A DNA stretch of 64,000 bases from NCBI GenBank assembly GCA_013911745.1, contig JACESO010000001.1, positions 1 to 64,000 on the forward strand, in the 5' to 3' direction. Made by a program: the position numbers and the translations under genes. A model generated the notes under the pieces. The model made no database searches and was not told where the DNA came from. It was given only the letters and a program-made list of their open reading frames with translations. Positions 1-64,000 of the stretch are shown piece after piece; the stretch's first letter is position 1, and each line of letters opens with the position of its first letter. The stretch is from Sphingobium sp. (GTDB taxonomy: Bacteria > Pseudomonadota > Alphaproteobacteria > Sphingomonadales > Sphingomonadaceae).

Positions 1-1
1 T

Positions 2-301
2 TATCCGGCAATGACGCAGGCGCAGGTTGGGCGCATCGTCGATGAGGCGCTGGCGCGCTGGCCTTTGCTGGGCGTCAGCGTGATCCATCGTTACGGCCGG
101 CTGGAGGCCGGCGCGCGCATCGTCTTCGTCGGCACGGCGTCCCGCCACCGCACGGCGGCGCTGGAAAGCTGCGCCTTCCTGATCGACTGGCTGAAATCGG
201 AAGCGCCCTTCTGGAAGAAGGAGCATTTCGCAGCCGGCGCGACGGCCTGGGTCGCAGCGCGGGCCGAGGACGAAGCGAAAGCGAAGGGCTGGACCGGCTA
301 G
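2..301 (+). CDS. moaE: Molybdopterin synthase catalytic subunit (5'-truncated by window edge)
   Basis: Large subunit of molybdopterin synthase, which adds sulfur to precursor Z (cPMP) to make molybdopterin in molybdenum cofactor synthesis. The visible 99 residues match the C-terminal two thirds of MoaE: an HRYGRLEAG segment, the ALESCAFLIDWLK helix, and the FWKKE motif carrying the active-site lysines. The reading frame is open to the window edge and Tyr-Pro-Ala precedes the first ATG (position 11), as in the usual 'EHYP-x-M' stretch of MoaE. That ATG is therefore internal and the true start lies upstream. The family is usually about 150 residues. The stop overlaps the stop of the convergent regulator by four bases. 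Confidence 0.9.
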   Translation, partial: YPAMTQAQVGRIVDEALARWPLLGVSVIHRYGRLEAGARIVFVGTASRHRTAALESCAFLIDWLKSEAPFWKKEHFAAGATAWVAARAEDEAKAKGWTG

Positions 302-1227
302 GCCGCCTGGGGCAGCCGGCCGTTCGCCTCCGCCGCTTCGCGCAGGATGCCGGCCAGCAGGCGGAATTCCTTTTCCCGCGGGCTGTTGCGCCGCCAGACG
401 AGCGCGATGTCGCGGGACGATCGTTCGGACTGCACCGGCCGCGCGGCGATGCTGGTATGATCCAATATGCCGCTGGCGATCGCCATTTCCGGGATCATGG
501 TGACGCCAAGGCCGTTGTCGACCATCTGGATCAGCGTGTGGAGCGAGGTGCCCATCATCGTCGCGTTGGCGCGCAGGTCCGTGCGGTTGCAGGCGGCGAG
601 GGCATGATCCTTGAGGCAATGACCGTCCTCCAGCAGCAGCAGCTTGCTTTCGTCGATCATGTCGGGATCGACCCATTCCGGCGGGTCGCTCGGTTCATCG
701 CGCGGGAAGGCGACATAGAGCCGGTCCTGGAACAGGATCTCGCTGTCCACCTCTCCTGTGGGAAAGGGCAGGGCCAGCAGCACGCAATCCACCGCGCCGT
801 GGCGCAGCGATTCGATCGCGGCCTGCGTGGTTTCCTCGCGCAAATAGAGTTTGAGTTCGGGCCGGTCCGACCGGAGCCGTGGCAGCAGCCGTGGCAGCAG
901 GAAAGGGGCAATGGTGGGTATGACGCTCATCCGCAGCTCGCCCGTCAGTGGCTTGCCCGATGCTTCCGCGATGGCGGTCAGTTCCTCCGCCTCCCGCAAT
1001 ACGCGATGCGCCTTGTCCACGATCCGGTCGCCCAAGGCAGTGAAGCGGACCACCCGCCGGGTCCGTTCCACCAAGGTTACGCCGATCAGCGATTCCAGTT
1101 CGCGGATGCCCGCTGACAGTGTCGATTGCGTGACGAAGCAGCTGTCGGCCGCCTTGCCGAAATGGCCGTGCTGCTTCAACGCTACAAGATATTGCAACTG
1201 CTTGAGCGTCGGCAGGTAATTGGACAT
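298..1227 (-). CDS. oxyR: LysR-family regulator, OxyR type
   Basis: 309-residue LysR-type transcription factor with an N-terminal winged helix (residues about 7-66) and a substrate-binding-like effector domain (about 95-300). Two cysteines, C204 and C213, sit in LEDGHCLKDHALAAC. Their nine-residue spacing and context match the peroxide-sensing C199/C208 pair of E. coli OxyR, so peroxide sensing by disulfide formation is likely. It lies 38 bases downstream of the TSUP transporter gene on the same strand, so the two probably share a transcript. Regulating its own operon is inference. A cysteine-regulator role (CysB/Cbl) is less likely because of the cysteine pair. Confidence 0.85.
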   Translation of the reverse strand: MSNYLPTLKQLQYLVALKQHGHFGKAADSCFVTQSTLSAGIRELESLIGVTLVERTRRVVRFTALGDRIVDKAHRVLREAEELTAIAEASGKPLTGELRMSVIPTIAPFLLPRLLPRLRSDRPELKLYLREETTQAAIESLRHGAVDCVLLALPFPTGEVDSEILFQDRLYVAFPRDEPSDPPEWVDPDMIDESKLLLLEDGHCLKDHALAACNRTDLRANATMMGTSLHTLIQMVDNGLGVTMIPEMAIASGILDHTSIAARPVQSERSSRDIALVWRRNSPREKEFRLLAGILREAAEANGRLPQAA

Positions 1228-1265
1228 TATCGGCTTCCTCGATCAGAAGCCCGAATATAAGTGGT

Positions 1266-2039
1266 TCAGCCGATAAATCCAAGCCATTTAGCCACGCCCA
1301 CCATCGACGTGAGCGTCAGGATGACGCCCACCGCCGAGAAGAGGAGGCGGGGGGCGACCCGGCGGGCCAGCATGGCGCCGAACGGCGCGGCCACCACGCC
1401 GCCGATCAGCAGGCCGACCGTATAGGTGGTGAAGGCCTGCCACCCCAGATGCAGCAGGAAGGTGAGGCTGATCGAGCTGGTCAGCACGAATTCGACCGTA
1501 TTCACCGTGCCGATGGTATGGCGCGGACTCGACCCCTGAAGCAACAGGTTGGATGTCACGATCGGGCCCCATCCGCCGCCGCCGGTCGCATCCATGAACC
1601 CGCCCACGAGCCCAAGGGGCGCGACCCAGCGGGGGTCGCGCTGCTTGGGCGGCAGATGGAAGCCGCGCCAGATAAGGTAGAGGCCGATGGCGGCGAGATA
1701 GGCCTGCACGAACGGCTTGATCACCGATCCGTCGATATTGGACAGGACATAGGCTCCAGTCACGCCGCCAATCACGCCGGGAATGATGAGTTTGGCGAAC
1801 AGCCGCCAGTCGACGTTGCGGTGCAGGATGTGGCTGATCGCCGACACGCCGGTGGTGAAGGTTTCCGCAACATGGACGCTGGCCGAAGCGCGGCTCGGCG
1901 GAACGCCCAGGGTCAGCAGTAAAGTGCTGGATATGACGCCATAGGCCATGCCCAGCGCGCCATCCACGATCTGCGCACCGAAACCGATGAGGATGAAGGG
2001 CCAGATGTCGCCGAAATTGGCGACCAATGTGTCGAACAT
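1266..2039 (-). CDS. TSUP (TauE/SafE) family membrane transporter
   Basis: 257-residue integral membrane protein of the TauE/SafE sulfite or sulfonate exporter family, with about seven to eight hydrophobic segments. Family features include the N-terminal GFGAQIVDGALGMAYG stretch and a second glycine-rich repeat (GGFMDATGGGGWGP) near residues 145-160, which gives the internal two-fold repeat typical of the family. Members export sulfite, sulfoacetate or other small organosulfur anions. The exact substrate cannot be read from the sequence. It is the first gene of a likely two-gene unit with the OxyR-like regulator and is divergent from cysE, so a sulfur role is plausible. Confidence 0.85.
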   Translation of the reverse strand: MFDTLVANFGDIWPFILIGFGAQIVDGALGMAYGVISSTLLLTLGVPPSRASASVHVAETFTTGVSAISHILHRNVDWRLFAKLIIPGVIGGVTGAYVLSNIDGSVIKPFVQAYLAAIGLYLIWRGFHLPPKQRDPRWVAPLGLVGGFMDATGGGGWGPIVTSNLLLQGSSPRHTIGTVNTVEFVLTSSISLTFLLHLGWQAFTTYTVGLLIGGVVAAPFGAMLARRVAPRLLFSAVGVILTLTSMVGVAKWLGFIG

Positions 2040-2060
2040 CCATTACCCTTCGCAATATTG

Positions 2061-2073
2061 TCTATCGGCTAGA
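2061..2073. promoter_or_regulatory. Candidate LysR box (T-N11-A dyad)
   Basis: The 13-base site TCTATCGGCTAGA has dyad ends (TCTA/TAGA) and fits the T-N11-A rule of LysR regulators. It lies 22 bases upstream of the TSUP start in the TSUP/cysE divergent region, where an autoregulatory site would be expected. Short dyads occur by chance, so support is modest. Confidence 0.35.
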
Positions 2074-2208
2074 TTGTAATAATGCTGCGCGGCAAGCAAG
2101 TTTCTGTTTGCGTCCAGGAAGCCCCGCTGCCCGCCCTGACTGGAAAAAGCGGGACGTGTCGCTTATATCCATCGTCTAGAAGATTTAGGGACGGTCAGGA
2201 ACATCGGG

Positions 2209-2925
2209 ATGGTGCGCAGCCTCATTGCCTATCTGGATTCGATCAAGAGTCGCGATCCCGCGCCCCGATCGCGTGCCGAGATCCTGCTCTATCCCGGCGT
2301 GTGGTCGCTTGCCTTCCATCGCATCGCGCACCGGCTCTATCGCGCGCGGCTGTTCTTCCTGGCGCGCGCGGTCAACCATCTCTCGCGTTTCCTGACCGGC
2401 AACGACATTCATCCCGGCGCGAAGATCGGCAAGCGTTTCTTCATCGACCATGGCTTCACGGTGATAGGGGAAACGGCGGAGATTGGCGACGATGTGACGC
2501 TATACCAGAATGTGACGTTGGGCGGTACGGACCCGGCCAATGGCATTGCGGGCAAGCGGCATCCCACGTTGCGGGACGGCGTGATCGTAGGATCGGGCGC
2601 GCAGGTGCTGGGCCCGATCGAGGTCGGTGCCCGCGCTCGCGTCGGCGCCAATGCCGTCGTGACGAAGGATGTCGCGGAAGCGGCGACGATGGTCGGCATC
2701 CCCGCGCGCGCGATGCTGGTCGACGTCACCGCCTATCAGCGCGACTTCATGCCCTATGGCACGCCCTGTTCGGATTGCTTCGATCCCGAAAAGCAGAAGC
2801 TGGAAGCGCTGCAATGCGAGGTCGAACAACTGCAGAAGCGGCTGGCCCAGCTGCTGGCGGAGCGTCAGAACCCTTTTCCGGCGAAGGCTGACATCTCCGT
2901 GGCGCAGGAGCGTAGCCGGGCCTGA
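2209..2925 (+). CDS. cysE: Serine O-acetyltransferase
   Basis: Transfers acetyl from acetyl-CoA to L-serine, giving O-acetylserine, the carbon acceptor for sulfide in cysteine synthesis. The 238-residue protein belongs to the shorter EpsC/CysE class. Residues about 60-170 hold the left-handed beta-helix hexapeptide repeats ([48 protein letters not shown]), including the HGFTVIGET region with the catalytic His. The C-terminal tail is rich in Gln/Glu and probably helical. The gene overlaps the following DUF2794 gene by one base (TGATG), suggesting coupling. It diverges from the TSUP transporter gene. Confidence 0.93.
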
Positions 2926-3263
2926 TGACCAATGTGACGCCGTTTCCCGGTTCGTCGCCCGGACAGATCGGGTTCGACCGGATCGAATTGCAACGGATCA
3001 TGGACCTGTACGGGCGGATGGTGGCGGCGGGTCACTGGCGCGACTATGCGATGGATATGGGGCGGGAGGCGGCGGTGTTCAGCGCCTTTCGCCGTACCGC
3101 CGAACGGCCCGAATATCGGATCGAAAAGCGTCCGGCGCTCCGTCACCGGCAAGGCATGTGGGCGCTGGTGGGGGAAGGCGGGCAGGTGTTGAAGCGCGGG
3201 CAGGAGTTGCAGGGCGTGCTTGCGCCCGTCGAGCGCAAGCTGATGCGGATCGTCGAGGAGTAG
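2925..3263 (+). CDS. DUF2794 family protein
   Basis: 112-residue cytosolic protein matching the alphaproteobacterial DUF2794 family, recognised by the FDRIELQRIMDLYGRMVAAGHWRDYAMD and AVFSAFRRTAERPEYRIEKRPA stretches. No biochemical function is established. No signal peptide or membrane segment is visible. Its start codon overlaps the cysE stop, so it is probably made from the same transcript. Confidence 0.8.
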   Translation: MTNVTPFPGSSPGQIGFDRIELQRIMDLYGRMVAAGHWRDYAMDMGREAAVFSAFRRTAERPEYRIEKRPALRHRQGMWALVGEGGQVLKRGQELQGVLAPVERKLMRIVEE

Positions 3264-3274
3264 GGCGGCAGCCG

Positions 3275-4333
3275 TCAGGCCGCGGCCCGGTCCAGATAGG
3301 GCAGCCGGTCTGTCAGCACCGGCGGCAGTCCATGGACGACCAGCGCGCGGGCATTGTGCCAGAAGGCGGACAGCAGCAGTAGCGCCGAACCGATGACCAG
3401 CGCCGTCAGCGCCCAGGACAGTTCCACCGCGCCCGCCTGCCTGAACAGGGCGTAAAGGGCGAAGAGCACATAGGCGAGGCTGGACACCAGCAGCGCGCGC
3501 CGGTCTATCGCCAGGGCCACGAGGCCGAAGGCGATGTAGAGCGCCACCACCAGCAGGGCGCGGCCGGCGCCGATCTCCTGACCGTTCAGAACTCCCAGCA
3601 GATTGAACAGCGAGTGCGCAATCATCGGTGCGGCGGTCAGGTGCAGCCAGAAGGCGACGTCCGACCGGCGCGTGGTGCGCGCGCGATCGCCCATGTCCCA
3701 CCGCATCGCCAGCGCGAAGATCGCGAGGCCCGTGCCAAGCAGCAGCAGGAAGCCGATCCGCGGCGCATCGGGGAAGACGGACATGACGAGACCCGCCAGA
3801 ACGGCAGCGCCCGCCGCCGATCCCGCCGCGACGGTGATCGGGACCATGAAGCGCCGCCAGTGGACCCACGCCGCCAGCGCCGCACAGGCCGCCGCGCCCG
3901 ACAGGATCAGCGACGCCTGACTGTCGCCGGCATGGGGGAATATCTGCATAGCAAGAGCGAACAGGGCAAAGCCGATGCCGCCCACGAAACCGGCCAGCAG
4001 CAGGATGGAGGGCAGCGCCATTCGCCGTTGCCGCGTGAAGAACTCCGCCAGGCCCCAACTGGCAGCGGCGACCAACAGACCGGACATGAAGACCGGCTGA
4101 TGGTCGGGGGCGCCGAATCGCAGCAGGTTGCCGAGCCATCCGACGGCCACCAGCAGGATGACGCCGGCGATGGATACGAAGATATCGTTGAACCCGGTGA
4201 GCAGGCGAAAATGTTCCTCGTCCACCACCGGGCTGGCGCGGAGCCGCGCTACATGGTCCCGCAACGCCTGGGCCGCCGCGGGGGTGATGATCCCGGCCGC
4301 TACGGCATCCTGCAAATCGCTCTCGCTATACAT
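3275..4333 (-). CDS. Multi-spanning membrane protein, unknown function
   Basis: 352-residue protein with a short soluble N-terminus (residues 1-45, starting MYSESDLQDAVAAGIITPAAAQALRDHV) followed by about ten hydrophobic segments. The N-terminal helix pattern followed by many membrane spans recalls the DUF2157/DUF4401 group of uncharacterised membrane proteins, but I cannot assign it firmly. It is convergent with the DUF2794 gene (11-base gap) and divergent from the nitronate monooxygenase gene. No catalytic motif is visible. Confidence 0.7.
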   Translation of the reverse strand: MYSESDLQDAVAAGIITPAAAQALRDHVARLRASPVVDEEHFRLLTGFNDIFVSIAGVILLVAVGWLGNLLRFGAPDHQPVFMSGLLVAAASWGLAEFFTRQRRMALPSILLLAGFVGGIGFALFALAMQIFPHAGDSQASLILSGAAACAALAAWVHWRRFMVPITVAAGSAAGAAVLAGLVMSVFPDAPRIGFLLLLGTGLAIFALAMRWDMGDRARTTRRSDVAFWLHLTAAPMIAHSLFNLLGVLNGQEIGAGRALLVVALYIAFGLVALAIDRRALLVSSLAYVLFALYALFRQAGAVELSWALTALVIGSALLLLSAFWHNARALVVHGLPPVLTDRLPYLDRAAA

Positions 4334-4377
4334 CTATCCTGCTCCCCGTCAGCGCGAAGGTGTCCTCTCATACCATG

Positions 4378-4401
4378 GGTGTATTAATACATCAATACAC
4401 C
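4378..4401. promoter_or_regulatory. Palindrome in divergent promoter region, candidate operator
   Basis: Eight-base arms GGTGTATT and AATACACC are separated by eight bases. The left half also contains a perfect 12-base palindrome, TGTATTAATACA (4380-4391). It is AT-rich in a GC-rich genome and sits between the divergent membrane-protein and nitronate monooxygenase genes, so it may be a repressor operator over one or both promoters. Confidence 0.45.
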
Positions 4402-4472
4402 AAGATTGGGCCTTTTGCGCGCGTCCCGCCGGTGTTAGCGCCGGTGGCGATAAGAGAGGAGACGCGTGTTTC

Positions 4473-5417
4473 ATGACCCTTCCGGCCTTGTTCAAGGATC
4501 GTCTGGCGCTGCCGCTGATCGGATCGCCGATGTTCATCATCTCGCAGCCGGAGCTGGTAATGGCGCAGTGCCGCGCCGGTATCGTCGGCTCCTTCCCCTC
4601 GCTCAACGCGCGGCCTTCGGGCGTGTTCGAGGCGTGGTTGCAGCAGTTGCAGGACGAACTGACGGATGCGGACGCGCCGTTCGCGGTCAACCTGATCGTC
4701 CATCGGTCGAATGCGCGGTTGGAGGAAGACCTGGCGCTGTGCGTCCGCTACAAGGTGCCGATCATCATCACGTCGCTCGGGGCGCGGGAGGATGTGAACC
4801 AGGCGGTGCACAGCTATGGCGGGATCGTGCTGCACGACGTCATCAACGATCGCTTCGCGCGAAAGGCGATCGAAAAGGGCGCGGACGGGCTGATCTCGGT
4901 GGCGGCCGGGGCGGGCGGACATGCCGGCACGCTGTCGCCGTTTGCGCTGGTGCAGGAGATACGGCGCTGGTTCGACGGGCCGCTCGCCTTGTCGGGATCG
5001 ATCGCCACCGGGCGCGCGATCGCCGCCGCTCGGATGATGGGGGCGGACCTTGCTTATATGGGGTCGCCCTTCATCGCGACGGCGGAAGCCAATGCCGACG
5101 CTGCCTACAAGCAGATGATCGTCGACAGCCATGCGGACGACATCGTCTATTCCGACGTTTTCACCGGCGTCCACGGCAATTATCTGCGCCCCAGCATCGT
5201 GGCCGCCGGGCTGGACCCCGATCAGTTGCCCCAAGCGCGGGATATGGACTTTGCCAGCATGACCGGCGGCGCGAAAAAGGCGTGGCGCGACGTGTGGGGG
5301 TGCGGGCAGGGGATCGGCGCGATCGACAAGGTTCAGCCCGCCGCCGATTTCATCGCGCAACTACGATCGGACTACCGATCGGCCATCGAAGCGTTCGCCC
5401 TCCAGGAACGCGCGTAG
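4473..5417 (+). CDS. Nitronate monooxygenase (2-nitropropane dioxygenase family)
   Basis: 314-residue FMN-dependent enzyme of the nitronate monooxygenase family, which oxidises alkyl nitronates to carbonyl compounds and nitrite. The TIM-barrel signature is seen: an N-terminal PLIGSPMFIISQPELVMAQCRAGIVGSFPSLNAR, and glycine-rich phosphate-binding loops AAGAGGHAG and GSIATGRAIAAARMMGADLAYMGSPF. The chosen start (ATG at 4473) follows a GAGAGGAGA ribosome site. Upstream codons in the same frame cross the palindromic region and are not protein-like. The last 57 bases overlap the convergent hydrolase gene. Confidence 0.88.
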   Translation: MTLPALFKDRLALPLIGSPMFIISQPELVMAQCRAGIVGSFPSLNARPSGVFEAWLQQLQDELTDADAPFAVNLIVHRSNARLEEDLALCVRYKVPIIITSLGAREDVNQAVHSYGGIVLHDVINDRFARKAIEKGADGLISVAAGAGGHAGTLSPFALVQEIRRWFDGPLALSGSIATGRAIAAARMMGADLAYMGSPFIATAEANADAAYKQMIVDSHADDIVYSDVFTGVHGNYLRPSIVAAGLDPDQLPQARDMDFASMTGGAKKAWRDVWGCGQGIGAIDKVQPAADFIAQLRSDYRSAIEAFALQERA

Positions 5418-6278
5418 CTCGCCCATGAACCGGTCGAACCGGTCATGGTGCAACCAGTGGCCGGCATGGGCGAATTCAACGAGCCGGGCGTTGCGGAAAT
5501 GCTTGATGCGCCCGTCCTTCACCGGGTTGGAGGCCCAGCTGTCCGTGCCGAGGCACAGCAGCGTGGGGCAGGTGATCTGTTCCCAGAAGGCCGGAAGGTC
5601 CATGTCGGACGCCGCATGGGGCGCCATGACGTTGAGATAGGGATCGAATTTCCAGCTATAGCTGCCATCCTCGTTACGGTTCATGCCGTGAGTGGTCAGG
5701 TGCAGCGCCTGTTCGACGGACAGGCGCTCGTTCCTCTCCTGCATACGACCGACGGCAGCTTCGATGGTGGGATAACGCCGGGGCGGCTTTGCCGCGCGCG
5801 CCCGCCGCTTGTCGATCCACTCCCGCCATTCGTCGGGCAGCGGCGTTTCCTTCTTATCCTTCAGCCTGGCGGGCGCGAGGCCCAGTCCTTCGATCGCGAC
5901 GATCCGCTGCACCTTTTCAGGGTAGAGGCCAGCGTAGCGCAAGCTCACCGAGCCGCCCAGCGAGTGACCCACGATCATGACCGGCGACCGGCCGAGAATA
6001 TCGACCAGCTGCGCCAGGTCGTAGACGAGATTGGCGATCATGTAGGAGCCGTCGGCCGACCAGCCGCTGTCGCCATGGCCGCGCAGGTCAGGCGCGATGA
6101 CATGATAGTCTTGCGCCAGCGCACGCGCCGTCCAGTCCCAGCTGCGCGCATGGTCGAAGCCGCCATGCACCAGGATGAGCGTCGGTGCGGAGGGATTGCC
6201 CCAGTCGAGATAATGGAGCCGCGTCCGCAACGAGGTGTAGAAGTGCGAACTGGGAGTCGGCGCGATCGATGGGGTCAT
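5361..6278 (-). CDS. Alpha/beta-fold hydrolase
   Basis: 305-residue alpha/beta hydrolase. An oxyanion HGGFDHARSWD stretch, the nucleophile elbow GHSLGGS, and a late HAGHWLHHDRFD segment supplying the catalytic histidine are visible. The acid is probably the Asp in GTDSW. Substrate unknown; relatives include esterases, epoxide hydrolases and ring-cleavage-product hydrolases. The frame remains open to an ATG at 6356, but the ATG at 6278 starts the conserved part and has AGGA five bases upstream. It overlaps the nitronate monooxygenase gene tail to tail by 57 bases. Confidence 0.82.
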   Translation of the reverse strand: MTPSIAPTPSSHFYTSLRTRLHYLDWGNPSAPTLILVHGGFDHARSWDWTARALAQDYHVIAPDLRGHGDSGWSADGSYMIANLVYDLAQLVDILGRSPVMIVGHSLGGSVSLRYAGLYPEKVQRIVAIEGLGLAPARLKDKKETPLPDEWREWIDKRRARAAKPPRRYPTIEAAVGRMQERNERLSVEQALHLTTHGMNRNEDGSYSWKFDPYLNVMAPHAASDMDLPAFWEQITCPTLLCLGTDSWASNPVKDGRIKHFRNARLVEFAHAGHWLHHDRFDRFMGELRAFLEGERFDGRSVVRS

Positions 6279-6398
6279 CCGGTCCTGCTGCGTGAGGAGA
6301 AGGCTGTATCGCCCCCATGGGGCGATCCGCCCTCCGGTTGCAAGCGCCCCGTTCACGAATCTCCGCTGTTGTCCCGTTTCCGTCCAGTGGCTTCGATG

Positions 6399-8363
6399 TC
6401 AAAGACGGGGGATGATTGCGTCTCCGGCGGATAGCAGGCGTCGGGCGGCGGCGTCGCGCCCCGCGCACGCGACTGCGCTCGCCAGTTCCGCCTGGCGGAA
6501 CGGTTTGTCGAGCCGGGGCCGCCGGCTGGCATGGGGCGGCAGTTCCGCGAAACCTGTGATGATGATGACCGGAAGGTCCGGCCGCAGCGATTCGATCGCG
6601 TCCGCCAGCTGCGCGCCTGTCATGCCCGGCATGGCATGGTCGGTGACGACCAGGTCCACGTCACCCCGCTCCAATATGCGGAGCGCGTCCTGCGCCGACG
6701 ACGCCTGGAAGACGGTATGGCCCAAATCCTCCAGCATGCCCGCGGTGTTGGTCAGCACCAGATCGTCATCGTCCACCGCCAGGATGACGAGCGGGATCGT
6801 TTCGGCCGGATCTTCGTCCAACTGTACGACGAGTGGCGCCCCGATATCCGGCTCCGCCACGGGGAGCCATAGCGATACGGTGGTTCCCTTGCCCAATTCG
6901 CTGGAGATGGTGAGCGATCCGCCGCACTGCTGGGCAAAGCCATGCACCATCGAGAGGCCAAGGCCGGTTCCCTTGCCCACGCCCTTGGTGGTGAAGAATG
7001 GCTCGCGCGCCCGTTCCAGCGTTGCGGCATCCATGCCTTCGCCCTCGTCGATCACGGACAGGCGCACATAGGCGCCGGGCTGGAGATCGGGGCGCCGCGA
7101 TTCGACAACATCCACCTCCGCCGCGTCGATCACGATCCGTCCGCCATCCGGCATGGCGTCCCGTGCATTGACCGCCAGGTTCAGCAGCGCCAGCTCCAGT
7201 TGCGCGGGGTCGGCATGGGCGGTGCGCAACATGGCGGGAAAGCGCGTTTCGATCGCGACCGCCGCACCGAGAGTCGTCCGCAGCAGTTCAGCCATGCCGC
7301 GCACCAGGCCGGTGCAATCGACGCCCTGCAGTTTGAGCTCCTGCTTGCGCGCGAAGGCCAGCATCCGCTGCGTGAGGGTCGCGCCCCGTTCCGCCGCAGT
7401 CATGGCGTTGTCCAGATAGCGGGCAATGTCGCCGCCCGAGGCGAGTCGTTGCCGGGCGAGGTCCAGACTGCCAACGATGACGGCCAGCAGATTGTTGAAA
7501 TCATGGGCGACACCGCCTGTCAGCTTGCCGATGGCGTCCATCTTCTGCGTCTGGACGATCGCGTCGCGCGCCTCGTCCAGCGCTTTCTGCGCTTCCATCC
7601 GCTCGGTCAGGTCGCGGGTGATCTTGGCAAAGCCGATCAGGCGACCACTATCGTCCCGAACAGGGTCGAGCACGACATGCGCCCAGAAACGCGTGCCGTC
7701 CTTGCGGATGCGCCAGCCTTCCGCCTCGAACCGACCTTCGGTTGCGGCGGTATGCAACGCGCGGGAAGGCAGGCCGGCAATCCGGTCCTCCTCGCTATAG
7801 AAACGCGCGAAATTCTGGCCGAGTATCTCATCGGCCTTGTAGCCCTTGAATCGCTCCGCGCCCATGTTCCAGCTGGTGATGGTGCCGACCGGGTCCAGCA
7901 TATAGATGGCGTAGTCCGTCACGCTCTGCACCAGCATGCGGAACCGTTCCTCGCTCTCCCGCAAGGCTTCCTGCGCGGCGCGCCGTTCGGTCAAGTCGCG
8001 CGTCACCTTGGCAAAGCCCAACAGCCGGCCGTCGCCATCGCGGATAGGATCGATCACGACGGTCGCCCAGAAGCGTGAGCCGTCGTTGCGCACGCGCCAG
8101 CCTTCCGCTTCGAACCGCCCTTCATGTTCTGCGGTGTGCAGGGCGATGGCGGGAATGCCGGCCGCCTGATCTTCCGGCGTATAGAAGCGAGAAAAATGCT
8201 GGCCCACTATCTCTTCGGCTTCATAGCCCTTGAAGCGCCGCGCGCCCGCGTTCCAGCTGATGATCAGGCCGGCGGGATCGAGCATGTAGATCGCGTAGTC
8301 GGTGACGCTTTGCACCAACAGCTCGAACCTGTTGCTGGTCTGATCGAGAGAAGCCGTAATCAT
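6399..8363 (-). CDS. Hybrid sensor histidine kinase: PAS-PAS-HisKA-HATPase-REC
   Basis: 654-residue cytosolic hybrid kinase with no membrane segment. It has two closely similar PAS domains (about 12-125 and 140-255, each with a YAIYMLDP start and a GWR-R-DG-RFWA end, pointing to a recent duplication). A HisKA domain follows with phosphoacceptor H287 (GGVAHDFNNLL), then an ATPase with N-box N395-N399 and G-box GVGKGTGLGLS (461-471). The C-terminal receiver has D575 as phosphoacceptor and K620. The near-identical PAS pair suggests one bound cofactor or ligand type. A perfect EcfG-type promoter lies just upstream, placing it in the general stress response. Confidence 0.93.
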   Translation of the reverse strand: MITASLDQTSNRFELLVQSVTDYAIYMLDPAGLIISWNAGARRFKGYEAEEIVGQHFSRFYTPEDQAAGIPAIALHTAEHEGRFEAEGWRVRNDGSRFWATVVIDPIRDGDGRLLGFAKVTRDLTERRAAQEALRESEERFRMLVQSVTDYAIYMLDPVGTITSWNMGAERFKGYKADEILGQNFARFYSEEDRIAGLPSRALHTAATEGRFEAEGWRIRKDGTRFWAHVVLDPVRDDSGRLIGFAKITRDLTERMEAQKALDEARDAIVQTQKMDAIGKLTGGVAHDFNNLLAVIVGSLDLARQRLASGGDIARYLDNAMTAAERGATLTQRMLAFARKQELKLQGVDCTGLVRGMAELLRTTLGAAVAIETRFPAMLRTAHADPAQLELALLNLAVNARDAMPDGGRIVIDAAEVDVVESRRPDLQPGAYVRLSVIDEGEGMDAATLERAREPFFTTKGVGKGTGLGLSMVHGFAQQCGGSLTISSELGKGTTVSLWLPVAEPDIGAPLVVQLDEDPAETIPLVILAVDDDDLVLTNTAGMLEDLGHTVFQASSAQDALRILERGDVDLVVTDHAMPGMTGAQLADAIESLRPDLPVIIITGFAELPPHASRRPRLDKPFRQAELASAVACAGRDAAARRLLSAGDAIIPRL

Positions 8364-8411
8364 GTAATCCCCGCTAGAAGCGTCGACGGACGCATTCCTG
8401 CCAAGGGGGCA

Positions 8412-8436
8412 AACGCAATATCACCCATAACGTTCC
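8412..8436 (-). promoter_or_regulatory. EcfG-type (general stress) promoter for the hybrid kinase
   Basis: On the minus strand the site reads GGAAC, 16 bases, CGTT. This exactly matches the consensus GGAAC-N16/17-CGTT known for EcfG sigma factors of Alphaproteobacteria. The -10 element ends 48 bases upstream of the kinase start codon, which gives a short leader. Confidence 0.7.
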
Positions 8437-8517
8437 GTGCCGATGGCGAGGGCTGGGCCTTGACTTGAAGGAGGGCGCTGCCCACCAAGCCGCCTTCAAG
8501 GGACAGACCGGAAGGAT

Positions 8518-9423
8518 ATGGCGAAGGACATGGCGGACAGGGCGACGATCACGGTCATTGGCGAAGCTATGCTGGAGCTCAGCCGGGGCGAGGGCGACAG
8601 CTGGAACCTGCGCTATGGCGGCGACGTCATCAACACCGCCGTCCACCTTGCGCGATCCGGGGACAGGGTCCGCCTTGCCAGCGCGCTGGGCGCCGATCCG
8701 ATGAGCGCGCAGCTGCGGGCGCAATGGGAAGCGGAGGGGGTGGACACCACATTGGTGATCGCCGCCCGCGATCGGCTGCCCGGCCTATACGCCATCGAAA
8801 CCGATGCGAGCGGCGAGCGCAGCTTCCACTATTGGCGCAGCGAGGCCGCGGCGCGCCGCATGTTCGCGCTGCCCGAAAGCGCCACGATGATGGCCGAGGC
8901 GGCAAGGTCCGACCTGCTTTATTTCTCCCTCATCACGTTGGCGATCCTGCCGGACGAGGGACGCGAGGCGTTGCTGGAGCTTTGTGCGCAGGTGCGGGCC
9001 AATGGCGGGCGGATCGCGTTCGACGGCAACTACCGGCCCCGCCTGTGGGAAGATGCCGCCACGGCGCGTCGCTGGAGGGACCGCGCCATCGCCTATTGCG
9101 ACATCGGGTTGCCGACATTGGCGGATGAGGTTGAGATGGGGGAAGCGGACGACGCCCGCGCCCCAGCGGGCGAGGGGCGGGAGATCGTCGTCAAGCTGGG
9201 CGGCGATGGCTGTCTGGCGGGCGGGGAAATCATCCCCATTCCACAGGCGCTGACGGTCGTGGATTCGAGCGGGGCGGGCGACGCGTTCAACGGCGGCTAT
9301 CTCCATGCGCGGCTGGCTGGCGCATCGGTGCGGGACGCTGCGTTGGCGGGGCACCGGCTGGCCGGATGGAATATCGGGCGGCGCGGCGCGATCCCGCCCA
9401 GGGATGCCGACGCGCCCTATTGA
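8518..9423 (+). CDS. kdgK: PfkB-family sugar kinase, probable 2-keto-3-deoxygluconate kinase
   Basis: 301-residue ribokinase/PfkB-family enzyme. It begins ITVIGEAMLELSRG, has the first signature around YGGDVINTAVHLARSG, and the C-terminal DSSGAGDAFNGGY motif with the catalytic Asp. The FDGNYRPRLW segment is typical of 2-keto-3-deoxygluconate kinases, which make KDPG from KDG for the Entner-Doudoroff aldolase, the main hexose route in sphingomonads. Two in-frame ATGs (8518 and 8530) are possible, and neither has ideally spaced ribosome-binding bases. It is divergent from the hybrid kinase. Confidence 0.8.
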   Translation: MAKDMADRATITVIGEAMLELSRGEGDSWNLRYGGDVINTAVHLARSGDRVRLASALGADPMSAQLRAQWEAEGVDTTLVIAARDRLPGLYAIETDASGERSFHYWRSEAAARRMFALPESATMMAEAARSDLLYFSLITLAILPDEGREALLELCAQVRANGGRIAFDGNYRPRLWEDAATARRWRDRAIAYCDIGLPTLADEVEMGEADDARAPAGEGREIVVKLGGDGCLAGGEIIPIPQALTVVDSSGAGDAFNGGYLHARLAGASVRDAALAGHRLAGWNIGRRGAIPPRDADAPY

Positions 9424-9429
9424 CAGTCG

Positions 9430-9458
9430 TTGACAGCGGACCATGGTCTGCGCCATGG
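9430..9458 (+). promoter_or_regulatory. Possible sigma-70 promoter of tRNA-Gly
   Basis: A perfect -35 hexamer, TTGACA (9430-9435), is followed 17 bases later by a poor -10 (CCATGG, 9453-9458), about 15 bases before the tRNA. The position suits a stable-RNA promoter, but the -10 is weak. Confidence 0.4.
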
Positions 9459-9472
9459 ACGCTGGACCTCAG

Positions 9473-9546
9473 GCGGGTGTAGCTCAATGGTAGAGCAGCA
9501 GCTTCCCAAGCTGACGACGGGGGTTCGATTCCCCTCACCCGCTCCA
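9473..9546 (+). tRNA. tRNA-Gly (anticodon CCC)
   Basis: 74-base cloverleaf with encoded CCA. The acceptor stem GCGGGTG pairs with CACCCGC. The D-arm is TAGCTCAATGGTAGAGC, the anticodon loop is TTCCCAA giving anticodon CCC, and the T-arm holds GGTTCGATTCC. The arrangement closely follows E. coli glyU. It decodes GGG. No duplicated tRNA 3' end was noticed nearby, so there is no sign of an integrated element at this site. Confidence 0.95.
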
Positions 9547-9626
9547 CTGTCCCATTATGCCCCGGCCTCCCAGGATTTCGCTTGCAGCGCGTGGTCGTCG
9601 ATGTAGCCTGCCTTCGGGAGGACCAT

Positions 9627-9968
9627 ATGGGCGATATTGCGATTGGAGTGGATGAGGTCGCTGCGCACAATCTGTTGCTCGCGCTCGGGTTGGAGGCATC
9701 GGAGGACAGGATTGCGGAGGCGGCCGCTCATATGCGCGCCCACCGGACTTCGGCCGAGCATTTGCTGCTGGACAAGGCGCGCGACGATCTGTTCACGCAT
9801 CTGGAGAGCGCGTTTCGGCGTTTCCGCACCCATGACGATCATTGGAACGCCGGCTATGCCGCGGCGGAGACTGAGGCGGTGAATTGGTTCGCGGCGCGCC
9901 CTTACGTCGATGCGGTCCCGGCCGCGCGGACGAAGGGCGATATTCTGCGCGCCATGATCCGCCACTAG
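9627..9968 (+). CDS. Conserved-type small protein, unknown function
   Basis: 113-residue protein that I do not recognise. The start at 9627 is chosen because GGGAGGA sits five bases upstream; the frame remains open a further 15 codons upstream. It is predicted mostly helical and rich in Ala, His and Arg (DRIAEAAAHMRAHRTSAEHLLLDKARDDLFTHLESAFRRF), with no signal peptide or membrane span. It lies between tRNA-Gly and cysD. A role with the sulfur operon is not supported by anything seen. Confidence 0.6.
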   Translation: MGDIAIGVDEVAAHNLLLALGLEASEDRIAEAAAHMRAHRTSAEHLLLDKARDDLFTHLESAFRRFRTHDDHWNAGYAAAETEAVNWFAARPYVDAVPAARTKGDILRAMIRH

Positions 9969-10115
9969 AAGGCGGGGCCCCGCGACGGACGCCATTAGCC
10001 CTGAAAGAATTTCTACGGTCTGACGGACTGGCGCCGTGTGGCCGCTCCCCATATTGGCGGAGGTGCGGTCCGCTATTGGAAGATCGCGCATATTCGACCC
10101 CTAGGAGGATTGCCG

Positions 10116-11039
10116 GTGGCGATCGACGCGAAGACCCTGACCCATCTTGAGCGGCTGGAGGCCGAGAGCATCCACATCCTGCGCGAGGTCGTGGCCGAAG
10201 CGGACAGGCCGGTGATGCTCTATTCCGTGGGCAAGGACAGCGCCGTGATGCTGCATCTGGCGCGCAAGGCCTTCTATCCCTCGCCGCCGCCCTTTCCGCT
10301 GCTGCATGTCGACACGACCTGGAAGTTCCGGGCCATGTACGAGCTGCGGGACCGGATGGCGCGGGAAAGCGGCATGGAACTGCTGGTCTATCACAATCCG
10401 GAAGCGGAGGCGCGAGGGATCAACCCGTTCGACCATGGCCCTCTGCATACCGATATGTGGAAGACGGAAGGGCTGAAGCAGGCGCTCGACCTCTACGGTT
10501 TCGACGCGGCGTTCGGCGGCGCGCGGCGTGACGAAGAGAAGAGCCGGGCGAAGGAGCGCATCTTCTCCTTCCGCACCGCAAGTCATGGCTGGGATCCCAA
10601 GAACCAGCGGCCGGAGCTGTGGAACCTCTACAATGCCCGCAAGAACAAGGGCGAGAGCATCCGCGTCTTTCCGATCAGCAACTGGACCGAGCTAGACATC
10701 TGGCAATATATCCACCTCAACGATGTGCCGATCGTTCCGCTCTATTTCGCTGAGGAACGGCCCACCTACGAGTGGGAGGGGCAGCTGTTCATGGCCGACG
10801 ATGTCGAGCGGCTTGAGCGTGTGCTGGGGCGTCGGCCGGAGATCGTGAACCGCTCCATCCGCTTCCGCACCCTGGGCTGCTTCCCGCTGACCGGCGCGGT
10901 CGAAAGCGCGGCGCGCACGCTGCCCGAGGTGATCCAGGAGACGCTGCTCACCACCACCAGCGAGCGGCAGGGCCGGGTGATCGACAAGGATGCCGGCGGC
11001 GCGGGCATGGAGAAGAAGAAGCAGGAGGGATATTTTTGA
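10116..11039 (+). CDS. cysD: Sulfate adenylyltransferase subunit 2 (GTP-coupled)
   Basis: Small catalytic subunit of ATP sulfurylase, which with CysN makes adenosine 5'-phosphosulfate from ATP and sulfate. The 307 residues include the PP-loop-like [18 protein letters not shown] (SxGKDS) near residue 40, the HVDTTWKF and [20 protein letters not shown] stretches, and the C-terminal [22 protein letters not shown] tail typical of CysD. The start is a GTG at 10116, seven bases after a full AGGAGG (10103-10108). The ATG at 10038 is upstream of this site and in non-homologous sequence. It is the first gene of cysD-cysNC-cysQ. Confidence 0.95.
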
Positions 11040-11078
11040 CGCGCCACGTCATCCGTGCAGCGGGTGACGAAGCGTCAA

Positions 11079-11096
11079 CCCCGGCGCAGGCCGGGG
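11079..11096. repeat. REP-like palindrome 1 in the cysD-cysNC spacer
   Basis: Perfect seven-base arms, CCCCGGC and GCCGGGG, with a four-base loop. It is of the kind scattered between genes in sphingomonad genomes. With the second palindrome it fills most of the 133-base spacer inside this operon. Confidence 0.6.
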
Positions 11097-11137
11097 CCTC
11101 GTGCCTCCCAAGGCGCGCCCTGTTAAAGAACAACGAG

Positions 11138-11157
11138 ATGCCAGCCTTCGCTGGCAT
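11138..11157. repeat. REP-like palindrome 2 in the cysD-cysNC spacer
   Basis: Perfect eight-base arms, ATGCCAGC and GCTGGCAT, around a CTTC loop, ending 15 bases before the cysNC start codon. The resulting RNA hairpin could affect the cysD/cysNC ratio by stabilising the cysD end or limiting read-through. That effect is inference. Confidence 0.6.
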
Positions 11158-11172
11158 GACGGAACGGACGAT

Positions 11173-13086
11173 ATGACCGACACCATCGCCGACCCCATCT
11201 ACCAGACCGACGCGCTGATCGCGGAAGATATCGACGCCTATCTGAAGGTGCATGAGCATAAGACGATGCTGCGCTTCATCACCTGCGGGTCGGTGGACGA
11301 CGGCAAGTCGACCCTGATCGGGCGGCTGCTCTACGACAGCAAGATGATCTTCGAGGATCAGCTCGCCGCGCTCGAAGCCGACAGTAAGCGGGTGGGGACG
11401 CAAGGGCAGGAGATCGACTTCGCGCTGCTGGTCGACGGCCTCGCGGCCGAGCGGGAACAGGGCATCACGATCGACGTCGCCTACCGCTTCTTCGCGACCG
11501 AGAAGCGCAAGTTCATCGTCGCGGACACGCCGGGGCATGAGCAATATACGCGCAACATGGTGACGGGGGCGTCCACGGCCGACCTGGCGGTGATCCTGGT
11601 CGATGCGCGCAAGGGCATCCTGACGCAGACGCGGCGCCACAGCTATCTCGCGCACCTGCTGGGGATCCGCAACATCGTGCTGGCGGTGAACAAGATGGAT
11701 CTGGTCGGCTATGACCAGGCGGTCTTCAACCGCATCGTCATGACCTATCGCGCCTTCGCGACCGAGCTGGGCGTCACGCGCTTCACCGCGATCCCGATCT
11801 CGGGCTTCAAGGGCGACAATATCACCTTGCCGAGCGGCAACACGCCCTGGTTCAAGGGGCCGACGCTGATCGAGCATCTGGAGACGGTCGAGGTCAACAG
11901 CGCGGCCGACGCGGAAAAGCCGTTCCGCATGCCCGTCCAGTGGGTCAACCGCCCCAATCTCGATTTCCGGGGCTTTTCGGGCCTGATCGCTACCGGATCG
12001 GTGAAGCCGGGCGACGCCGTGCGCGTGCTGCCATCGGGCAAGACCAGCACGGTAACGCGCATCGTCACGCTGGACGGCGATCTTGAACGGGCGGTGGCGG
12101 GCCAGTCGGTCACGCTGACCTTCGCCGACGAGATCGACTGTTCGCGCGGCGACGTCATTGCCCTGGCCGACAATCCTCCCGAGGTCGCCGATCAGTTCGA
12201 GGCGACGGTCGTCTGGATGGCGGACGAGGAGATGTTGCCCGGCCGTCCCTATTGGCTCAAGATCGGGACGCAGACGGTCACCGCGACGGTGCAGCAGCCC
12301 AAATATCAGGTCAACGTCAACACGATGGAGCAGCTGGCGGCGAAAACGCTGGAGTTGAACGCCATCGGTGTCGCCAATCTTTCGACCGACAAGCCGATCG
12401 TGTTCGAGGCTTATGCCGACAACCGGACGCTGGGTGGTTTCATCCTGATCGACAAGATCAGCAACGCCACCGTGGCAGCCGGGATGCTGCATTTCTCGCT
12501 GCGGCGGGCGCAGAATGTCCATTGGCAGGCGACCGACGTGTCGCGCGATCATCATGCGGCGCTCAAGAATCAGAAGCCCGCCGTGCTGTGGTTCACGGGG
12601 CTGTCGGGCGCGGGGAAATCGACCATCGCCAACCTGGTCGAAAAGAAGCTTGCCCGGATGAACCGGCACACGTTCCTGTTGGACGGCGACAATGTGCGCC
12701 ATGGCCTGAACAAGGATCTGGGCTTTACGGACGCCGACCGGGTGGAGAATATCCGCCGCGTGGGCGAGGTCGCGAAGCTGATGACCGACGCAGGCCTCAT
12801 CGTCATCACCGCCTTCATCTCGCCCTTCCGCGCGGAACGCGACATGGTGCGGCAGATGATGCAACCCGGCGAGTTCGTCGAGGTGCATATCGACACGCCG
12901 CTGGCGGAAGCGGAGGCGCGGGACGTCAAGGGTCTTTACAAGAAGGCGCGGGCCGGGCAGCTCAAGAACTTCACCGGCATCGACAGCCCCTATGAGCCGC
13001 CGGTCGACCCCGAGATTCGGATCGACACCACCGTCCTGACGCCAGAGGAGGCGGCGGACGCAATCGTCGCGAGGCTGATCCCATGA
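11173..13086 (+). CDS. cysNC: Bifunctional sulfate adenylyltransferase subunit 1 / APS kinase
   Basis: 637-residue fusion that couples GTP hydrolysis to APS synthesis and then phosphorylates APS to PAPS. The N-terminal CysN GTPase (residues about 30-450) has the P-loop GSVDDGKST (39-47), DTPGHEQY (G3) and NKMD (G4), followed by EF-Tu-like barrels. The C-terminal CysC kinase has its own P-loop GLSGAGKS (476-483) and the [10 protein letters not shown] motif. The start at 11173 is the first ATG giving the standard N-terminus; codons upstream are translated repeat DNA. The stop overlaps the cysQ start by four bases (ATGA). Confidence 0.95.
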
Positions 13087-13859
13087 CCGGGGGCATCGAC
13101 ACGGCGACCATGTCCGACGCCGCGCTCGCAGCCCATCTGGCGGAAGTGGCTGGACGCATCCTTAAGGACGTGCGCGGTTCCGGCGTGTTCAGTCCCAAGG
13201 CGCTGGGCAAGGCGGGGGACCAGACCGCCAACCAGTTCCTCGTCGCCGCCATTCGGGAGGCGCGGCCGCAGGACGGCCTGCTCTCCGAAGAAATGAAGTG
13301 CGATGGCACGCGCCTTGCCATGTCGCGTGTGTGGATCATCGACCCGGTGGACGGGACGCGCGAATATGGCGAGGCGCGCGATGACTGGGCGGTGCATGTC
13401 GGGCTGGCGATCGACGGCGTGCCGGTGGTGGGCGCGGTCGCGCTGCCCGATCTGGACGGCGGCACCGTCATGCGGACGGACGCCATCGTGGAGGTTCCGC
13501 CCGCGCCTGACACGCTGCGCATGGTCATTTCCCGCACCCGCCCGGCGATGGAGGCGGTTAAGGTCGCGGATCAGCTCTGCGCCGAACTGGTGCCGATGGG
13601 ATCGGCGGGGGCGAAGGCGATGGCGGTCGTCCTGGGACAGGCGGACGTCTATCTGCATTCGGGCGGTCAATATGAGTGGGACAGCATGGCCCCGGTGGCG
13701 GTCGCCGCCGCGCATGGGCTGCATTGCTCGCGCATCGACGGCGCGCCGCTGATCTACAATCGCGAAGATGTCTACCTGCCCGACCTGCTCATCTGCCGGA
13801 AGGAACATGCCGGGCGCATATTGGAGCTGGTAGCAGCTATCTCCTCCGAACCGGACTGA
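13083..13859 (+). CDS. cysQ: 3'(2'),5'-bisphosphate nucleotidase (CysQ type)
   Basis: 258-residue member of the inositol monophosphatase fold. It hydrolyses PAP (or PAPS), the by-product of PAPS reduction, to AMP, preventing PAP build-up. The metal-binding motif DPVDGTREY begins at residue 87, SEEM supplies a further acidic ligand, and the late [15 protein letters not shown] motif carries the third-site Asp. It overlaps cysNC by four bases, so it is the last gene of the sulfate activation operon and probably translationally coupled. Confidence 0.92.
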
Positions 13860-13970
13860 GCGGCGAGGGCGTCCTGCGGGCAGCGCTGCCGGCGGAACGG
13901 CCGGCCGGTCGCCTGACCGAAAACATGCCGCACCTGCGAAACAATGGCTGGCGAACGGCGTTGCCCCGCC

Positions 13971-15047
13971 ATGACCGACATCAGCCTCTCCCACGTCTCG
14001 CTAACGGCCGCGCTGTCGATCCTTCTGTCCGTCGCGGTCGCCTTTCTGATCCACTGGATGCTCTACTGGGTCGCGCTGCGGCTGGTGCGCCGGTCGAAGC
14101 TGGAGCCGACCCTGCTGCCCGCCATCTACCATCCCACGCGATGGCTGGTGGTGGTGCTCGCGCTCGGTGCGGGCCTCAAATCCATAGAACTCGGCCCGCG
14201 CGTCTCGGATATCTGGGCGATCGGATCGCGCATGATCTTCGCGCTGCTGGTTGGCTGGCTGATCCTGCGCGGCATGAGCGCGGCCAAGACCATGGTGGAG
14301 CGCGGCGCGGACATCAGCGTCGAGGACAATCTGAAGGCGCGGCGGCAACGTACGAAGATCGGCATCCTCTACCGCATCGCGCAATGCATCGTCGGATTCC
14401 TGGTGATCGCTATGATGCTGATCGCGATTCCGGGCGTGCGGACGATCGGCGTCACGCTGATGGCGTCGGCCGGCCTTGCTGGCCTCGCGGTTGGCGCGGC
14501 GGCTCAGCCTGCGCTCAAGAACCTGATTGCCGGCATTCAGATGGCCTTTTCCGAACCAATCCGCCTGGACGATGTGGTGATCGTGGAAGGAGAATGGGGC
14601 CGGATCGAGGAGATCAAGCTCACCTATGTCGTCGTGCGCATCTGGGACGACCGGCGCATGGTGGTGCCGGTGTCCTATTTCCTCGAAAAGCCTTTCCAGA
14701 ACTGGACGACCAAGACGTCGGACCTGCTCGGCACCGTCTTCTTCCATGTCGATCCCGCGGCGGACGTCGGGCGCATCCGTGAGGTGTTCGTGGACGCAGT
14801 AAAGGCGAACAGCCGATGGGACGGCCGGGTCGCGATCCTGCAGGTGACCGAGCATCGGCCCGAAGCGTTGGAACTGCGCGGGCTGCTCTCCGCCCGCAAC
14901 GCCGGCATCGCCTTCGACCTGCGGTGTGAGGTGCGCGAGGCGGTGATGGACTTCCTGCGGACGCAGATGCCCGACGCTCTGGTCCGTACCCGGCAGCGGA
15001 TCGAAGCGGGGGAAGGCTTTACCAGGCTGTCTGACGCGGCGGGATGA
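13971..15047 (+). CDS. MscS-family mechanosensitive channel
   Basis: 358-residue small-conductance mechanosensitive channel family protein. There are about four N-terminal membrane helices. The pore-lining helix is visible around VTLMASAGLAGLAVGAAAQPALKNLIAGIQMAFSEP, and after it comes the beta domain with DDVVIVEGEWGRIEEI and the RIWDDRRMVVPVSYF segment, all typical of MscS. It probably relieves turgor on osmotic downshock or acts as a paralogue of such a channel. An ATG at 13944 is an alternative start; neither has a clear ribosome site. Its last 29 bases overlap the convergent PilZ gene. Confidence 0.88.
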   Translation: MTDISLSHVSLTAALSILLSVAVAFLIHWMLYWVALRLVRRSKLEPTLLPAIYHPTRWLVVVLALGAGLKSIELGPRVSDIWAIGSRMIFALLVGWLILRGMSAAKTMVERGADISVEDNLKARRQRTKIGILYRIAQCIVGFLVIAMMLIAIPGVRTIGVTLMASAGLAGLAVGAAAQPALKNLIAGIQMAFSEPIRLDDVVIVEGEWGRIEEIKLTYVVVRIWDDRRMVVPVSYFLEKPFQNWTTKTSDLLGTVFFHVDPAADVGRIREVFVDAVKANSRWDGRVAILQVTEHRPEALELRGLLSARNAGIAFDLRCEVREAVMDFLRTQMPDALVRTRQRIEAGEGFTRLSDAAG

Positions 15048-15375
15048 GGCCAAGCAACGCATCGTAGATGCGCGGCTCGATCGGCTCCGCGAACTCCATT
15101 CCAGCCCGATGGTCCTCCGACCAGCGGATTTCGGCGGTATAATCCTGCAGGACAGGCAGCCATATGGTGAGGCGCTCGCCTTGGGTCAGCGCGTCCTCGC
15201 TGCGGCACATGAGGCCGAAGGGCGAGATATTGATGACCCGGACACCATGGGTCCGCCCCCGCACGGTGACGTGGCTCACCATGTCGACAAGGTCGCGCCT
15301 CGCCCGCCTCTGTTCGACCGAAGGATCGCGGGAGCGCATGACATGGCCAAGGCCGGCAAGGACGGAGGAGGTCAT
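15019..15375 (-). CDS. PilZ-domain protein
   Basis: 118-residue single-domain PilZ protein. The two c-di-GMP-binding elements are present: an arginine motif (RRARRD, about residues 23-28) and an (N/D)-x-S-x-x-G motif (NISPFG, residues 49-54). Such proteins act as c-di-GMP receptors controlling motility, exopolysaccharide or cell envelope functions; the partner is unknown here. It overlaps the MscS gene tail to tail by 29 bases. Confidence 0.85.
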   Translation of the reverse strand: MTSSVLAGLGHVMRSRDPSVEQRRARRDLVDMVSHVTVRGRTHGVRVINISPFGLMCRSEDALTQGERLTIWLPVLQDYTAEIRWSEDHRAGMEFAEPIEPRIYDALLGLIPPRQTAW

Positions 15376-15387
15376 GCGGCCAGCCTA

Positions 15388-15407
15388 AGCGTCCGAAAGT
15401 GGACGCT
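15388..15407. promoter_or_regulatory. Hairpin just upstream of the PilZ gene
   Basis: Perfect seven-base arms, AGCGTCC and GGACGCT, with a six-base loop, ending 13 bases before the PilZ start codon. It could be an operator or an RNA hairpin near the ribosome site. Confidence 0.35.
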
Positions 15408-15419
15408 TTCCTATCAAAT

Positions 15420-15442
15420 AGCCTTAACCAACAACTAAGGCT
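15420..15442 (-). terminator. Probable tyrS terminator
   Basis: Seven-base arms (AGCCTTA/TAAGGCT) separated by nine bases and followed on the minus strand by ATTTG. It lies directly after the tyrS stop. The U tract is short, so strength is uncertain. Confidence 0.45.
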
Positions 15443-15449
15443 GGATCGC

Positions 15450-16667
15450 TCAGGCGACGACCAGCCCGTGCCGCTTCGCGCCGAAACTCAGCTTGTCCCC
15501 CGCCTTCACCGTCACCGCCGGATCGGTGACGACATCCCCGTTCAGCCGGATCGCGCCTTCGGCCAGCTTGCGACGAACCTCCTTGTTGGACGTCGCAAAG
15601 CCAAGGCCGGTGGTCGCCTGCACCACGGTCAGACCGTCCGCGCCCAGGCTGACGGTCGGGAGGTTGGCGTCCGATGCGCCTTCCTCGAACGTCTTGCGCG
15701 CGGTTTCGGCGGCGGCGGCAGCGGCGTCCTTGCCATGCGCCATCGCGGTCGCGGCATGGGCGAGGATCTTCTTCGCCTCGTTGATCTCCGCGCCTTCAAG
15801 CGCTTCGAGGCGGGCAATCTCGTCCAGCGGCAGGTCGGTGAAGAGGCGCATGAAGCGTCCGACATCGGCATCCTGCGTGTTCCGCCAGAACTGCCAGTAA
15901 TCATAGGGCGAGAGCGCGTCGGCGTTCAGCCAGACAGCGCCCTTCGCGGTCTTGCCCATCTTGCCGCCGTCCGCCGTCGTGATGAGGGGGGAGGTCAAGC
16001 CATAGACCTGCGTCCCGTCCACCCGGCGCGACAGTTCGATGCCGTTGACGATATTGCCCCACTGGTCCGATCCGCCCATCTGCAGCCGGCAGCCGGCGCG
16101 GCGCGACAGCTCCAGAAAATCATAGGCCTGCAGGATCATGTAGTTGAATTCGAGGAAGCTCAAGGACTGTTCCCGGTCAAGCCGCAGCTTGACAGAATCG
16201 AAGCTCAGCATCCGGTTGACCGAGAAATGCTGGCCGATGTCGCGCAGGAAGGGGATATATTCCAGCGCGTCGAGCCAGTCCGCATTGTCGACCATGATCG
16301 CGTCGGTAGGGCCGTCGCCGAACGTCAGGAAGCGTTCGAACACCCGCTTGATGCTCGCCACATTCTCGTTGATCTTCTCGACCGTCAGCAGCGAGCGCGC
16401 CTCGTCCCGCAGCGAAGGGTCGCCGATCTTGCCTGTGCCGCCGCCCATCAGCACGATAGGCTTGTGCCCCGCCTGCTGCATCCGGCGGAGCATCATGATC
16501 TGCACGAGGCTGCCGACATGGAGTGACGGCGCGGTGGGATCGAAGCCGATATAGCCCGGCACAATCTCCTTCGACGCAAGGGCGTCGAGCCCTTCTGCAT
16601 TGGTCACGTCGTGGATGTAGCCGCGCGTGTCGAGCAGGCGCAGGAGTTCGGACTGATAGTTGCTCAT
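15450..16667 (-). CDS. tyrS: Tyrosyl-tRNA synthetase
   Basis: 405-residue class I aminoacyl-tRNA synthetase that charges tRNA-Tyr. The HIGH-type motif is SLHVGSLVQ near residue 50, the tyrosine-binding region includes GGSDQWGNI, and the KMSKS-type loop is [12 protein letters not shown]-terminal S4 RNA-binding domain (about residues 340-400, [18 protein letters not shown]) follows. The start at 16667 gives the standard [19 protein letters not shown]-terminus; the 54 upstream codons in frame are antisense to anmK. It is divergent from anmK with 55 bases between start codons. Confidence 0.95.
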
Positions 16668-16722
16668 GGCGCGCGCCTGTAGCATTGCGGGCGGGAGTGT
16701 AAAAGAGGCGGAGTTCCCTGCA

Positions 16723-17808
16723 ATGTTGGCTATCGGCCTGATGTCTGGCACCTCGCGCGACGGGATCGACGCGGCGCTGATCGAAACCGACGGGGAAGGG
16801 GCGGTCACCCCCATTGCCTTCCACGCCATGGCCTATGATGACGGCTTCCGCCTGCGGCTGACCGAGGCGTGCGCGCGCGCGATGACGATGGAGCGGCGGG
16901 ACTTCGAACCGCTGATCGCGTCGGTGGAGGCGGAACTGACCGAGCGGCATGTGCAGTCGGTGGCCGACCTGCTCGGCCGTAGCGGCCATATCGCGGAGGA
17001 TGTAGGCGTGATCGGCTTTCACGGGCACACGGTCGCGCACCGGCCGGAATGGGGTTGGACCTGGCAGATCGGCGACGGCGCGGCGCTGGCGGGCGCGTTC
17101 GGCATCCCGGTGGTGGGCGACCTGCGCAGCGCGGACGTGGCGGTGGGCGGGCAGGGCGCGCCGCTGCTGCCGGTCTATCATCGCGCGCTGGCGGAAGGGC
17201 TGGCCAAGCCCGCCGCGGTGCTCAATCTCGGCGGCGTCGCCAACATTACCTATATCGGATCGGACGGCACGCTGATCGCCTTCGACACCGGCATGGCCAG
17301 CGGCCTTATCGACAACTGGATGCAGGCGCATGGCGGGGCGGCGTTCGACGCGGGCGGTGCGACCGCGGCCGCGGGCCGGGTGGATGAGGTGCGGCTCGCG
17401 GCGATGATGGCGGACGCCTGGTTCGACCTGCCGCCGCCCAAGAGCATCGATCGCGAACGTTTCGGCATCGCTGCCGTGCATGGCCTTTCGATAGAGGACG
17501 GCGCAGCGACGCTGACCGCGTTTACGGCGGTCGCCGTGGCGCGCGGCGTCGATCATCTGCCGCAGCGGCCCGCAACGATCCACGTCGCCGGCGGCGGGCG
17601 CCATAATGCCACGCTGATGGCGATGCTGGCGGACCGCACCGGCGCGGATGTGAGACCGGTGGATGGTCTCGGTTGGGACGGCGACGCGCTGGAGGCCCAG
17701 GGCTTCGCCTATATGGCGGTGCGGAGTCTGAAAGGCCTGCCGATCAGCTTTCCCGGAACGACCGGCGTGCCCCAGCCGATGACCGGTGGCGAACTGTTCA
17801 ACGCCTGA
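16723..17808 (+). CDS. anmK: Anhydro-N-acetylmuramic acid kinase
   Basis: 361-residue sugar kinase of the hexokinase-like fold that cleaves and phosphorylates 1,6-anhydro-MurNAc to MurNAc-6-phosphate in cell wall recycling. It begins with the diagnostic [15 protein letters not shown] phosphate loop. [23 protein letters not shown] and VAGGGRHN motifs follow. The ATG at 16723 is preceded by AGAGGCGGAG and is the proper start; upstream codons run into the tyrS start region. It is divergent from tyrS. Confidence 0.93.
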
Positions 17809-17812
17809 CTCC

Positions 17813-18250
17813 TCACGCCCTCTGCCCAACGGCATCGAGCCGTTCGAGCAGGCGGTCCATCTTGTCATGCAGAGCGGCGATTTCCGATTCGGCGCGAACA
17901 TTGGTTTCATAATCGAGTCGCGCCTCCAGCCGGTCCTTCGCCGCCTGACGGTTCTGGCTCATCATGATGATCGGGGCCTGAAGCGCCGCGAGCATGGAGA
18001 GCATCAGGTTCAGGAAGATATAGGGGAAGGGATCGAACGCGTGCTTCGCGAGGATGACGGTGTTCAGCACGGCCCAGCCGGCAAGGAACAAGCCGAACCC
18101 TATGATGAAGCTCCACGACCCGCCGATGGCGGCGACACGGTCGGCAAGCTTTTCGCCGAAGCTCAGGCGGCTGTCGAACACCTCATACACATCACGTGAT
18201 GCGGGCATACGGCGGAGCGGGGCGGTGAGGAAGCGGATGGCTGCATTCAT
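17813..18250 (-). CDS. DUF1003 family membrane protein
   Basis: 145-residue protein with two adjacent membrane helices (about residues 44-92), GGSWSFIIGFGLFLAGWAVLNT then FPYIFLNLMLSMLAALQAPIIMMSQNRQ, which is the family signature. A charged coiled-coil-like tail ends in DKMDRLLERLDAVGQ. The function of the family is not established. It is convergent with anmK (four-base gap). Confidence 0.85.
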   Translation of the reverse strand: MNAAIRFLTAPLRRMPASRDVYEVFDSRLSFGEKLADRVAAIGGSWSFIIGFGLFLAGWAVLNTVILAKHAFDPFPYIFLNLMLSMLAALQAPIIMMSQNRQAAKDRLEARLDYETNVRAESEIAALHDKMDRLLERLDAVGQRA

Positions 18251-18396
18251 ATATCACCTCTTGAAACCGACCGTGCCGATGGGTCGCTTCACGAGGTGTC
18301 AGCCGTCAGCGGCGCGCCTCTGCTCCCATCGGGACGGTCGTTCGACTATGGTCGTTACTGGACATGGTCCCCTCTCGGGAGGTTGCGGAATGTGGC

Positions 18397-18417
18397 TGGG
18401 TGTAGCCCCTACACCCA
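18397..18417. repeat. Isolated perfect palindrome
   Basis: Nine-base arms (TGGGTGTAG and CTACACCCA) around a CCC loop, in the 242-base gap between the DUF1003 and VWA genes. It may end the VWA transcript, but no U run follows. I see nothing else definite in this gap. Confidence 0.45.
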
Positions 18418-18492
18418 TGCGAGATGGACCGGGCGGCCGCGCGCGTCAAGACGGCGGGGCATTACAAATTGGTCATGTCGGGGCCGAACCGC

Positions 18493-19668
18493 TCACCTTT
18501 TCCGCGTCAGTTCACGCATGGCGGCGTCAATGCCGTCGATGGTCAGCGGATACATGCGATCGTTCATGAGCTCCCGGATGATGCGGGTGGACTGGCTGTG
18601 GTCCCAGGCGGACCGCTGCGTCGGATTGAGCCAGACCGTCGCCGGGTAGGTACGGGTGACGCGCTGGAGCCAGACCGCGCCTGGTTCACCGTTCATATGC
18701 TCGACCGATCCGCCAGCATGGCTGATCTCATAGGGACTCATCGCCGCGTCGCCGACGAAGATCACCTTGTAGTCATGGCCATATTTATGGAGGATGTCCC
18801 AGGTCGGGATGCGTTCCGACAAGCGGCGGCGATTGTCCTTCCACACGCCCTCGTACAGGCAATTGTGGAAATAGAAGAATTCCATATTCTTGAATTCGCC
18901 GGTGGCGGCGGAGAAGAGTTCCTCAGTAAGGGTAATGAACGGGTCCATCGATCCGCCCACGTCCAGGAACAGCAGCAGTTTCACCGCATTGTGCCGCTCC
19001 GGCCGCATCCGGATGTCGAGCCAGCCCTGACGTGCGGTTCCCCGGATCGTTTCATCCAGGTCCAGTTCGTCCGCAGCCCCTTCGCGCGCGAAGCGGCGCA
19101 GGCGGCGCAGCGCGACCTTGATGTTGCGGGTGCCCAGTTCCCGGCTGTTGTCGAGATTGGCGAACTCGCGCTTCTCCCACACCTTGATCGCGCGCTTGTG
19201 GCGGCTTTCACCGCCAATGCGCACGCCTTCGGGGTTATAGCCGCCATGGCCGAAGGGGGATGTGCCGCCGGTGCCGATCCATTTGCTGCCGCCCTGATGC
19301 CGTCCTTCCTGCTCCTCCAGCCGCTTCTTCAGCGTCTCCATAATCTCGTCCCAGTCGCCGAGCGACTCGATCTTCGCCATCTCCTCGGGCGTCAGATATT
19401 TTTCGGCGACAAGGCGCAGCCATTCGTCCGGGATGTCGGCTTCCATGCCATCCGCATCCAGCACGCCCCTGAAGACCTTGGCGAACACCTGGTCGAAGCG
19501 GTCGAACAGGCCTTCGTCCTTCACATAGGTCGCGCGGGCCAGATAGTAGAACTCTTCCGGCCGGCGGGCGATGACGTCTCGGTCGAGCGCTTCGAGCATC
19601 AGCAGATGTTCCTTGATCCCGGCCGGGATGCCGGCGGCGCGAAGGGCGTCGAGAAAGTCGAGCAACAT
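18493..19668 (-). CDS. VWA-domain protein (CoxE-like), probable MoxR partner
   Basis: 391-residue cytosolic protein. A helical N-terminal half with a glycine-rich linker (GTGGTSPFGHGGYNPEG, about residues 145-160) is followed by a von Willebrand A-like domain (LLLFLDVGGSMDPF). The metal site reads D-x-G-G-S rather than D-x-S-x-S, so the MIDAS is slightly altered. Such proteins pair with MoxR ATPases in metal-enzyme maturation or chaperone roles; the matching ATPase gene is 3.1 kb away on the same strand. The start at 19668 has AAGGG five bases upstream. Confidence 0.82.
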   Translation of the reverse strand: MLLDFLDALRAAGIPAGIKEHLLMLEALDRDVIARRPEEFYYLARATYVKDEGLFDRFDQVFAKVFRGVLDADGMEADIPDEWLRLVAEKYLTPEEMAKIESLGDWDEIMETLKKRLEEQEGRHQGGSKWIGTGGTSPFGHGGYNPEGVRIGGESRHKRAIKVWEKREFANLDNSRELGTRNIKVALRRLRRFAREGAADELDLDETIRGTARQGWLDIRMRPERHNAVKLLLFLDVGGSMDPFITLTEELFSAATGEFKNMEFFYFHNCLYEGVWKDNRRRLSERIPTWDILHKYGHDYKVIFVGDAAMSPYEISHAGGSVEHMNGEPGAVWLQRVTRTYPATVWLNPTQRSAWDHSQSTRIIRELMNDRMYPLTIDGIDAAMRELTRKR

Positions 19669-19751
19669 GATGGCCCTTGTCGGCCAGCCTGTCCGGCGAT
19701 GCAAGTCACAGGCGCACCGTCACGGCATCGAAATATTAAGTGTTGCAGTGC

Positions 19752-21179
19752 ATGGTTAATGCTGCACTATCCAGATGCGGGCTGAGAGTGGGGGACTTGT
19801 TGGAAAACGGGGATTTGTTGGCTGATCTTGGGGAAAGATCGGGTGACATCGCTTTGCAGTGCAGCGAAACCGCCGGCTATCTGGGCGAGCTGAATCGTCG
19901 GATACAGTGCGATGTCGCGCGGCTGGGCGATTTGCAGGAGAATATGGATCGGCTGGCGGCAAGCCAGTCGGACAGCGTCACCGCTGCGCGCGAACTGAGC
20001 GTCACGGCAGGCCGCGCCGGGCAGGTCATCGCGCAGGGGCATGATGTGATAGGCCTGTCGCTGGATGGAGTGACGGAACTGGTCCAGCATGTGTCCGGTC
20101 TCGAAAGCCACCTTCGCCGGTTCCTGTCAGTGATCGAGACTGTAGGCGGCATATCGGAGGAACTGGGCATGATCGCCCGCCAGACCCGCCTCCTTGGCAT
20201 CAACGCCGCGATCGAGGCGGCGCGCGGGGGAGAAGCAACCCGCGGGTTCGCGGTCGTGGCGGAAGAGATAAGGCGGCTTGCCGAGCAAGCAGGCGAGTCA
20301 GCCGGCTCGGTTGGCGAAAAGCTGGGTTTGCTGGATCAGGATGCCCGGCGGCTGATCGGTGGGGTGGAAGATAATATCGTCCGCAGCCGGGGGGTCGGCA
20401 CGCATATCGACCGGCTCCGCCTGTCGGTTGCGGAGATCGCGTCGCTCGTGGGCCAGTTCGGCGAACGGTCGAACGCCATCGTCGCCTGTACCGACGCGGC
20501 TGACGGCGATGTCGCCGCGCTGCGCGCCGGCCTGTCGCAGTTCAGCCGGTCTGCCGGCGAGAATGCGGTCCGGGTGGACGCGTCGCGGGTCCAGCTGGAA
20601 GGGCTGGAGGGGATGGCGAACGCGATGCTGGACCGCGCGGCCCATGGCCCCGGCAAGACCCGCAACAGCCGCTATATCGCGCTCGCGGAAGAGGGGAGCA
20701 ACGAGGTGTCGGCGTTGATCGAGGATGCTATCGCCGGGGGGCGGCTGACCGCCGGCGATCTGTTCGACGTCGATTATCGCCGGATCGAAGGGTCGGACCC
20801 GCCGCAATATCTGAACGGTTTCACCCACTTCGCGGACGCCGTGGTTCAGCCGCTGCTCGACCGGCGGACGGCGCAGGACGATGCCATCGTCGGCTGCTGC
20901 CTCATCGACATGAACGGCTATCTCCCCACCCATGTCAGCGGGCGCAGCGCCCCCCAGCGGCCCGGCGCGCGGGACTGGAACATGGAGCATGCGCGCAACC
21001 GCCAGATTTTCATGGACGGCCAGATCCGCCGCGCCCTGGACGGGGAAGGCGACTTCTTCCTCTGCACCTACCGGCAGGATTTGGGCGAGGGGCGCTACCG
21101 TGCGCTGCGCAGCGTCTTCGTGCCGCTGGTGTTCGGAGGCCGACGCTGGGGCGTTTACGAGGTCGGCTATCTCATCTGA
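19752..21179 (+). CDS. Soluble methyl-accepting chemotaxis-type protein
   Basis: 475-residue protein without membrane segments. A helical coiled-coil N-terminus leads to the MCP hairpin tip (about residues 150-185, [39 protein letters not shown]), the CheA/CheW contact site. A C-terminal domain (about 310-475) carries N-R-x-I-F-x-D and [11 protein letters not shown] stretches, which resemble, from memory, a sensory domain following the signalling region in other cytosolic MCPs. Sensing is thus probably C-terminal. An upstream GTG (19740) is an alternative start. No che gene is present in the window. Confidence 0.8.
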
Positions 21180-21232
21180 TCCGCAGGTTCGCCACTCATC
21201 GCTCCGGCCAGCAACAGCGGCAATGCGTCAGG

Positions 21233-22279
21233 TCAATGCCCCGCTCTGGGCAAGCGGCTGACCGTGACGTTCCCGTTGGCGGCATAGGCGGCGACGGCCT
21301 CTGCCTGCGCGGTTTGCGGGTCTTTTCCGTCGATGATCGCGGCGACCTGCGCGGGGCTCGGTACTTTGTCGTAGGTGCCGTAGAGATCGGTCTGGCCGAC
21401 CATGTGAATGGACAGCCGATATCCTCTGGCGTCCTGCGCGGGGTCGAAGGCGAGCACGGTGCCGCTGTCATCCACCGGCACGATAATCGCGCCATTGGCC
21501 TGGCCTGCCTGTTGCAGCATGTCGAAGCTGCCCTCCGCAGTGACGACCTTGCCACGAACGCAGAGCCTGTCCTTGCCGTCGCGCGGGATTCGCACATCCT
21601 GGGGCGTGGCTGCATCACCCGGCGCGGCGGGAGTCAGGCGCGCGTCAGCCGCGTCGCTGGCCGGGCAGGCGGAAAAGCTGGCGGGCGCTACCGGATGGAG
21701 CTGCGCCATATCATCGACCTGCAAGGCCGCGAGCATGCCGTCGAGGCCCGCCACAACATCAGCGCGGCGCTCGGTCGGGCCGGTGACGCGCAGCTTCACC
21801 ACCCAGCGGCCGGCATGGACGAATGCCGCCGCCGTCGTCAGCGCTCCGTCCGCCGCGTCGTCGTAGACCGCGCGGATCGCCCGGTCGGGCTGACCCGCGA
21901 CGGGGACGCTGGCATAAGCGGTGCGGCGGGTTTTGGTGCCGAACCGCTCCATAATCGCCTTGTCGGTCATATAAGCGGCAAGCGCCGCGTCGGCATAGGT
22001 CGGCATATAGACGTAGAGCGTCGCCTGGACCGCGCCGTCCTCCGACAGATATTGCGCATAATTGTCCACGGCGCGCCCGCCGTTGGAGGCTTCGCCGCTT
22101 TTCGTGAGGGACAGGTTGGCTATGGTCTGGGGCAGGGCGATGCCGGCGGCCGGGGCGCGGATGGCGCTTTGTGTCGGCAGCCAGGCTTCCGCTTCATCGG
22201 CGGCGTGAGCATGCGCCGCAAACATCAGGCCTGCGGACAGCAAAAGCGTTGAAATCATCGTCCGGGTGCGCGCGCGCAT
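21233..22279 (-). CDS. Secreted protein of unknown function
   Basis: 348-residue protein with a clear signal peptide (MRARTRTMISTLLLSAGLMF, cleavage expected near AHAHAA). The mature part has no recognised domain. It contains one cysteine near the middle and a second about 50 residues later, and segments such as LYVYMPTYADAALAAYMTDKAI. The start at 22279 is chosen because GGAGAGGG lies six bases upstream, whereas the ATG at 22285 abuts that site. Convergent with the MCP gene. Periplasmic location is inference. Confidence 0.65.
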   Translation of the reverse strand: MRARTRTMISTLLLSAGLMFAAHAHAADEAEAWLPTQSAIRAPAAGIALPQTIANLSLTKSGEASNGGRAVDNYAQYLSEDGAVQATLYVYMPTYADAALAAYMTDKAIMERFGTKTRRTAYASVPVAGQPDRAIRAVYDDAADGALTTAAAFVHAGRWVVKLRVTGPTERRADVVAGLDGMLAALQVDDMAQLHPVAPASFSACPASDAADARLTPAAPGDAATPQDVRIPRDGKDRLCVRGKVVTAEGSFDMLQQAGQANGAIIVPVDDSGTVLAFDPAQDARGYRLSIHMVGQTDLYGTYDKVPSPAQVAAIIDGKDPQTAQAEAVAAYAANGNVTVSRLPRAGH

Positions 22280-22370
22280 CAGCATCCCTCTCCAGAACCA
22301 GACCGTCTTGACGCGGCCTTGAACTAAGACAGGGACGCTACAGGCTGGACGCCCGAGCGCAAGCGGCTTT

Positions 22371-22784
22371 TCAGGCGACGGGCGGGATTTGTGCCGGATA
22401 ATGGGGCAGATCGGGATCATGATGCGCCCAATCCGGCGCAGCGCCGGTCCAGATGACCGCCTGCGGCGCGATCAGCGAGGGATCGTCGAGCGCGCCGGCG
22501 CGGATGAAGGTCATGTGCGGCCGTGATTCGGCCAGGCTGAAGATCGGCGTCCCGCATTCGGGGCAGAAGCCCCGCCGCATCGGCGTGCCGCTGTCTGCTG
22601 TGCTGCCATACCAGCGCACGTCGCCGCTGGTCGTGACCTTGTCGGACGGGAAGGCGACATTCACGGTCGCCGATCCGCCGCCCAGATATTGGCAAAGACG
22701 ACACCAGCACATGCGGGCGGCGAGCGGTTCGGCGTCGATCGTGATGCGGACCTGTCCGCAAAGGCATCCAGCGCTGTGGGACAT
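22371..22784 (-). CDS. GFA-family (Gfa-like) zinc protein
   Basis: 137-residue member of the glutathione-dependent formaldehyde-activating (Gfa) family. Zinc ligands are visible in CLCGQV, CWCRLC (CxxxxC-type pair) and the later FCPECGTPIF. Members bind Zn in a beta-tent fold. Most are not proven to act on formaldehyde. The start at 22784 has AAGGAG six bases upstream. It is on the same strand as, and downstream of, the MoxR gene (34-base gap), so may share its transcript. Confidence 0.85.
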   Translation of the reverse strand: MSHSAGCLCGQVRITIDAEPLAARMCWCRLCQYLGGGSATVNVAFPSDKVTTSGDVRWYGSTADSGTPMRRGFCPECGTPIFSLAESRPHMTFIRAGALDDPSLIAPQAVIWTGAAPDWAHHDPDLPHYPAQIPPVA

Positions 22785-22818
22785 GAAAGCTCCTTGGGAT
22801 GGCAAAATGTTGGGGGCC

Positions 22819-23664
22819 TCAGCGTCCTTGACGGCGCGCCATGAAGGCCAGGCGCTCGAACATCATGATGTCCTGCTCATTCTTGAGCAGCGCGCCGTGC
22901 AGCGGCGGGATGGCCTTGGCCGAGTCGGTGCTCTGGAGAACGTCGAGCGGCATATCCTCGTTAAGCAGCAGCTTCAGCCAGTCGAGCAATTCGGACGTCG
23001 ACGGCTTCTTCTTGAGGCCCGGCACGTCGCGGATCTCATAGAAAATGTCCATGGCGCGGGACACCAATATCTTTTGTATGCCGGGGAAGTGGACGGCGAC
23101 GATCCGCTCCATCGTCTCTCGGTCCGGGAATTTGATATAGTGGAAGAAGCAGCGGCGCAGGAAGGCGTCGGGCAGTTCCTTTTCGTTGTTCGACGTGATG
23201 ACGACCACCGGCCGCTCCGCCGCGGCGATCGTCTCGCCCGTCTCATAGACGTGGAAGGCCATGCGATCGAGTTCCTGCAACAGATCGTTTGGGAACTCGA
23301 TGTCGGCCTTGTCGATCTCGTCGATCAGCAGCACCGGCAGGCGCGGCGATGTGAACGCCTCCCACAGCTTGCCCTTGCGGATATAGTTGGCGATGTCGTG
23401 GACCCGCGGATCGCCAAGCTGCCCGTCGCGCAGGCGGGCGACGGCATCATATTCATACAGGCCCTGATGCGCCTTCGTCGTGGATTTGACGTTCCATTCG
23501 ATCAGCGGCGCGTCGAGCTCCTTCGCGATCTCCTGCGCCAGCACTGTCTTGCCCGTGCCCGGCTCACCCTTCACCAGCAGGGGACGGCGGAGCAGGACGG
23601 CGGCGTTGACCGCGACCTTCAGGTCGTCGGTTGCGACATAATCCTGCGTGCCTTCAAAGCGCAT
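22819..23664 (-). CDS. MoxR-type AAA+ ATPase
   Basis: 281-residue AAA+ ATPase. Walker A GEPGTGKT and Walker B VLLIDEIDKA are intact, and sensor 1 (VITSNNEKELP) and an arginine-rich RRCFFHYIKFP segment follow, as in the MoxR/RavA clade. These ATPases remodel protein complexes together with VWA proteins, and the VWA gene ending at 18493 is the likely partner. The start at 23664 (MRFEGTQDYVATDD) is the standard N-terminus; the frame is open to 23724 without support. Confidence 0.88.
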   Translation of the reverse strand: MRFEGTQDYVATDDLKVAVNAAVLLRRPLLVKGEPGTGKTVLAQEIAKELDAPLIEWNVKSTTKAHQGLYEYDAVARLRDGQLGDPRVHDIANYIRKGKLWEAFTSPRLPVLLIDEIDKADIEFPNDLLQELDRMAFHVYETGETIAAAERPVVVITSNNEKELPDAFLRRCFFHYIKFPDRETMERIVAVHFPGIQKILVSRAMDIFYEIRDVPGLKKKPSTSELLDWLKLLLNEDMPLDVLQSTDSAKAIPPLHGALLKNEQDIMMFERLAFMARRQGR

Positions 23665-23676
23665 CGTCCGTCCACT

Positions 23677-23697
23677 CCCGTTGCTGCGTGCAACGGG
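23677..23697. promoter_or_regulatory. Palindrome upstream of the MoxR gene
   Basis: Eight-base arms CCCGTTGC and GCAACGGG with a five-base centre, ending 13 bases before the MoxR start codon. It is a candidate operator or leader hairpin. Confidence 0.4.
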
Positions 23698-23738
23698 ACT
23701 AGGCAATGCGGGGCATCGACGCAATCGTTAAAGGAGGA

Positions 23739-24419
23739 TCAGCCGGTCTTGGCGCGCAGGTCCGCGCGGGCCGCGAGCAAGTCCCACAGGCCGCGATGCT
23801 GGTTCAGCAACTGGCGCGCGCCGAACTGGATCGCGCGGTCGATGGCGTCATCGCCGCCGATCGCGCGCGCGACTGCCAGCGTATCGGCCCGGTCGGGCAG
23901 GGCGCATGGCTGCGGTTCGATGCCGGCGCGAATCGCCGCCATGTCGAGCACATGGCGAACCGCGCGCCAATCGAGCACCAGCGCCATGGCCGCGCCCATG
24001 GCGCATCCGCGCCGATCGGACTGGGCGAGCATGTCGAGCGCATGGCGCTGCTGGCTGACCACCGTTTCGCAATCCGCCTGGCCGGCCGTGCTGGGCGCTG
24101 GCCCGGCCGCCACCGTCACCTGCGTCAGATAGGCCCGCTCGCGGGCGCAGCCGTCCGCTGCCTCGCTCAGCCACTGGCGCGCTTCATTGTCGGCGGAGCG
24201 CGTCGCCGCATGATCGACGACGCCGGGATGGCGGCCGTGCAGCAGGCAGAGATAATAGGCGGCGTCCGCCAGATCCGCGAGCGACAGCAGCGCCGAGCGC
24301 GACACGCCGGTGGCGGCGCGATTGGCATAGGCATGAGCGGCGGTGCCGTCGGCGGCCACCAGCGCTTCGAGCACCCGCGCTATGTCGCCAAACTGGTATC
24401 GCGGTGCCGCTTCGCTCAT
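23739..24419 (-). CDS. Unknown alanine-rich protein
   Basis: 226-residue soluble protein, mostly helical and rich in Ala, Asp and Arg, starting MSEAAPRYQFGDIARVLEALVAADG. I do not recognise the family. Cysteines are scattered (for example near LCLLHGRH and DGCARERAYL) without a metal-type spacing. The minus-strand reading is preferred over the overlapping plus-strand frame because it is compact, starts cleanly and follows the direction of its neighbours. It lies between the rpoD terminator and the MoxR gene. Confidence 0.6.
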   Translation of the reverse strand: MSEAAPRYQFGDIARVLEALVAADGTAAHAYANRAATGVSRSALLSLADLADAAYYLCLLHGRHPGVVDHAATRSADNEARQWLSEAADGCARERAYLTQVTVAAGPAPSTAGQADCETVVSQQRHALDMLAQSDRRGCAMGAAMALVLDWRAVRHVLDMAAIRAGIEPQPCALPDRADTLAVARAIGGDDAIDRAIQFGARQLLNQHRGLWDLLAARADLRAKTG

Positions 24420-24504
24420 GTACGAACCCCTGTTCTGCCCTGCACCTGCAGGATGTAGGGGCGCACCATAGGGCGTCTGGGTAAACGTCCGGTATATAAA
24501 CGCG

Positions 24505-24533
24505 AAAAGGGCGGCCTTGAGACCCGCCCTTTT
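24505..24533 (-). terminator. rpoD transcription terminator
   Basis: Ten-base arms (AAAAGGGCGG and CCGCCCTTTT) with a nine-base loop, ending in a T run on either strand. It lies 42 bases after the rpoD stop, so it should end the yqeY-dnaG-rpoD transcript. Confidence 0.8.
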
Positions 24534-24574
24534 GCGTCAATGATGGTTAATTTCGCTTTACCGATTCCAGCAAT

Positions 24575-26623
<2,049 letters not shown>

Positions 26624-26669
26624 CTATTCGCCTTGCACTTCGCAATCCCGCCGCGCGGGATAAACCAGA

Positions 26670-28544
26670 TCAAATACCATCTTCGGGCTGCGCCAGTTCC
26701 GCCAGTCTGCGATCATGATCGGCCATCAGCGCGCGAATGCGCTGCTGTTCAGCGAAATTGGCTTCGCTGACGTCCTTCTCGAATCGCTTCGTAGCCTCCA
26801 CCATCGCCGCTTCCAGCTCCGGCCCCTGCGCCATCACCCGGATAGCCTCCTCCAGATCGCGCGAAACGCGACCGGGATCGGCAGTCATCCTGTATGGGGT
26901 GAGTGAAAACGTATCGGCCCGGAGCATCCCCTTGGCCCTATTATACACTTCACCTTGCCCCAATATGGTAAGCAGGGCCTGCGTTTCAACTGTTTCTTTG
27001 TGGAAGGAGCATCGGATCATCGTCGCGAGCAGTTCCGCCAGAGCGGGATCGGCGATTCGCAGCGCCGAAAGCTGCTCCCGATGCGGCGCGATCTGCTCGG
27101 GATGCCGCAACAGGCTGGCGAGAACGGCGCGCAGCAGCCTTTGTTCCATCCCGCCTTCGCCAATTGCGCGGGCTTCGGCCCCGGCGGGCGGTGTGGGCGG
27201 TTTCCAGTTGCCCCGCTTGTCGCGCCGCCAGCGGGGCGCGCCGCCGCCGAACGAACGCGCTTCCCCGGCTGCCGTCGGGTGCCGGGCGAAGAACTTCGCG
27301 TCATAGCGCTCGCGAAATTCATGGGCATAATGGGCGCGCACGTCCGGGTGCTGGATCGCGTCGGACCGGGCGCGCAACCGCTGTTTCAGCGCCGCCTTCT
27401 GTTCGGGTGTGTCCAGCGGCGAGGCCGCGACCTCATGCGTCCAGAGCCGGTCGATCAGAGACTGGGCGCCGGCCAGCACCTCTTCCATCGCGCGCGGGCC
27501 GCTGGCGCGGATCAGGTCGTCGGGATCCTGTCCCGCCGGCAGGGTGGCGAAGCAGAGGCTGTGGCCGGGGCGCAGCAGGGGCAGGGCGCGGGTGGCCGCG
27601 CGAATGGCGGCCTTCTGGCCTGCGGCGTCGCCGTCGAAACAAAGGATCGGCACCTCCACCATTTTCCACAGCCGTTCGATCTGATGTTCCGTCAGCGCCG
27701 TCCCGAGCGGCGCAACCGATTCTGGAAATCCCGCCTGCGCCAGCGCGATCACGTCCATATAGCCTTCGACCACGATGACGCGGCCGCTCTGCCGGCTGGC
27801 GGGAGACGCCTTGTCGATATTGTAGAGCGTGCGGCCCTTGTCGAAGAGCGGCGTGTCGGGGGAGTTCAGATATTTGGGCTCACCCTGGCCCAGGATGCGC
27901 CCGCCAAAGGCGATCACCCGCCCGCGAATGTCGCGGATCGGAAACATCAGCCGGCCGCGGAACCGGTCGTAAGCATCACGCTCTCCATCCGGGTCGATCA
28001 GCAGTCCGGCCTCGACCAGCATCGGTTCCCCGAAGTCCTTGAGCGCGCTCTTCAATTTGCCGCGCGAATCGGGGGAGTAGCCAAAGCCAAAGGTGCGTCG
28101 GATCGCGTCGCTGATCCCGCGCCTGGCGAGATAGGCGCGCGCCTCGCCGCCGTCGATCCCCGCCAATTGCTCCTCGAAGAAGCCCTGTGCCGCAGCCATT
28201 GCCTCGTGCAGCCCCTTGGCCTGCTCAGCCCGTTTCGCGGCGCGGGGATCGGCGGCGGGCACCTCCATGCCCGCGCCGGCCGCCAGTTCCTTCACCGCCT
28301 CCATGAAGGGCAAGCCGCGATGATCGGTCATCCACCGGATCGCATCGCCATGCGCGCCGCAGCCGAAGCAGTGATAGAAGCCCTTCTCGTCGTTGATCGT
28401 GAAGCTGGGCGTCTTTTCGTTATGAAAGGGGCAACAGGCCTTATATTCGCGCCCCGCCTTCTGCACCTTCACCGTCTTCCCGATCAGGGTCGACAGCGAC
28501 GTGCGGGCACGCAATTCGTCCAGCCATTGCGGGGTGAGGGTCAT
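26670..28544 (-). CDS. dnaG: DNA primase
   Basis: 624-residue primase that makes RNA primers at the replication fork. The N-terminal CHC2 zinc finger has C38, H41, C59 and C62. The Toprim catalytic core contains VIVVEGYMDVIAL and the acidic ICFDGDAAGQKAA segment. The C-terminal region (about 450-624) is the helicase-binding domain. The start codon overlaps the stop of the DUF559 gene by four bases, and sequence just upstream of its start is the edge of an inserted repeat cassette. Confidence 0.97.
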   Translation of the reverse strand: MTLTPQWLDELRARTSLSTLIGKTVKVQKAGREYKACCPFHNEKTPSFTINDEKGFYHCFGCGAHGDAIRWMTDHRGLPFMEAVKELAAGAGMEVPAADPRAAKRAEQAKGLHEAMAAAQGFFEEQLAGIDGGEARAYLARRGISDAIRRTFGFGYSPDSRGKLKSALKDFGEPMLVEAGLLIDPDGERDAYDRFRGRLMFPIRDIRGRVIAFGGRILGQGEPKYLNSPDTPLFDKGRTLYNIDKASPASRQSGRVIVVEGYMDVIALAQAGFPESVAPLGTALTEHQIERLWKMVEVPILCFDGDAAGQKAAIRAATRALPLLRPGHSLCFATLPAGQDPDDLIRASGPRAMEEVLAGAQSLIDRLWTHEVAASPLDTPEQKAALKQRLRARSDAIQHPDVRAHYAHEFRERYDAKFFARHPTAAGEARSFGGGAPRWRRDKRGNWKPPTPPAGAEARAIGEGGMEQRLLRAVLASLLRHPEQIAPHREQLSALRIADPALAELLATMIRCSFHKETVETQALLTILGQGEVYNRAKGMLRADTFSLTPYRMTADPGRVSRDLEEAIRVMAQGPELEAAMVEATKRFEKDVSEANFAEQQRIRALMADHDRRLAELAQPEDGI

Positions 28545-28939
28545 GGCTGATCGCGGAGAAAACTCCCCTCCCGCCTGCGGGAGGGGTTGGGGGAGGGCAT
28601 GTTGGCGATCACGCGTTCGATTTCATCGATCACGCCTTCGATGTTGCCCAATACATCATGGTTCCAGAAGCGGATCACACGAAAACCCTGCGCTTCGATA
28701 TAGCTGGTTCGCTGCCTGTCGACTTCCTCACCGTGCTGGCTGCCGTCGACTTCAATCACTAGCCCGATGGATCGAGCCACAAAGTCGCAGATGAAAGGGC
28801 CGATCGGCACTTGGCGATTGAACCGGATGCCACGCACTTTCCGTGCGCTGATCGCTTGCCATAAGGCACGTTCGGCATCCGTCGCATTGTTGCGCAGGGC
28901 ACGCGCTTTCATGGTTGGGCGGGCGTAGCCTTTATCCAT
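28541..28939 (-). CDS. DUF559 endonuclease-like protein in a repeat-bounded cassette
   Basis: 132-residue DUF559 protein. The domain is related to Vsr/restriction-endonuclease-like folds. Core motifs seen are RNNATDAERALW, VRGIRFNRQVPIGPFICDFVARSIGLVIEVDGSQH (an acidic D...E-x-D pair as in PD-(D/E)xK nucleases) and RVIRFWNHDVLGN. The start at 28939 lies just inside the 5' inverted repeat, with AAGG nearby. The last 18 residues (from PSPNPSRRREG) are translated from the 3' repeat, and the stop overlaps the dnaG start. Function of the family is not established. Confidence 0.85.
   Translation of the reverse strand: MDKGYARPTMKARALRNNATDAERALWQAISARKVRGIRFNRQVPIGPFICDFVARSIGLVIEVDGSQHGEEVDRQRTSYIEAQGFRVIRFWNHDVLGNIEGVIDEIERVIANMPSPNPSRRREGSFLRDQP
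28564..28603 (-). repeat. Inverted repeat, copy A (3' of the DUF559 gene)
   Basis: 40-base element matching copy B at 38 of 40 positions in opposite orientation. It contains a ten-base perfect palindrome (CCCCTCCCGC/GCGGGAGGGG, 28565-28586) with a two-base centre. Confidence 0.85.
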
Positions 28940-28947
28940 TGGCCTTG

Positions 28948-28987
28948 AACATGCCCTCCCCCGACCCCTCCCGCAAGCGGGAGGGGA
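28948..28987 (+). repeat. Inverted repeat, copy B (5' of the DUF559 gene)
   Basis: Mate of copy A. It contains the same ten-base palindrome (28965-28986). It lies between the DUF559 start and the yqeY stop, so the pair brackets a 424-base cassette (28564-28987). Confidence 0.85.
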
Positions 28988-28998
28988 AATAGTCGATC

Positions 28999-29451
28999 TC
29001 ACCCCAGCGCAGCCTTCACCAACCCGCTGGCCTTGCTCATGTCGATGACGCAGCCGTGGCGTTCCTTCAGCACGGCCATCACCTTGCCCATGTCCTTCAC
29101 GCTCGCCGCGCCGACCTCCGCCTTGATGCTCTCGATCGCGGCTTTCGTCTCTTCCTCGCTCATCTGCGCGGGGAGGAAGCTCTCGATCACGTCCAGTTCG
29201 GCCTGTTCCTTCGCGGCCAGCTCGTCGCGCCCGCCGCTCTTGAACATGTCGATCGATTCGCGGCGCTGCTTCGCCATCTTCTGGAGCACATCTACCACCA
29301 CCATATCATCTTCCGGCACGGTCGATGCGGTGCGCAGTTCGATGTCGCGGTCCTTCAGCTTTGCCAGGATCAGGCGCACGGCGGCCAGCCGATCCTTGTC
29401 GCCGGCCTTCATCGCGGTGACCTGGGCGCTTTTAATCGTGTCGCGAATCAT
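28999..29451 (-). CDS. GatB/YqeY domain protein
   Basis: 150-residue stand-alone GatB/YqeY domain, starting MIRDTIKSAQVTAMKAGDKDRLAAVRLILAKLKD. The domain is the C-terminal tRNA-interacting module of the amidotransferase subunit GatB; the free-standing protein's role is not settled, though an effect on tRNA-linked amidation is often proposed. The frame is open much further upstream, but those codons are antisense to carA. The start at 29451 gives the family N-terminus. It is the first gene of the yqeY-dnaG-rpoD direction and divergent from carA. Confidence 0.9.
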   Translation of the reverse strand: MIRDTIKSAQVTAMKAGDKDRLAAVRLILAKLKDRDIELRTASTVPEDDMVVVDVLQKMAKQRRESIDMFKSGGRDELAAKEQAELDVIESFLPAQMSEEETKAAIESIKAEVGAASVKDMGKVMAVLKERHGCVIDMSKASGLVKAALG

Positions 29452-29517
29452 GGCGAACTTATCCTGTGTCTTGCGGAAAGAAGCAGATATAGCGGCAAAA
29501 GAGATTTTTAACAGACG

Positions 29518-29546
29518 TTGACCTTGGGGGATCGCGCGCCTACCTG
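29518..29546 (+). promoter_or_regulatory. Possible carA promoter
   Basis: TTGACC (29518-29523), 17 bases, TACCTG (29541-29546), about 60 bases before the carA start. The -35 is good and the -10 is mediocre. Confidence 0.35.
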
Positions 29547-29607
29547 ACCGGCCGTTTAACCCGCAGCAGACGGGTTTCCGCAAAAGCATAAGAAGGAACC
29601 GCAGACC

Positions 29608-30774
29608 ATGGCTGACGCCAAGACCCTCATTGTGCCCAAAGGAGCGACAGGGGTCGTGGTTTTCGCCGATGGCAGCGCGGTGTTCGGCCGCGGTTTCGGC
29701 GCCGTGGGCGAAGCGGTGGGCGAACTCTGCTTCAACACCTCCATCACCGGCTATCAGGAGATCATGACCGATCCCTCCTACGCCGGGCAGATCATCAACT
29801 TCACCTTCCCCCATATCGGCAATGTCGGCACCAACCTGGACGATGTGGAGGCCGACAACCCCTATGCGCTCGGCTGCATCGTCCGGCAGGATGTGACCGG
29901 GCCCAGCAATTTCCGCAATGTCGAGCCGTTCGATCAGTGGATGCGCGAGCATGGCCGCATCGGCCTTGCCGGCGTGGACACGCGGGCGCTGACTCGGCTC
30001 ATCCGGGTGAAGGGCGCGCCCAATGTTGTCATCGCGCATGATCCCGAAGGCCGGTTCGACCTTGCCGCGCTGGCCGCCAAGGCGGCAGCTTGGCCGGGCC
30101 TTGAAGGCATGGACCTCGCCATCGAAGTCACCGGCAAGGAAAGCCGCCTGTGGAAGGACGGCGTGTGGAAGCTCGGCTTTGGCTATGGCGCGGGCGAAGC
30201 GACCGACGACCGCCCCCATGTCGTCGCGATCGACTATGGCGCGAAGAACAATATCTTTCGCAATCTGGTGAAGGCCGGCGCGCGCGTTACCGTGCTGCCC
30301 GCCACCGCCACTTATGAGCAGGTGATGGAGCAGAAGCCCGACGGCGTGTTCCTCTCCAACGGTCCGGGCGATCCTGCCGCGACCGGCGCCTATGCCGTGC
30401 CGGTGATCGCGGCGCTCTTGACCGAGAATATCCCGATCTTCGGCATCTGCCTGGGTCACCAGCTTCTCGGCCTCGCGGTCGGCGCGAAGACGATCAAGAT
30501 GCATCAGGGCCATCGCGGGGCGAACCATCCGGTCAAGCGCCTGTCGGACGGCCTGGTCGAGATCACCAGCATGAACCACGGCTTCGCGGTCGACGCCGAC
30601 ACGCTCCCCGACAATGTGCGGCCTACCCATGTGTCGCTCTTCGACGGCAGCAATTGCGGCATCGAACTGACCGACAGGAACGCCTTCTCGGTCCAGTACC
30701 ACCCCGAAGCCTCGCCGGGACCGCAGGACAGCTTCTACCTGTTTAAACGGTTTGTGGAGGGGTTAACGACGTGA
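29608..30774 (+). CDS. carA: Carbamoyl-phosphate synthase small (glutaminase) subunit
   Basis: 388-residue glutamine amidotransferase subunit that supplies ammonia to CarB for carbamoyl phosphate (pyrimidines and arginine). The N-terminal CPSase small-chain domain includes GEAVGELCFNTSITGYQEIMTDPSYAGQ. The class I GATase domain has the nucleophile C281 in GICLGHQ and the His/Glu pair in QYHPEASPGP. A GAAGGAACC stretch lies before the ATG. Unlike the usual arrangement, carB does not follow directly: a 548-base stretch with an antisense AT-rich gene intervenes. Confidence 0.96.
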   Translation: MADAKTLIVPKGATGVVVFADGSAVFGRGFGAVGEAVGELCFNTSITGYQEIMTDPSYAGQIINFTFPHIGNVGTNLDDVEADNPYALGCIVRQDVTGPSNFRNVEPFDQWMREHGRIGLAGVDTRALTRLIRVKGAPNVVIAHDPEGRFDLAALAAKAAAWPGLEGMDLAIEVTGKESRLWKDGVWKLGFGYGAGEATDDRPHVVAIDYGAKNNIFRNLVKAGARVTVLPATATYEQVMEQKPDGVFLSNGPGDPAATGAYAVPVIAALLTENIPIFGICLGHQLLGLAVGAKTIKMHQGHRGANHPVKRLSDGLVEITSMNHGFAVDADTLPDNVRPTHVSLFDGSNCGIELTDRNAFSVQYHPEASPGPQDSFYLFKRFVEGLTT

Positions 30775-31272
30775 GAATGGATCAGGAAAATGAGGGATGG
30801 CTTCTCGGTATGCTCTCACAATGTGCCTTCCCGCATAAAGTTTCAGGCTTCCCCAAAATATCGCAATGTCATCCGCGTAATCACATCCAAGAATCACATC
30901 ATTTATTTGCATTGCGGCAGGGCAATATCCAACCATTACGTTAAATACGAACTTATTTTGTTGGAATATATGAGCTCCACTGGAGATGTGGCAGGAAGCA
31001 TTTCGACAGTCTCTAATTAAATCGGTAACATCTCTACCACCATCTTGCTGAGAGATATCGTCCTTGAAGCATATTCGTTTTCGGTTTTTATCTAGTTTTT
31101 GAAGCAAGTCACTCAATTCAATGAGGATTTGTGTTATGCAAGGTCGAAAGAAAGGGCTCTCTGATCCTTTTGAACTTAGGATGCCGGTGTCTAAGAGATC
31201 AGCAATACTACGAATTGAAGTACGAGCATCTGTATCAAAATAGTCTGCTGGGATTGAGCCTGGTTTTCTCAT
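30763..31272 (-). CDS. AT-rich inserted gene, candidate HEPN-like protein
   Basis: 169-residue protein of no family I recognise, lying antisense between carA and carB. Hand count over 30841-31320 gives 195 G+C in 480 bases (about 41%), against about 62% in a neighbouring carA line, so it is likely foreign. The protein is helical, with ITQILIELSDLLQKLDKNRKR (about 46-66) and then DVTDLIRDCRNASCH, in which R90-N91-x3-H95 fits the Rx4-6H (R-N-x-x-x-H) motif of HEPN RNase folds. This match is short, so the class is inference. The final codons overlap the carA end by 12 bases. Confidence 0.7.
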   Translation of the reverse strand: MRKPGSIPADYFDTDARTSIRSIADLLDTGILSSKGSESPFFRPCITQILIELSDLLQKLDKNRKRICFKDDISQQDGGRDVTDLIRDCRNASCHISSGAHIFQQNKFVFNVMVGYCPAAMQINDVILGCDYADDIAIFWGSLKLYAGRHIVRAYREAIPHFPDPFSRR

Positions 31273-31322
31273 TTGGAATGCCCTTTCAAGGGTGGAACGA
31301 TTTGTAGGATATAGACAGTATA

Positions 31323-34300
31323 ATGCCCAAACGCACCGACATCTCCTCCATCCTCATCATCGGCGCGGGGCCGATCATCATCGGCCAGGCGTGCGAGTTC
31401 GATTATTCGGGCACGCAGGCGGTGAAGGCGCTCAAGGAAGAGGGCTATCGCATCATCCTGGTCAATTCCAACCCGGCCACGATCATGACCGACCCGGAAT
31501 TCGCCGACGCCACCTATGTCGAGCCGATCACGCCCGAAATCGTGGCGAAGATCATCGAGAAGGAGCGGCCCGACGCGGTGCTGCCGACGATGGGCGGGCA
31601 GACGGCGCTTAACACCGCGCTCGCGCTGTTCAATGACGGCACGCTGGAGAAATATGGCGTCAAGATGATCGGCGCGGACGCAGAAGCCATCGACAAGGCG
31701 GAGGATCGGCTGAAATTCCGCGACGCGATGGACAAGATCGGACTGGAGTCCGCCCGCTCGCGCATCGCCCATACGATGGAAGAGGCGCTCGACGCGCTGG
31801 AGTTCACCGGCCTTCCCTCGATCATCCGGCCGAGCTTCACGCTTGGCGGCACCGGGGGCGGTGTCGCCTACAACCGGGAAGAGTTCAAGCGGATCGTTGC
31901 CGAAGGGCTGGACGCGTCCCCCACCACCGAAGTGCTGATCGAGGAATCGCTGCTCGGCTGGAAGGAATATGAGATGGAGGTCGTGCGGGACCGCAACGAC
32001 AATGCCATCATCATCTGCTCGATCGAAAATGTCGATCCGATGGGCGTCCATACGGGCGACTCCATCACCGTCGCGCCAGCGCTGACGCTGACCGACAAGG
32101 AATATCAGATCATGCGCAACGCCAGCATCGCGGTGCTGCGCGAAATCGGCGTCGAAACTGGCGGCTCCAATGTGCAGTTCGCGGTCAATCCCAAGGACGG
32201 CCGCCTGATCGTGATCGAAATGAACCCGCGCGTGTCGCGTTCCTCGGCGCTGGCGTCGAAGGCGACGGGCTTCCCCATCGCCAAGGTCGCGGCGAAGCTG
32301 GCGGTCGGCTACACGCTCGACGAGATCGAGAACGACATCACCGGCGCGACCCCCGCGTCGTTCGAGCCGACCATCGACTATGTCGTGACGAAGATTCCGC
32401 GCTTTGCCTTTGAAAAGTTCAAGGGGAGCGAACCCCTGCTCGGCACCGCGATGAAGTCGGTGGGCGAAGTCATGGCGATCGGCCGCAACATCCACGAATC
32501 GATGCAGAAGGCGCTGCGCGGCCTGGAAACGGGCCTTTCCGGCTTCAACGATGTCGACCATCTGGTCGGCGCGCCCAAGGACGACATCGTCGCCGCGCTT
32601 GCCCAGCCGACGCCCGACCGGCTGCTGATCGCGGCGCAGGCCCTGCGCGAAGGGCTGAGCGTCCCGGAAATCCATACGATCGCCAAGTTCGATCCCTGGT
32701 TCCTGGAGCGGCTCAAGGAAATCGTGGACGCGGAGAGCGAGGTGCTCGCCAACGGCCTGCCGCAGGACGCGGACGGGATGCGTCGCCTCAAATCCATGGG
32801 CTTTTCCGACAAGCGGCTCGCCTATCTGGCGCTCAAGTCCGCCAATCTGCGCGGCATGGAGCGCGGCATCGCGCGCGGTTCCGGCCTGATCCACGAAGCG
32901 GTCAAGGCCATGACCGGCGGCGTCACCGAGGACGAAGTGCGCAAGCTGCGCCACAAGCTGGGCGTCCGCCCCGTTTTCAAGCGCATCGACACCTGCGCCG
33001 CCGAATTCGAGGCGAAGACGCCCTATATGTACTCCACCTACGAAGCGCCGATCTTTGGGCAAGCGGAGAATGAGGCGCAGCCCAGCGACCGGAAGAAGGT
33101 CGTGATCCTGGGTGGTGGCCCCAACCGGATCGGGCAGGGGATCGAGTTCGACTATTGCTGCGTCCACGCCTGCTTCGCGCTGGCGGAGGCGGGCTATGAG
33201 ACGATCATGGTCAACTGCAACCCGGAAACGGTGTCGACCGATTATGACACGTCCGACCGCCTCTATTTCGAGCCGCTGACGGCGGAGGATGTGCTCGAAA
33301 TCCTGAGCGTCGAAATGTCGGCGGGCACGCTGGCCGGCGTCATCGTGCAGTTCGGCGGGCAGACCCCGCTCAAGCTCGCGCAGGCGCTGGAGGATGCGGG
33401 CGTGCCGATCCTGGGCACCAGCCCCGATGCCATCGACCTGGCCGAAGATCGCGAGCGTTTTGCGGCGCTGATCGACAAGCTGAAGCTGCGCCAGCCCGCC
33501 AACGGCATCGCGCGCAGCCGGGAGGAGGCGATCGCCGTCGCCAACCGCATCGGCTATCCCGTCCTCATGCGCCCCTCCTACGTGCTCGGCGGCCGTGCGA
33601 TGGAGATCGTCGACGGCCAGGCTCAGCTGGAGGAATATATCGCCACCGCGGTTCAGGTGTCGGGCGACTCGCCGGTCCTCATCGACCAATATCTGCGCGA
33701 CGCCGTGGAGGTGGACGTGGACGCGCTGTGCGACGGCGACGATGTCGTCGTGGCGGGCGTGCTCCAGCATATCGAGGAAGCGGGCGTCCATTCGGGCGAC
33801 AGCGCCTGTTCGCTCCCGCCCTACAGCCTGTCTCCCGATGTCGTCGCGGAAATCGAACGGCAGGCCGATGTGCTGGCGCGGGCGCTGTCCGTCCGCGGCC
33901 TCATGAACATCCAGTTCGCGGTCAAGGATGGGGTCGTCTACCTCATCGAGGTCAACCCGCGCGCCAGCCGCACCGTCCCCTTCGTCGCCAAGGCAATTGG
34001 CACGCCGATAGCCAAGATCGCAAGCCGCGTGATGGCCGGCGAGAAGCTGAAGGATCTGCCGAAGATCGACCGCAACGCCATTTCGCACATCGCGGTCAAG
34101 GAAGCCGTCTTCCCCTTCGCGCGCTTCCCCGGCGTCGATCCCGTCCTCTCGCCGGAAATGAAGAGCACGGGCGAAGTCATGGGGATCGATAGCGATTTCG
34201 CGACGGCGTTTGCCAAGGCACAGATCGGCGCGGGAACCATACTGCCAACCGGCGGCACCGTCTTCATCTCGGTCAAGGACAGCGACAAGCCCGTTATCCT

Positions 34301-34658
34301 GCCCGCCGCGCGCAAGCTTTCTGATCTCGGCTTCACCATCATCGCGACGGGCGGCAATGCGAAATATCTGGAGGAGCATGGGATTGCCGTCCAGCGCATC
34401 AACAAGGTGGCGGAGGGCCGGCCGCATATCGTCGACAAGATCACCGACGGCGAAGTGCAGCTGATCTTCAATACGACCGAAGGATGGCAGTCCTTGAAGG
34501 ACAGCAAGGCCATTCGCACGTCGGCGCTGCGGGCCAAGATCGCCAGTTTCACGACGGCGGCAGCCAGCGTCGCGGCGGCCGACGCCATAGAGGCGCTGCG
34601 GGGCCACGCCCTTGAAGTGCGGGCGTTGCAGTCCTATTATCCGCAGTCGCACGCTTGA
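31323..34658 (+). CDS. carB: Carbamoyl-phosphate synthase large subunit
   Basis: 1111-residue enzyme that makes carbamoyl phosphate from bicarbonate, ammonia and two ATP. Two homologous ATP-grasp halves are seen, beginning [24 protein letters not shown] and [23 protein letters not shown] (about residue 590). A C-terminal MGS-like allosteric domain follows (about 970-1111). The start is the ATG at 31323. Its ribosome site is weak and lies in sequence of AT-rich, possibly inserted character, which may alter expression relative to carA. Confidence 0.97.
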
Positions 34659-34738
34659 TCCCCTGCACAGGAATGAGGTTGCGGGGCGGCTCCATGGACG
34701 GGGCCGTCAGAGGGAAGTTTTGACGAAGGATTTAGGGA

Positions 34739-35215
34739 ATGGCGACCGTCGAGAAGATGCCGATGCTGCAGGCGGGCTATGACAAGCTCAGCGGCCAGCT
34801 GCGCGAGCTGAAGGCGGAACGTCCGCTGATCGTGGACGCGATCGAAGAAGCACGGGCGCATGGCGATCTTTCGGAAAATGCCGAATATCATGCCGCCAAG
34901 GAACGGCAGGGCCAGGTAGAGGCGACCATCGCCGATCTGGAAGACAAGCTGTCCCGCGCGCAGATCATCGATCCCACGACGCTGTCGGGCGACCGGATCG
35001 TGTTCGGCGCGACCGTTACGCTGCTGGACGAGGATGACAAGCCGATCCGTTACCAGATCGTGGGTCAGGCGGAAGCCGACGCCAAGCTGGGCATGATCAG
35101 CTACAACAGCCCGCTCGGCCGTGCGCTCATCGGCCGCGAGGTCGGGGACGAGGTCGAGGTGTCGGTGCCGTCCGGGGACAAATTCTACCTGGTCGACAAA
35201 ATCGAATTCATCTGA
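34739..35215 (+). CDS. greA: Transcript cleavage factor GreA
   Basis: 158-residue factor that rescues backtracked RNA polymerase by promoting cleavage of the nascent RNA. The N-terminal antiparallel coiled coil (residues about 8-75) has the tip acidic residues near [20 protein letters not shown], and the C-terminal FKBP-like domain includes [22 protein letters not shown]. It is probably co-directional with carB (80-base gap) and followed four bases later by the rhomboid gene. Confidence 0.95.
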
Positions 35216-35219
35216 TCCC

Positions 35220-35879
35220 GTGAAACTGCCGTCCGGCCGCACGACCAACAGCATCGCGGCGATCAATGTCGCCGTCTTCCTGCTGTTGTCCTTCGCCGGT
35301 CGGGTCGAGGACGCCGCGATTCTTGGCGGCTTCATCCCGGCGCGCTGGGGCGCGCCGGGCTTGCTGGACGGCATGGCGGCGGTGCCGTTCTGGCTCACGC
35401 CGGTCAGTTCCGCCTTCATCCATGCCGGCTGGCTGCACATCGTCTTCAACATGCTGATGCTGCTCTTCTGCGGCCGGCAGGTCGAACATGTGCTGGGATG
35501 GAGCGGGACGCTGATCCTCTATGCGATCGGCGCTTACGCGGCCTGTCTGGCGCAGTGGATCGCCGATCCGCTTTCCAGCAATCCCATGGTGGGCGCGAGC
35601 GGCGCGATCTCCGCCATCGTCGCGACCTATTCCTTGCTCTACAGCCAGCAACAGGTGCGGCGCATCGGACCCTTGTCGTCCAATGTCGTGCGGATGCTGT
35701 GGCTCGCGGCGGCGTGGATCGTCATGCAGCTGATGATCGGTTACGCTTCGGGCAGCGATCTGGCGGGCATCGGGCAGATCGCGGTCGCCGCGCACATCGG
35801 CGGCTTCATTGCGGGCCTCGTGCTGACCCGGCCGCTGCTGCGCTGGCGCTTTCGCAAACGGCCGCAGGTCATCAACTGA
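35220..35879 (+). CDS. Rhomboid-family intramembrane serine protease
   Basis: 219-residue membrane protein with about six helices. The catalytic pair is intact: S127 in GASGA and H192 in AHIGGF. The conserved HAGWLHIVFNMLML helix, with the oxyanion-side His and Asn, is also present. It should cleave membrane-spanning substrates within the inner membrane; the substrate is unknown. The start is a GTG at 35220, four bases after the greA stop, so the two are probably co-transcribed. Confidence 0.88.
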   Translation: MKLPSGRTTNSIAAINVAVFLLLSFAGRVEDAAILGGFIPARWGAPGLLDGMAAVPFWLTPVSSAFIHAGWLHIVFNMLMLLFCGRQVEHVLGWSGTLILYAIGAYAACLAQWIADPLSSNPMVGASGAISAIVATYSLLYSQQQVRRIGPLSSNVVRMLWLAAAWIVMQLMIGYASGSDLAGIGQIAVAAHIGGFIAGLVLTRPLLRWRFRKRPQVIN

Positions 35880-35941
35880 AGCGGCGACCCGGCACCCGTG
35901 CAGGGCGCTGGGTTCGCGGAATGTTGAAACGGATCTGAGCC

Positions 35942-36163
35942 TTAGCCCTGCGGCAGTTCCGGTTCCAGCAGGCGATGCAGATGCACGATGACATAGCGCA
36001 TTTCGGCATCGTCGACCGTCCGCTGCGCCGCAGCGCGCCACGCCTTCTCCGCAGAAGCATAGTCAGGATATACGCCGACCAGATCGACGGCATTCAGATC
36101 CTGGAATTCCAGCGTCTGCGGATTGGTAACGCGACCGCCCATCACCAGATGCATCTTGCTCAT
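35942..36163 (-). CDS. DUF4170 small protein
   Basis: 73-residue protein of the DUF4170 family, recognised by LVMGGRVTNPQTLEFQDL, VGVYPDYASAEKAWRAAAQRTVDDAEMRYVIVHLHRLL. Function unknown and typical of Alphaproteobacteria. It is convergent with the rhomboid gene and on the same strand as the downstream-facing membrane-anchor cluster. Confidence 0.8.
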   Translation of the reverse strand: MSKMHLVMGGRVTNPQTLEFQDLNAVDLVGVYPDYASAEKAWRAAAQRTVDDAEMRYVIVHLHRLLEPELPQG

Positions 36164-36268
36164 GGCGTTTTCTATTCTCCTTTGGATGAGCGGCGACCCT
36201 TAGCAGGGCGTCCACCTGGGTCAAAGGGGATCAGGGACGGGTATCGATTGCGTTTGATGCAATCGCGA

Positions 36269-36844
36269 TTAACTTTTGTGCAATCGTGATTTGATCGCGT
36301 CGCTCAGCGCATCGACTTTGGCCGCGACCAGCGTCGTGACTTCGTCCGCGATCTTCGACGCCTTTTCGGGCAGGTGGGCGCTTGCCACGCTGTCCTTGGC
36401 ACTGACCGCTGCATCGCCCGCTGCGTTCAGCGCGTTGCTGGCTCCGCTCTTCACCGTTTCTGCGCCGTCGGCGGCGACGGCGCGCGCGGCAATCGCTGCT
36501 TCGACCAGCTTCGCGCCAGCGGTGGACGCCAAACTCGGCAATGCCTTCATCACGCGGCGGCTCTTAGGGAACATCCAGGCGACGACTGCACCGACCGCGA
36601 CCGCACCCGCCACCGCGGCGATGGGGTGTTCCTGTACGATCTCGTTGGCGCGGGTGGCAACGCGCTGCGTCCGGTCGCGTACGTCGCCATAGGCGTCGCT
36701 TGCCTTCTCCCGGCCTGTCTGGATGAGGTCGGTGGCGCTTTCGCGCGCCTTTTCAGTGCCGTCCTTGATTCGGTCGGTCGTGCTGATCGCCACATCATTG
36801 GCGGCGTCGCGGACGCGGGTCAGTTGAGCGCGGATATCAGCCAT
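36269..36844 (-). CDS. YqjD/ElaB-like membrane-anchored helical protein
   Basis: 191-residue protein. A helical N-terminal stretch with repeated TDRIKDGTEKARESATDLIQTGREKASDA-type heptads is followed by a single membrane helix (about residues 75-96, HPIAAVAGAVAVGAVVAWMF) and a further Ala-rich helical tail. This is the DUF883 (YqjD/ElaB) pattern, proteins that can tether ribosomes to the membrane in stationary phase in E. coli. The start at 36844 has GGAG seven bases upstream. It overlaps the previous gene by eight bases. Confidence 0.7.
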   Translation of the reverse strand: MADIRAQLTRVRDAANDVAISTTDRIKDGTEKARESATDLIQTGREKASDAYGDVRDRTQRVATRANEIVQEHPIAAVAGAVAVGAVVAWMFPKSRRVMKALPSLASTAGAKLVEAAIAARAVAADGAETVKSGASNALNAAGDAAVSAKDSVASAHLPEKASKIADEVTTLVAAKVDALSDAIKSRLHKS

Positions 36845-37157
36845 CTTGGGTCTCCGATTCCTGTGTCTGGGAGTCATGCTGCCGAACGTATAAGCGGCGG
36901 AAAAGTGCCGCCAGGGGCCGCCGGCCTAAATAAAGGAGAAATGCGCCAGCCGCCGCGCCCGTTGCGACCGGGCGTTGACGCGCCTTCGCCGTCAGGTTGG
37001 TCGCGACATTGCGCACGGCACCGCTTATCCCGTCCTTCGCGTCCTGTTTGAGCGCCGCGGGGGACAGCCGCTCCTTGGCGCGGTTGGCGCTGTTCTGCAA
37101 CTGCCGGCGGGCGGCGTCAGCCCGGTCGCAGGCGGCACGATAGGCGGTGTCGCTCAT
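36837..37157 (-). CDS. Small DUF3618-like membrane protein
   Basis: 106-residue protein with an N-terminal helix (AYRAACDRADAARRQLQNSANRAKERLSPAALKQDAKDG), one hydrophobic segment (VATGAAAGAFLLYLGRRPLAALF) and a polar tail. It recalls DUF3618 proteins that sit beside holin-like and YqjD-like genes, but the match is partial. It overlaps the holin-family gene upstream by four bases and the YqjD-like gene downstream by eight, so the three are translationally coupled. Confidence 0.65.
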   Translation of the reverse strand: MSDTAYRAACDRADAARRQLQNSANRAKERLSPAALKQDAKDGISGAVRNVATNLTAKARQRPVATGAAAGAFLLYLGRRPLAALFRRLYVRQHDSQTQESETQDG

Positions 37158-37543
37158 CGGCTGATTCTCTCCCTCATCCGGGTGATGCTTCCCTTGGCGA
37201 GCAGCAGCAGCATCAGCGCGACGACCAGCGCGCCGCCAACCACAATGAGTGTCGCCCAGAGCGGCCCCACATGCACGGCGAGCGCGAAGGTCAATCCCAC
37301 CAGCAGGGCGACGATTGCCCCGAAGACCAGGATCAGGGCAACCAGCCCGAAGATCGCGGCGTTGCGGATGCCCGCGGCAACGATGCCGGCGCGGACCTTT
37401 TGCCTGTCCACTTCGGCGTCCGCATAGGCGCGGCCATCCGCGTAGAGACGGGCGAGCACGTCGCGCACGCTCTCCGCGCGCACGTCGTCCTCATGCCCGT
37501 CGGTCTCCGGCGTCACCGCCGTTTCCGCTGGCTTGTCTGTCAC
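37154..37543 (-). CDS. Holin superfamily III-like membrane protein (not phage)
   Basis: 129-residue protein of the 'phage holin family' group (DUF1469-like). A charged N-terminal region (about 1-45) includes VRDVLARLYADGRAYADAEVDRQKVRAG, and two membrane helices follow (about 55-85 and 90-115). Despite the family name it occurs in chromosomal stress-type clusters. The partners here are YqjD-like and DUF3618-like proteins, not lysis genes. Confidence 0.8.
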   Translation of the reverse strand: MTDKPAETAVTPETDGHEDDVRAESVRDVLARLYADGRAYADAEVDRQKVRAGIVAAGIRNAAIFGLVALILVFGAIVALLVGLTFALAVHVGPLWATLIVVGGALVVALMLLLLAKGSITRMRERISR

Positions 37544-37600
37544 TCTTGGCCTCCGCCCCGCCTTGCGGGCCTGTGCGTCGGTATGTCTGAAAAGGCGGTG

Positions 37601-38215
37601 TCAGGCCTTGTCGTCGGAACCCTTGGCGAGCCGCATCAGCACATAGCCCACAACGGCTGCCGCGCCGATCGCCACCGCCGGGCTCTTGCGCACGAAATCG
37701 CGCGCTTCGCCCAGCAACTGATCGACATCCTTGCTGTCCAGGGAATCGGCTGCGCCCGCCACCGTCTCGGCGGCCTGCCGCGCATAATCGCCATATTGCG
37801 GACCCAGCTTCGCGTCGACCGTGCCGGCGGTATCGGCAATCAGCTTCGCCAGGCTCTGCATCGCCGTACCCGTTTTTTCCTTGGCGACACCGGCGGCGGA
37901 CAGAGCGGTCTTCCCGGCCTGTTCCTTGATCGGATCGATCTGCGCCTTCCAATCCACGGCATTGATCTTGTCGACAGCGGCGCGAGCGGCCTTTTCCGCC
38001 TGTTCCTTGAGCGGCGCGACCTGCGTGGTCCAGCCATGGGCCGACGATCCATTGCCGGCCTTGCGTGTCGCGGCGGTCTTGACCGGCGGGCTCTTCACCG
38101 GGGCAGGCGCGGCGGCACCGGCGGCAGCGCCCTTCACCGGCTTGGCCTTCACGGGCTTGTCGGCGGCGGGCTTGCGGCCACGCTTGGCGGGCGGGGTTTC
38201 CGGTGTGTCGGCCAT
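37601..38215 (-). CDS. Helical protein with a C-terminal membrane anchor, unknown
   Basis: 204-residue protein. A Lys/Pro/Ala-rich basic, disordered N-terminus (residues 1-55, KRGRKPAADKPVKAKPVK) resembles histone-H1-like tails. Amphipathic helical repeats follow (KEQAEKAARAAVDKINAVDWKAQIDPIKEQAGK), and a short C-terminal hydrophobic stretch (PAVAIGAAAVVGYVLMRLA). It is the first gene of a four-gene run with the holin-like, DUF3618-like and YqjD-like genes and has an EcfG-like promoter upstream. Function not known. Confidence 0.65.
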   Translation of the reverse strand: MADTPETPPAKRGRKPAADKPVKAKPVKGAAAGAAAPAPVKSPPVKTAATRKAGNGSSAHGWTTQVAPLKEQAEKAARAAVDKINAVDWKAQIDPIKEQAGKTALSAAGVAKEKTGTAMQSLAKLIADTAGTVDAKLGPQYGDYARQAAETVAGAADSLDSKDVDQLLGEARDFVRKSPAVAIGAAAVVGYVLMRLAKGSDDKA

Positions 38216-38281
38216 CGTCCTAATCTCCCTTTCTCAAAGGCAAGTGTCACTGCCTTCCACGGCGAAAGTCCTGCACCCCCC

Positions 38282-38306
38282 AATGCTTTGGCGCGGGTGG
38301 AGTTCC
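38282..38306 (-). promoter_or_regulatory. EcfG-like promoter for the membrane-anchor operon
   Basis: The minus strand reads GGAAC, 16 bases, CATT; the EcfG consensus -10 is CGTT, so there is one mismatch. It lies 67 bases upstream of the first gene of the operon. The envelope-stress character of the genes supports it. Confidence 0.5.
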
Positions 38307-38385
38307 GTTGCCGTACCAATTAGACCATCGGCATTTTTCGTGCCCGCGCAAGCCCTGCATTGCCAAGGGCGGGGGGGCTGGCTAA

Positions 38386-39723
<1,338 letters not shown>

Positions 39724-39738
39724 GTCCGTAACGATTCC

Positions 39739-39777
39739 GCCGGCCGCAAAATAGGCGATTTTTCGCTTGCGGCCGGC
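39739..39777. terminator. Large hairpin after eno
   Basis: Perfect 11-base arms (GCCGGCCGCAA/TTGCGGCCGGC), with a nested four-base stem GCGA-TTTT-TCGC inside the loop. No U run follows on the plus strand, so it may protect the eno mRNA end or act with Rho rather than as a simple terminator. Confidence 0.55.
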
Positions 39778-39801
39778 CCCTGCCTGTGATTCATCTGCTC
39801 C

Positions 39802-40113
39802 ATGGCGCATATCGCGAAATTACGTCTTCTTCTCTTCTCGGCCTTCGGACCCGCGATCGCGCTGCTCCTGCTGCTCTTCTTCGCCGGCTACGTCGTGCTG
39901 GGGTCCAATGGCGTGCTCGCGTGGGGGGACTATTCGCGCCAGCTCCACGCCGCCAAGGGGGAGCTCAAGAAGACGCAGGAGGCGCGCGCGGAACTCAAGA
40001 ACAGGGTCGATGCGCTCGATCCCCGCCGGGTCGATCCCGACCTTGCCGACGAACTGATTCGCCGCCAGCTCGGCGTCATCCATCATGACGAAGTGGTCGT
40101 ACCCCTGAACTGA
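39802..40113 (+). CDS. ftsB: Cell division protein FtsB (DivIC family)
   Basis: 103-residue bitopic membrane protein: a single N-terminal helix (about residues 14-34, FGPAIALLLLLFFAGYVVLG), then a coiled coil (LHAAKGELKKTQEARAELKNRVDALDPRRVDPD). It bridges FtsL and FtsQ in the divisome. The ELIRRQLGVIHHDEVVVPL end is typical of the alphaproteobacterial form. It is between eno and pdhA, a common order in this group. Confidence 0.85.
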   Translation: MAHIAKLRLLLFSAFGPAIALLLLLFFAGYVVLGSNGVLAWGDYSRQLHAAKGELKKTQEARAELKNRVDALDPRRVDPDLADELIRRQLGVIHHDEVVVPLN

Positions 40114-40261
40114 TCAGGGTCATGCGCAAGCTTCTTTCACGGTTCGAATGGCAGAAGCAATTTTCCTGCCTTTGAGATGACGGGCAGGCTTGTACCCGCC
40201 GACAGCAACACCAAATTACAGCCAGGACGGGCGGTTTCGCCCGGATTTGCAGGGGTGCGCA

Positions 40262-40278
40262 GTTGCAATATATGCAAC
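40262..40278. promoter_or_regulatory. Palindrome upstream of pdhA, candidate operator
   Basis: GTTGCA and TGCAAC flank ATATA. It lies 56 bases before the pdhA start in the 220-base ftsB-pdhA gap, and the AT centre suggests a regulator site controlling the pdh operon. The regulator is unknown. The rest of this gap shows no gene. Confidence 0.4.
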
Positions 40279-40333
40279 AGGACGGCTATATCGGGCTTCC
40301 TTCCATCCTACCCCACGCAAAAGGATAACAGCC

Positions 40334-41410
40334 TTGGCGAAACCAACGACGCCGCGTCCGACGCGCGCAAAGGCACAGGCGGCTGCACCCGCCGCCAGCG
40401 CGGACCATAACCGGCCTCGCCCCGAGACACCGTCCGACTATAAGGCCAGCAAGGAAGAGCTGCTGGAATTCTATCGGCAGATGGTCCTGATCCGCCGCTT
40501 CGAGGAAAAGGCGGGCCAGCTTTACGGTCTGGGCCTGATCGGCGGCTTCTGTCACCTCTATATCGGTCAGGAAGCGGTTGCGGTCGGCATCCAGTCGGCT
40601 CTGAAGCCCGGCAAGGACAGCGTTATCACCGGCTATCGCGATCATGGCCATATGCTCGCCTACGGCATCGATCCCAAGGTCATCATGGCTGAATTGACCG
40701 GCCGCGAAGCGGGCATTTCGCGCGGCAAGGGCGGTTCGATGCACATGTTCAGCGTCGAACATAAATTCTACGGCGGGCACGGCATCGTCGGCGCGCAGGT
40801 GTCGCTCGGCGCGGGCCTAGGTTTTGCGCACAAATATAACGAGGATGGCGGCGTATGCGTCGCCTATTTCGGTGACGGCGCGGCCAACCAGGGCCAGGTC
40901 TACGAGAGCTTCAACATGGCGGAACTGTGGAAGCTGCCGATCATCTTCGTGATCGAAAACAACCAATATGCCATGGGCACCAGCGTCAACCGCGCCTCGT
41001 CGGAGGACCAGCTCTATCGCCGGGGCGAGAGCTTCCGCATTCCTGGGCTTCAGGTCGACGGCATGGACGTGCTCGCTGTGCGCGGCGCGACCGAGGAGGC
41101 CCTGAAATGGGTTCAGGACGGCAACGGCCCCATCCTGCTGGAAATGAAGACCTACCGCTATCGCGGCCATTCCATGTCGGATCCGGCCAAATATCGCTCG
41201 CGTGAGGAAGTGCAGACCATGCGCGAAAAATCCGACCCGATCGAAGGCGCGAAGAAATATCTGGCTGACGCCGGCGTCAGCGAGGACGAGATCAAGCAGA
41301 TCGATCAGGACATCCGCAAGATCGTGGCCGAAGCCGCGGATTTCGCCGAAACCTCGCCCGAACCGGAAGCGCATGAACTCTATACCGACGTGCTGGTGGA
41401 GCAATATTGA
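40334..41410 (+). CDS. pdhA: Pyruvate dehydrogenase E1 component, alpha subunit
   Basis: 358-residue thiamine diphosphate enzyme subunit. The N-terminus is a low-complexity Ala/Pro linker ([14 protein letters not shown]). The core has the [28 protein letters not shown] stretch and the TPP/Mg motif [51 protein letters not shown] is the phosphorylation-loop equivalent. The start is a TTG at 40334, seven bases after AAGGAT; the preceding codons are non-homologous. It overlaps pdhB by one base. Confidence 0.94.
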
Positions 41411-42795
41411 TGGGTATCGCAATCAAGATGCCGGCGCTCTCGCCGACGATGGAAGAAGGCACGCTGGCCAAGTGGCTGGTGAAGGAAGGCGATGAGGTGA
41501 AGTCCGGCGACATCCTGGCCGAGATCGAGACCGACAAGGCGACGATGGAATTCGAAGCCGTGGACGAAGGCAAGATCGGCAAGATCATGATCGCCGAAGG
41601 CACCGAGGGCGTGAAGGTCGGCACCGTCATCGCCGAAATGGCGGGCGAGGGCGGCGAGGCTGCCGCGCCCGCACCCAAGGCCGAGGAAAGCGCGCCTCCG
41701 GTTGCGCCGGAAGCCGCGCCCGACGCGCCAAAGAAGGCGGAAAGCGGCACGTCGAAGCTGGCCGCCGAGACCAAGGCGTCGGTCAAGGATCCCGCCATTC
41801 CCGAAGGCACCGCCTATGTGAAGACGACCGTGCGCGAAGCATTGCGCGACGCGATGGCGGAAGAAATGCGCAAGGATCCGCGCGTCTTCGTGATGGGTGA
41901 GGAAGTGGCGGAATACCAGGGCGCGTACAAGGTGACGCAGGGCCTGCTGGACGAATTCGGGCCCAAGCGCGTCATCGACACGCCGATCACCGAATATGGC
42001 TTTGCCGGCGTCGGCACGGGCGCGGCGATGGGCGGCCTGCGCCCGATCATCGAGTTCATGACGTTCAACTTCGCCATGCAGGCGATCGACCACATCATCA
42101 ACTCGGCCGCCAAGACCAACTATATGTCCGGCGGCCAGATGCGCTGCCCGATCGTGTTCCGCGGCCCCAACGGCGCAGCGAGCCGCGTTGCGGCCCAGCA
42201 TTCGCAGAATTACGGTCCCTGGTATGCCTCCGTGCCCGGCCTGATCGTCATCGCGCCTTATGACTCGGCCGATGCCAAGGGGCTGCTCAAGGCCGCGATC
42301 CGGTCGGAAGACCCGGTCGTGTTCCTGGAAAATGAGCTGGTCTACGGCCGCAGCTTCGACGTGCCGCAGCTGGACGACTATGTCCTGCCCATCGGCAAGG
42401 CGCGGATCGTGCGCGAAGGCAAGGACGTGACGCTGGTCAGCTATTCGATCGGCGTGGGCGTGGCGCTGGAAGCCGCCGAGGCGCTGGCGGGCGAGGGCAT
42501 CGACGCGGAGGTCATCGACCTGCGCACGCTGCGTCCGCTCGACACCGACACGGTATTGGACAGCCTCAAGAAGACCAATCGCATCGTGGTGGTGGAAGAA
42601 GGCTGGCCGACCTGCTCGATCGCGTCGGAGATCGCCGCCGTGGTCATGGAAAAGGGCTTTGACGATCTCGACGCCCCGGTGCTGCGCGTCACCAATGAGG
42701 ACGTACCGCTCCCCTATGCCGCGAACCTCGAAAAGGCCGCGCTGATCGACGCCACCCGCGTCGTCCAGGCGGCGAAGAAGGTCTGCTATAAGTAA
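41410..42795 (+). CDS. pdhB: Pyruvate dehydrogenase E1 beta with N-terminal lipoyl domain
   Basis: 461-residue subunit in which a lipoyl domain (residues 1-80, lipoyl Lys K43 in [10 protein letters not shown]) is joined by an Ala/Pro-rich linker (about 85-125) to a transketolase-like E1 beta body. The body includes [23 protein letters not shown] and [24 protein letters not shown]. The fusion is known in alphaproteobacterial PDH and in the E2-like swinging-arm role. The start overlaps the pdhA stop (TGATG). A strong hairpin follows the stop. Confidence 0.95.
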
Positions 42796-42802
42796 GCCAG
42801 GA

Positions 42803-42830
42803 GCCGGGCGGCCTTACGCGGCCGCCCGGC
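42803..42830. terminator. Hairpin after pdhB
   Basis: Perfect 11-base arms (GCCGGGCGGCC/GGCCGCCCGGC) with a six-base TTACGC loop, starting eight bases after the pdhB stop. No U run follows. It separates the convergent pdhB and tadG-like genes. Confidence 0.6.
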
Positions 42831-42840
42831 GTCCATATCC

Positions 42841-44193
42841 TTATCGAGTCAGGCGTGCAGTCGACACGGCTTTCTGGAACAGCGCCGCGAGCGATGCGGA
42901 GATGTCGTCGCCCGTCGTCACCTTGTAGAAAAGATTGGGCGATGCGCAGCTTGCCAGCGCCGGGCTGATCTTGTCAGGCGCAGCGAGATACGGATTGCGC
43001 ACGTTGCTGATCGACCAACTGTCGTTCGCCGCCTCGTAGAGATATTCGGTGTAGAGCACCGCGATGCGTATGCCGCGATTCTTGATGTCCGTGCATTGCG
43101 AGGTCGGGATCGGCCCGAGCTTGCGGCCGCTCGCATTCTCGTCGCGCATGCCGTCGGTGATGAGGAACAGGATCGCCTGCGGCGTGTCGCCCGCCCGGTT
43201 CGACCCGGTGCCCGGTATCAGCGGCATGTTGGCGAGCGCACCGGTGAAGGCGGCGGTGAAATTGGTGTGCTGGTCATTGTCGTTGATGCCGCACACCGCC
43301 TGATTGTTGCGGCAGACCGTCAGAAGCTGGAGGTTCGCGGCGCTGCTCTTGGCGGTGGTCGGGCTGACCGGCGTTGTGAGGACCGGCTTGTAGGACACGT
43401 CGAAGTTCGACATGGCGAACCGATAGCTCGCCTTATTCTCTGCTGCGGTCGAAATCGCCACATCTGTCAGGTCGGCGACGGCTTCCTGCACTAGATCCAT
43501 GCGCAGTTTGAGCTTCAGGTCGGTCTTGGCGATGTAATAATTGTCGACATAGGCGCCGTTCACCTTCTTCGTCCCGCCCGGGTCCGACGAAGTCGTGCTG
43601 GTCTGGTGGCAGGCGAAGGCGCAACCCGCGCCGCCGCCCTGCGACTTTGTCGCGTTGATCATCGCGGCGATTCCGGCCGTGGTGGCGGGAATGGCCATGG
43701 AGGGCGAACTGTCCACCAGCAGATAAAAGTCGATATTGGGCGCGTCGGCGGCCCGCGACGAGGATGTTCCGCCGATCGGAATGGATTGCATGCCCAATAT
43801 ACCACCGAAATAATTCTTCGATGTCGCGGTATAGGTGACGGTGGCCTGACGGCTGATACTGGCGCTGACGTTGTCAGTGACCGTGACCGTCAGCTGGGTA
43901 TTGGGATCGAAGACCAGTCCGTTAAGGGACGACGCCTGCCCCTTGAACAGGTTGATAGCCTGCTGGCGCGCGGTGCTGGCGTTCACGCGCATCATCGGCT
44001 TCGTCACCGCCGACAGCGCGGCGGCGTCCGCGATCGCATTCATCTTGCTTTGCAGGCGTGCGGCCTGCGAATAGTCGATGACCATGCCGGTCCCCATCAC
44101 CATCGGCCCGAGCGCAATGGCGAAGATCATCAGCGCATTGCCGCGCTGGCTCTGGCGGAGGCCGCGAAAGCGGGACAGGGACGGGAAGGGCAT
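42841..44193 (-). CDS. TadG-family protein with VWA domain
   Basis: 450-residue protein of the Tad (tight adherence/Flp pilus) system group. A prepilin-like hydrophobic N-terminus (GNALMIFAIALGPMVMGTGMVIDYSQAARLQSKMNAIADAAALSA) is followed by a VWA domain with the MIDAS start DSSPSM (about residue 163). The DGMRDENA stretch and several Cys follow. It is the last of three same-strand Tad-type genes; no tadA, cpaE, rcpA or flp gene is present in the window. Confidence 0.85.
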   Translation of the reverse strand: MPFPSLSRFRGLRQSQRGNALMIFAIALGPMVMGTGMVIDYSQAARLQSKMNAIADAAALSAVTKPMMRVNASTARQQAINLFKGQASSLNGLVFDPNTQLTVTVTDNVSASISRQATVTYTATSKNYFGGILGMQSIPIGGTSSSRAADAPNIDFYLLVDSSPSMAIPATTAGIAAMINATKSQGGGAGCAFACHQTSTTSSDPGGTKKVNGAYVDNYYIAKTDLKLKLRMDLVQEAVADLTDVAISTAAENKASYRFAMSNFDVSYKPVLTTPVSPTTAKSSAANLQLLTVCRNNQAVCGINDNDQHTNFTAAFTGALANMPLIPGTGSNRAGDTPQAILFLITDGMRDENASGRKLGPIPTSQCTDIKNRGIRIAVLYTEYLYEAANDSWSISNVRNPYLAAPDKISPALASCASPNLFYKVTTGDDISASLAALFQKAVSTARLTR

Positions 44194-44209
44194 TGGCTGT
44201 GTCCTGAAC

Positions 44210-44743
44210 CTACTGAAGATTGACGCTGTCTGACAGGCGCGGATACATGTAGATCTTGTCGGTCATGGTGATGGTCGGCACCATCGCTAGGCCAACCGAG
44301 GGCGTGTAGGGGTAGCTACTCTCCGCCAAGATCACGTAACTGTCATTCTGCGCGACGCCTGTTGGCAGAGTGACCGAGGCCCCGATGGTGCGCGCAGTGC
44401 CGTTTTGCGCACGGCTCCACGACACGGTCGCGGCTCCAGCGGCACTGACGTAGATTTGCGAGACGACGAAGGTGCCGGGCGCGGCGCTGTATGGTGCCAT
44501 GATCTGATCCGAGGATCGAAGAATCGAGTCCGCCTCGGATGAACTGATCGACGTATATTGGGTCGTGAGATCTGCGATGGCCCGGGTGGCAATGCCCAGC
44601 TTCCGCTTTGCCCCGACTGCATCCGTCACCTGAAAAGTGCCCAGGAACATGAGGACGAGGATGGGCGCGGTCAGCGCGAATTCGACGGCGGCCATGCCCG
44701 CTCGGTTACGGCGGATCGCTTCGATGATGTGAGGCCGGGTCAC
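44210..44743 (-). CDS. TadE-like pseudopilin
   Basis: 177-residue protein with a TadE/TadF-type N-terminus (RNRAGMAAVEFALTAPILVLMFLGTFQVTDAVGAKRKLGIATRAIADLTTQYT): polar lead, prepilin-like E at position 5 of the hydrophobic segment, and a heptad-like C-terminal helix. The rest is a beta-rich extracellular domain. Likely part of a minor pilin trio. Its stop is 16 bases from the tadG-like gene and its start overlaps the next gene by four bases. Confidence 0.78.
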   Translation of the reverse strand: MTRPHIIEAIRRNRAGMAAVEFALTAPILVLMFLGTFQVTDAVGAKRKLGIATRAIADLTTQYTSISSSEADSILRSSDQIMAPYSAAPGTFVVSQIYVSAAGAATVSWSRAQNGTARTIGASVTLPTGVAQNDSYVILAESSYPYTPSVGLAMVPTITMTDKIYMYPRLSDSVNLQ

Positions 44744-45291
44744 GTCGAAGTCGTTTCGTTCTTGAAGATCAGTGTCGCGATCATCAGCCGCTTGCCGTTG
44801 GGCTGGTTGGCGACGGTGAAATTGAGCGGTCCTGCCGCGCTGGAGGCCAGATACATGATCCGCAGCCGCACGACCTCCCCATCGTCGCCCGGATCATAGG
44901 ACCAGCTGTTGCTTGGCACCCCGTTGTTATAGGTGATCGTCGGAGTGGACGTGTCGGCTGCCGCCATGGTCGGGAAGGCCGCGATATCGACCATAACGTC
45001 GCTGCATTTCACGAAACTGGGCAGTTTGCCGCATACGACCGTTTTGAACTGGGCCTGCGTCGTATTGCCGGCGCGGTTCTGGCCGGTCATGACAAGCCGT
45101 GCGCTCTTTTCCGTTGCGGTTTCGAGCGTCTGCTGCGTGAACAGGGTGATGGAGACCTGGACAATGGCCAGCACGATGGCAATGAGGGGGATGACGATGA
45201 AGCCGAATTCCACCAGCGCGGCGCCGCGGTGGTCGGACTTCAAGCCTGCGAGGCTGGGCTTTGCCAATTCATGATGCGCACGTTGCTTCAT
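44740..45291 (-). CDS. TadE-family pseudopilin
   Basis: 183-residue protein with the TadE signature DHRGAALVEFGFIVIPLIAIVLAIVQVSITLFTQQTLETATEKSARLVMTGQ in its first 75 residues. A pair of Cys (C86 region CGKLPSFVKC) is seen. First of the three-gene run, with ATGA-type overlap to the second. It is likely translationally coupled with it. Confidence 0.8.
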   Translation of the reverse strand: MKQRAHHELAKPSLAGLKSDHRGAALVEFGFIVIPLIAIVLAIVQVSITLFTQQTLETATEKSARLVMTGQNRAGNTTQAQFKTVVCGKLPSFVKCSDVMVDIAAFPTMAAADTSTPTITYNNGVPSNSWSYDPGDDGEVVRLRIMYLASSAAGPLNFTVANQPNGKRLMIATLIFKNETTST

Positions 45292-45395
45292 CGTCTATCT
45301 GATCTTATGCCCAACCCTCGCCCGGTCAGACTGGGCCCCTTGGCTGAATACACCAAAGGTAGTTACCAATTTCTTTAGAGCTGCCGCCTCTGCCC

Positions 45396-46016
45396 TTGCT
45401 GCTGTGCGCCCATGCGGCGGACAGCGATCGCGCACGCGCGATATGGGCGTTCGACGCCCGGCTGGCGCAGGTCGCGCGCACCACCAGTGAGCCAACGATC
45501 GGGCGGATGCGCCTGGCCTGGTGGACCGAGGTGATCGAAGATGCCGCCGGGAGGAAGGGGCGTGGTGAGCCGGTGGTGGATGCGTTGCGCGCGGCGGGCG
45601 CTATCGGCGCGCCCGGCCTTGTCGCGCTGATCGACGGCTGGGACGTGCTTGTCGCTGAAGCGGACATCGACCGAGAAGCGCTGCGGGACTATGCGGTCGG
45701 GCGCGGCGGCGGCCTGTTCCGGGCACTGGCGGATGCGGGGGAAGCGCCAGACTGGCTGATCGACGCCGGGCAGGTCTGGGCCTTGTGGGACTTGGCGGGG
45801 CATGTGGGGGACGCGGCGCTTGCCGATGCGGCGCTGGCGCTCGCCCGCGACTTGCTGCCGGGGATGGAACGAGTTCGCTGGCCGGGAGCATGGAAGCCGC
45901 TGCGCATCGCCTTCACCCTCGCGCGGCAGGATGCACTGGCGGGGCGGGGCGCGCAGCGCGGGATGCCGCGATCGCTGGCGCTGCGGCTGCTGCGGATCGC
46001 GCTTGTCGGCCGCTAG
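45396..46016 (+). CDS. Short squalene/phytoene synthase-family-like protein
   Basis: 206-residue reading frame related to the trans-isoprenyl synthase (squalene/phytoene) family: RARAIWAFDARLAQVARTTSEPTIGRMRLAWWTEVIED, followed by PLRIAFTLARQDALAG. It is about 70-80 residues shorter than the full enzymes, and the Asp-rich DxxxD motifs expected of an active synthase are not evident, so it is probably a non-catalytic or accessory homologue (COQ6-/NDUFAF6-like). No good start is visible: TTG at 45396 is the best, and the frame is open to a stop at 45360. Confidence 0.55.
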   Translation: MLLCAHAADSDRARAIWAFDARLAQVARTTSEPTIGRMRLAWWTEVIEDAAGRKGRGEPVVDALRAAGAIGAPGLVALIDGWDVLVAEADIDREALRDYAVGRGGGLFRALADAGEAPDWLIDAGQVWALWDLAGHVGDAALADAALALARDLLPGMERVRWPGAWKPLRIAFTLARQDALAGRGAQRGMPRSLALRLLRIALVGR

Positions 46017-46057
46017 GGTGTCGGGATAGGCTGCCCCCGAAACAGGGGACAGGCGGC

Positions 46058-46522
46058 ATGGGACGGATATTGGCGGGTGGCATGGCGGCGCTGCTGCTGG
46101 TCGCGGGCGGCTTGTTCTGGTGGCAGGGGCGGGCGGATCGCGCGCCGCTGCCGCAACTCGCCTCAGCCGCTCCGCCCCCACCGGCCATTGAGGGCCTGCC
46201 CGAAGGCGATCCCGACGCTGTGGGCGAAGCCCCGCCCATGCCCGGCGAAGCCAGCCCCCAGACCCGCGAGCAGAAACGTTTCGCCCGTTATGACCGGAAC
46301 CGCGATGGCGTGATCACCCGTGTCGAAATGCTCGGCACGCGGACAAGGGCCTTCAAGGCGCTGGACAAGGACGGCGACAACCTTCTGTCCTTCGAGGAAT
46401 GGGCCGTGGCGACGGCGGACAGGTTCGGTGCGGCGGACGCGGACAAGGATGGGAAACTAACCCCTGCGGAATTCGCCGCCACCGCGCCCAAACGGCCGGC
46501 CAAGCAAAGGTGCCGGTGCTGA
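46058..46522 (+). CDS. Secreted or anchored EF-hand protein
   Basis: 154-residue protein with an N-terminal membrane/signal segment (ILAGGMAALLLVAGGLFWW) and a Pro-rich linker. Three EF-hand calcium loops are seen: DRNRDGVITRVE, DKDGDNLLSFEE and DADKDGKLTPAE. Likely a periplasmic calcium-binding protein of unknown role. The start at 46058 is the first ATG giving the signal segment. It is 16 bases from, and convergent with, trmFO. Confidence 0.8.
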   Translation: MGRILAGGMAALLLVAGGLFWWQGRADRAPLPQLASAAPPPPAIEGLPEGDPDAVGEAPPMPGEASPQTREQKRFARYDRNRDGVITRVEMLGTRTRAFKALDKDGDNLLSFEEWAVATADRFGAADADKDGKLTPAEFAATAPKRPAKQRCRC

Positions 46523-46538
46523 CAGAGCAGCCTTGCGC

Positions 46539-47876
46539 TTACGCCACCGCACCCATCCATTCGCCGAACGAGGCGCGGGCGCGGGCGGTATAGGCTTCCT
46601 TCCGGCTCTTCTTCTTGACGTCCGCCAGCGGCGGAAAGAGGCCGAAATTGACGTTCATCGGCTGATAGTCGGCGGTTTCCACATTGCCTGTCACATGGCC
46701 GAGCAGCGCGCCCAATGCCGTGTCTGGCGGCGGCGGCGTCAGCGACCGGCCCGCTATCTCGGCCGCAGCGAAGCGTCCCGCCAGCAGCCCGATGGCGGCG
46801 CTCTCCACATAGCCCTCGCATCCCGTCATCTGCCCTGCAAAGCGGATATGCGGCGCGGATTTCAGGCGCAGCGTCGGGTCGAGCAGCTTGGGGCTCTGGA
46901 TGAAGGTGTTGCGGTGGAGGCCGCCCAGCCGGGCGAACTCCGCCTTCTCAAGCCCGGGGATGGTGCGGAATAGCTCCACTTGCGCGCCATGCTTCAGTTT
47001 TGTCTGGAAGCCGACCATGTTCCACAACGTGCCGCTGGCATTGTCCTGCCGCAACTGCACCACGGCATAGGGCCAGCGACCGGTGCGCGGATCGTCCAGA
47101 CCCATGGGCTTCATGGGGCCATGGCGCAGCGTTTCCGGCCCGCGCGAGGCCATCACCTCGATCGGCATGCAGCCCTCGAAATAGGGGGTGTTGGCCTCCC
47201 ATTCCTTGAATTCGGTCTTCTCGCCGTCCAGCAGCCCTTGGACGAACTCCTGATACTGGTCCTTCGTCATCGGGCAGTTGATATAATCCTTGCCCTCGCC
47301 GCCGCCGGGACCGACTTTGTCCCAGCGGTTCGCCATCCAGCATTTGTCCATGTCGATGCTGTCGAAATGGACGACCGGCGCGATCGCGTCGAAAAAGGCG
47401 AGATGCTCCATGCCCGCCGCCCGGCCGACGCTTTCCGCCAGTGCCGGCGCGGTCAGCGGCCCGGTGGCGACGATGGTCATGCCTTGCGTTGGCAACGTGT
47501 CGATCCGCTCCCGCACGATCTCCACATTGGGATGCTCCGACAGCGCGCGGGTGACGCCGTCGGAAAAGACATGGCGGTCGACCGCCAGCGCGGAGCCGGC
47601 GGGCACCTTGGCCGGCTCGGCCTGGGCCATGATGAGCGAGCCCAGCCGCCGCATCTCCTGATGCAGCAGCCCAACGGCATTCTTGTCCGCGTCATCGGAT
47701 CGGAAGCTGTTGGAGCAGACCAGTTCGGCAAGCCCATCTGTCTGGTGCGCAGGCGTCATGTCTCCGCTGCCGCGCATTTCCGAGAGGCGCACCTTGATGC
47801 CGGCCTGAGCCAACTGCCACGCAGCCTCCGACCCGGCGAGCCCGCCGCCGATGATGTGAACCTGATGATTGGACAT
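46539..47876 (-). CDS. trmFO: tRNA (uracil-54-C5)-methyltransferase, folate-dependent
   Basis: 445-residue FAD enzyme that methylates U54 of tRNA using methylenetetrahydrofolate, in place of TrmA. The N-terminal Rossmann loop is [21 protein letters not shown]. Diagnostic motifs are [12 protein letters not shown] (with Cys) and [12 protein letters not shown]. The ATG at 47876 gives the standard N-terminus; codons upstream are open to 47987 but not homologous. It is divergent from the DUF2945 gene. Confidence 0.93.
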
Positions 47877-48012
47877 TGTTCGCTTAACTTCGCACTTTTC
47901 CCGCAGAATCGGCAATTTCCGTTCGCCGGTAGGATATATTGCTGCGTGATGCGAGCAGTATAGCGGCGCGCGGACCTTGTTGGACACCCTGCATGGGCTT
48001 TGGTGCAGTCAC

Positions 48013-48038
48013 GGAACTTCGGCCCATGCCATCCGGTT
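48013..48038 (+). promoter_or_regulatory. EcfG-like promoter for the DUF2945 gene
   Basis: GGAAC, 17 bases, GGTT; consensus -10 is CGTT, so one mismatch. The -10 lies 32 bases before the DUF2945 start codon. A TTGCC-GTCA-GGCAA hairpin (48041-48054) follows. Confidence 0.4.
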
Positions 48039-48070
48039 GCTTGCCGTCAGGCAACGCAAGGAGAGTGACG

Positions 48071-48283
48071 ATGGCGAAGCAGTTGAAGAAGGGCGACAAG
48101 GTCGAGTGGGACACGAGCCAAGGCAAGACCAAGGGCACGGTGGAGAAGAAGCAGACCAGCACCACCCACATCAAGGGGCACAAGGTCGCCGCGACCAAGG
48201 ATGACCCGCAATATATCGTGAAGAGCGAGAAATCGGGCAAGAAGGCGGCGCACAAGCCTTCGGAATTGAAGAAGGCGAGTTGA
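48071..48283 (+). CDS. DUF2945 (HVA1-type) small basic protein
   Basis: 70-residue protein matching the DUF2945/HVA1 family: KKGDKVEWDTSQGKTKGTVEKKQTSTTHIKGHKVAATKDDPQYIVKSEKSGKKAAHKPSELKK. It is very Lys-rich. The fold is a small SH3-like barrel and the function is unknown; family members often accompany stress genes. AAGGAGA precedes the ATG. Its promoter region fits a general stress promoter with one mismatch. Confidence 0.85.
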   Translation: MAKQLKKGDKVEWDTSQGKTKGTVEKKQTSTTHIKGHKVAATKDDPQYIVKSEKSGKKAAHKPSELKKAS

Positions 48284-48321
48284 CCAGCGGAGGCCGCTCA
48301 GAGATGGTGCGGCCCTTGGTC

Positions 48322-49638
48322 CTATTCGGCGGGAACCACCAGCGCCTCGGGCGGCGTCGCGCTATAATATGCCCCCTCGTCCAATATTCCCTCCCGCTTG
48401 GCGACGATCACGCCGACCAGCACCTGCCCCGCCACATTGACGGCGGTGCGGCCCATGTCCAGAATCGGGTCGATCGCGAGCAGCAGCCCCGCACCCTCCA
48501 GCGGCAGGCCCAGCGTCGATAGCGTTAGCGTCAGCATCACGGTCGCGCCCGTCAGGCCGGCGGTCGCCGCCGACCCCAGCACCGACACGAACACGATCAG
48601 CGCATAGTCGATGGCATGAAGCTGGATGCCATAGAAACCTGCGACGAAGATGGCGGCGAGCGCAGGATAGATGGACGCGCACCCGTCCATCTTGGTCGTC
48701 GAGGCAAGCGGAATGGCGAAGGCGGCATAGCCCTTTTCCACGCCCAGCCGTTCGGTCACGGTTTCGGTGACGGGCAGGGTGCCGACCGACGAGCGCGACA
48801 CGAAGCCAAGCTGGATCGCCGGCCACGCCTTGGCGAAGAAGGCGCCGGGCTTGAGACCGTTGGCCAGCAGCAGCGTCGGATAGACGACCAGCAGGACGAG
48901 CGCGAGGCCGAGATAGATGGCAGCGGTGAAGGTGCCAAGCTGCGCCAGCGCGCCCCAGCCGTAGGTGGCGATGGCAGTGCCGATCAGCGCCGCCGACCCG
49001 ATCGGCGTCAGGCGGATGACCCAGCCGAGCAGCGCCCGCACCACCGCCAGCAGCGAGCGCACGAACGCCAGGAAGGGCTCCGCCCGGTCCCCGACCTTCA
49101 GCGTCGCAAGGCCCACGGCGATGGAGATGACCAGCAGTTGCAGGATGTTGAAGCTGACGCTGGTGCTCGCCGATCCGTCCGTAACCTTGGTACTGGCCGA
49201 CAGCGCCACGCTGTTGCCGGGGACGAGGCCCTTCAGGAAATCGAGCCAGCCGCCGACCGAATCGGGCGCCTTTGCCGCCAAAGCCGCGCTCGACACGCCG
49301 ACACCCGGCTGCACGATGACGCCGATGGTGATGCCGATGGCCACGGCGATCAGCGCGGTGATCGCGAACCAGAGCAGGGTCTGTCCGGCGAGGCGCGCGG
49401 CATTGTCCAGCGCGCGCAGATTGGCGATGGACGCCACGATCGCGGCGAACACCAGCGGCGGCACGATGGCCTTGAGCAAGGAAACGAAGATGGAGCCGAC
49501 CGTCTTGAGCGTCGTCGCCAGCCAGTTGAGATCGCCGTCCGGCCCCGCGCCGATCTGCCGCGCGACAAGGCCGAGCGCCAAGCCCACGACCATGCCGGCC
49601 AGCACTTGGAAACCGAAACTGCGATAGTTGAGGGCCAT
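48322..49638 (-). CDS. Dicarboxylate/amino acid:cation symporter
   Basis: 438-residue transporter of the DAACS (GltP/DctA) family, with about eight membrane helices and two re-entrant loops. Visible family motifs are the SRSSVGTLPVT serine-rich loop (first re-entrant hairpin), the NTxG-like ATTKMDGCASIYPA region, and GLTGATVML and DPILDMGRTAVNVAGQ in the substrate-binding core. The substrate could be dicarboxylates, glutamate or neutral amino acids. Confidence 0.85.
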   Translation of the reverse strand: MALNYRSFGFQVLAGMVVGLALGLVARQIGAGPDGDLNWLATTLKTVGSIFVSLLKAIVPPLVFAAIVASIANLRALDNAARLAGQTLLWFAITALIAVAIGITIGVIVQPGVGVSSAALAAKAPDSVGGWLDFLKGLVPGNSVALSASTKVTDGSASTSVSFNILQLLVISIAVGLATLKVGDRAEPFLAFVRSLLAVVRALLGWVIRLTPIGSAALIGTAIATYGWGALAQLGTFTAAIYLGLALVLLVVYPTLLLANGLKPGAFFAKAWPAIQLGFVSRSSVGTLPVTETVTERLGVEKGYAAFAIPLASTTKMDGCASIYPALAAIFVAGFYGIQLHAIDYALIVFVSVLGSAATAGLTGATVMLTLTLSTLGLPLEGAGLLLAIDPILDMGRTAVNVAGQVLVGVIVAKREGILDEGAYYSATPPEALVVPAE

Positions 49639-49823
49639 GCGTCTTCTTCCTTTGAACGCCCGCTATATCGGATGCGGAACATCCCAATGCGCGCAAGCAA
49701 TTCTTGACGGGTGTATAACATGGATAAGGTGGCCCTCTTTCCATGACGCACGGTCAAACGGATTGGCCGCGCCGATCCGCTATGCCACAGATGTCCCTTC
49801 ATGCCAGCAGGGAGTATGGACGG

Positions 49824-51197
49824 ATGAGACTATGGGGCGCGGCGCTGGCGATGGGGATGATGATTCCGGCCATGGCGGGAGCGGCCATGACCGACGCGGA
49901 CGCCGGGGCGGCCAAGGCGATCCTGCTGCGATCCATCGCCTTCCGCACGGTCGAAGGCGCGGGGCAGGTGCCGGCGCTGGCGGCCTATTATGCCGATGTG
50001 CTGAAGCAGGCCGGGTTTGCGGACGCAGACATCGTCATCACGCCCATCGGGGAAACGGCGACGCTGGCCGCGACGATCCGGGGCAGCGACCCGAAGCCCA
50101 AGCCCATGGCGCTGATCGGCCATATGGATGTGGTAGCGGCCAACCGGGCGGACTGGACGCGCGATCCCTTCGTGCCGGTGGAGGAGGGCGGTTACATCTT
50201 CGGGCGCGGGTCCGAAGACAATAAATATGACGTGGCGATGATGGTCGCGACGCTCGCGCGGCTGAAGAAGGAAGGCTGGACGCCGCGCCGCACCGTCATC
50301 CTGCTCCTGTCGGGGGACGAGGAAACCGACATGAAAACGACGCGGGCGCTCGCGGCCAGATATAAGGGCGTCGAACTGCTGCTGAACGGCGACGGCGGCG
50401 GCGGGTTGCTGGACGAGAGCGGCAACCCCGTCCTCTATCAGTTGCAGGCCGGCGAGAAGACCTATGCCGATTTTGAGATCGGCTTTACCGATCCGGGCGG
50501 ACACAGCAGCGCGCCGACGCCTGGGAACCCCATCTACCGGCTGGCGCGGGCGATCGAGCGCATCGCGGCCCATCGATTCCCGCCGATGCGCAACGAACTG
50601 ACCAAGGCGTCCCTTTCGCTCTCCGCCGACCGGATCGGCGGAGAGGTGGGAGAGGCGATGCGGCGCTATGCTGAGAGTGGTGACAGTGCCGCGGCGGAGC
50701 TGTTGTCGGGGCGGCCCGAATTTGTGGGGCAGGTGCGCACAACCTGCGTCGCCACCATGCTCTCGGGCGGCCACGCGCTCAACGCGCTGCCGCAAAGCGC
50801 CAAGGTCAGCGTCAACTGTCGCATCTTTCCCGGCGTGAAGATCGAGGCGGTGAAGGCGCAACTGGCGAAGGTGGTGGCCGATCCGGCGGCGACCATCACC
50901 ACGCTGGGCGATCCGCTGGCAAGCGACGCTTCGCCGTTGCGGGCCGACGTGCTGGCGGCGGTGCGCGACGCGGTGAAGGCGCGGGGGCAGGACATTGTGG
51001 TCATGCCGGCCATGTCCGCCGGGGCGACGGACAGCCTCCATTTCCGGGCACTGGGCGTGCCCAGCTACGGGGTCGCCAGCCTGTTCATGAAGGCGGAAGA
51101 TGGCTTCGCCCACGGCCTCAACGAACGAGTGCCGGTTGCCGGCATCCCGGCCTCGCTCGACCAGTGGGAGCGGGTGGTGCGGGCGCTGGCGAAATAG
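49824..51197 (+). CDS. M20-family metallopeptidase, exported
   Basis: 457-residue dizinc hydrolase (M20/M25/M40). A signal peptide (MRLWGAALAMGMMIPAMAGA) is followed by the family's zinc motifs: GHMDVVAA (first His/Asp), FGRGSEDNKYDVAM, and LLLSGDEETDM (Glu catalytic). The late PAMSAGATDSLHFRA carries a His zinc ligand. It resembles carboxypeptidase or dipeptidase members. The start at 49824 has GGGAG ahead of it; the frame is open to 49743. Convergent with leuA. Confidence 0.85.
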   Translation: MRLWGAALAMGMMIPAMAGAAMTDADAGAAKAILLRSIAFRTVEGAGQVPALAAYYADVLKQAGFADADIVITPIGETATLAATIRGSDPKPKPMALIGHMDVVAANRADWTRDPFVPVEEGGYIFGRGSEDNKYDVAMMVATLARLKKEGWTPRRTVILLLSGDEETDMKTTRALAARYKGVELLLNGDGGGGLLDESGNPVLYQLQAGEKTYADFEIGFTDPGGHSSAPTPGNPIYRLARAIERIAAHRFPPMRNELTKASLSLSADRIGGEVGEAMRRYAESGDSAAAELLSGRPEFVGQVRTTCVATMLSGGHALNALPQSAKVSVNCRIFPGVKIEAVKAQLAKVVADPAATITTLGDPLASDASPLRADVLAAVRDAVKARGQDIVVMPAMSAGATDSLHFRALGVPSYGVASLFMKAEDGFAHGLNERVPVAGIPASLDQWERVVRALAK

Positions 51198-51204
51198 GGC
51201 CTGC

Positions 51205-51274
51205 CCTTCCGTTCTTTTCGAGCGAAGGCGAGAAACGGTAAGCGCTTCTCGACTTCGCTGGAAGCGAACGGAGG
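51205..51274. repeat. Imperfect inverted repeat between convergent genes
   Basis: About 30-base imperfect arms (51205-51234 and 51244-51274) that would form a large hairpin in the 82-base gap between the peptidase and leuA genes. The arms share the CTTCGCT and GAACGGA cores. Likely a bidirectional end of transcription or an intergenic repeat. Confidence 0.55.
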
Positions 51275-51279
51275 ATATA

Positions 51280-52953
51280 TTACCCCCGCACCGCGATCCC
51301 GTTCGCGGCGGACAGTACCGCCTTGACCGATGCGGTCGCCACATCGCTGTCGGTGCCCACCCCAAAGACGGTGCGGCCGTCGGGCGTACGGCATTCGACA
51401 TAGGCGGCGGCGTTCACGTCGCTGCCCGCGCCGATCGCATGTTCGCTATAGTCGGCAATCTCCAGCTCCACGCCGAATTCGTCGCGCAACGCCGCCAGCA
51501 CGGAGGAGAGCAGGCCGTTGCCGCGTCCTGACACCGACCGCTCGCTCCCCTTGTGGCCGATCTTGCCGGTGAAGATGCGGTCGCCTGCCTGCCCGCCCTC
51601 ATGATAATCGATCAGGGCATAGGGCTGTTCGCCCGTCAGGCAATAATGGCTCTCGAACGCCTCGCCGATGTCGGCGGCGTTGAGCTCGCGGCTGCTGCTG
51701 TCGGCCAGCGCCTGCACCACCCTCGAAAAGTCCGCCTGCATCCGCTTGGGCAGCTTGTAGCCCTTGTCCTGTTGCAACACCCAGGCGACGCCGCCCTTGC
51801 CCGACTGCGAATTGACGCGGATCACGGCTTCATAGTCGCGGCCCAGATCCTTGGGGTCGATGGGCAGGTAGGGCACGTTCCAGATCTGGTCGTTGCGCGC
51901 TTCCTGCGCGGCGAAGCCCTTCTTGATCGCGTCCTGATGGCTGCCGGAAAAGGCGGTGAATACCAGTTCGCCGGCATAGGGGTGGCGCGGATGGACGGGC
52001 AGCTGGTTGCAATATTCGACCGTCTGGATGACTTCGTCGATGTCGCTGAAGTCGAGGCCGGGATTGATCCCCTGCGTGTACATGTTGAGCGCCACGGTCA
52101 CCAGGTCGCAATTGCCGGTGCGCTCGCCATTGCCGAACAGGCAGCCTTCGACGCGGTCCGCGCCGGCCATGATCCCCAGTTCGGCGGCAGCCACCCCGGT
52201 GCCCCGGTCATTATGCGTGTGCAGCGAGATCACTACGCTGTCGCGCTTTGAGATATTGCGGCAGATCCATTCGATCTGATCGGCATAGATGTTGGGCGTC
52301 GCGCACTCGACTGTCGCGGGCAGGTTCAGGATCAGCGGCCGCTCCGGCGTGGGCCGGAGAATCTCCATCACCGCCTCGCAGCATTCCAGGCTGAAATCCA
52401 GTTCGGCAGTGGAGAAGGTTTCCGGGCTATATTCAAAGTGCCAGTCCGTGTCCGGCTGGGCGGCGGCATGGTCGCGCAGCAGCTTGGCGGCGTCCACGGC
52501 GATCTGGCGCACCTGCGGCCGTTCCATCTGGAACACGATGTTCCGCCAGGCGGGCGAGATCGCGTTGTAGACGTGGACGATCGCCTTCTTCGCGCCGCGC
52601 AGCGATTCGAACGTGGTGGCGATCAGGTCCGCGCGCGCTTGCGTCAGCACCTGCGGGATTACATCGTCGGGGATCGCTCCGTCGCGCACCAGGCCCGATA
52701 TGAAGTCGAACTCGGTCGCGCCCGCACTCGGGAAGCCGACCTCGATCTCCTTGACGCCGACCTTCACCAGCAGGTCGAAGAAGCGGCGTTTCTTTTCCGC
52801 GTTCATGGGGTCGATCAGCGATTGGTTGCCGTCGCGCATGTCGGTCGACAGCCAGCGCGGCGGAGCAGTTATCACCCGTGACGGCCATTGCCGGTCGGGC
52901 AGGTCCACCTGCGGGAAGGGACGGTATTTCAGAGAAGGGTCGGTCAGCATCAT
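51280..52953 (-). CDS. leuA: 2-isopropylmalate synthase
   Basis: 557-residue enzyme joining acetyl-CoA and 2-ketoisovalerate in the first leucine-specific step. The DRE-TIM barrel has the metal-binding entry [28 protein letters not shown], and a mid-chain [12 protein letters not shown] motif. A C-terminal regulatory (leucine-feedback) domain follows (about residues 430-557), the longer type-2 form. The start at 52953 gives the standard [26 protein letters not shown]-terminus. It is preceded by a leucine-rich leader peptide and alternative hairpins. Confidence 0.95.
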
Positions 52954-53017
52954 GGCATCTGTTCCTGCGCGGCGCGCGCCTGCGCGTCCGTTGGGTCGAC
53001 TTGACTATGTGTAGGGT

Positions 53018-53082
53018 GCCCTTAGGCGGATCGACGCTGCCCTTAGCCGGAAGGCAGCCAAAATGCCACGCCTAAGGGCGTG
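53018..53082 (-). promoter_or_regulatory. leuA attenuator: alternative RNA hairpins
   Basis: In the leuA leader RNA an 11-base segment at the leader-peptide stop (53069-53079) is exactly complementary to 53018-53028, and its CCCTTAG-complement core also fits a second copy at 53040-53046. Competing local stems are CACGCC-TAAG-GGCGTG (53067-53082) and GCTGCC...GGCAGC (53036-53058). These mutually exclusive pairings are the hallmark of ribosome-controlled attenuation. I see no long U run. Confidence 0.7.
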
Positions 53083-53119
53083 TAAGTCGTAGCAGGGTAA
53101 GAAGCGCCTGGCTGTGCAT
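53072..53119 (-). CDS. leuL: leu leader peptide
   Basis: 15-residue reading frame MHSQALLTLLRLTRP, upstream of leuA, with five leucines in seven residues (L6, L7, L9, L10, L12). Four of the five use CTT or CTA, which are rare in this high-GC genome, so translation should stall when charged tRNA-Leu is scarce. The stop lies within the hairpin region. An in-frame ATG at 53131 would add MGVF. Ribosome site is weak. Function as an attenuator is inferred from position and sequence. Confidence 0.75.
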   Translation of the reverse strand: MHSQALLTLLRLTRP

Positions 53120-53178
53120 GAACACGCCCATAACCCCATAGCGGCGGCAGGGTAAAGCCGTTTCTTTCGCGCCGGCGG

Positions 53179-53775
53179 TCAGGAGCGACGGAAAATTGCG
53201 TCCACCGCCAAGTCCACCTTGTCCGCCACGAAGGGCCGGCCAAAGCCCATGCCGAACCGGCTTCGTTCCACGGCCATGGTTCCGGTGAAGTGAAGCGTCG
53301 ACAGGCCGGGCGCTTCGTCGGGCGTCACGCCCACCAGATGAACGGTCAGGGTCACGGGCTGGGTCTGGCCATGCATGGTCAGTTCGCCGTCGATCTTCGT
53401 TTCGCCATGGAGATCGACGAGCGGGGCTTCCGCGGCGCTGAAGCGGACGGTGGGATATTGGGCCATGTCGAAAAAGCTGCCGCCCTTCAGCATCGCGTCC
53501 GTCGAACCGTCGCCGGTCGTCATGCTTTCAAGCGGGAAGCTGATGTCGATGGCTGCGCGGTCCGGCCGCGCGGGGTCGATCGTCACGGCTCCGGTTGGGG
53601 CACGGAAGTCGCCCTCATATTTGCCGACGACCGCCTTCACATGGAAATGCACGCTGGTCGATTGCGCGTCGACGGCATAGCGGCCGGGCGGGTAGAGAGC
53701 AGGGGAGGCCGCGGCGGGCGCGAGCAACATCACGCCGATCAGCGTAGCTGCCCGCGCGGCCATGTGCATGATCAC
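53179..53775 (-). CDS. YceI-family periplasmic protein (second of pair)
   Basis: 198-residue lipocalin-like YceI protein with a signal peptide (AARAATLIGVMLLAPAAASPA). The family pattern of YAVDAQSTSVHFHVKAVVGKYEGDFRAPTG, then KGGSFFDMAQYPTVRFSA and ERSRFGMGFGRPFVADKVDLAVDAIF, is present. Such proteins bind isoprenoid-type lipids and are envelope- or stress-linked. The start overlaps the stop of the first YceI gene by four bases, so they are coupled. Confidence 0.85.
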   Translation of the reverse strand: MIMHMAARAATLIGVMLLAPAAASPALYPPGRYAVDAQSTSVHFHVKAVVGKYEGDFRAPTGAVTIDPARPDRAAIDISFPLESMTTGDGSTDAMLKGGSFFDMAQYPTVRFSAAEAPLVDLHGETKIDGELTMHGQTQPVTLTVHLVGVTPDEAPGLSTLHFTGTMAVERSRFGMGFGRPFVADKVDLAVDAIFRRS

Positions 53776-54395
53776 TGCTTTTCGAAGCCGGCGATCACCT
53801 TGAGCGCGATCGCGTCGCTGACCAGCGGCACGGCATAGCCCATGCCGAAGTCGCTGCGCTTGATCGTGCCGGTGGCGACGAAGCCGATATTTTCCTTCTT
53901 GCTCATAGGGCTGGGGCCGACGCCGTAAAATTCGGCGTCAAGCGTAACCGGCTTGGTCACGCCATGCAGGGTGAGGTTGCCGGTAATCTCCGCGCTGGTC
54001 GCGCCTTCGGGCTTGACGCTGGTCGACACGAAGGTCGCGGTCGGGAATTTGGCGGCATCGAAGAAGTCGGGCTTCAACAGATGCTCGTCCAGCTTCGCGA
54101 CGCCGGTGCGCAGGTTGGCGATCTGAAAGGTGACCTCGACCTTCGAATTGGCGGGGTTCGCCTTGTCCAGCGTCAGCGTGCCGGTCGGCTCGGCGATGGT
54201 GCCGGCATTGTTGGTGAAGCCCATATGATCCCAGGCGAACACGACCTGCGTGTGGCCGCCGTCCACCTTGTACGAACCGCCGGTGACCTTCGCCGCATCC
54301 TTGGTGCCGGGCGCGCTGGTGGGCATCTGGGCGATGAGGGCGGAGCCGCCGGCAAGCGCAACAAGGGCGGCGGCGGGGATCAGGAATTTACGCAT
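53772..54395 (-). CDS. YceI-family periplasmic protein (first of pair)
   Basis: 207-residue YceI protein with signal peptide (KFLIPAAALVALAGGSALIA). Core motifs are GGHTQVVFAWDHMGFTNNAGTIAEPTGTLTLDKANPANSKVEVTF, HLLKPDFFDAAKFPTATFVST and KRSDFGMGYAVPLVSDAIAL. The start at 54395 is the ATG giving the signal peptide; the frame is open upstream. The pair arose by duplication but is now clearly diverged. A candidate EcfG promoter and a 10-base-stem hairpin precede it. Confidence 0.88.
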   Translation of the reverse strand: MRKFLIPAAALVALAGGSALIAQMPTSAPGTKDAAKVTGGSYKVDGGHTQVVFAWDHMGFTNNAGTIAEPTGTLTLDKANPANSKVEVTFQIANLRTGVAKLDEHLLKPDFFDAAKFPTATFVSTSVKPEGATSAEITGNLTLHGVTKPVTLDAEFYGVGPSPMSKKENIGFVATGTIKRSDFGMGYAVPLVSDAIALKVIAGFEKQ

Positions 54396-54421
54396 GGATT
54401 CAGGGACTCCGAAACGCTCAA

Positions 54422-54447
54422 GGGACGCTGCAACATAGCAGCGTCCC
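54422..54447. promoter_or_regulatory. Hairpin in the YceI leader
   Basis: Perfect ten-base arms, GGGACGCTGC and GCAGCGTCCC, around a six-base loop. It lies between the candidate EcfG promoter and the first YceI gene, and may be a leader hairpin, an operator or the terminator of the upstream SEDS-like gene. Confidence 0.5.
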
Positions 54448-54466
54448 GCGATTGATCCAGAGCCGT

Positions 54467-54492
54467 AACGGCGAACGGATCGTTTCCGTTCC
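54467..54492 (-). promoter_or_regulatory. EcfG-type promoter for the YceI pair
   Basis: The minus strand reads GGAAC, 17 bases, CGTT, an exact match to the alphaproteobacterial EcfG consensus. The -10 lies 72 bases before the first YceI start codon. Confidence 0.6.
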
Positions 54493-54532
54493 GCATCCGG
54501 ATCGGGTGGCCGGTCCGGGCGGCGGAGCGCAG

Positions 54533-55711
54533 TCAGGCCAGTTCCACGCGCAGGTGCCGGTCGGACAATGGACTGTCCATCTCGTCCGACGCTTGGGGGA
54601 CGGCGCCGGCATGCGCACCAGCCAGCCTGGGCAGCGCCAGCAGGCTCAAGGCATAACCGATGATGGCGCTGCCGCCATAGCCGACGATCGGCGTCGGATA
54701 GTTGCCGATCGCAGCCGCGACGATCGCCCCCGTCCAAGCCGCGCCGAACGCAGCGTAGACGGCCCGGTTGCCCGCGTCCCGATGCCATCCGACCAACGCC
54801 GGGACCAAAAGCGTCGCTAGGCCGACCCACACCGCCATGCCTGCGACCGCGTGAATGTCGAAGGAGGAGTAGACGATCTGGTCGACATAGGGCGACGTCG
54901 GCAGCGTGTCGGCGCGCGCAAGCGTTACTGCAAAGCTGGCTACGCTAGCGGCCAGCGCCACCAAGACATGAGTGTCACGGCGCAAGGTCGCGATCGCGGC
55001 GAGGCTGAGTACAAGCATGCCGGCCATCGCCCGATCGGGTTGCACCGCCATGGCGGCAGCGGCGGCAACGATGCTCGCCGTCGCCAGCGTGCTGCGGGAT
55101 CGCGAGAAGGCGACCAGCATGACGGGCAAAAGGATCAGGCTGGGTTGAATGACAAACCCGCTCAGCCTCACCCAACGGGCGGCGCCATCCACATCGGCCC
55201 CGACCAGCGCCGTCGCGAGCAGCGCGATCGCCCCTGCGGCGCTTGCCGCGCCAGCCCATTGCTGCCCCGCCGTCGCCAGCCGACCGGGCATGGCAAGCAC
55301 GGCCAGCCCGATCGCCAATGCTGCGACATTGATCGCGAGATAGCGCGCCGGCGCGCCGGCCAATGCCAAATAGAGGAGCCCGAGTGCGACGGCGCAGACC
55401 GCGCAGACGATTCCCAATGTGCGAGGGCGCCGCGTCAGGGCGTGGGCTATGGTCATGGTGATCGTTCCTCCGCGAAAACAGCCGCCGTACCGGATGAGCA
55501 GCATAAAAAGCTGGGGCAAACGCGATGCGACCGCCCGCGGCATGAGGCCGAACAGGCTGTCGAGCGCGAACAGGAGCGCCTTGCTATCGTCCGGGATGCT
55601 GGCGACCTCGCACCGGACCGCCCATCCCCAAGATGCAAGGGACGGCGGCAATATCGCAAGCAGCGCACGGCAGGCCCGATCGGCGAGGCGGCGGCGAAGC
55701 CCGGCCCTCAC
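54533..55711 (-). CDS. Membrane protein with SEDS-like motifs, PadR-linked
   Basis: 392-residue membrane protein with about nine or ten hydrophobic segments after a 75-residue N-terminal region (RLADRACRALLAILPPSLASWGWAVRCEVASIPDD). Two stretches recall FtsW/RodA/SpoVE (SEDS): GAARWVRLSGFVIQPS (compare GxxRWIxxG...QPSE) and PTPIVGYGGSAIIGYAL (compare the conserved GGSS loop). The fit is partial and the family is unclear. The start overlaps the padR stop by four bases. Confidence 0.6.
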   Translation of the reverse strand: MRAGLRRRLADRACRALLAILPPSLASWGWAVRCEVASIPDDSKALLFALDSLFGLMPRAVASRLPQLFMLLIRYGGCFRGGTITMTIAHALTRRPRTLGIVCAVCAVALGLLYLALAGAPARYLAINVAALAIGLAVLAMPGRLATAGQQWAGAASAAGAIALLATALVGADVDGAARWVRLSGFVIQPSLILLPVMLVAFSRSRSTLATASIVAAAAAMAVQPDRAMAGMLVLSLAAIATLRRDTHVLVALAASVASFAVTLARADTLPTSPYVDQIVYSSFDIHAVAGMAVWVGLATLLVPALVGWHRDAGNRAVYAAFGAAWTGAIVAAAIGNYPTPIVGYGGSAIIGYALSLLALPRLAGAHAGAVPQASDEMDSPLSDRHLRVELA

Positions 55712-56025
55712 AGGGTAGCTTCCCGGCGCTGCGCCGCTGCCGTTGCTGCCGGTTCAGGAGGATTGGCGCGGGCGAGTTGATCGCCACGCGCGGTCAGTCG
55801 ATAGGCATGCCGCGGCGGTCGACCGCCTTCGGCCGGCTGCTGCCATTCCGCTTCAAGATAGCCCTGCGCTTCCAGGCGGATGAGAAGCGGATAGAGCGTG
55901 CCGGACTTCACGCCGGCGAGCCGCGCCAGTTCATAGCCGTGGCACCATTGGCCCCCGGCGTCGAGCAGCACCGCAAGAACCATGCGGGCATGAGGCGAGA
56001 GCGCACGCGATCGAGTCATGTGCAT
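55708..56025 (-). CDS. PadR-family transcriptional regulator
   Basis: 105-residue winged-helix regulator: SPHARMVLAVLLDAGGQWCHGYELARLAGVKSGTLYPLLIRLEAQGYLEAEW, then RHAYRLTARG. It is short and lacks the long C-terminal dimer helix of the PadR-s1 group, as in the s2 group. It sits first in an operon with the SEDS-like gene (four-base overlap), a common PadR/membrane-protein pairing. An ATG at 56019 may be the true start, since the 56025 ATG lies within the palindrome. Confidence 0.85.
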   Translation of the reverse strand: MHMTRSRALSPHARMVLAVLLDAGGQWCHGYELARLAGVKSGTLYPLLIRLEAQGYLEAEWQQPAEGGRPPRHAYRLTARGDQLARANPPEPAATAAAQRREATL

Positions 56026-56049
56026 TAAATCTACTTAGGTAGATTTAAT
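56024..56049. promoter_or_regulatory. Palindromic operator at the padR start
   Basis: Perfect 11-base arms (ATTAAATCTAC and GTAGATTTAAT) around TTAG. This AT-rich, exactly symmetrical site overlaps the padR start, so binding would block transcription or translation of the operon. Negative autoregulation by PadR is the likely role. Confidence 0.8.
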
Positions 56050-56144
56050 GTCAAGCGGCCATTCTGCCGCCGATCGGGCCGGTAGCACCCCGCCCGCGTC
56101 CTTTGCTCGAAGTGAGAGTAGGGCAGGGCCTCACCAAGAAAACG

Positions 56145-56191
56145 GGGTCGAGCACGCCGGTCATGCCCATGCATGACCGGCGTCCCGACCC
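56145..56191. repeat. Large intergenic palindrome after ilvC
   Basis: Outer six-base arms (GGGTCG/CGACCC) enclose a perfect 12-base stem (ACGCCGGTCATG/CATGACCGGCGT) with a six-base loop. It fills part of the 216-base padR-ilvC gap and may end the ilv transcript. I see no gene in the gap. Confidence 0.6.
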
Positions 56192-56241
56192 ACTTTCAGA
56201 CGCTAAGCTGCGTCACTCTCCCGCGAGGGGAGCAAGCAAAC

Positions 56242-57460
<1,219 letters not shown>

Positions 57461-57468
57461 AGCTATGT

Positions 57469-57984
57469 CTAATTCGCCTCTTTGCCTCGCAGCAGTCCGA
57501 CGACGCCGGTGCGGCCGACTTCGACAAGGCCGATCTGGCGCATGAGCGCAACGAAATTATCGACCTTTTCGGTGGTGCCGGTGATTTCGAAGACGAAGCT
57601 CTCGATCGTCGTGTCGACCACCTTGGCGCGGAACACGTCGGCAAGGCGCAGCGCCTCGATCCGATCCTCGCCCGTGCCCGCGACTTTCACGAGCGCTAGT
57701 TCACGCTCGACGAAGGGGCCGGCGTCGGTCAGGTCCGTCACCTTGTGTACCGGCACGAGCCGGTCCAGTTGCGCGATGATCTGGTCGATCACCTTGGGCG
57801 GTCCGCTGGTCACGATGGTGATCCGGCTGATCGCATGATCGTCGGTGATGTCTGCCACGGTCAGGCTGTCGATATTATAGCCGCGCGCGGTGAACAGGCC
57901 CGCGATGCGCGCCAATATGCCCGCCTCGTTCGAAACGGTCAGCGACAGGACGTGCCGCTGGCTCAACTCTTCCTGGATATGCAT
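57469..57984 (-). CDS. ilvH: Acetolactate synthase small (regulatory) subunit
   Basis: 171-residue subunit with an N-terminal ACT domain (HVLSLTVSNEAGILARIAGLFTARGYNIDSLTVA) that binds valine for feedback inhibition, and a C-terminal ACT-like domain. It activates IlvB. Its start overlaps the stop of the unknown gene by one base, so it is coupled to it. Confidence 0.95.
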   Translation of the reverse strand: MHIQEELSQRHVLSLTVSNEAGILARIAGLFTARGYNIDSLTVADITDDHAISRITIVTSGPPKVIDQIIAQLDRLVPVHKVTDLTDAGPFVERELALVKVAGTGEDRIEALRLADVFRAKVVDTTIESFVFEITGTTEKVDNFVALMRQIGLVEVGRTGVVGLLRGKEAN

Positions 57985-58355
57985 CAGAGGGTTCCGTGAT
58001 CCTGATGGTCATCGCCTGCGGCATGGCCCGGATCGGGCTTGTCATGCCGCTGCGAAATCATGGCGACGAAGGCGAAGTGCCATTCGCCGTCTAGCCGGTG
58101 GGCGAGCCGTACCGGAAAGCCGGCGACCGCGTCGAACATCCGCTCCAGCCGCTCGCCCACATAGCGGGGACCGACCAGCAGCGTCGCAATGCGCCGCTTG
58201 TTGAAATCGAAGCCATGGTCGAGATGGACCTCCCACTCCTCATTGTCGGGATCGACATGATCGGTGGTCCATCCGGTCAGCTCGGTCGTGCCGGCCTCCC
58301 GCTCGAAATCCCATGGCTCGCTCACATGGATGCGAAGCTTCAGATGCTGCGTCAC
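57984..58355 (-). CDS. Unknown protein embedded in the ilv operon
   Basis: 123-residue protein not recognised. It has a regular alpha/beta-like body (KLRIHVSEPWDFEREAGTTELTGWTTD, then RRIATLLVGPRYVGERLERMFDAVAGFPVRLAHRL) and a His/Asp-rich polar tail (HDKPDPGHAAGDDHQDHGTL), which might bind metal. It overlaps ilvB by four bases and ilvH by one, so it should be made together with both acetolactate synthase subunits. It might act on IlvBH, but nothing in the sequence shows this. Confidence 0.75.
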   Translation of the reverse strand: MTQHLKLRIHVSEPWDFEREAGTTELTGWTTDHVDPDNEEWEVHLDHGFDFNKRRIATLLVGPRYVGERLERMFDAVAGFPVRLAHRLDGEWHFAFVAMISQRHDKPDPGHAAGDDHQDHGTL

Positions 58356-60103
58356 ACCAGTGCCTTCGCTTCGTCCGACATGACGCCCGCGATCTGGTTG
58401 GGATCCAGCAGCATGTCGGTATGCGCCGCGCCCGACGGGATCATGGGGAAGCAGTTGGACAGCTTCGCCACCCGGCAGTCGACGATCACCGGACCTTCGG
58501 TTTCCAGCATCTGGCGGATGCCGCTTTCCAGTTCCTGCGGCCCTTCGATCCGGATGCCGGTCCAGCCATAGGCTTCGCCCAGCTTCACGAAGTCGGGCAG
58601 GCTGTCGGAATAGCTGTTGGAATAACGGCTTTCATAGGTCAGTTCCTGCCACTGGCGCACCATGCCCATATATTCATTGTTCAGGATGAAGATCTTGACC
58701 GGCAGGCGATACTGGCTGGCCGTCCCCATTTCCTGGATGTTCATCTGGATCGACGCGTCGCCCGCGATGCAGATGGAGAGGCTGTCGGGATTGCCCATCT
58801 GCGCGCCGATCGCCGCCGGGAAGCCGTAACCCATGGTGCCAAGGCCGCCCGAGGTCAGCCACTTGTTCGGCGCCTCGAACCCGAAATGCTGGGCCGCCCA
58901 CATCTGGTGCTGGCCGACTTCGGTGGTGATGATGACATCCTTGCCGGTGGCGACACATGCCTTGTACAGGTCCGCGATCGCGCGCTGGGGCATGATCTCG
59001 ACGCCGTTTTCGGCATAGTCCAGGCTTCGCTTGGCGCGCCAGCCGGCGATCCTTGCCCACCAGTCGCCAAGGTCGCCCTTTTGATGGCCGCGCTGCTTCC
59101 AGAGCGCGATCATGTCGTCCAACGCACTAGCGACGTCCGCGACGACCGCAACGTCCACGTCGACGATCTTGTTGATGGAACTGCGATCAATGTCGATGTG
59201 GACCTTGCGGCTGTTGGGCGCGAACGCGTCCAGCCGGCCGGTCACGCGATCGTCGAAGCGCGCGCCGACACACAGGATCAGGTCCGCCTGGTTCATCGCC
59301 CAATTGGCTTCATAGGTGCCGTGCATGCCCAGCATCCCCAGCCATTGCGGGGAGGAAGCGGGGAAAGCGCCAAGGCCCATCAGCGTGGAAGTGACGGGCG
59401 CGCCCGTCAGCGCCGCGAGTTCGCGCAGCAGGGCGGACGCCTGCGGCCCCGAATTGATGACGCCGCCGCCGGTGTAGAGGACGGGCCGCTCCGCCGCTGC
59501 CAGCATCTCGACCGCTGCGTCGATGGCCGCCGCGTCCGCCCTGGTCTGCGGGCGATAGCTTGCGTGGACCTTCGGCTCGGGCCGTGCGTAGGGCGCGGTC
59601 GCGATCTGGACGTTCTTGGGAATGTCGATGACGACCGGACCGGGACGGCCGGTGGTGGCGATATGGAACGCCTCATGGATGACCTGCGCCAGCTTCGCCG
59701 GGTCTTTGACCAGATAATTATGCTTGGTGCAGTGGCGCGTGATGCCGACCGTGTCGGCTTCCTGGAAGGCGTCAGTGCCGATCAGCTGCGTGGGCACCTG
59801 TCCGGTGATGACGATCATGGGGATCGAATCCATCAGCGCGTCGGTGATTCCGGTGACGGCGTTGGTCGCGCCCGGGCCGGACGTGACGAGGACGACGCCG
59901 GGCTTGCCGGTGGACCGCGCATAGCCCTCCGCCATGTGCGTCGCGCCCTGTTCGTGGCGGACGAGTACATGCCGGATCGTGGGATGATTGAAGAGCGCGT
60001 CATAGATGGGCAGCACCGCGCCGCCCGGATAGCCGAACACGACCTCGACGCCCAGATCGACCAGGCATTCGACCAATATGTCCGCGCCGCTCTTTTCGGC
60101 CAC
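58352..60103 (-). CDS. ilvB: Acetolactate synthase large (catalytic) subunit
   Basis: 583-residue thiamine diphosphate/FAD enzyme condensing pyruvate (and 2-ketobutyrate). N-terminal motif VFGYPGGAVLPIYDAL with the catalytic Glu in RHEQGATHMAEGYAR, and the C-terminal TPP motif GDASIQMNIQEMGTASQYRLPVKIFILNN. The start is a GTG at 60103, seven bases after AAGGAG. It is the first gene of the branched-chain run. Confidence 0.96.
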   Translation of the reverse strand: MAEKSGADILVECLVDLGVEVVFGYPGGAVLPIYDALFNHPTIRHVLVRHEQGATHMAEGYARSTGKPGVVLVTSGPGATNAVTGITDALMDSIPMIVITGQVPTQLIGTDAFQEADTVGITRHCTKHNYLVKDPAKLAQVIHEAFHIATTGRPGPVVIDIPKNVQIATAPYARPEPKVHASYRPQTRADAAAIDAAVEMLAAAERPVLYTGGGVINSGPQASALLRELAALTGAPVTSTLMGLGAFPASSPQWLGMLGMHGTYEANWAMNQADLILCVGARFDDRVTGRLDAFAPNSRKVHIDIDRSSINKIVDVDVAVVADVASALDDMIALWKQRGHQKGDLGDWWARIAGWRAKRSLDYAENGVEIMPQRAIADLYKACVATGKDVIITTEVGQHQMWAAQHFGFEAPNKWLTSGGLGTMGYGFPAAIGAQMGNPDSLSICIAGDASIQMNIQEMGTASQYRLPVKIFILNNEYMGMVRQWQELTYESRYSNSYSDSLPDFVKLGEAYGWTGIRIEGPQELESGIRQMLETEGPVIVDCRVAKLSNCFPMIPSGAAHTDMLLDPNQIAGVMSDEAKALV

Positions 60104-60170
60104 GTGGGAACTCCTTCACTGTTGCGGGGTGCGGCTTTGCGCCCCTGTGCCGCCAATGGCAAGGCGCCTG

Positions 60171-60199
60171 CCTCTAGTGGACATAAAATGGCAGGTCAA
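60171..60199 (-). promoter_or_regulatory. Probable sigma-70 promoter of the ilv operon
   Basis: On the minus strand: TTGACC, 17 bases, TAGAGG, directly after the miaA stop and about 70 bases before the ilvB start. Spacing is ideal and the -35 has five of six bases. No leader peptide is seen in the short leader, so leuA-like attenuation does not apply here. Confidence 0.55.
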
Positions 60200-60202
60200 G
60201 CG

Positions 60203-61147
60203 CTATCGTTGTAATTTAATTACTAATTCGTCAATGATGTCATCACCAATCTTTCGCGCCTCGCGCGGCCAGTGCGGCGGGCTTTGGTTCGCGAACCAGG
60301 TATATTGCCTCTTGGCATATTGGCGGGTGGCGATGCGGCCGCGTTCGATGCAGCTGTCCACATCGCTGTCTCCTTTGATGTACGCGGCAATCTCCGGCAC
60401 GCCGATCGCGCGCATCACCGGCAGCGCGGGATCAAGATTGCGGGCAAGCAACGCCTCTACCTCCGCCACCGCGCCCTGTTCCATCATGAGCGCGAAGCGC
60501 CGGTCGCACCGTTCGATCAGCCAGTCGCGCGGCGGCAGCAGGACCATGGGGCTGAGGGCGATGCGATGGCCGATCCCGCCCTCCTTGTGCGCCTGCCAGC
60601 TTTTGAGGGTCCGCCCGGTGGACCGGACCACTTCCAGCGCACGGGCCACCCGCGTCGTGTCCGCTGGCGCGAGGCGGGCGGCCGCGTCCGGGTCTTCGCG
60701 GCCAAGCGCCTCGTGCGCCGCCTCTACCGGCATGGCGCGCACAGCCGCCCGGATGTGGGGGTCGATGTCCGGCACTGGCGCGATGCCGTCCAGCAGCGTG
60801 CGGATATACAGCCCCGTCCCCCCCACTAGCACCGGCAACTTGCCTTCGCCATGAGCCGCCTCGATCTCCGCCTTCGCCTCGGCCGCCCAGCGCGCGGCGG
60901 TGCAGGCTTGCGCCCCGTCGATATGGCCGAACAGCCGGTGCGGCACGTCGCCCATTTCCTCGAGGGAGGGGCGGGCCGAGAGAATGGCGAGATCGGCATA
61001 GACCTGGCTGGCGTCGGCATTGATGACGGCGCCGTCGGCGCGCTTGGCAAGCTCTATGGCGAGCGCGCTCTTGCCGCTGGCGGTCGGCCCGGCAATAAGC
61101 GCGACCCGTGGGCGGGATTCGCCGGGACTGGGTTCGGGAGTAAGCAT
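60203..61147 (-). CDS. miaA: tRNA dimethylallyltransferase
   Basis: 314-residue enzyme adding the isopentenyl group to A37 of tRNAs reading UNN codons. The P-loop is [14 protein letters not shown], with the [24 protein letters not shown] and [14 protein letters not shown] motifs following. Its start codon (61147-61145) overlaps the serB start by two bases as CATG, which is unusual. The frame is open upstream, but those codons are antisense to serB. Confidence 0.94.
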
Positions 61148-62024
61148 GTTCGTCGCGACCTTAGTGGCAAGTGGCTCCATGGGGCAGGGGGATATTGCTG
61201 AAGCGACGGGCCGGCTCGCCGCCGCCGGTTGCACCCCCGTCGACGGCGTCTGGCTTGACGAGGGGAAGGCGGCCGACATCTTCTTCGGCACGGACCCCGT
61301 CACTGCCCGCGCCGTGTTGACCGACATTGGTGAAGCCATCGACGTCATTGTCCAGCCCGCCGCCACGCGGGAGAAGGCGCTGCTCATCGCGGACATGGAT
61401 TCGACCATGATCACGGTCGAGTGCATCGACGAATTGGCCGACTATGCCGGGATCAAGCCGCAGATCGCCGAAATCACCGAGCGGGCGATGCGCGGCGAAC
61501 TGGATTTTGCAGGCGCGCTCAACGAGCGGGTCGCGTTGCTGAAAGGGCTTCCCGACAGCGCCATCGACCAATGCCGCGCCGAGCGCGTCAGGATCATGCC
61601 GGGCGCGAAGGCGCTGGTCCGCACGATGAAGGCGCGCGGCGCGCGGACGCTGCTGGTGTCGGGCGGCTTCACCCGCTTCACCGACCCGGTGGCGGAGGAG
61701 ATCGGCTTTGACGCCAATGTCGCCAACGTGCTGGAGATCGCCAATGGCGCGTTGCTGGGCACCGTGGCGACGCCCATCGTGGATGCGGCGCGCAAGCTGG
61801 CGGAGCTTGAGGCAGCGATTGCGGGCGGGGTCGACCGGGCGCTGACGCTGGCGGTAGGCGACGGCGCGAACGACATTCCGATGATCCAGGGGGCTGGCCT
61901 TGGCGTCGCCTACCACGCAAAGCCCAAGACGCGCGCGGCGGCGGCAGCGGAGATCGTTCATGGCGATCTGTCCGTACTGCTCTACGCGCAGGGCATCGGA
62001 TCGGCGCAGTGGGTGCGGGACTGA
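61146..62024 (+). CDS. serB: Phosphoserine phosphatase
   Basis: 292-residue HAD enzyme making serine from phosphoserine. The nucleophile is D83 in [18 protein letters not shown], with the Ser/Thr motif VSGGFTRF and the acidic [10 protein letters not shown] degenerate N-terminal ACT-like region precedes (about residues 1-75). GGGAG lies seven bases before the ATG at 61146. The start shares CATG with miaA. Confidence 0.95.
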
Positions 62025-62031
62025 GGATCCC

Positions 62032-62781
62032 TTACATTGGAGCGAGCAGCATCCACAGCGCCATTGCCAGCATCATGAGATTTTCGGTCAGCGACACGAA
62101 ACCCAGCGGAACGTTGCTGTTGCCCCCGACGCAGGCGCATTTGAGCGTGCGCCTGTCGATATAGACGGCCTTGATGACCGATGCCGCGCCGATCCCGCCG
62201 ATAAAGGCGGCGACCGGAATGGAAATCCAGTCGAACACGCGCATCAGCATCAGGAAGCCCGCGCCCAGTTCGAGGAAGGGGTAGGCCTGTCCATAGGGCG
62301 GCACGCGGCGAGCAAGCAGGTCATAGTTCAGGAACATCGTTGCGAAGCGATCGACATCCTGCAGTTTCAGCATCGCCAGCAGCATCATGGCTGCCGCCAC
62401 GAACCGCTCCAGCGTGAGGGTGGACAGCAGGGCCGTTCCCGTCAGCCAGCCGATGGCCCCCGCCAGCAAAGCGGCGACAGCGAACACGGTGAGCACCGGC
62501 ACATAACTTGTTGCTGAGGGATCGCGGACCTTTAGGCCAAGGAAGCGGCGCAGATCGTCATGACCGCCGATGCGTCGCCCGTCGATGAACGTCTGGGGCG
62601 TCGTCGCCACGCCATGTTCTGTCTTGAACGCGTCGGTTTCGGCGCGCGTCTTCAGCCAGTGATCGTCCACCACATAGCCATGGCGCCGCAGCAGCCATCG
62701 CGACTTGATCCCATAGGGGCAGATATGGTCGGCCATGACCATGCGATACAGGCTGGCGGTTTTGGGGGCAGGGCTGGTCAT
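62032..62781 (-). CDS. Glutaredoxin-MauE/DoxX fusion membrane protein
   Basis: 249-residue protein. An N-terminal glutaredoxin domain (residues about 10-80) has the active site HICPYGIKSRWLL and the GSH-site stretch TTPQTFIDGRRIGGHDDL; the second active-site Cys is replaced by Gly (CPYG), so a monothiol or non-reducing function is likely. About five membrane helices follow (from residue 90) of the MauE/DoxX type, with CACVGGNSN near the end. It probably handles thiol redox across the membrane; the partner is not known. Convergent with serB. Confidence 0.78.
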   Translation of the reverse strand: MTSPAPKTASLYRMVMADHICPYGIKSRWLLRRHGYVVDDHWLKTRAETDAFKTEHGVATTPQTFIDGRRIGGHDDLRRFLGLKVRDPSATSYVPVLTVFAVAALLAGAIGWLTGTALLSTLTLERFVAAAMMLLAMLKLQDVDRFATMFLNYDLLARRVPPYGQAYPFLELGAGFLMLMRVFDWISIPVAAFIGGIGAASVIKAVYIDRRTLKCACVGGNSNVPLGFVSLTENLMMLAMALWMLLAPM

Positions 62782-62851
62782 ATGCTTGGCTCGAACGACA
62801 AGCGAACGGACGCTTTCAAGGTTCCGAACTGATCGTAACGTGCCGGCGGCA

Positions 62852-63259
62852 TCAGCGTCTTTTGCGGCTGGGCTTCTTCTTCCCTTGGGGCGCGGCCTTG
62901 CACGGCCAGGCCTTGCGGATGGCGGCGAACACCTGGGACGAGGCGGAGTTGGCGGCCCGGTCCTTCGGGTTCCTGCTCAGATAATCGACAGTCGTCTTGC
63001 GCAGGTCGCTGATGGTCACGTTCGCCGGGATGCAGCTTTTGAGGCCATTGGCCTCCCGCGTCGTGTTGAACGCGTCCACCGCGCCGCTGATATAGCCCAC
63101 GCATTCGTAGGAGCGTTCGAAATAATCCTTGCTGTCCTTCGGCGTCGAGCAGGTCTCATACAGCGCGTCGCCGCCGTAGAAGCCGGCCTGCGCGGGCAAG
63201 GGGAGGAAGGCCAGGCCCGCGATTGCCGCGCCCATGCCCGCCACCGTCGAAATCTTCAT
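62852..63259 (-). CDS. Rap1a/Tai-like exported protein
   Basis: 135-residue exported protein with signal peptide (KISTVAGMGAAIAGLAFLPLPAQA) and the Rap1a/Tai domain: GDALYETCSTPKDSKDYFERSYECVGYISGAVDAFN, then CIPANVTISDLRKTTVDYLSRNPKDRAANSASSQVFAAIRKAWPC, with four conserved Cys. Family members include type VI immunity proteins, but many are solitary chromosomal proteins and no effector gene is nearby, so immunity is not supported. Five-base gap to ruvX on the same strand. Confidence 0.82.
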   Translation of the reverse strand: MKISTVAGMGAAIAGLAFLPLPAQAGFYGGDALYETCSTPKDSKDYFERSYECVGYISGAVDAFNTTREANGLKSCIPANVTISDLRKTTVDYLSRNPKDRAANSASSQVFAAIRKAWPCKAAPQGKKKPSRKRR

Positions 63260-63264
63260 GCCTT

Positions 63265-63738
63265 TCACTCCATTCCTGCCACAAGGCCGTCGATCGCGCC
63301 CTGAAGGATGTAGCTCGCTGCCAACTTGTCCACCAGTTCCTCGCGCCGCGCCCGGCTGGCATCCACCTCCAGCAAAGTGCGGGTCACGGCCTGCGTCGAC
63401 CAGCGTTCGTCCCACAGGAGGATGGGATGGCCAAGGTCCGCGATATTGTGGGCGAAGGCGCGGCTCGCCTGGGCGCGCGGAGAGCTGCTGCCGTCCAGGT
63501 TGAGCGGCAGGCCGATGACGATCCCCTTCACCTGCTGCTGTTCGATGAAGGCGGCAAGGCCGATCTTGTCCTTGCCGAACTTGCCGCGCGTCACCGTATA
63601 GGCGGGGCTTGCGATCGTCCATGCCGCGTCGCAAAGGGCAAGGCCGATCGTCTTCGTCCCCACATCCATGCCGATCAGCCGGCCGCCCTGCGGCAGTGCG
63701 GCGCGAAAGGCCACGCGATCCGTCGTCACCAAAGTCAT
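63265..63738 (-). CDS. ruvX: Putative Holliday junction resolvase / pre-rRNA nuclease (YqgF)
   Basis: 157-residue RNase H-fold protein of the RuvX/YqgF family. Motifs are [14 protein letters not shown] (first Asp), [17 protein letters not shown], and [16 protein letters not shown] with [14 protein letters not shown] (second and third acidic sites). In bacteria it is linked to 16S rRNA 5' end maturation and is usually essential. Rap1a/Tai-like gene follows it closely, and a further gene lies 12 bases upstream. Confidence 0.92.
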
Positions 63739-63750
63739 GGGCGCGCCCTG

Positions 63751-64000
63751 TCATTTATGGACGAAAGCCGCCAATCTTTTCTGCGCATCTGCCCGCACGT
63801 TGCCCCAGAAAAGGGCATAGTCATAGACGTGGTAGTTATTGCCGGGCAGGGTGAATGGCCCCATGTCCACCGGCTCCCCGATCATCAGCACGCCGCTGGT
63901 GTCGCAGCGGGCGGGCACCACGCCCTTCAGCAGCTTGGGCGGCTTGCCTTCCTCCCGCGCGTCCAGCGTGCCCTTGTTGGCGCTCGCCGGAGCCGATCCG
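63751..64000 (-). CDS. Unknown protein, truncated at window edge (C-terminal part)
   Basis: The final 82 codons of a gene running off the right edge, ending in TGA at 63751-63753. It is read as ...GVVPARCDTSGVLMIGEPVD, then GPFTLPGNNYHVYDYALFWGN and a Lys/Ala-rich tail ending FVHK. No family recognised. The start and most of the protein are outside the window. It lies 12 bases upstream of ruvX on the same strand. Confidence 0.6.
   Translation of the reverse strand, partial: GSAPASANKGTLDAREEGKPPKLLKGVVPARCDTSGVLMIGEPVDMGPFTLPGNNYHVYDYALFWGNVRADAQKRLAAFVHK

Follow-up and report, generated by a model that had tools for sequence, protein, structure and literature searches.

Inverted triplex-type palindromes paired with DUF559 nuclease genes at the yqeY-dnaG site of Sphingobium and in distant bacteria

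Among the closest described relatives of the locus reported here are the REP palindromes and their REPIN doublets, which are associated with RAYT genes; RAYT genes are single-copy, and the RAYT features used below are those given in parts of PMC3116915 and PMC3733652. For a further group, the CGTC-tagged REPs, the sections of the 2013 survey cited here found no dedicated transposase (PMC3733652). The intrastrand triplex motif of Escherichia coli (TM-ECO, formerly PIT) was shown to form a triplex in vitro, and no mobility-related gene near this motif is reported in the portions of the 2015 description on which we draw (PMC4666352).

We analysed a window of 64 kb (the whole stretch of 64,000 nucleotides) from a Sphingobium metagenome-assembled genome of 2.89 Mb that is 81% complete. 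The first-pass annotation of this window had pointed out two 40-base elements in opposite orientation, matching at 38 of 40 bases and each a palindrome with ten-base arms, and both were recovered at 28564-28603 and 28948-28987 as inverted copies (95% complementary), each containing a palindrome whose 10-bp arms pair perfectly around a 2-nt loop. The repeat arm on the dnaG side (28564..28603, forward strand) is composed of a hairpin (28565-28574 paired with 28577-28586), a second, 3-nt loop, TTG, at 28587-28589, and a gene-facing third strand, GGGGAGGGC, at 28590-28598. The arm on the yqeY side (28948..28987, reverse strand) is its inverted copy, with TCG as the 3-nt loop and the same third strand, GGGGAGGGC, again facing the gene. 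Since the third strand mirrors the purine arm of the hairpin at nine of nine positions in both window arms, both are intrastrand triplex motifs as the term is used in the cited parts of PMC4666352. Folding as single-stranded DNA gave -12.5 and -11.3 kcal/mol (z of -2.2 and -2.6) for the hairpin alone, the third strand being outside the scope of the program. The 22-base palindrome, with up to three mismatches, was present only at the two arm positions in the 64-kb window, and none of 100 sequence shuffles yielded two palindromes, so that two of them per window are not expected by chance. No GTAG tag was seen by eye beside the hairpins of the two window arms, an Rfam scan of the window returned a tRNA as its sole match, and PADLOC returned weak matches alone (DpdF, E 0.0017; mREase_II, E 0.02).

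The single gene that had been described as lying between the repeats belongs to DUF559 (ORF 28541-29002, reverse strand; PF04480, E 6.3e-36, 123 bits against a curated cut-off of 20.6). Its likely ATG at 28939 lies 9 nt inside the downstream arm, as had been noted, and gives a Vsr/EDxHD-like nuclease of 132 aa (28541..28939, reverse strand); a GTG at 29002, upstream, is an alternative start. The C-terminus is translated partly from the first arm, to a smaller extent than the 18 residues proposed earlier: the 40-nt arm gives about 13 C-terminal residues, and about 7 more lie past it. The gene is co-directional with its downstream flank dnaG (primase; 26670..28544, reverse strand), and the overlap between its stop and the dnaG start codon was found as annotated (the gene reaching down to 28541 and dnaG up to 28544). 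The upstream flank of the insertion site is yqeY (GatB/YqeY; 28999..29451, reverse strand), and the next gene in the operon (24575..26623, reverse strand) is presumably a rpoD-like sigma factor, a name taken from the first-pass annotation and general knowledge. The names yqeY and dnaG are also those of the annotated neighbours of another DUF559 gene, at a plasmid-collection locus.

The endonuclease-like fold previously suggested for DUF559 agrees with the predicted structure. An AlphaFold model (mean pLDDT 81.9) was closest in Foldseek to 3HRL, a solved homologue (sequence E 3.4e-22), and next to the homing endonuclease I-Bth0305I (3R3P; E 6.7e-5, TM 0.80 by target). Further matches included Vsr, at rank 7 (E 0.012), and the restriction enzyme PvuRts1I. 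Residues E23, D52, E63, D65, and H69 were invariant across 48 sequences, and we take them to constitute the motif named EDxHD and to correspond to the catalytic residues of Vsr. The median dN/dS of DUF559 in three site subfamilies was 0.07-0.12, against 0.11-0.19 for the yqeY genes found with them; by this ratio the enzyme is under purifying selection and is being maintained.

Presence of the cassette at this site in all relatives had been named beforehand as a result that would speak against mobility, as had a general lack of association between DUF559 genes and the repeats, and a search of related strains for an empty site between yqeY and dnaG had been proposed; neither of the two adverse results was obtained. 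Comparison of the yqeY-dnaG site in 90 Sphingobium genomes showed DUF559 genes of type A in 22 (one a remnant), of type B in 13 and of type C in 4, GIY-YIG genes or their remnants in 27, clean gaps of 10-13 bp in 8, and other contents in 16. On a tree of the flanks with 90 tips, the state of the site changed 46 times against a shuffled mean of 52.8, a value as low being reached in 2 of 200 shuffles, and the clustering was located in the group of other contents; type A required 20 changes for 22 tips (19.9 when shuffled) and type B 12 for 13. A tree of a 70-site subset of the 90, in which 40 sites had been picked mainly for having no DUF559 beside dnaG, gave 35 changes against a shuffled mean of 39.6. 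At one locus (L222), both repeats are kept, one with a mismatch, and the gene is internally deleted. These comparisons show cassette turnover at one site.

The strongest rival to a mobile cassette is homing at this fixed site, in which a free-standing homing endonuclease would cut a yqeY-dnaG allele that lacks the cassette, and recombination via the flanks would then copy the cassette into it, the repeats serving as accessory ends and not as substrate. We consider it unlikely, while giving it real weight: after 3HRL, the closest fold is that of I-Bth0305I, the cassette is present or absent at a fixed site in a patchy manner among relatives, GIY-YIG genes take its place in other genomes, and the mean pS of DUF559 (0.58, 0.64, and 0.50 in three subfamilies) exceeds that of the adjoining yqeY (0.40, 0.39, and 0.26), as expected for exchanged cassettes. 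The subfamilies also keep their own sites. Type A (at least 61% identity) was found in 21 of 91 genomes and always at yqeY-dnaG, with coordinates matched by eye, the strict type-B repeat was found at the yqeY-dnaG site only, in 9 genomes, and DUF559 subfamilies grouped by site with 9 changes against 34 when shuffled; we count the restriction of the window subfamily to one site, that of the type-B repeat, and this grouping against the cassette reading. Homing leaves unexplained, however, the hairpins at nearly all DUF559 genes examined, the common repeat of related enzymes at unrelated sites, and the doublets that lack a gene, and it does not account for a Deinococcus cassette at two different junctions. 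Since the type A repeat also occurs away from the one site to which its gene is confined, homing and repeat-driven spread may act together.

Movement between sites is suggested by related nucleases that share a repeat. In clade D, 9 of 13 loci carry a common repeat with the tail TTGGGTGAGGG, and a neighbour is shared in 3 of 78 pairs. Among Sphingobium pairs at different sites, a long repeat was common to 21 of the 33 with at least 60% protein identity against about 42 of 837 below 60%, the pairs not being independent of one another. Over all different-site Sphingobium pairs, protein and repeat similarity gave a Spearman coefficient of 0.04 (244 of 1000 permutations as high), and we therefore rejected a general correlation in this genus, sharing being limited to pairs above 60% identity; this overall value also counts against the cassette reading. 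In the named set described below (the best 80 of 548 relatives), the correlation was weak, with a Spearman coefficient of 0.22 reached in 0 of 1000 permutations. Two Deinococcus proteins identical at 98 of 113 residues (87%) both lie between inverted repeats, at two junctions of the hpa cluster. The hpaE-oxidoreductase junction holds the insert in NW-56 and consists of overlapping genes in D. proteolyticus, and this one pair of filled and empty junctions yielded no identifiable target-site duplication.

Copies of the repeat without DUF559, which the first-pass annotation had proposed to look for, exist in the same genome and in other Sphingobium genomes. The genome of the window contains one DUF559 gene and seven places with the exact palindrome; since three of these are no more than 33 bp away from where a contig stops, the true number of copies is probably higher. 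Two inverted doublets without a gene were found in it, with partner copies carrying two or three mismatches, and in them the hairpins lie outside and the third strands inside, as in the arrangement around DUF559. The exact palindrome was present in 48 of 56 presumed Sphingobium genomes (this one included) against 0 of 35 genomes of other genera, and a reversed-pattern control gave zero in all 91 genomes. Pairs of palindromes within 150 bp were in clear excess, with 5 against 0.007 expected in genome G019 and, for the listed stretch of a single contig of G023, at least 5 where 0.07 were expected. Four Sphingobium genomes (G002, G012, G023, and G049) have 30-53 exact palindromes and no Y1_Tnp match, and two others have them alongside one Y1_Tnp (37 in G010 and 69 in G027). 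For the window repeat type, 37 of 64 matches lie away from yqeY-dnaG; such off-site repeats occurred in 10 of 21 genomes with a type A gene and in 14 of 70 without it (p 0.02), so that away from the site the repeat type is tied to its gene only moderately, a further point against the cassette reading.

The pairing of DUF559 with hairpins extends well beyond this genus. Our named set comprised the best 80 of 548 relatives, a choice that biases it towards the query, and covered Alpha-, Beta-, Gamma-, and deltaproteobacteria, Nitrospirae, Rokubacteria, Binatia, Chloroflexi, and Gastranaerophilales. Inverted flanking repeats scoring at least 13 were found at 60 of these best 80 of 548 loci against 2 of 860 shifted placements, at 16 of the top 30 loci sampled across the phylum against 3 of 177 controls, at 20 of 29 loci of the order to which the window belongs, and at 17 of 20 further Sphingobium loci. 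Polypyrimidine:polypurine hairpins (YR hairpins) were then scored within 200 bp of the gene. Among the best 80 of 548, 75 DUF559 loci had one on any side against 4 of 144 other genes at the same loci, an enrichment that the annotation had proposed to look for, and the YR hairpin was absent in the other 5; shifted placements gave 18 of 999 on any side and 0 of 999 on both. The best 30 loci of the phylum sample gave 29 on any side and 14 on both, against 8 and 1 of 118. With hairpins counted on each strand separately, 106 of 320 had a mirrored third strand on the 3' side; it faced the gene in 80 cases and away from it in 26.

Loci outside the named set gave a similar picture. In a plasmid collection, inverted repeats flanked DUF559 genes of two Deinococcus, of Sinorhizobium, and of Sphingomonas parapaucimobilis (scores of 19-98, top control 16), the last also between yqeY and dnaG. 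A Pseudanabaena locus has a different repeat (score 40), a Synechocystis locus has one hairpin, an N. gonorrhoeae gene has a single hairpin 177 bp away, and no flanking repeat was found at a Picosynechococcus locus. Of 398 genomes sampled from the phylum, 145 had a DUF559 match (E<=0.001). When DUF559 genomes were defined by E<=1e-10 (110 of 398, with 35 having weak matches alone and 253 no match), the strict triplex pattern was found in 68 of 110 DUF559 genomes against 19 of 288 others (Fisher p 4e-30), and co-occurrence held within families (odds ratio 27, p 3e-14; 21 hand-assigned families, 299 of the 398 genomes). The strict motif also occurred in 14 of the 253 genomes that had no DUF559 match at all and in 5 of 35 with weak matches alone, and it was missing in 42 of 110 DUF559 genomes; all three counts speak against the cassette reading. 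The window genome is one of the 42, its repeat being a variant that the strict pattern does not cover. At the level of genome sequence, the DUF559-repeat pairing is close to certain.

The hairpin type differed between gene families. In Sphingobium and relatives, DUF559 loci had YR hairpins in 19 of 20 cases and never (0 of 20) CGTC-type palindromes, while small GIY-YIG loci had YR hairpins in 0 of 20 and CGTC-type palindromes in 10 of 20; at the same GIY-YIG loci, inverted flanking repeats of any kind were found at 18 of 20 against 0 of 120 controls. CGTC-type palindromes recur at GIY-YIG genes of Azospirillum and Aeromonas, and at that of Neisseria, where one control scores equally high. At 14 Y1_Tnp loci (11 from Sphingobium and 3 others), neither type was found (0 of 14 for each), and no match to Y1_Tnp (PF01797, HUH Y1) was found in the window genome, which is 81% complete. 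On both counts we rejected a RAYT as the mover of these repeats.

These comparisons bear on the possibility that DUF559 is a host mismatch-repair or restriction-like nuclease, a role proposed for Caulobacter VsrA, that hitchhikes between repeats spread by other machinery. Caulobacter VsrA (CCNA_02930), a DUF559 protein, is blamed for an SOS response without the cytosine methylase in the cited part of PMC12907096, and the repeats persist in genomes that lack the gene. Against such hitchhiking, the YR hairpin was confined to few other genes (0 of 14 Y1_Tnp, 0 of 20 GIY-YIG, and 4 of 144 others at the same loci), repeat type goes with the enzyme across different sites once identity exceeds 60%, and the co-occurrence holds within families; we regard it as quite improbable. 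Ordinary terminators or intergenic hairpins in a coincidental inverted pair, although G+C-rich hairpins are frequent at gene ends, can be dismissed together with chance, given the shuffles, YR hairpins on both sides of 53 of 80 DUF559 genes (best 80 of 548) against 0 of 144 other genes, matching repeat arms of 40 to 110 nt, and a mirrored third strand that is one-sided (3' in 106 hairpins, 5' in 1).

The reading that we favour, and hold to be probable though well short of secure, is that the element is a repeat-nuclease cassette in which DUF559 acts on cognate palindromes and so spreads the repeats. The mobile palindrome-plus-nuclease cassette first proposed for this locus is thus supported by the gene-repeat association, the copies without a gene, and the patchy occupancy of the site; the specificity of the pairing, the gene-less doublets, and the repeats shared by related nucleases at different sites all emerge from comparative sequence data. 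The unit would consist of a Vsr/EDxHD-like single-domain nuclease flanked by an inverted pair of cognate repeats, each a hairpin with a third strand. Once single-stranded, during replication or repair, the repeat would fold; the nuclease would recognise the folded repeat and nick or cut at it, and repair would then copy or insert the repeat pair elsewhere. A unit copied with the gene would give a new cassette, and one copied without it a gene-less doublet or a solo repeat. Binding and cutting of the repeat by the enzyme as the force behind movement, and with it every chemical step, we infer.

The same pairing recurs in E. coli, where ycjD of K-12 is a DUF559 gene (PF04480, E 1.4e-49). Of the 23 TM copies in K-12, the one numbered 9 in the cited part of PMC4666352 occupies 1351205-1351239, at 168 nt past the ycjD stop. 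In our reading, the end of ycjD itself resembles a remnant of the motif. A 1-kb stretch around ycjD was at least 80% present in 3333 of 5426 genomes, and two ycjD-less strains that were inspected have at that position an efflux operon, named eef in the cited part of PMC12817139; since the site is occupied in these two strains, E. coli fails as a clean empty-site test. The E. coli control genome gave no DUF559 match, although ycjD of K-12 matches PF04480.

The occurrence of the pairing in distant bacteria including E. coli suggests an undescribed family of mobile repeats, with DUF559 as a candidate enzyme for repeats of unexplained origin. In open-licence PubMed Central literature, preprints aside, the parts searched gave no link of DUF559 or ycjD to repeats, and GIY-YIG was not found together with 'repetitive extragenic palindromic' in that literature. 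A wider proposal, on which we are nearly evenly divided and lean slightly to doubt, is that hydrolytic single-domain nucleases of two folds, DUF559/Vsr-like with triplex motifs and GIY-YIG with CGTC palindromes, partner palindromes that have no known transposase, forming with RAYT/GTAG one class of elements that would spread without the usual sort of transposase and whose triplex and CGTC repeats would largely be their products. If true, this would provide a function for the DUF559 family and would mean that HUH transposases are not the sole partners of dispersed palindromes, hydrolytic nucleases being capable of this role too. Many bacterial genomes contain palindromic repeats, and having one candidate enzyme each for the triplex and CGTC types opens the question of their origin to testing, for the triplex motif in E. 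coli K-12 itself through ycjD.

Comparison with the known systems places the locus close to REP/REPIN-RAYT, with which it has in common short palindromes, inverted doublets, dispersed repeats, and a nuclease gene beside its own repeat type. A partner flanked by the repeat and dispersed doublets without a gene were both found, and an HUH Y1 partner was not; the resemblance to RAYT/REP with a different nuclease family thus holds as an analogy, in a genome (81% complete) that has no Y1_Tnp. The enzyme here is PD-(D/E)XK/Vsr-like whereas RAYT is an HUH Y1 tyrosine transposase, and the repeats here, unlike REPs, have a mirrored third strand. With TM-ECO the locus shares the hairpin with third strand, second loops of 3 nt (TTA or CCG in TM-ECO as given in the cited part of PMC4666352, TTG and TCG here), and the inverted doublets; the Sphingobium hairpin arm, CCCCTCCCGC, differs from that of TM-ECO, and a nuclease family is tied to the motif here, unlike in TM-ECO as published. 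The predicted fold and the conserved acidic and histidine residues are like those of I-Bth0305I and Vsr, from which DUF559 differs in having no intron host, in being flanked by palindromes, and in an activity that is here predicted. Palindromes like the CGTC-tagged REPs are placed around small GIY-YIG genes in much the same way, with another nuclease fold and another repeat, so that the principle alone is shared. Finally, the nuclease action on a folded palindrome proposed for RAYT/GTAG would have its analogue here in a hydrolytic enzyme.

Comparison of the loci read between yqeY and dnaG (L169-L238 and L347-L366) showed that this site is a hotspot with alternating occupants: some loci carry a DUF559 gene of one type or another, some a GIY-YIG cassette, and others a remnant or a clean gap.

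A further cluster of DUF559 sites was observed in relatives approximately 3 kb away (loci L030, L035, L043, L072 and L077), where it probably lies between carA and carB. The window carries an unassigned ORF of 169 aa (30763-31272) at the position of this second site.

Three copies of the repeat in the Sphingobium genome itself (G000, contigs C44, C123 and C131) were each located no more than 33 bp from where a contig ends, and the contig breaks were therefore probably caused by the repeats.

DUF559 genes were also found beside repeats in more distant bacteria. In the hpa cluster of Deinococcus plasmids (L334 and L336), DUF559 cassettes that are 87% identical occupy two junctions, and comparison of the two loci showed that one of these junctions is uninterrupted in the other of the two species. 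In E. coli MG1655 (L329, 2706-3261), the DUF559 gene ycjD is adjoined by triplex motif no. 9, and ycjD itself ends in a stretch that looks like a remnant of such a motif. The Pseudanabaena DUF559 gene (L335) is flanked on both sides by inverted repeats of 40 nt whose sequence is a different one, and the polypyrimidine hairpin was absent at this locus.

When the test used for the DUF559 loci was applied to the Y1_Tnp genes of Sphingobium and its relatives (L055-L068), flanking inverted repeats were found at none of the 14. Inverted palindromes flank small GIY-YIG nuclease genes (L269-L288, L342 and L343), and some of these palindromes are CGTC-type REPs, a class described in PMC3733652 as having no dedicated transposase. 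These loci follow the same principle as the DUF559 cassette with its repeats, but with another nuclease fold.
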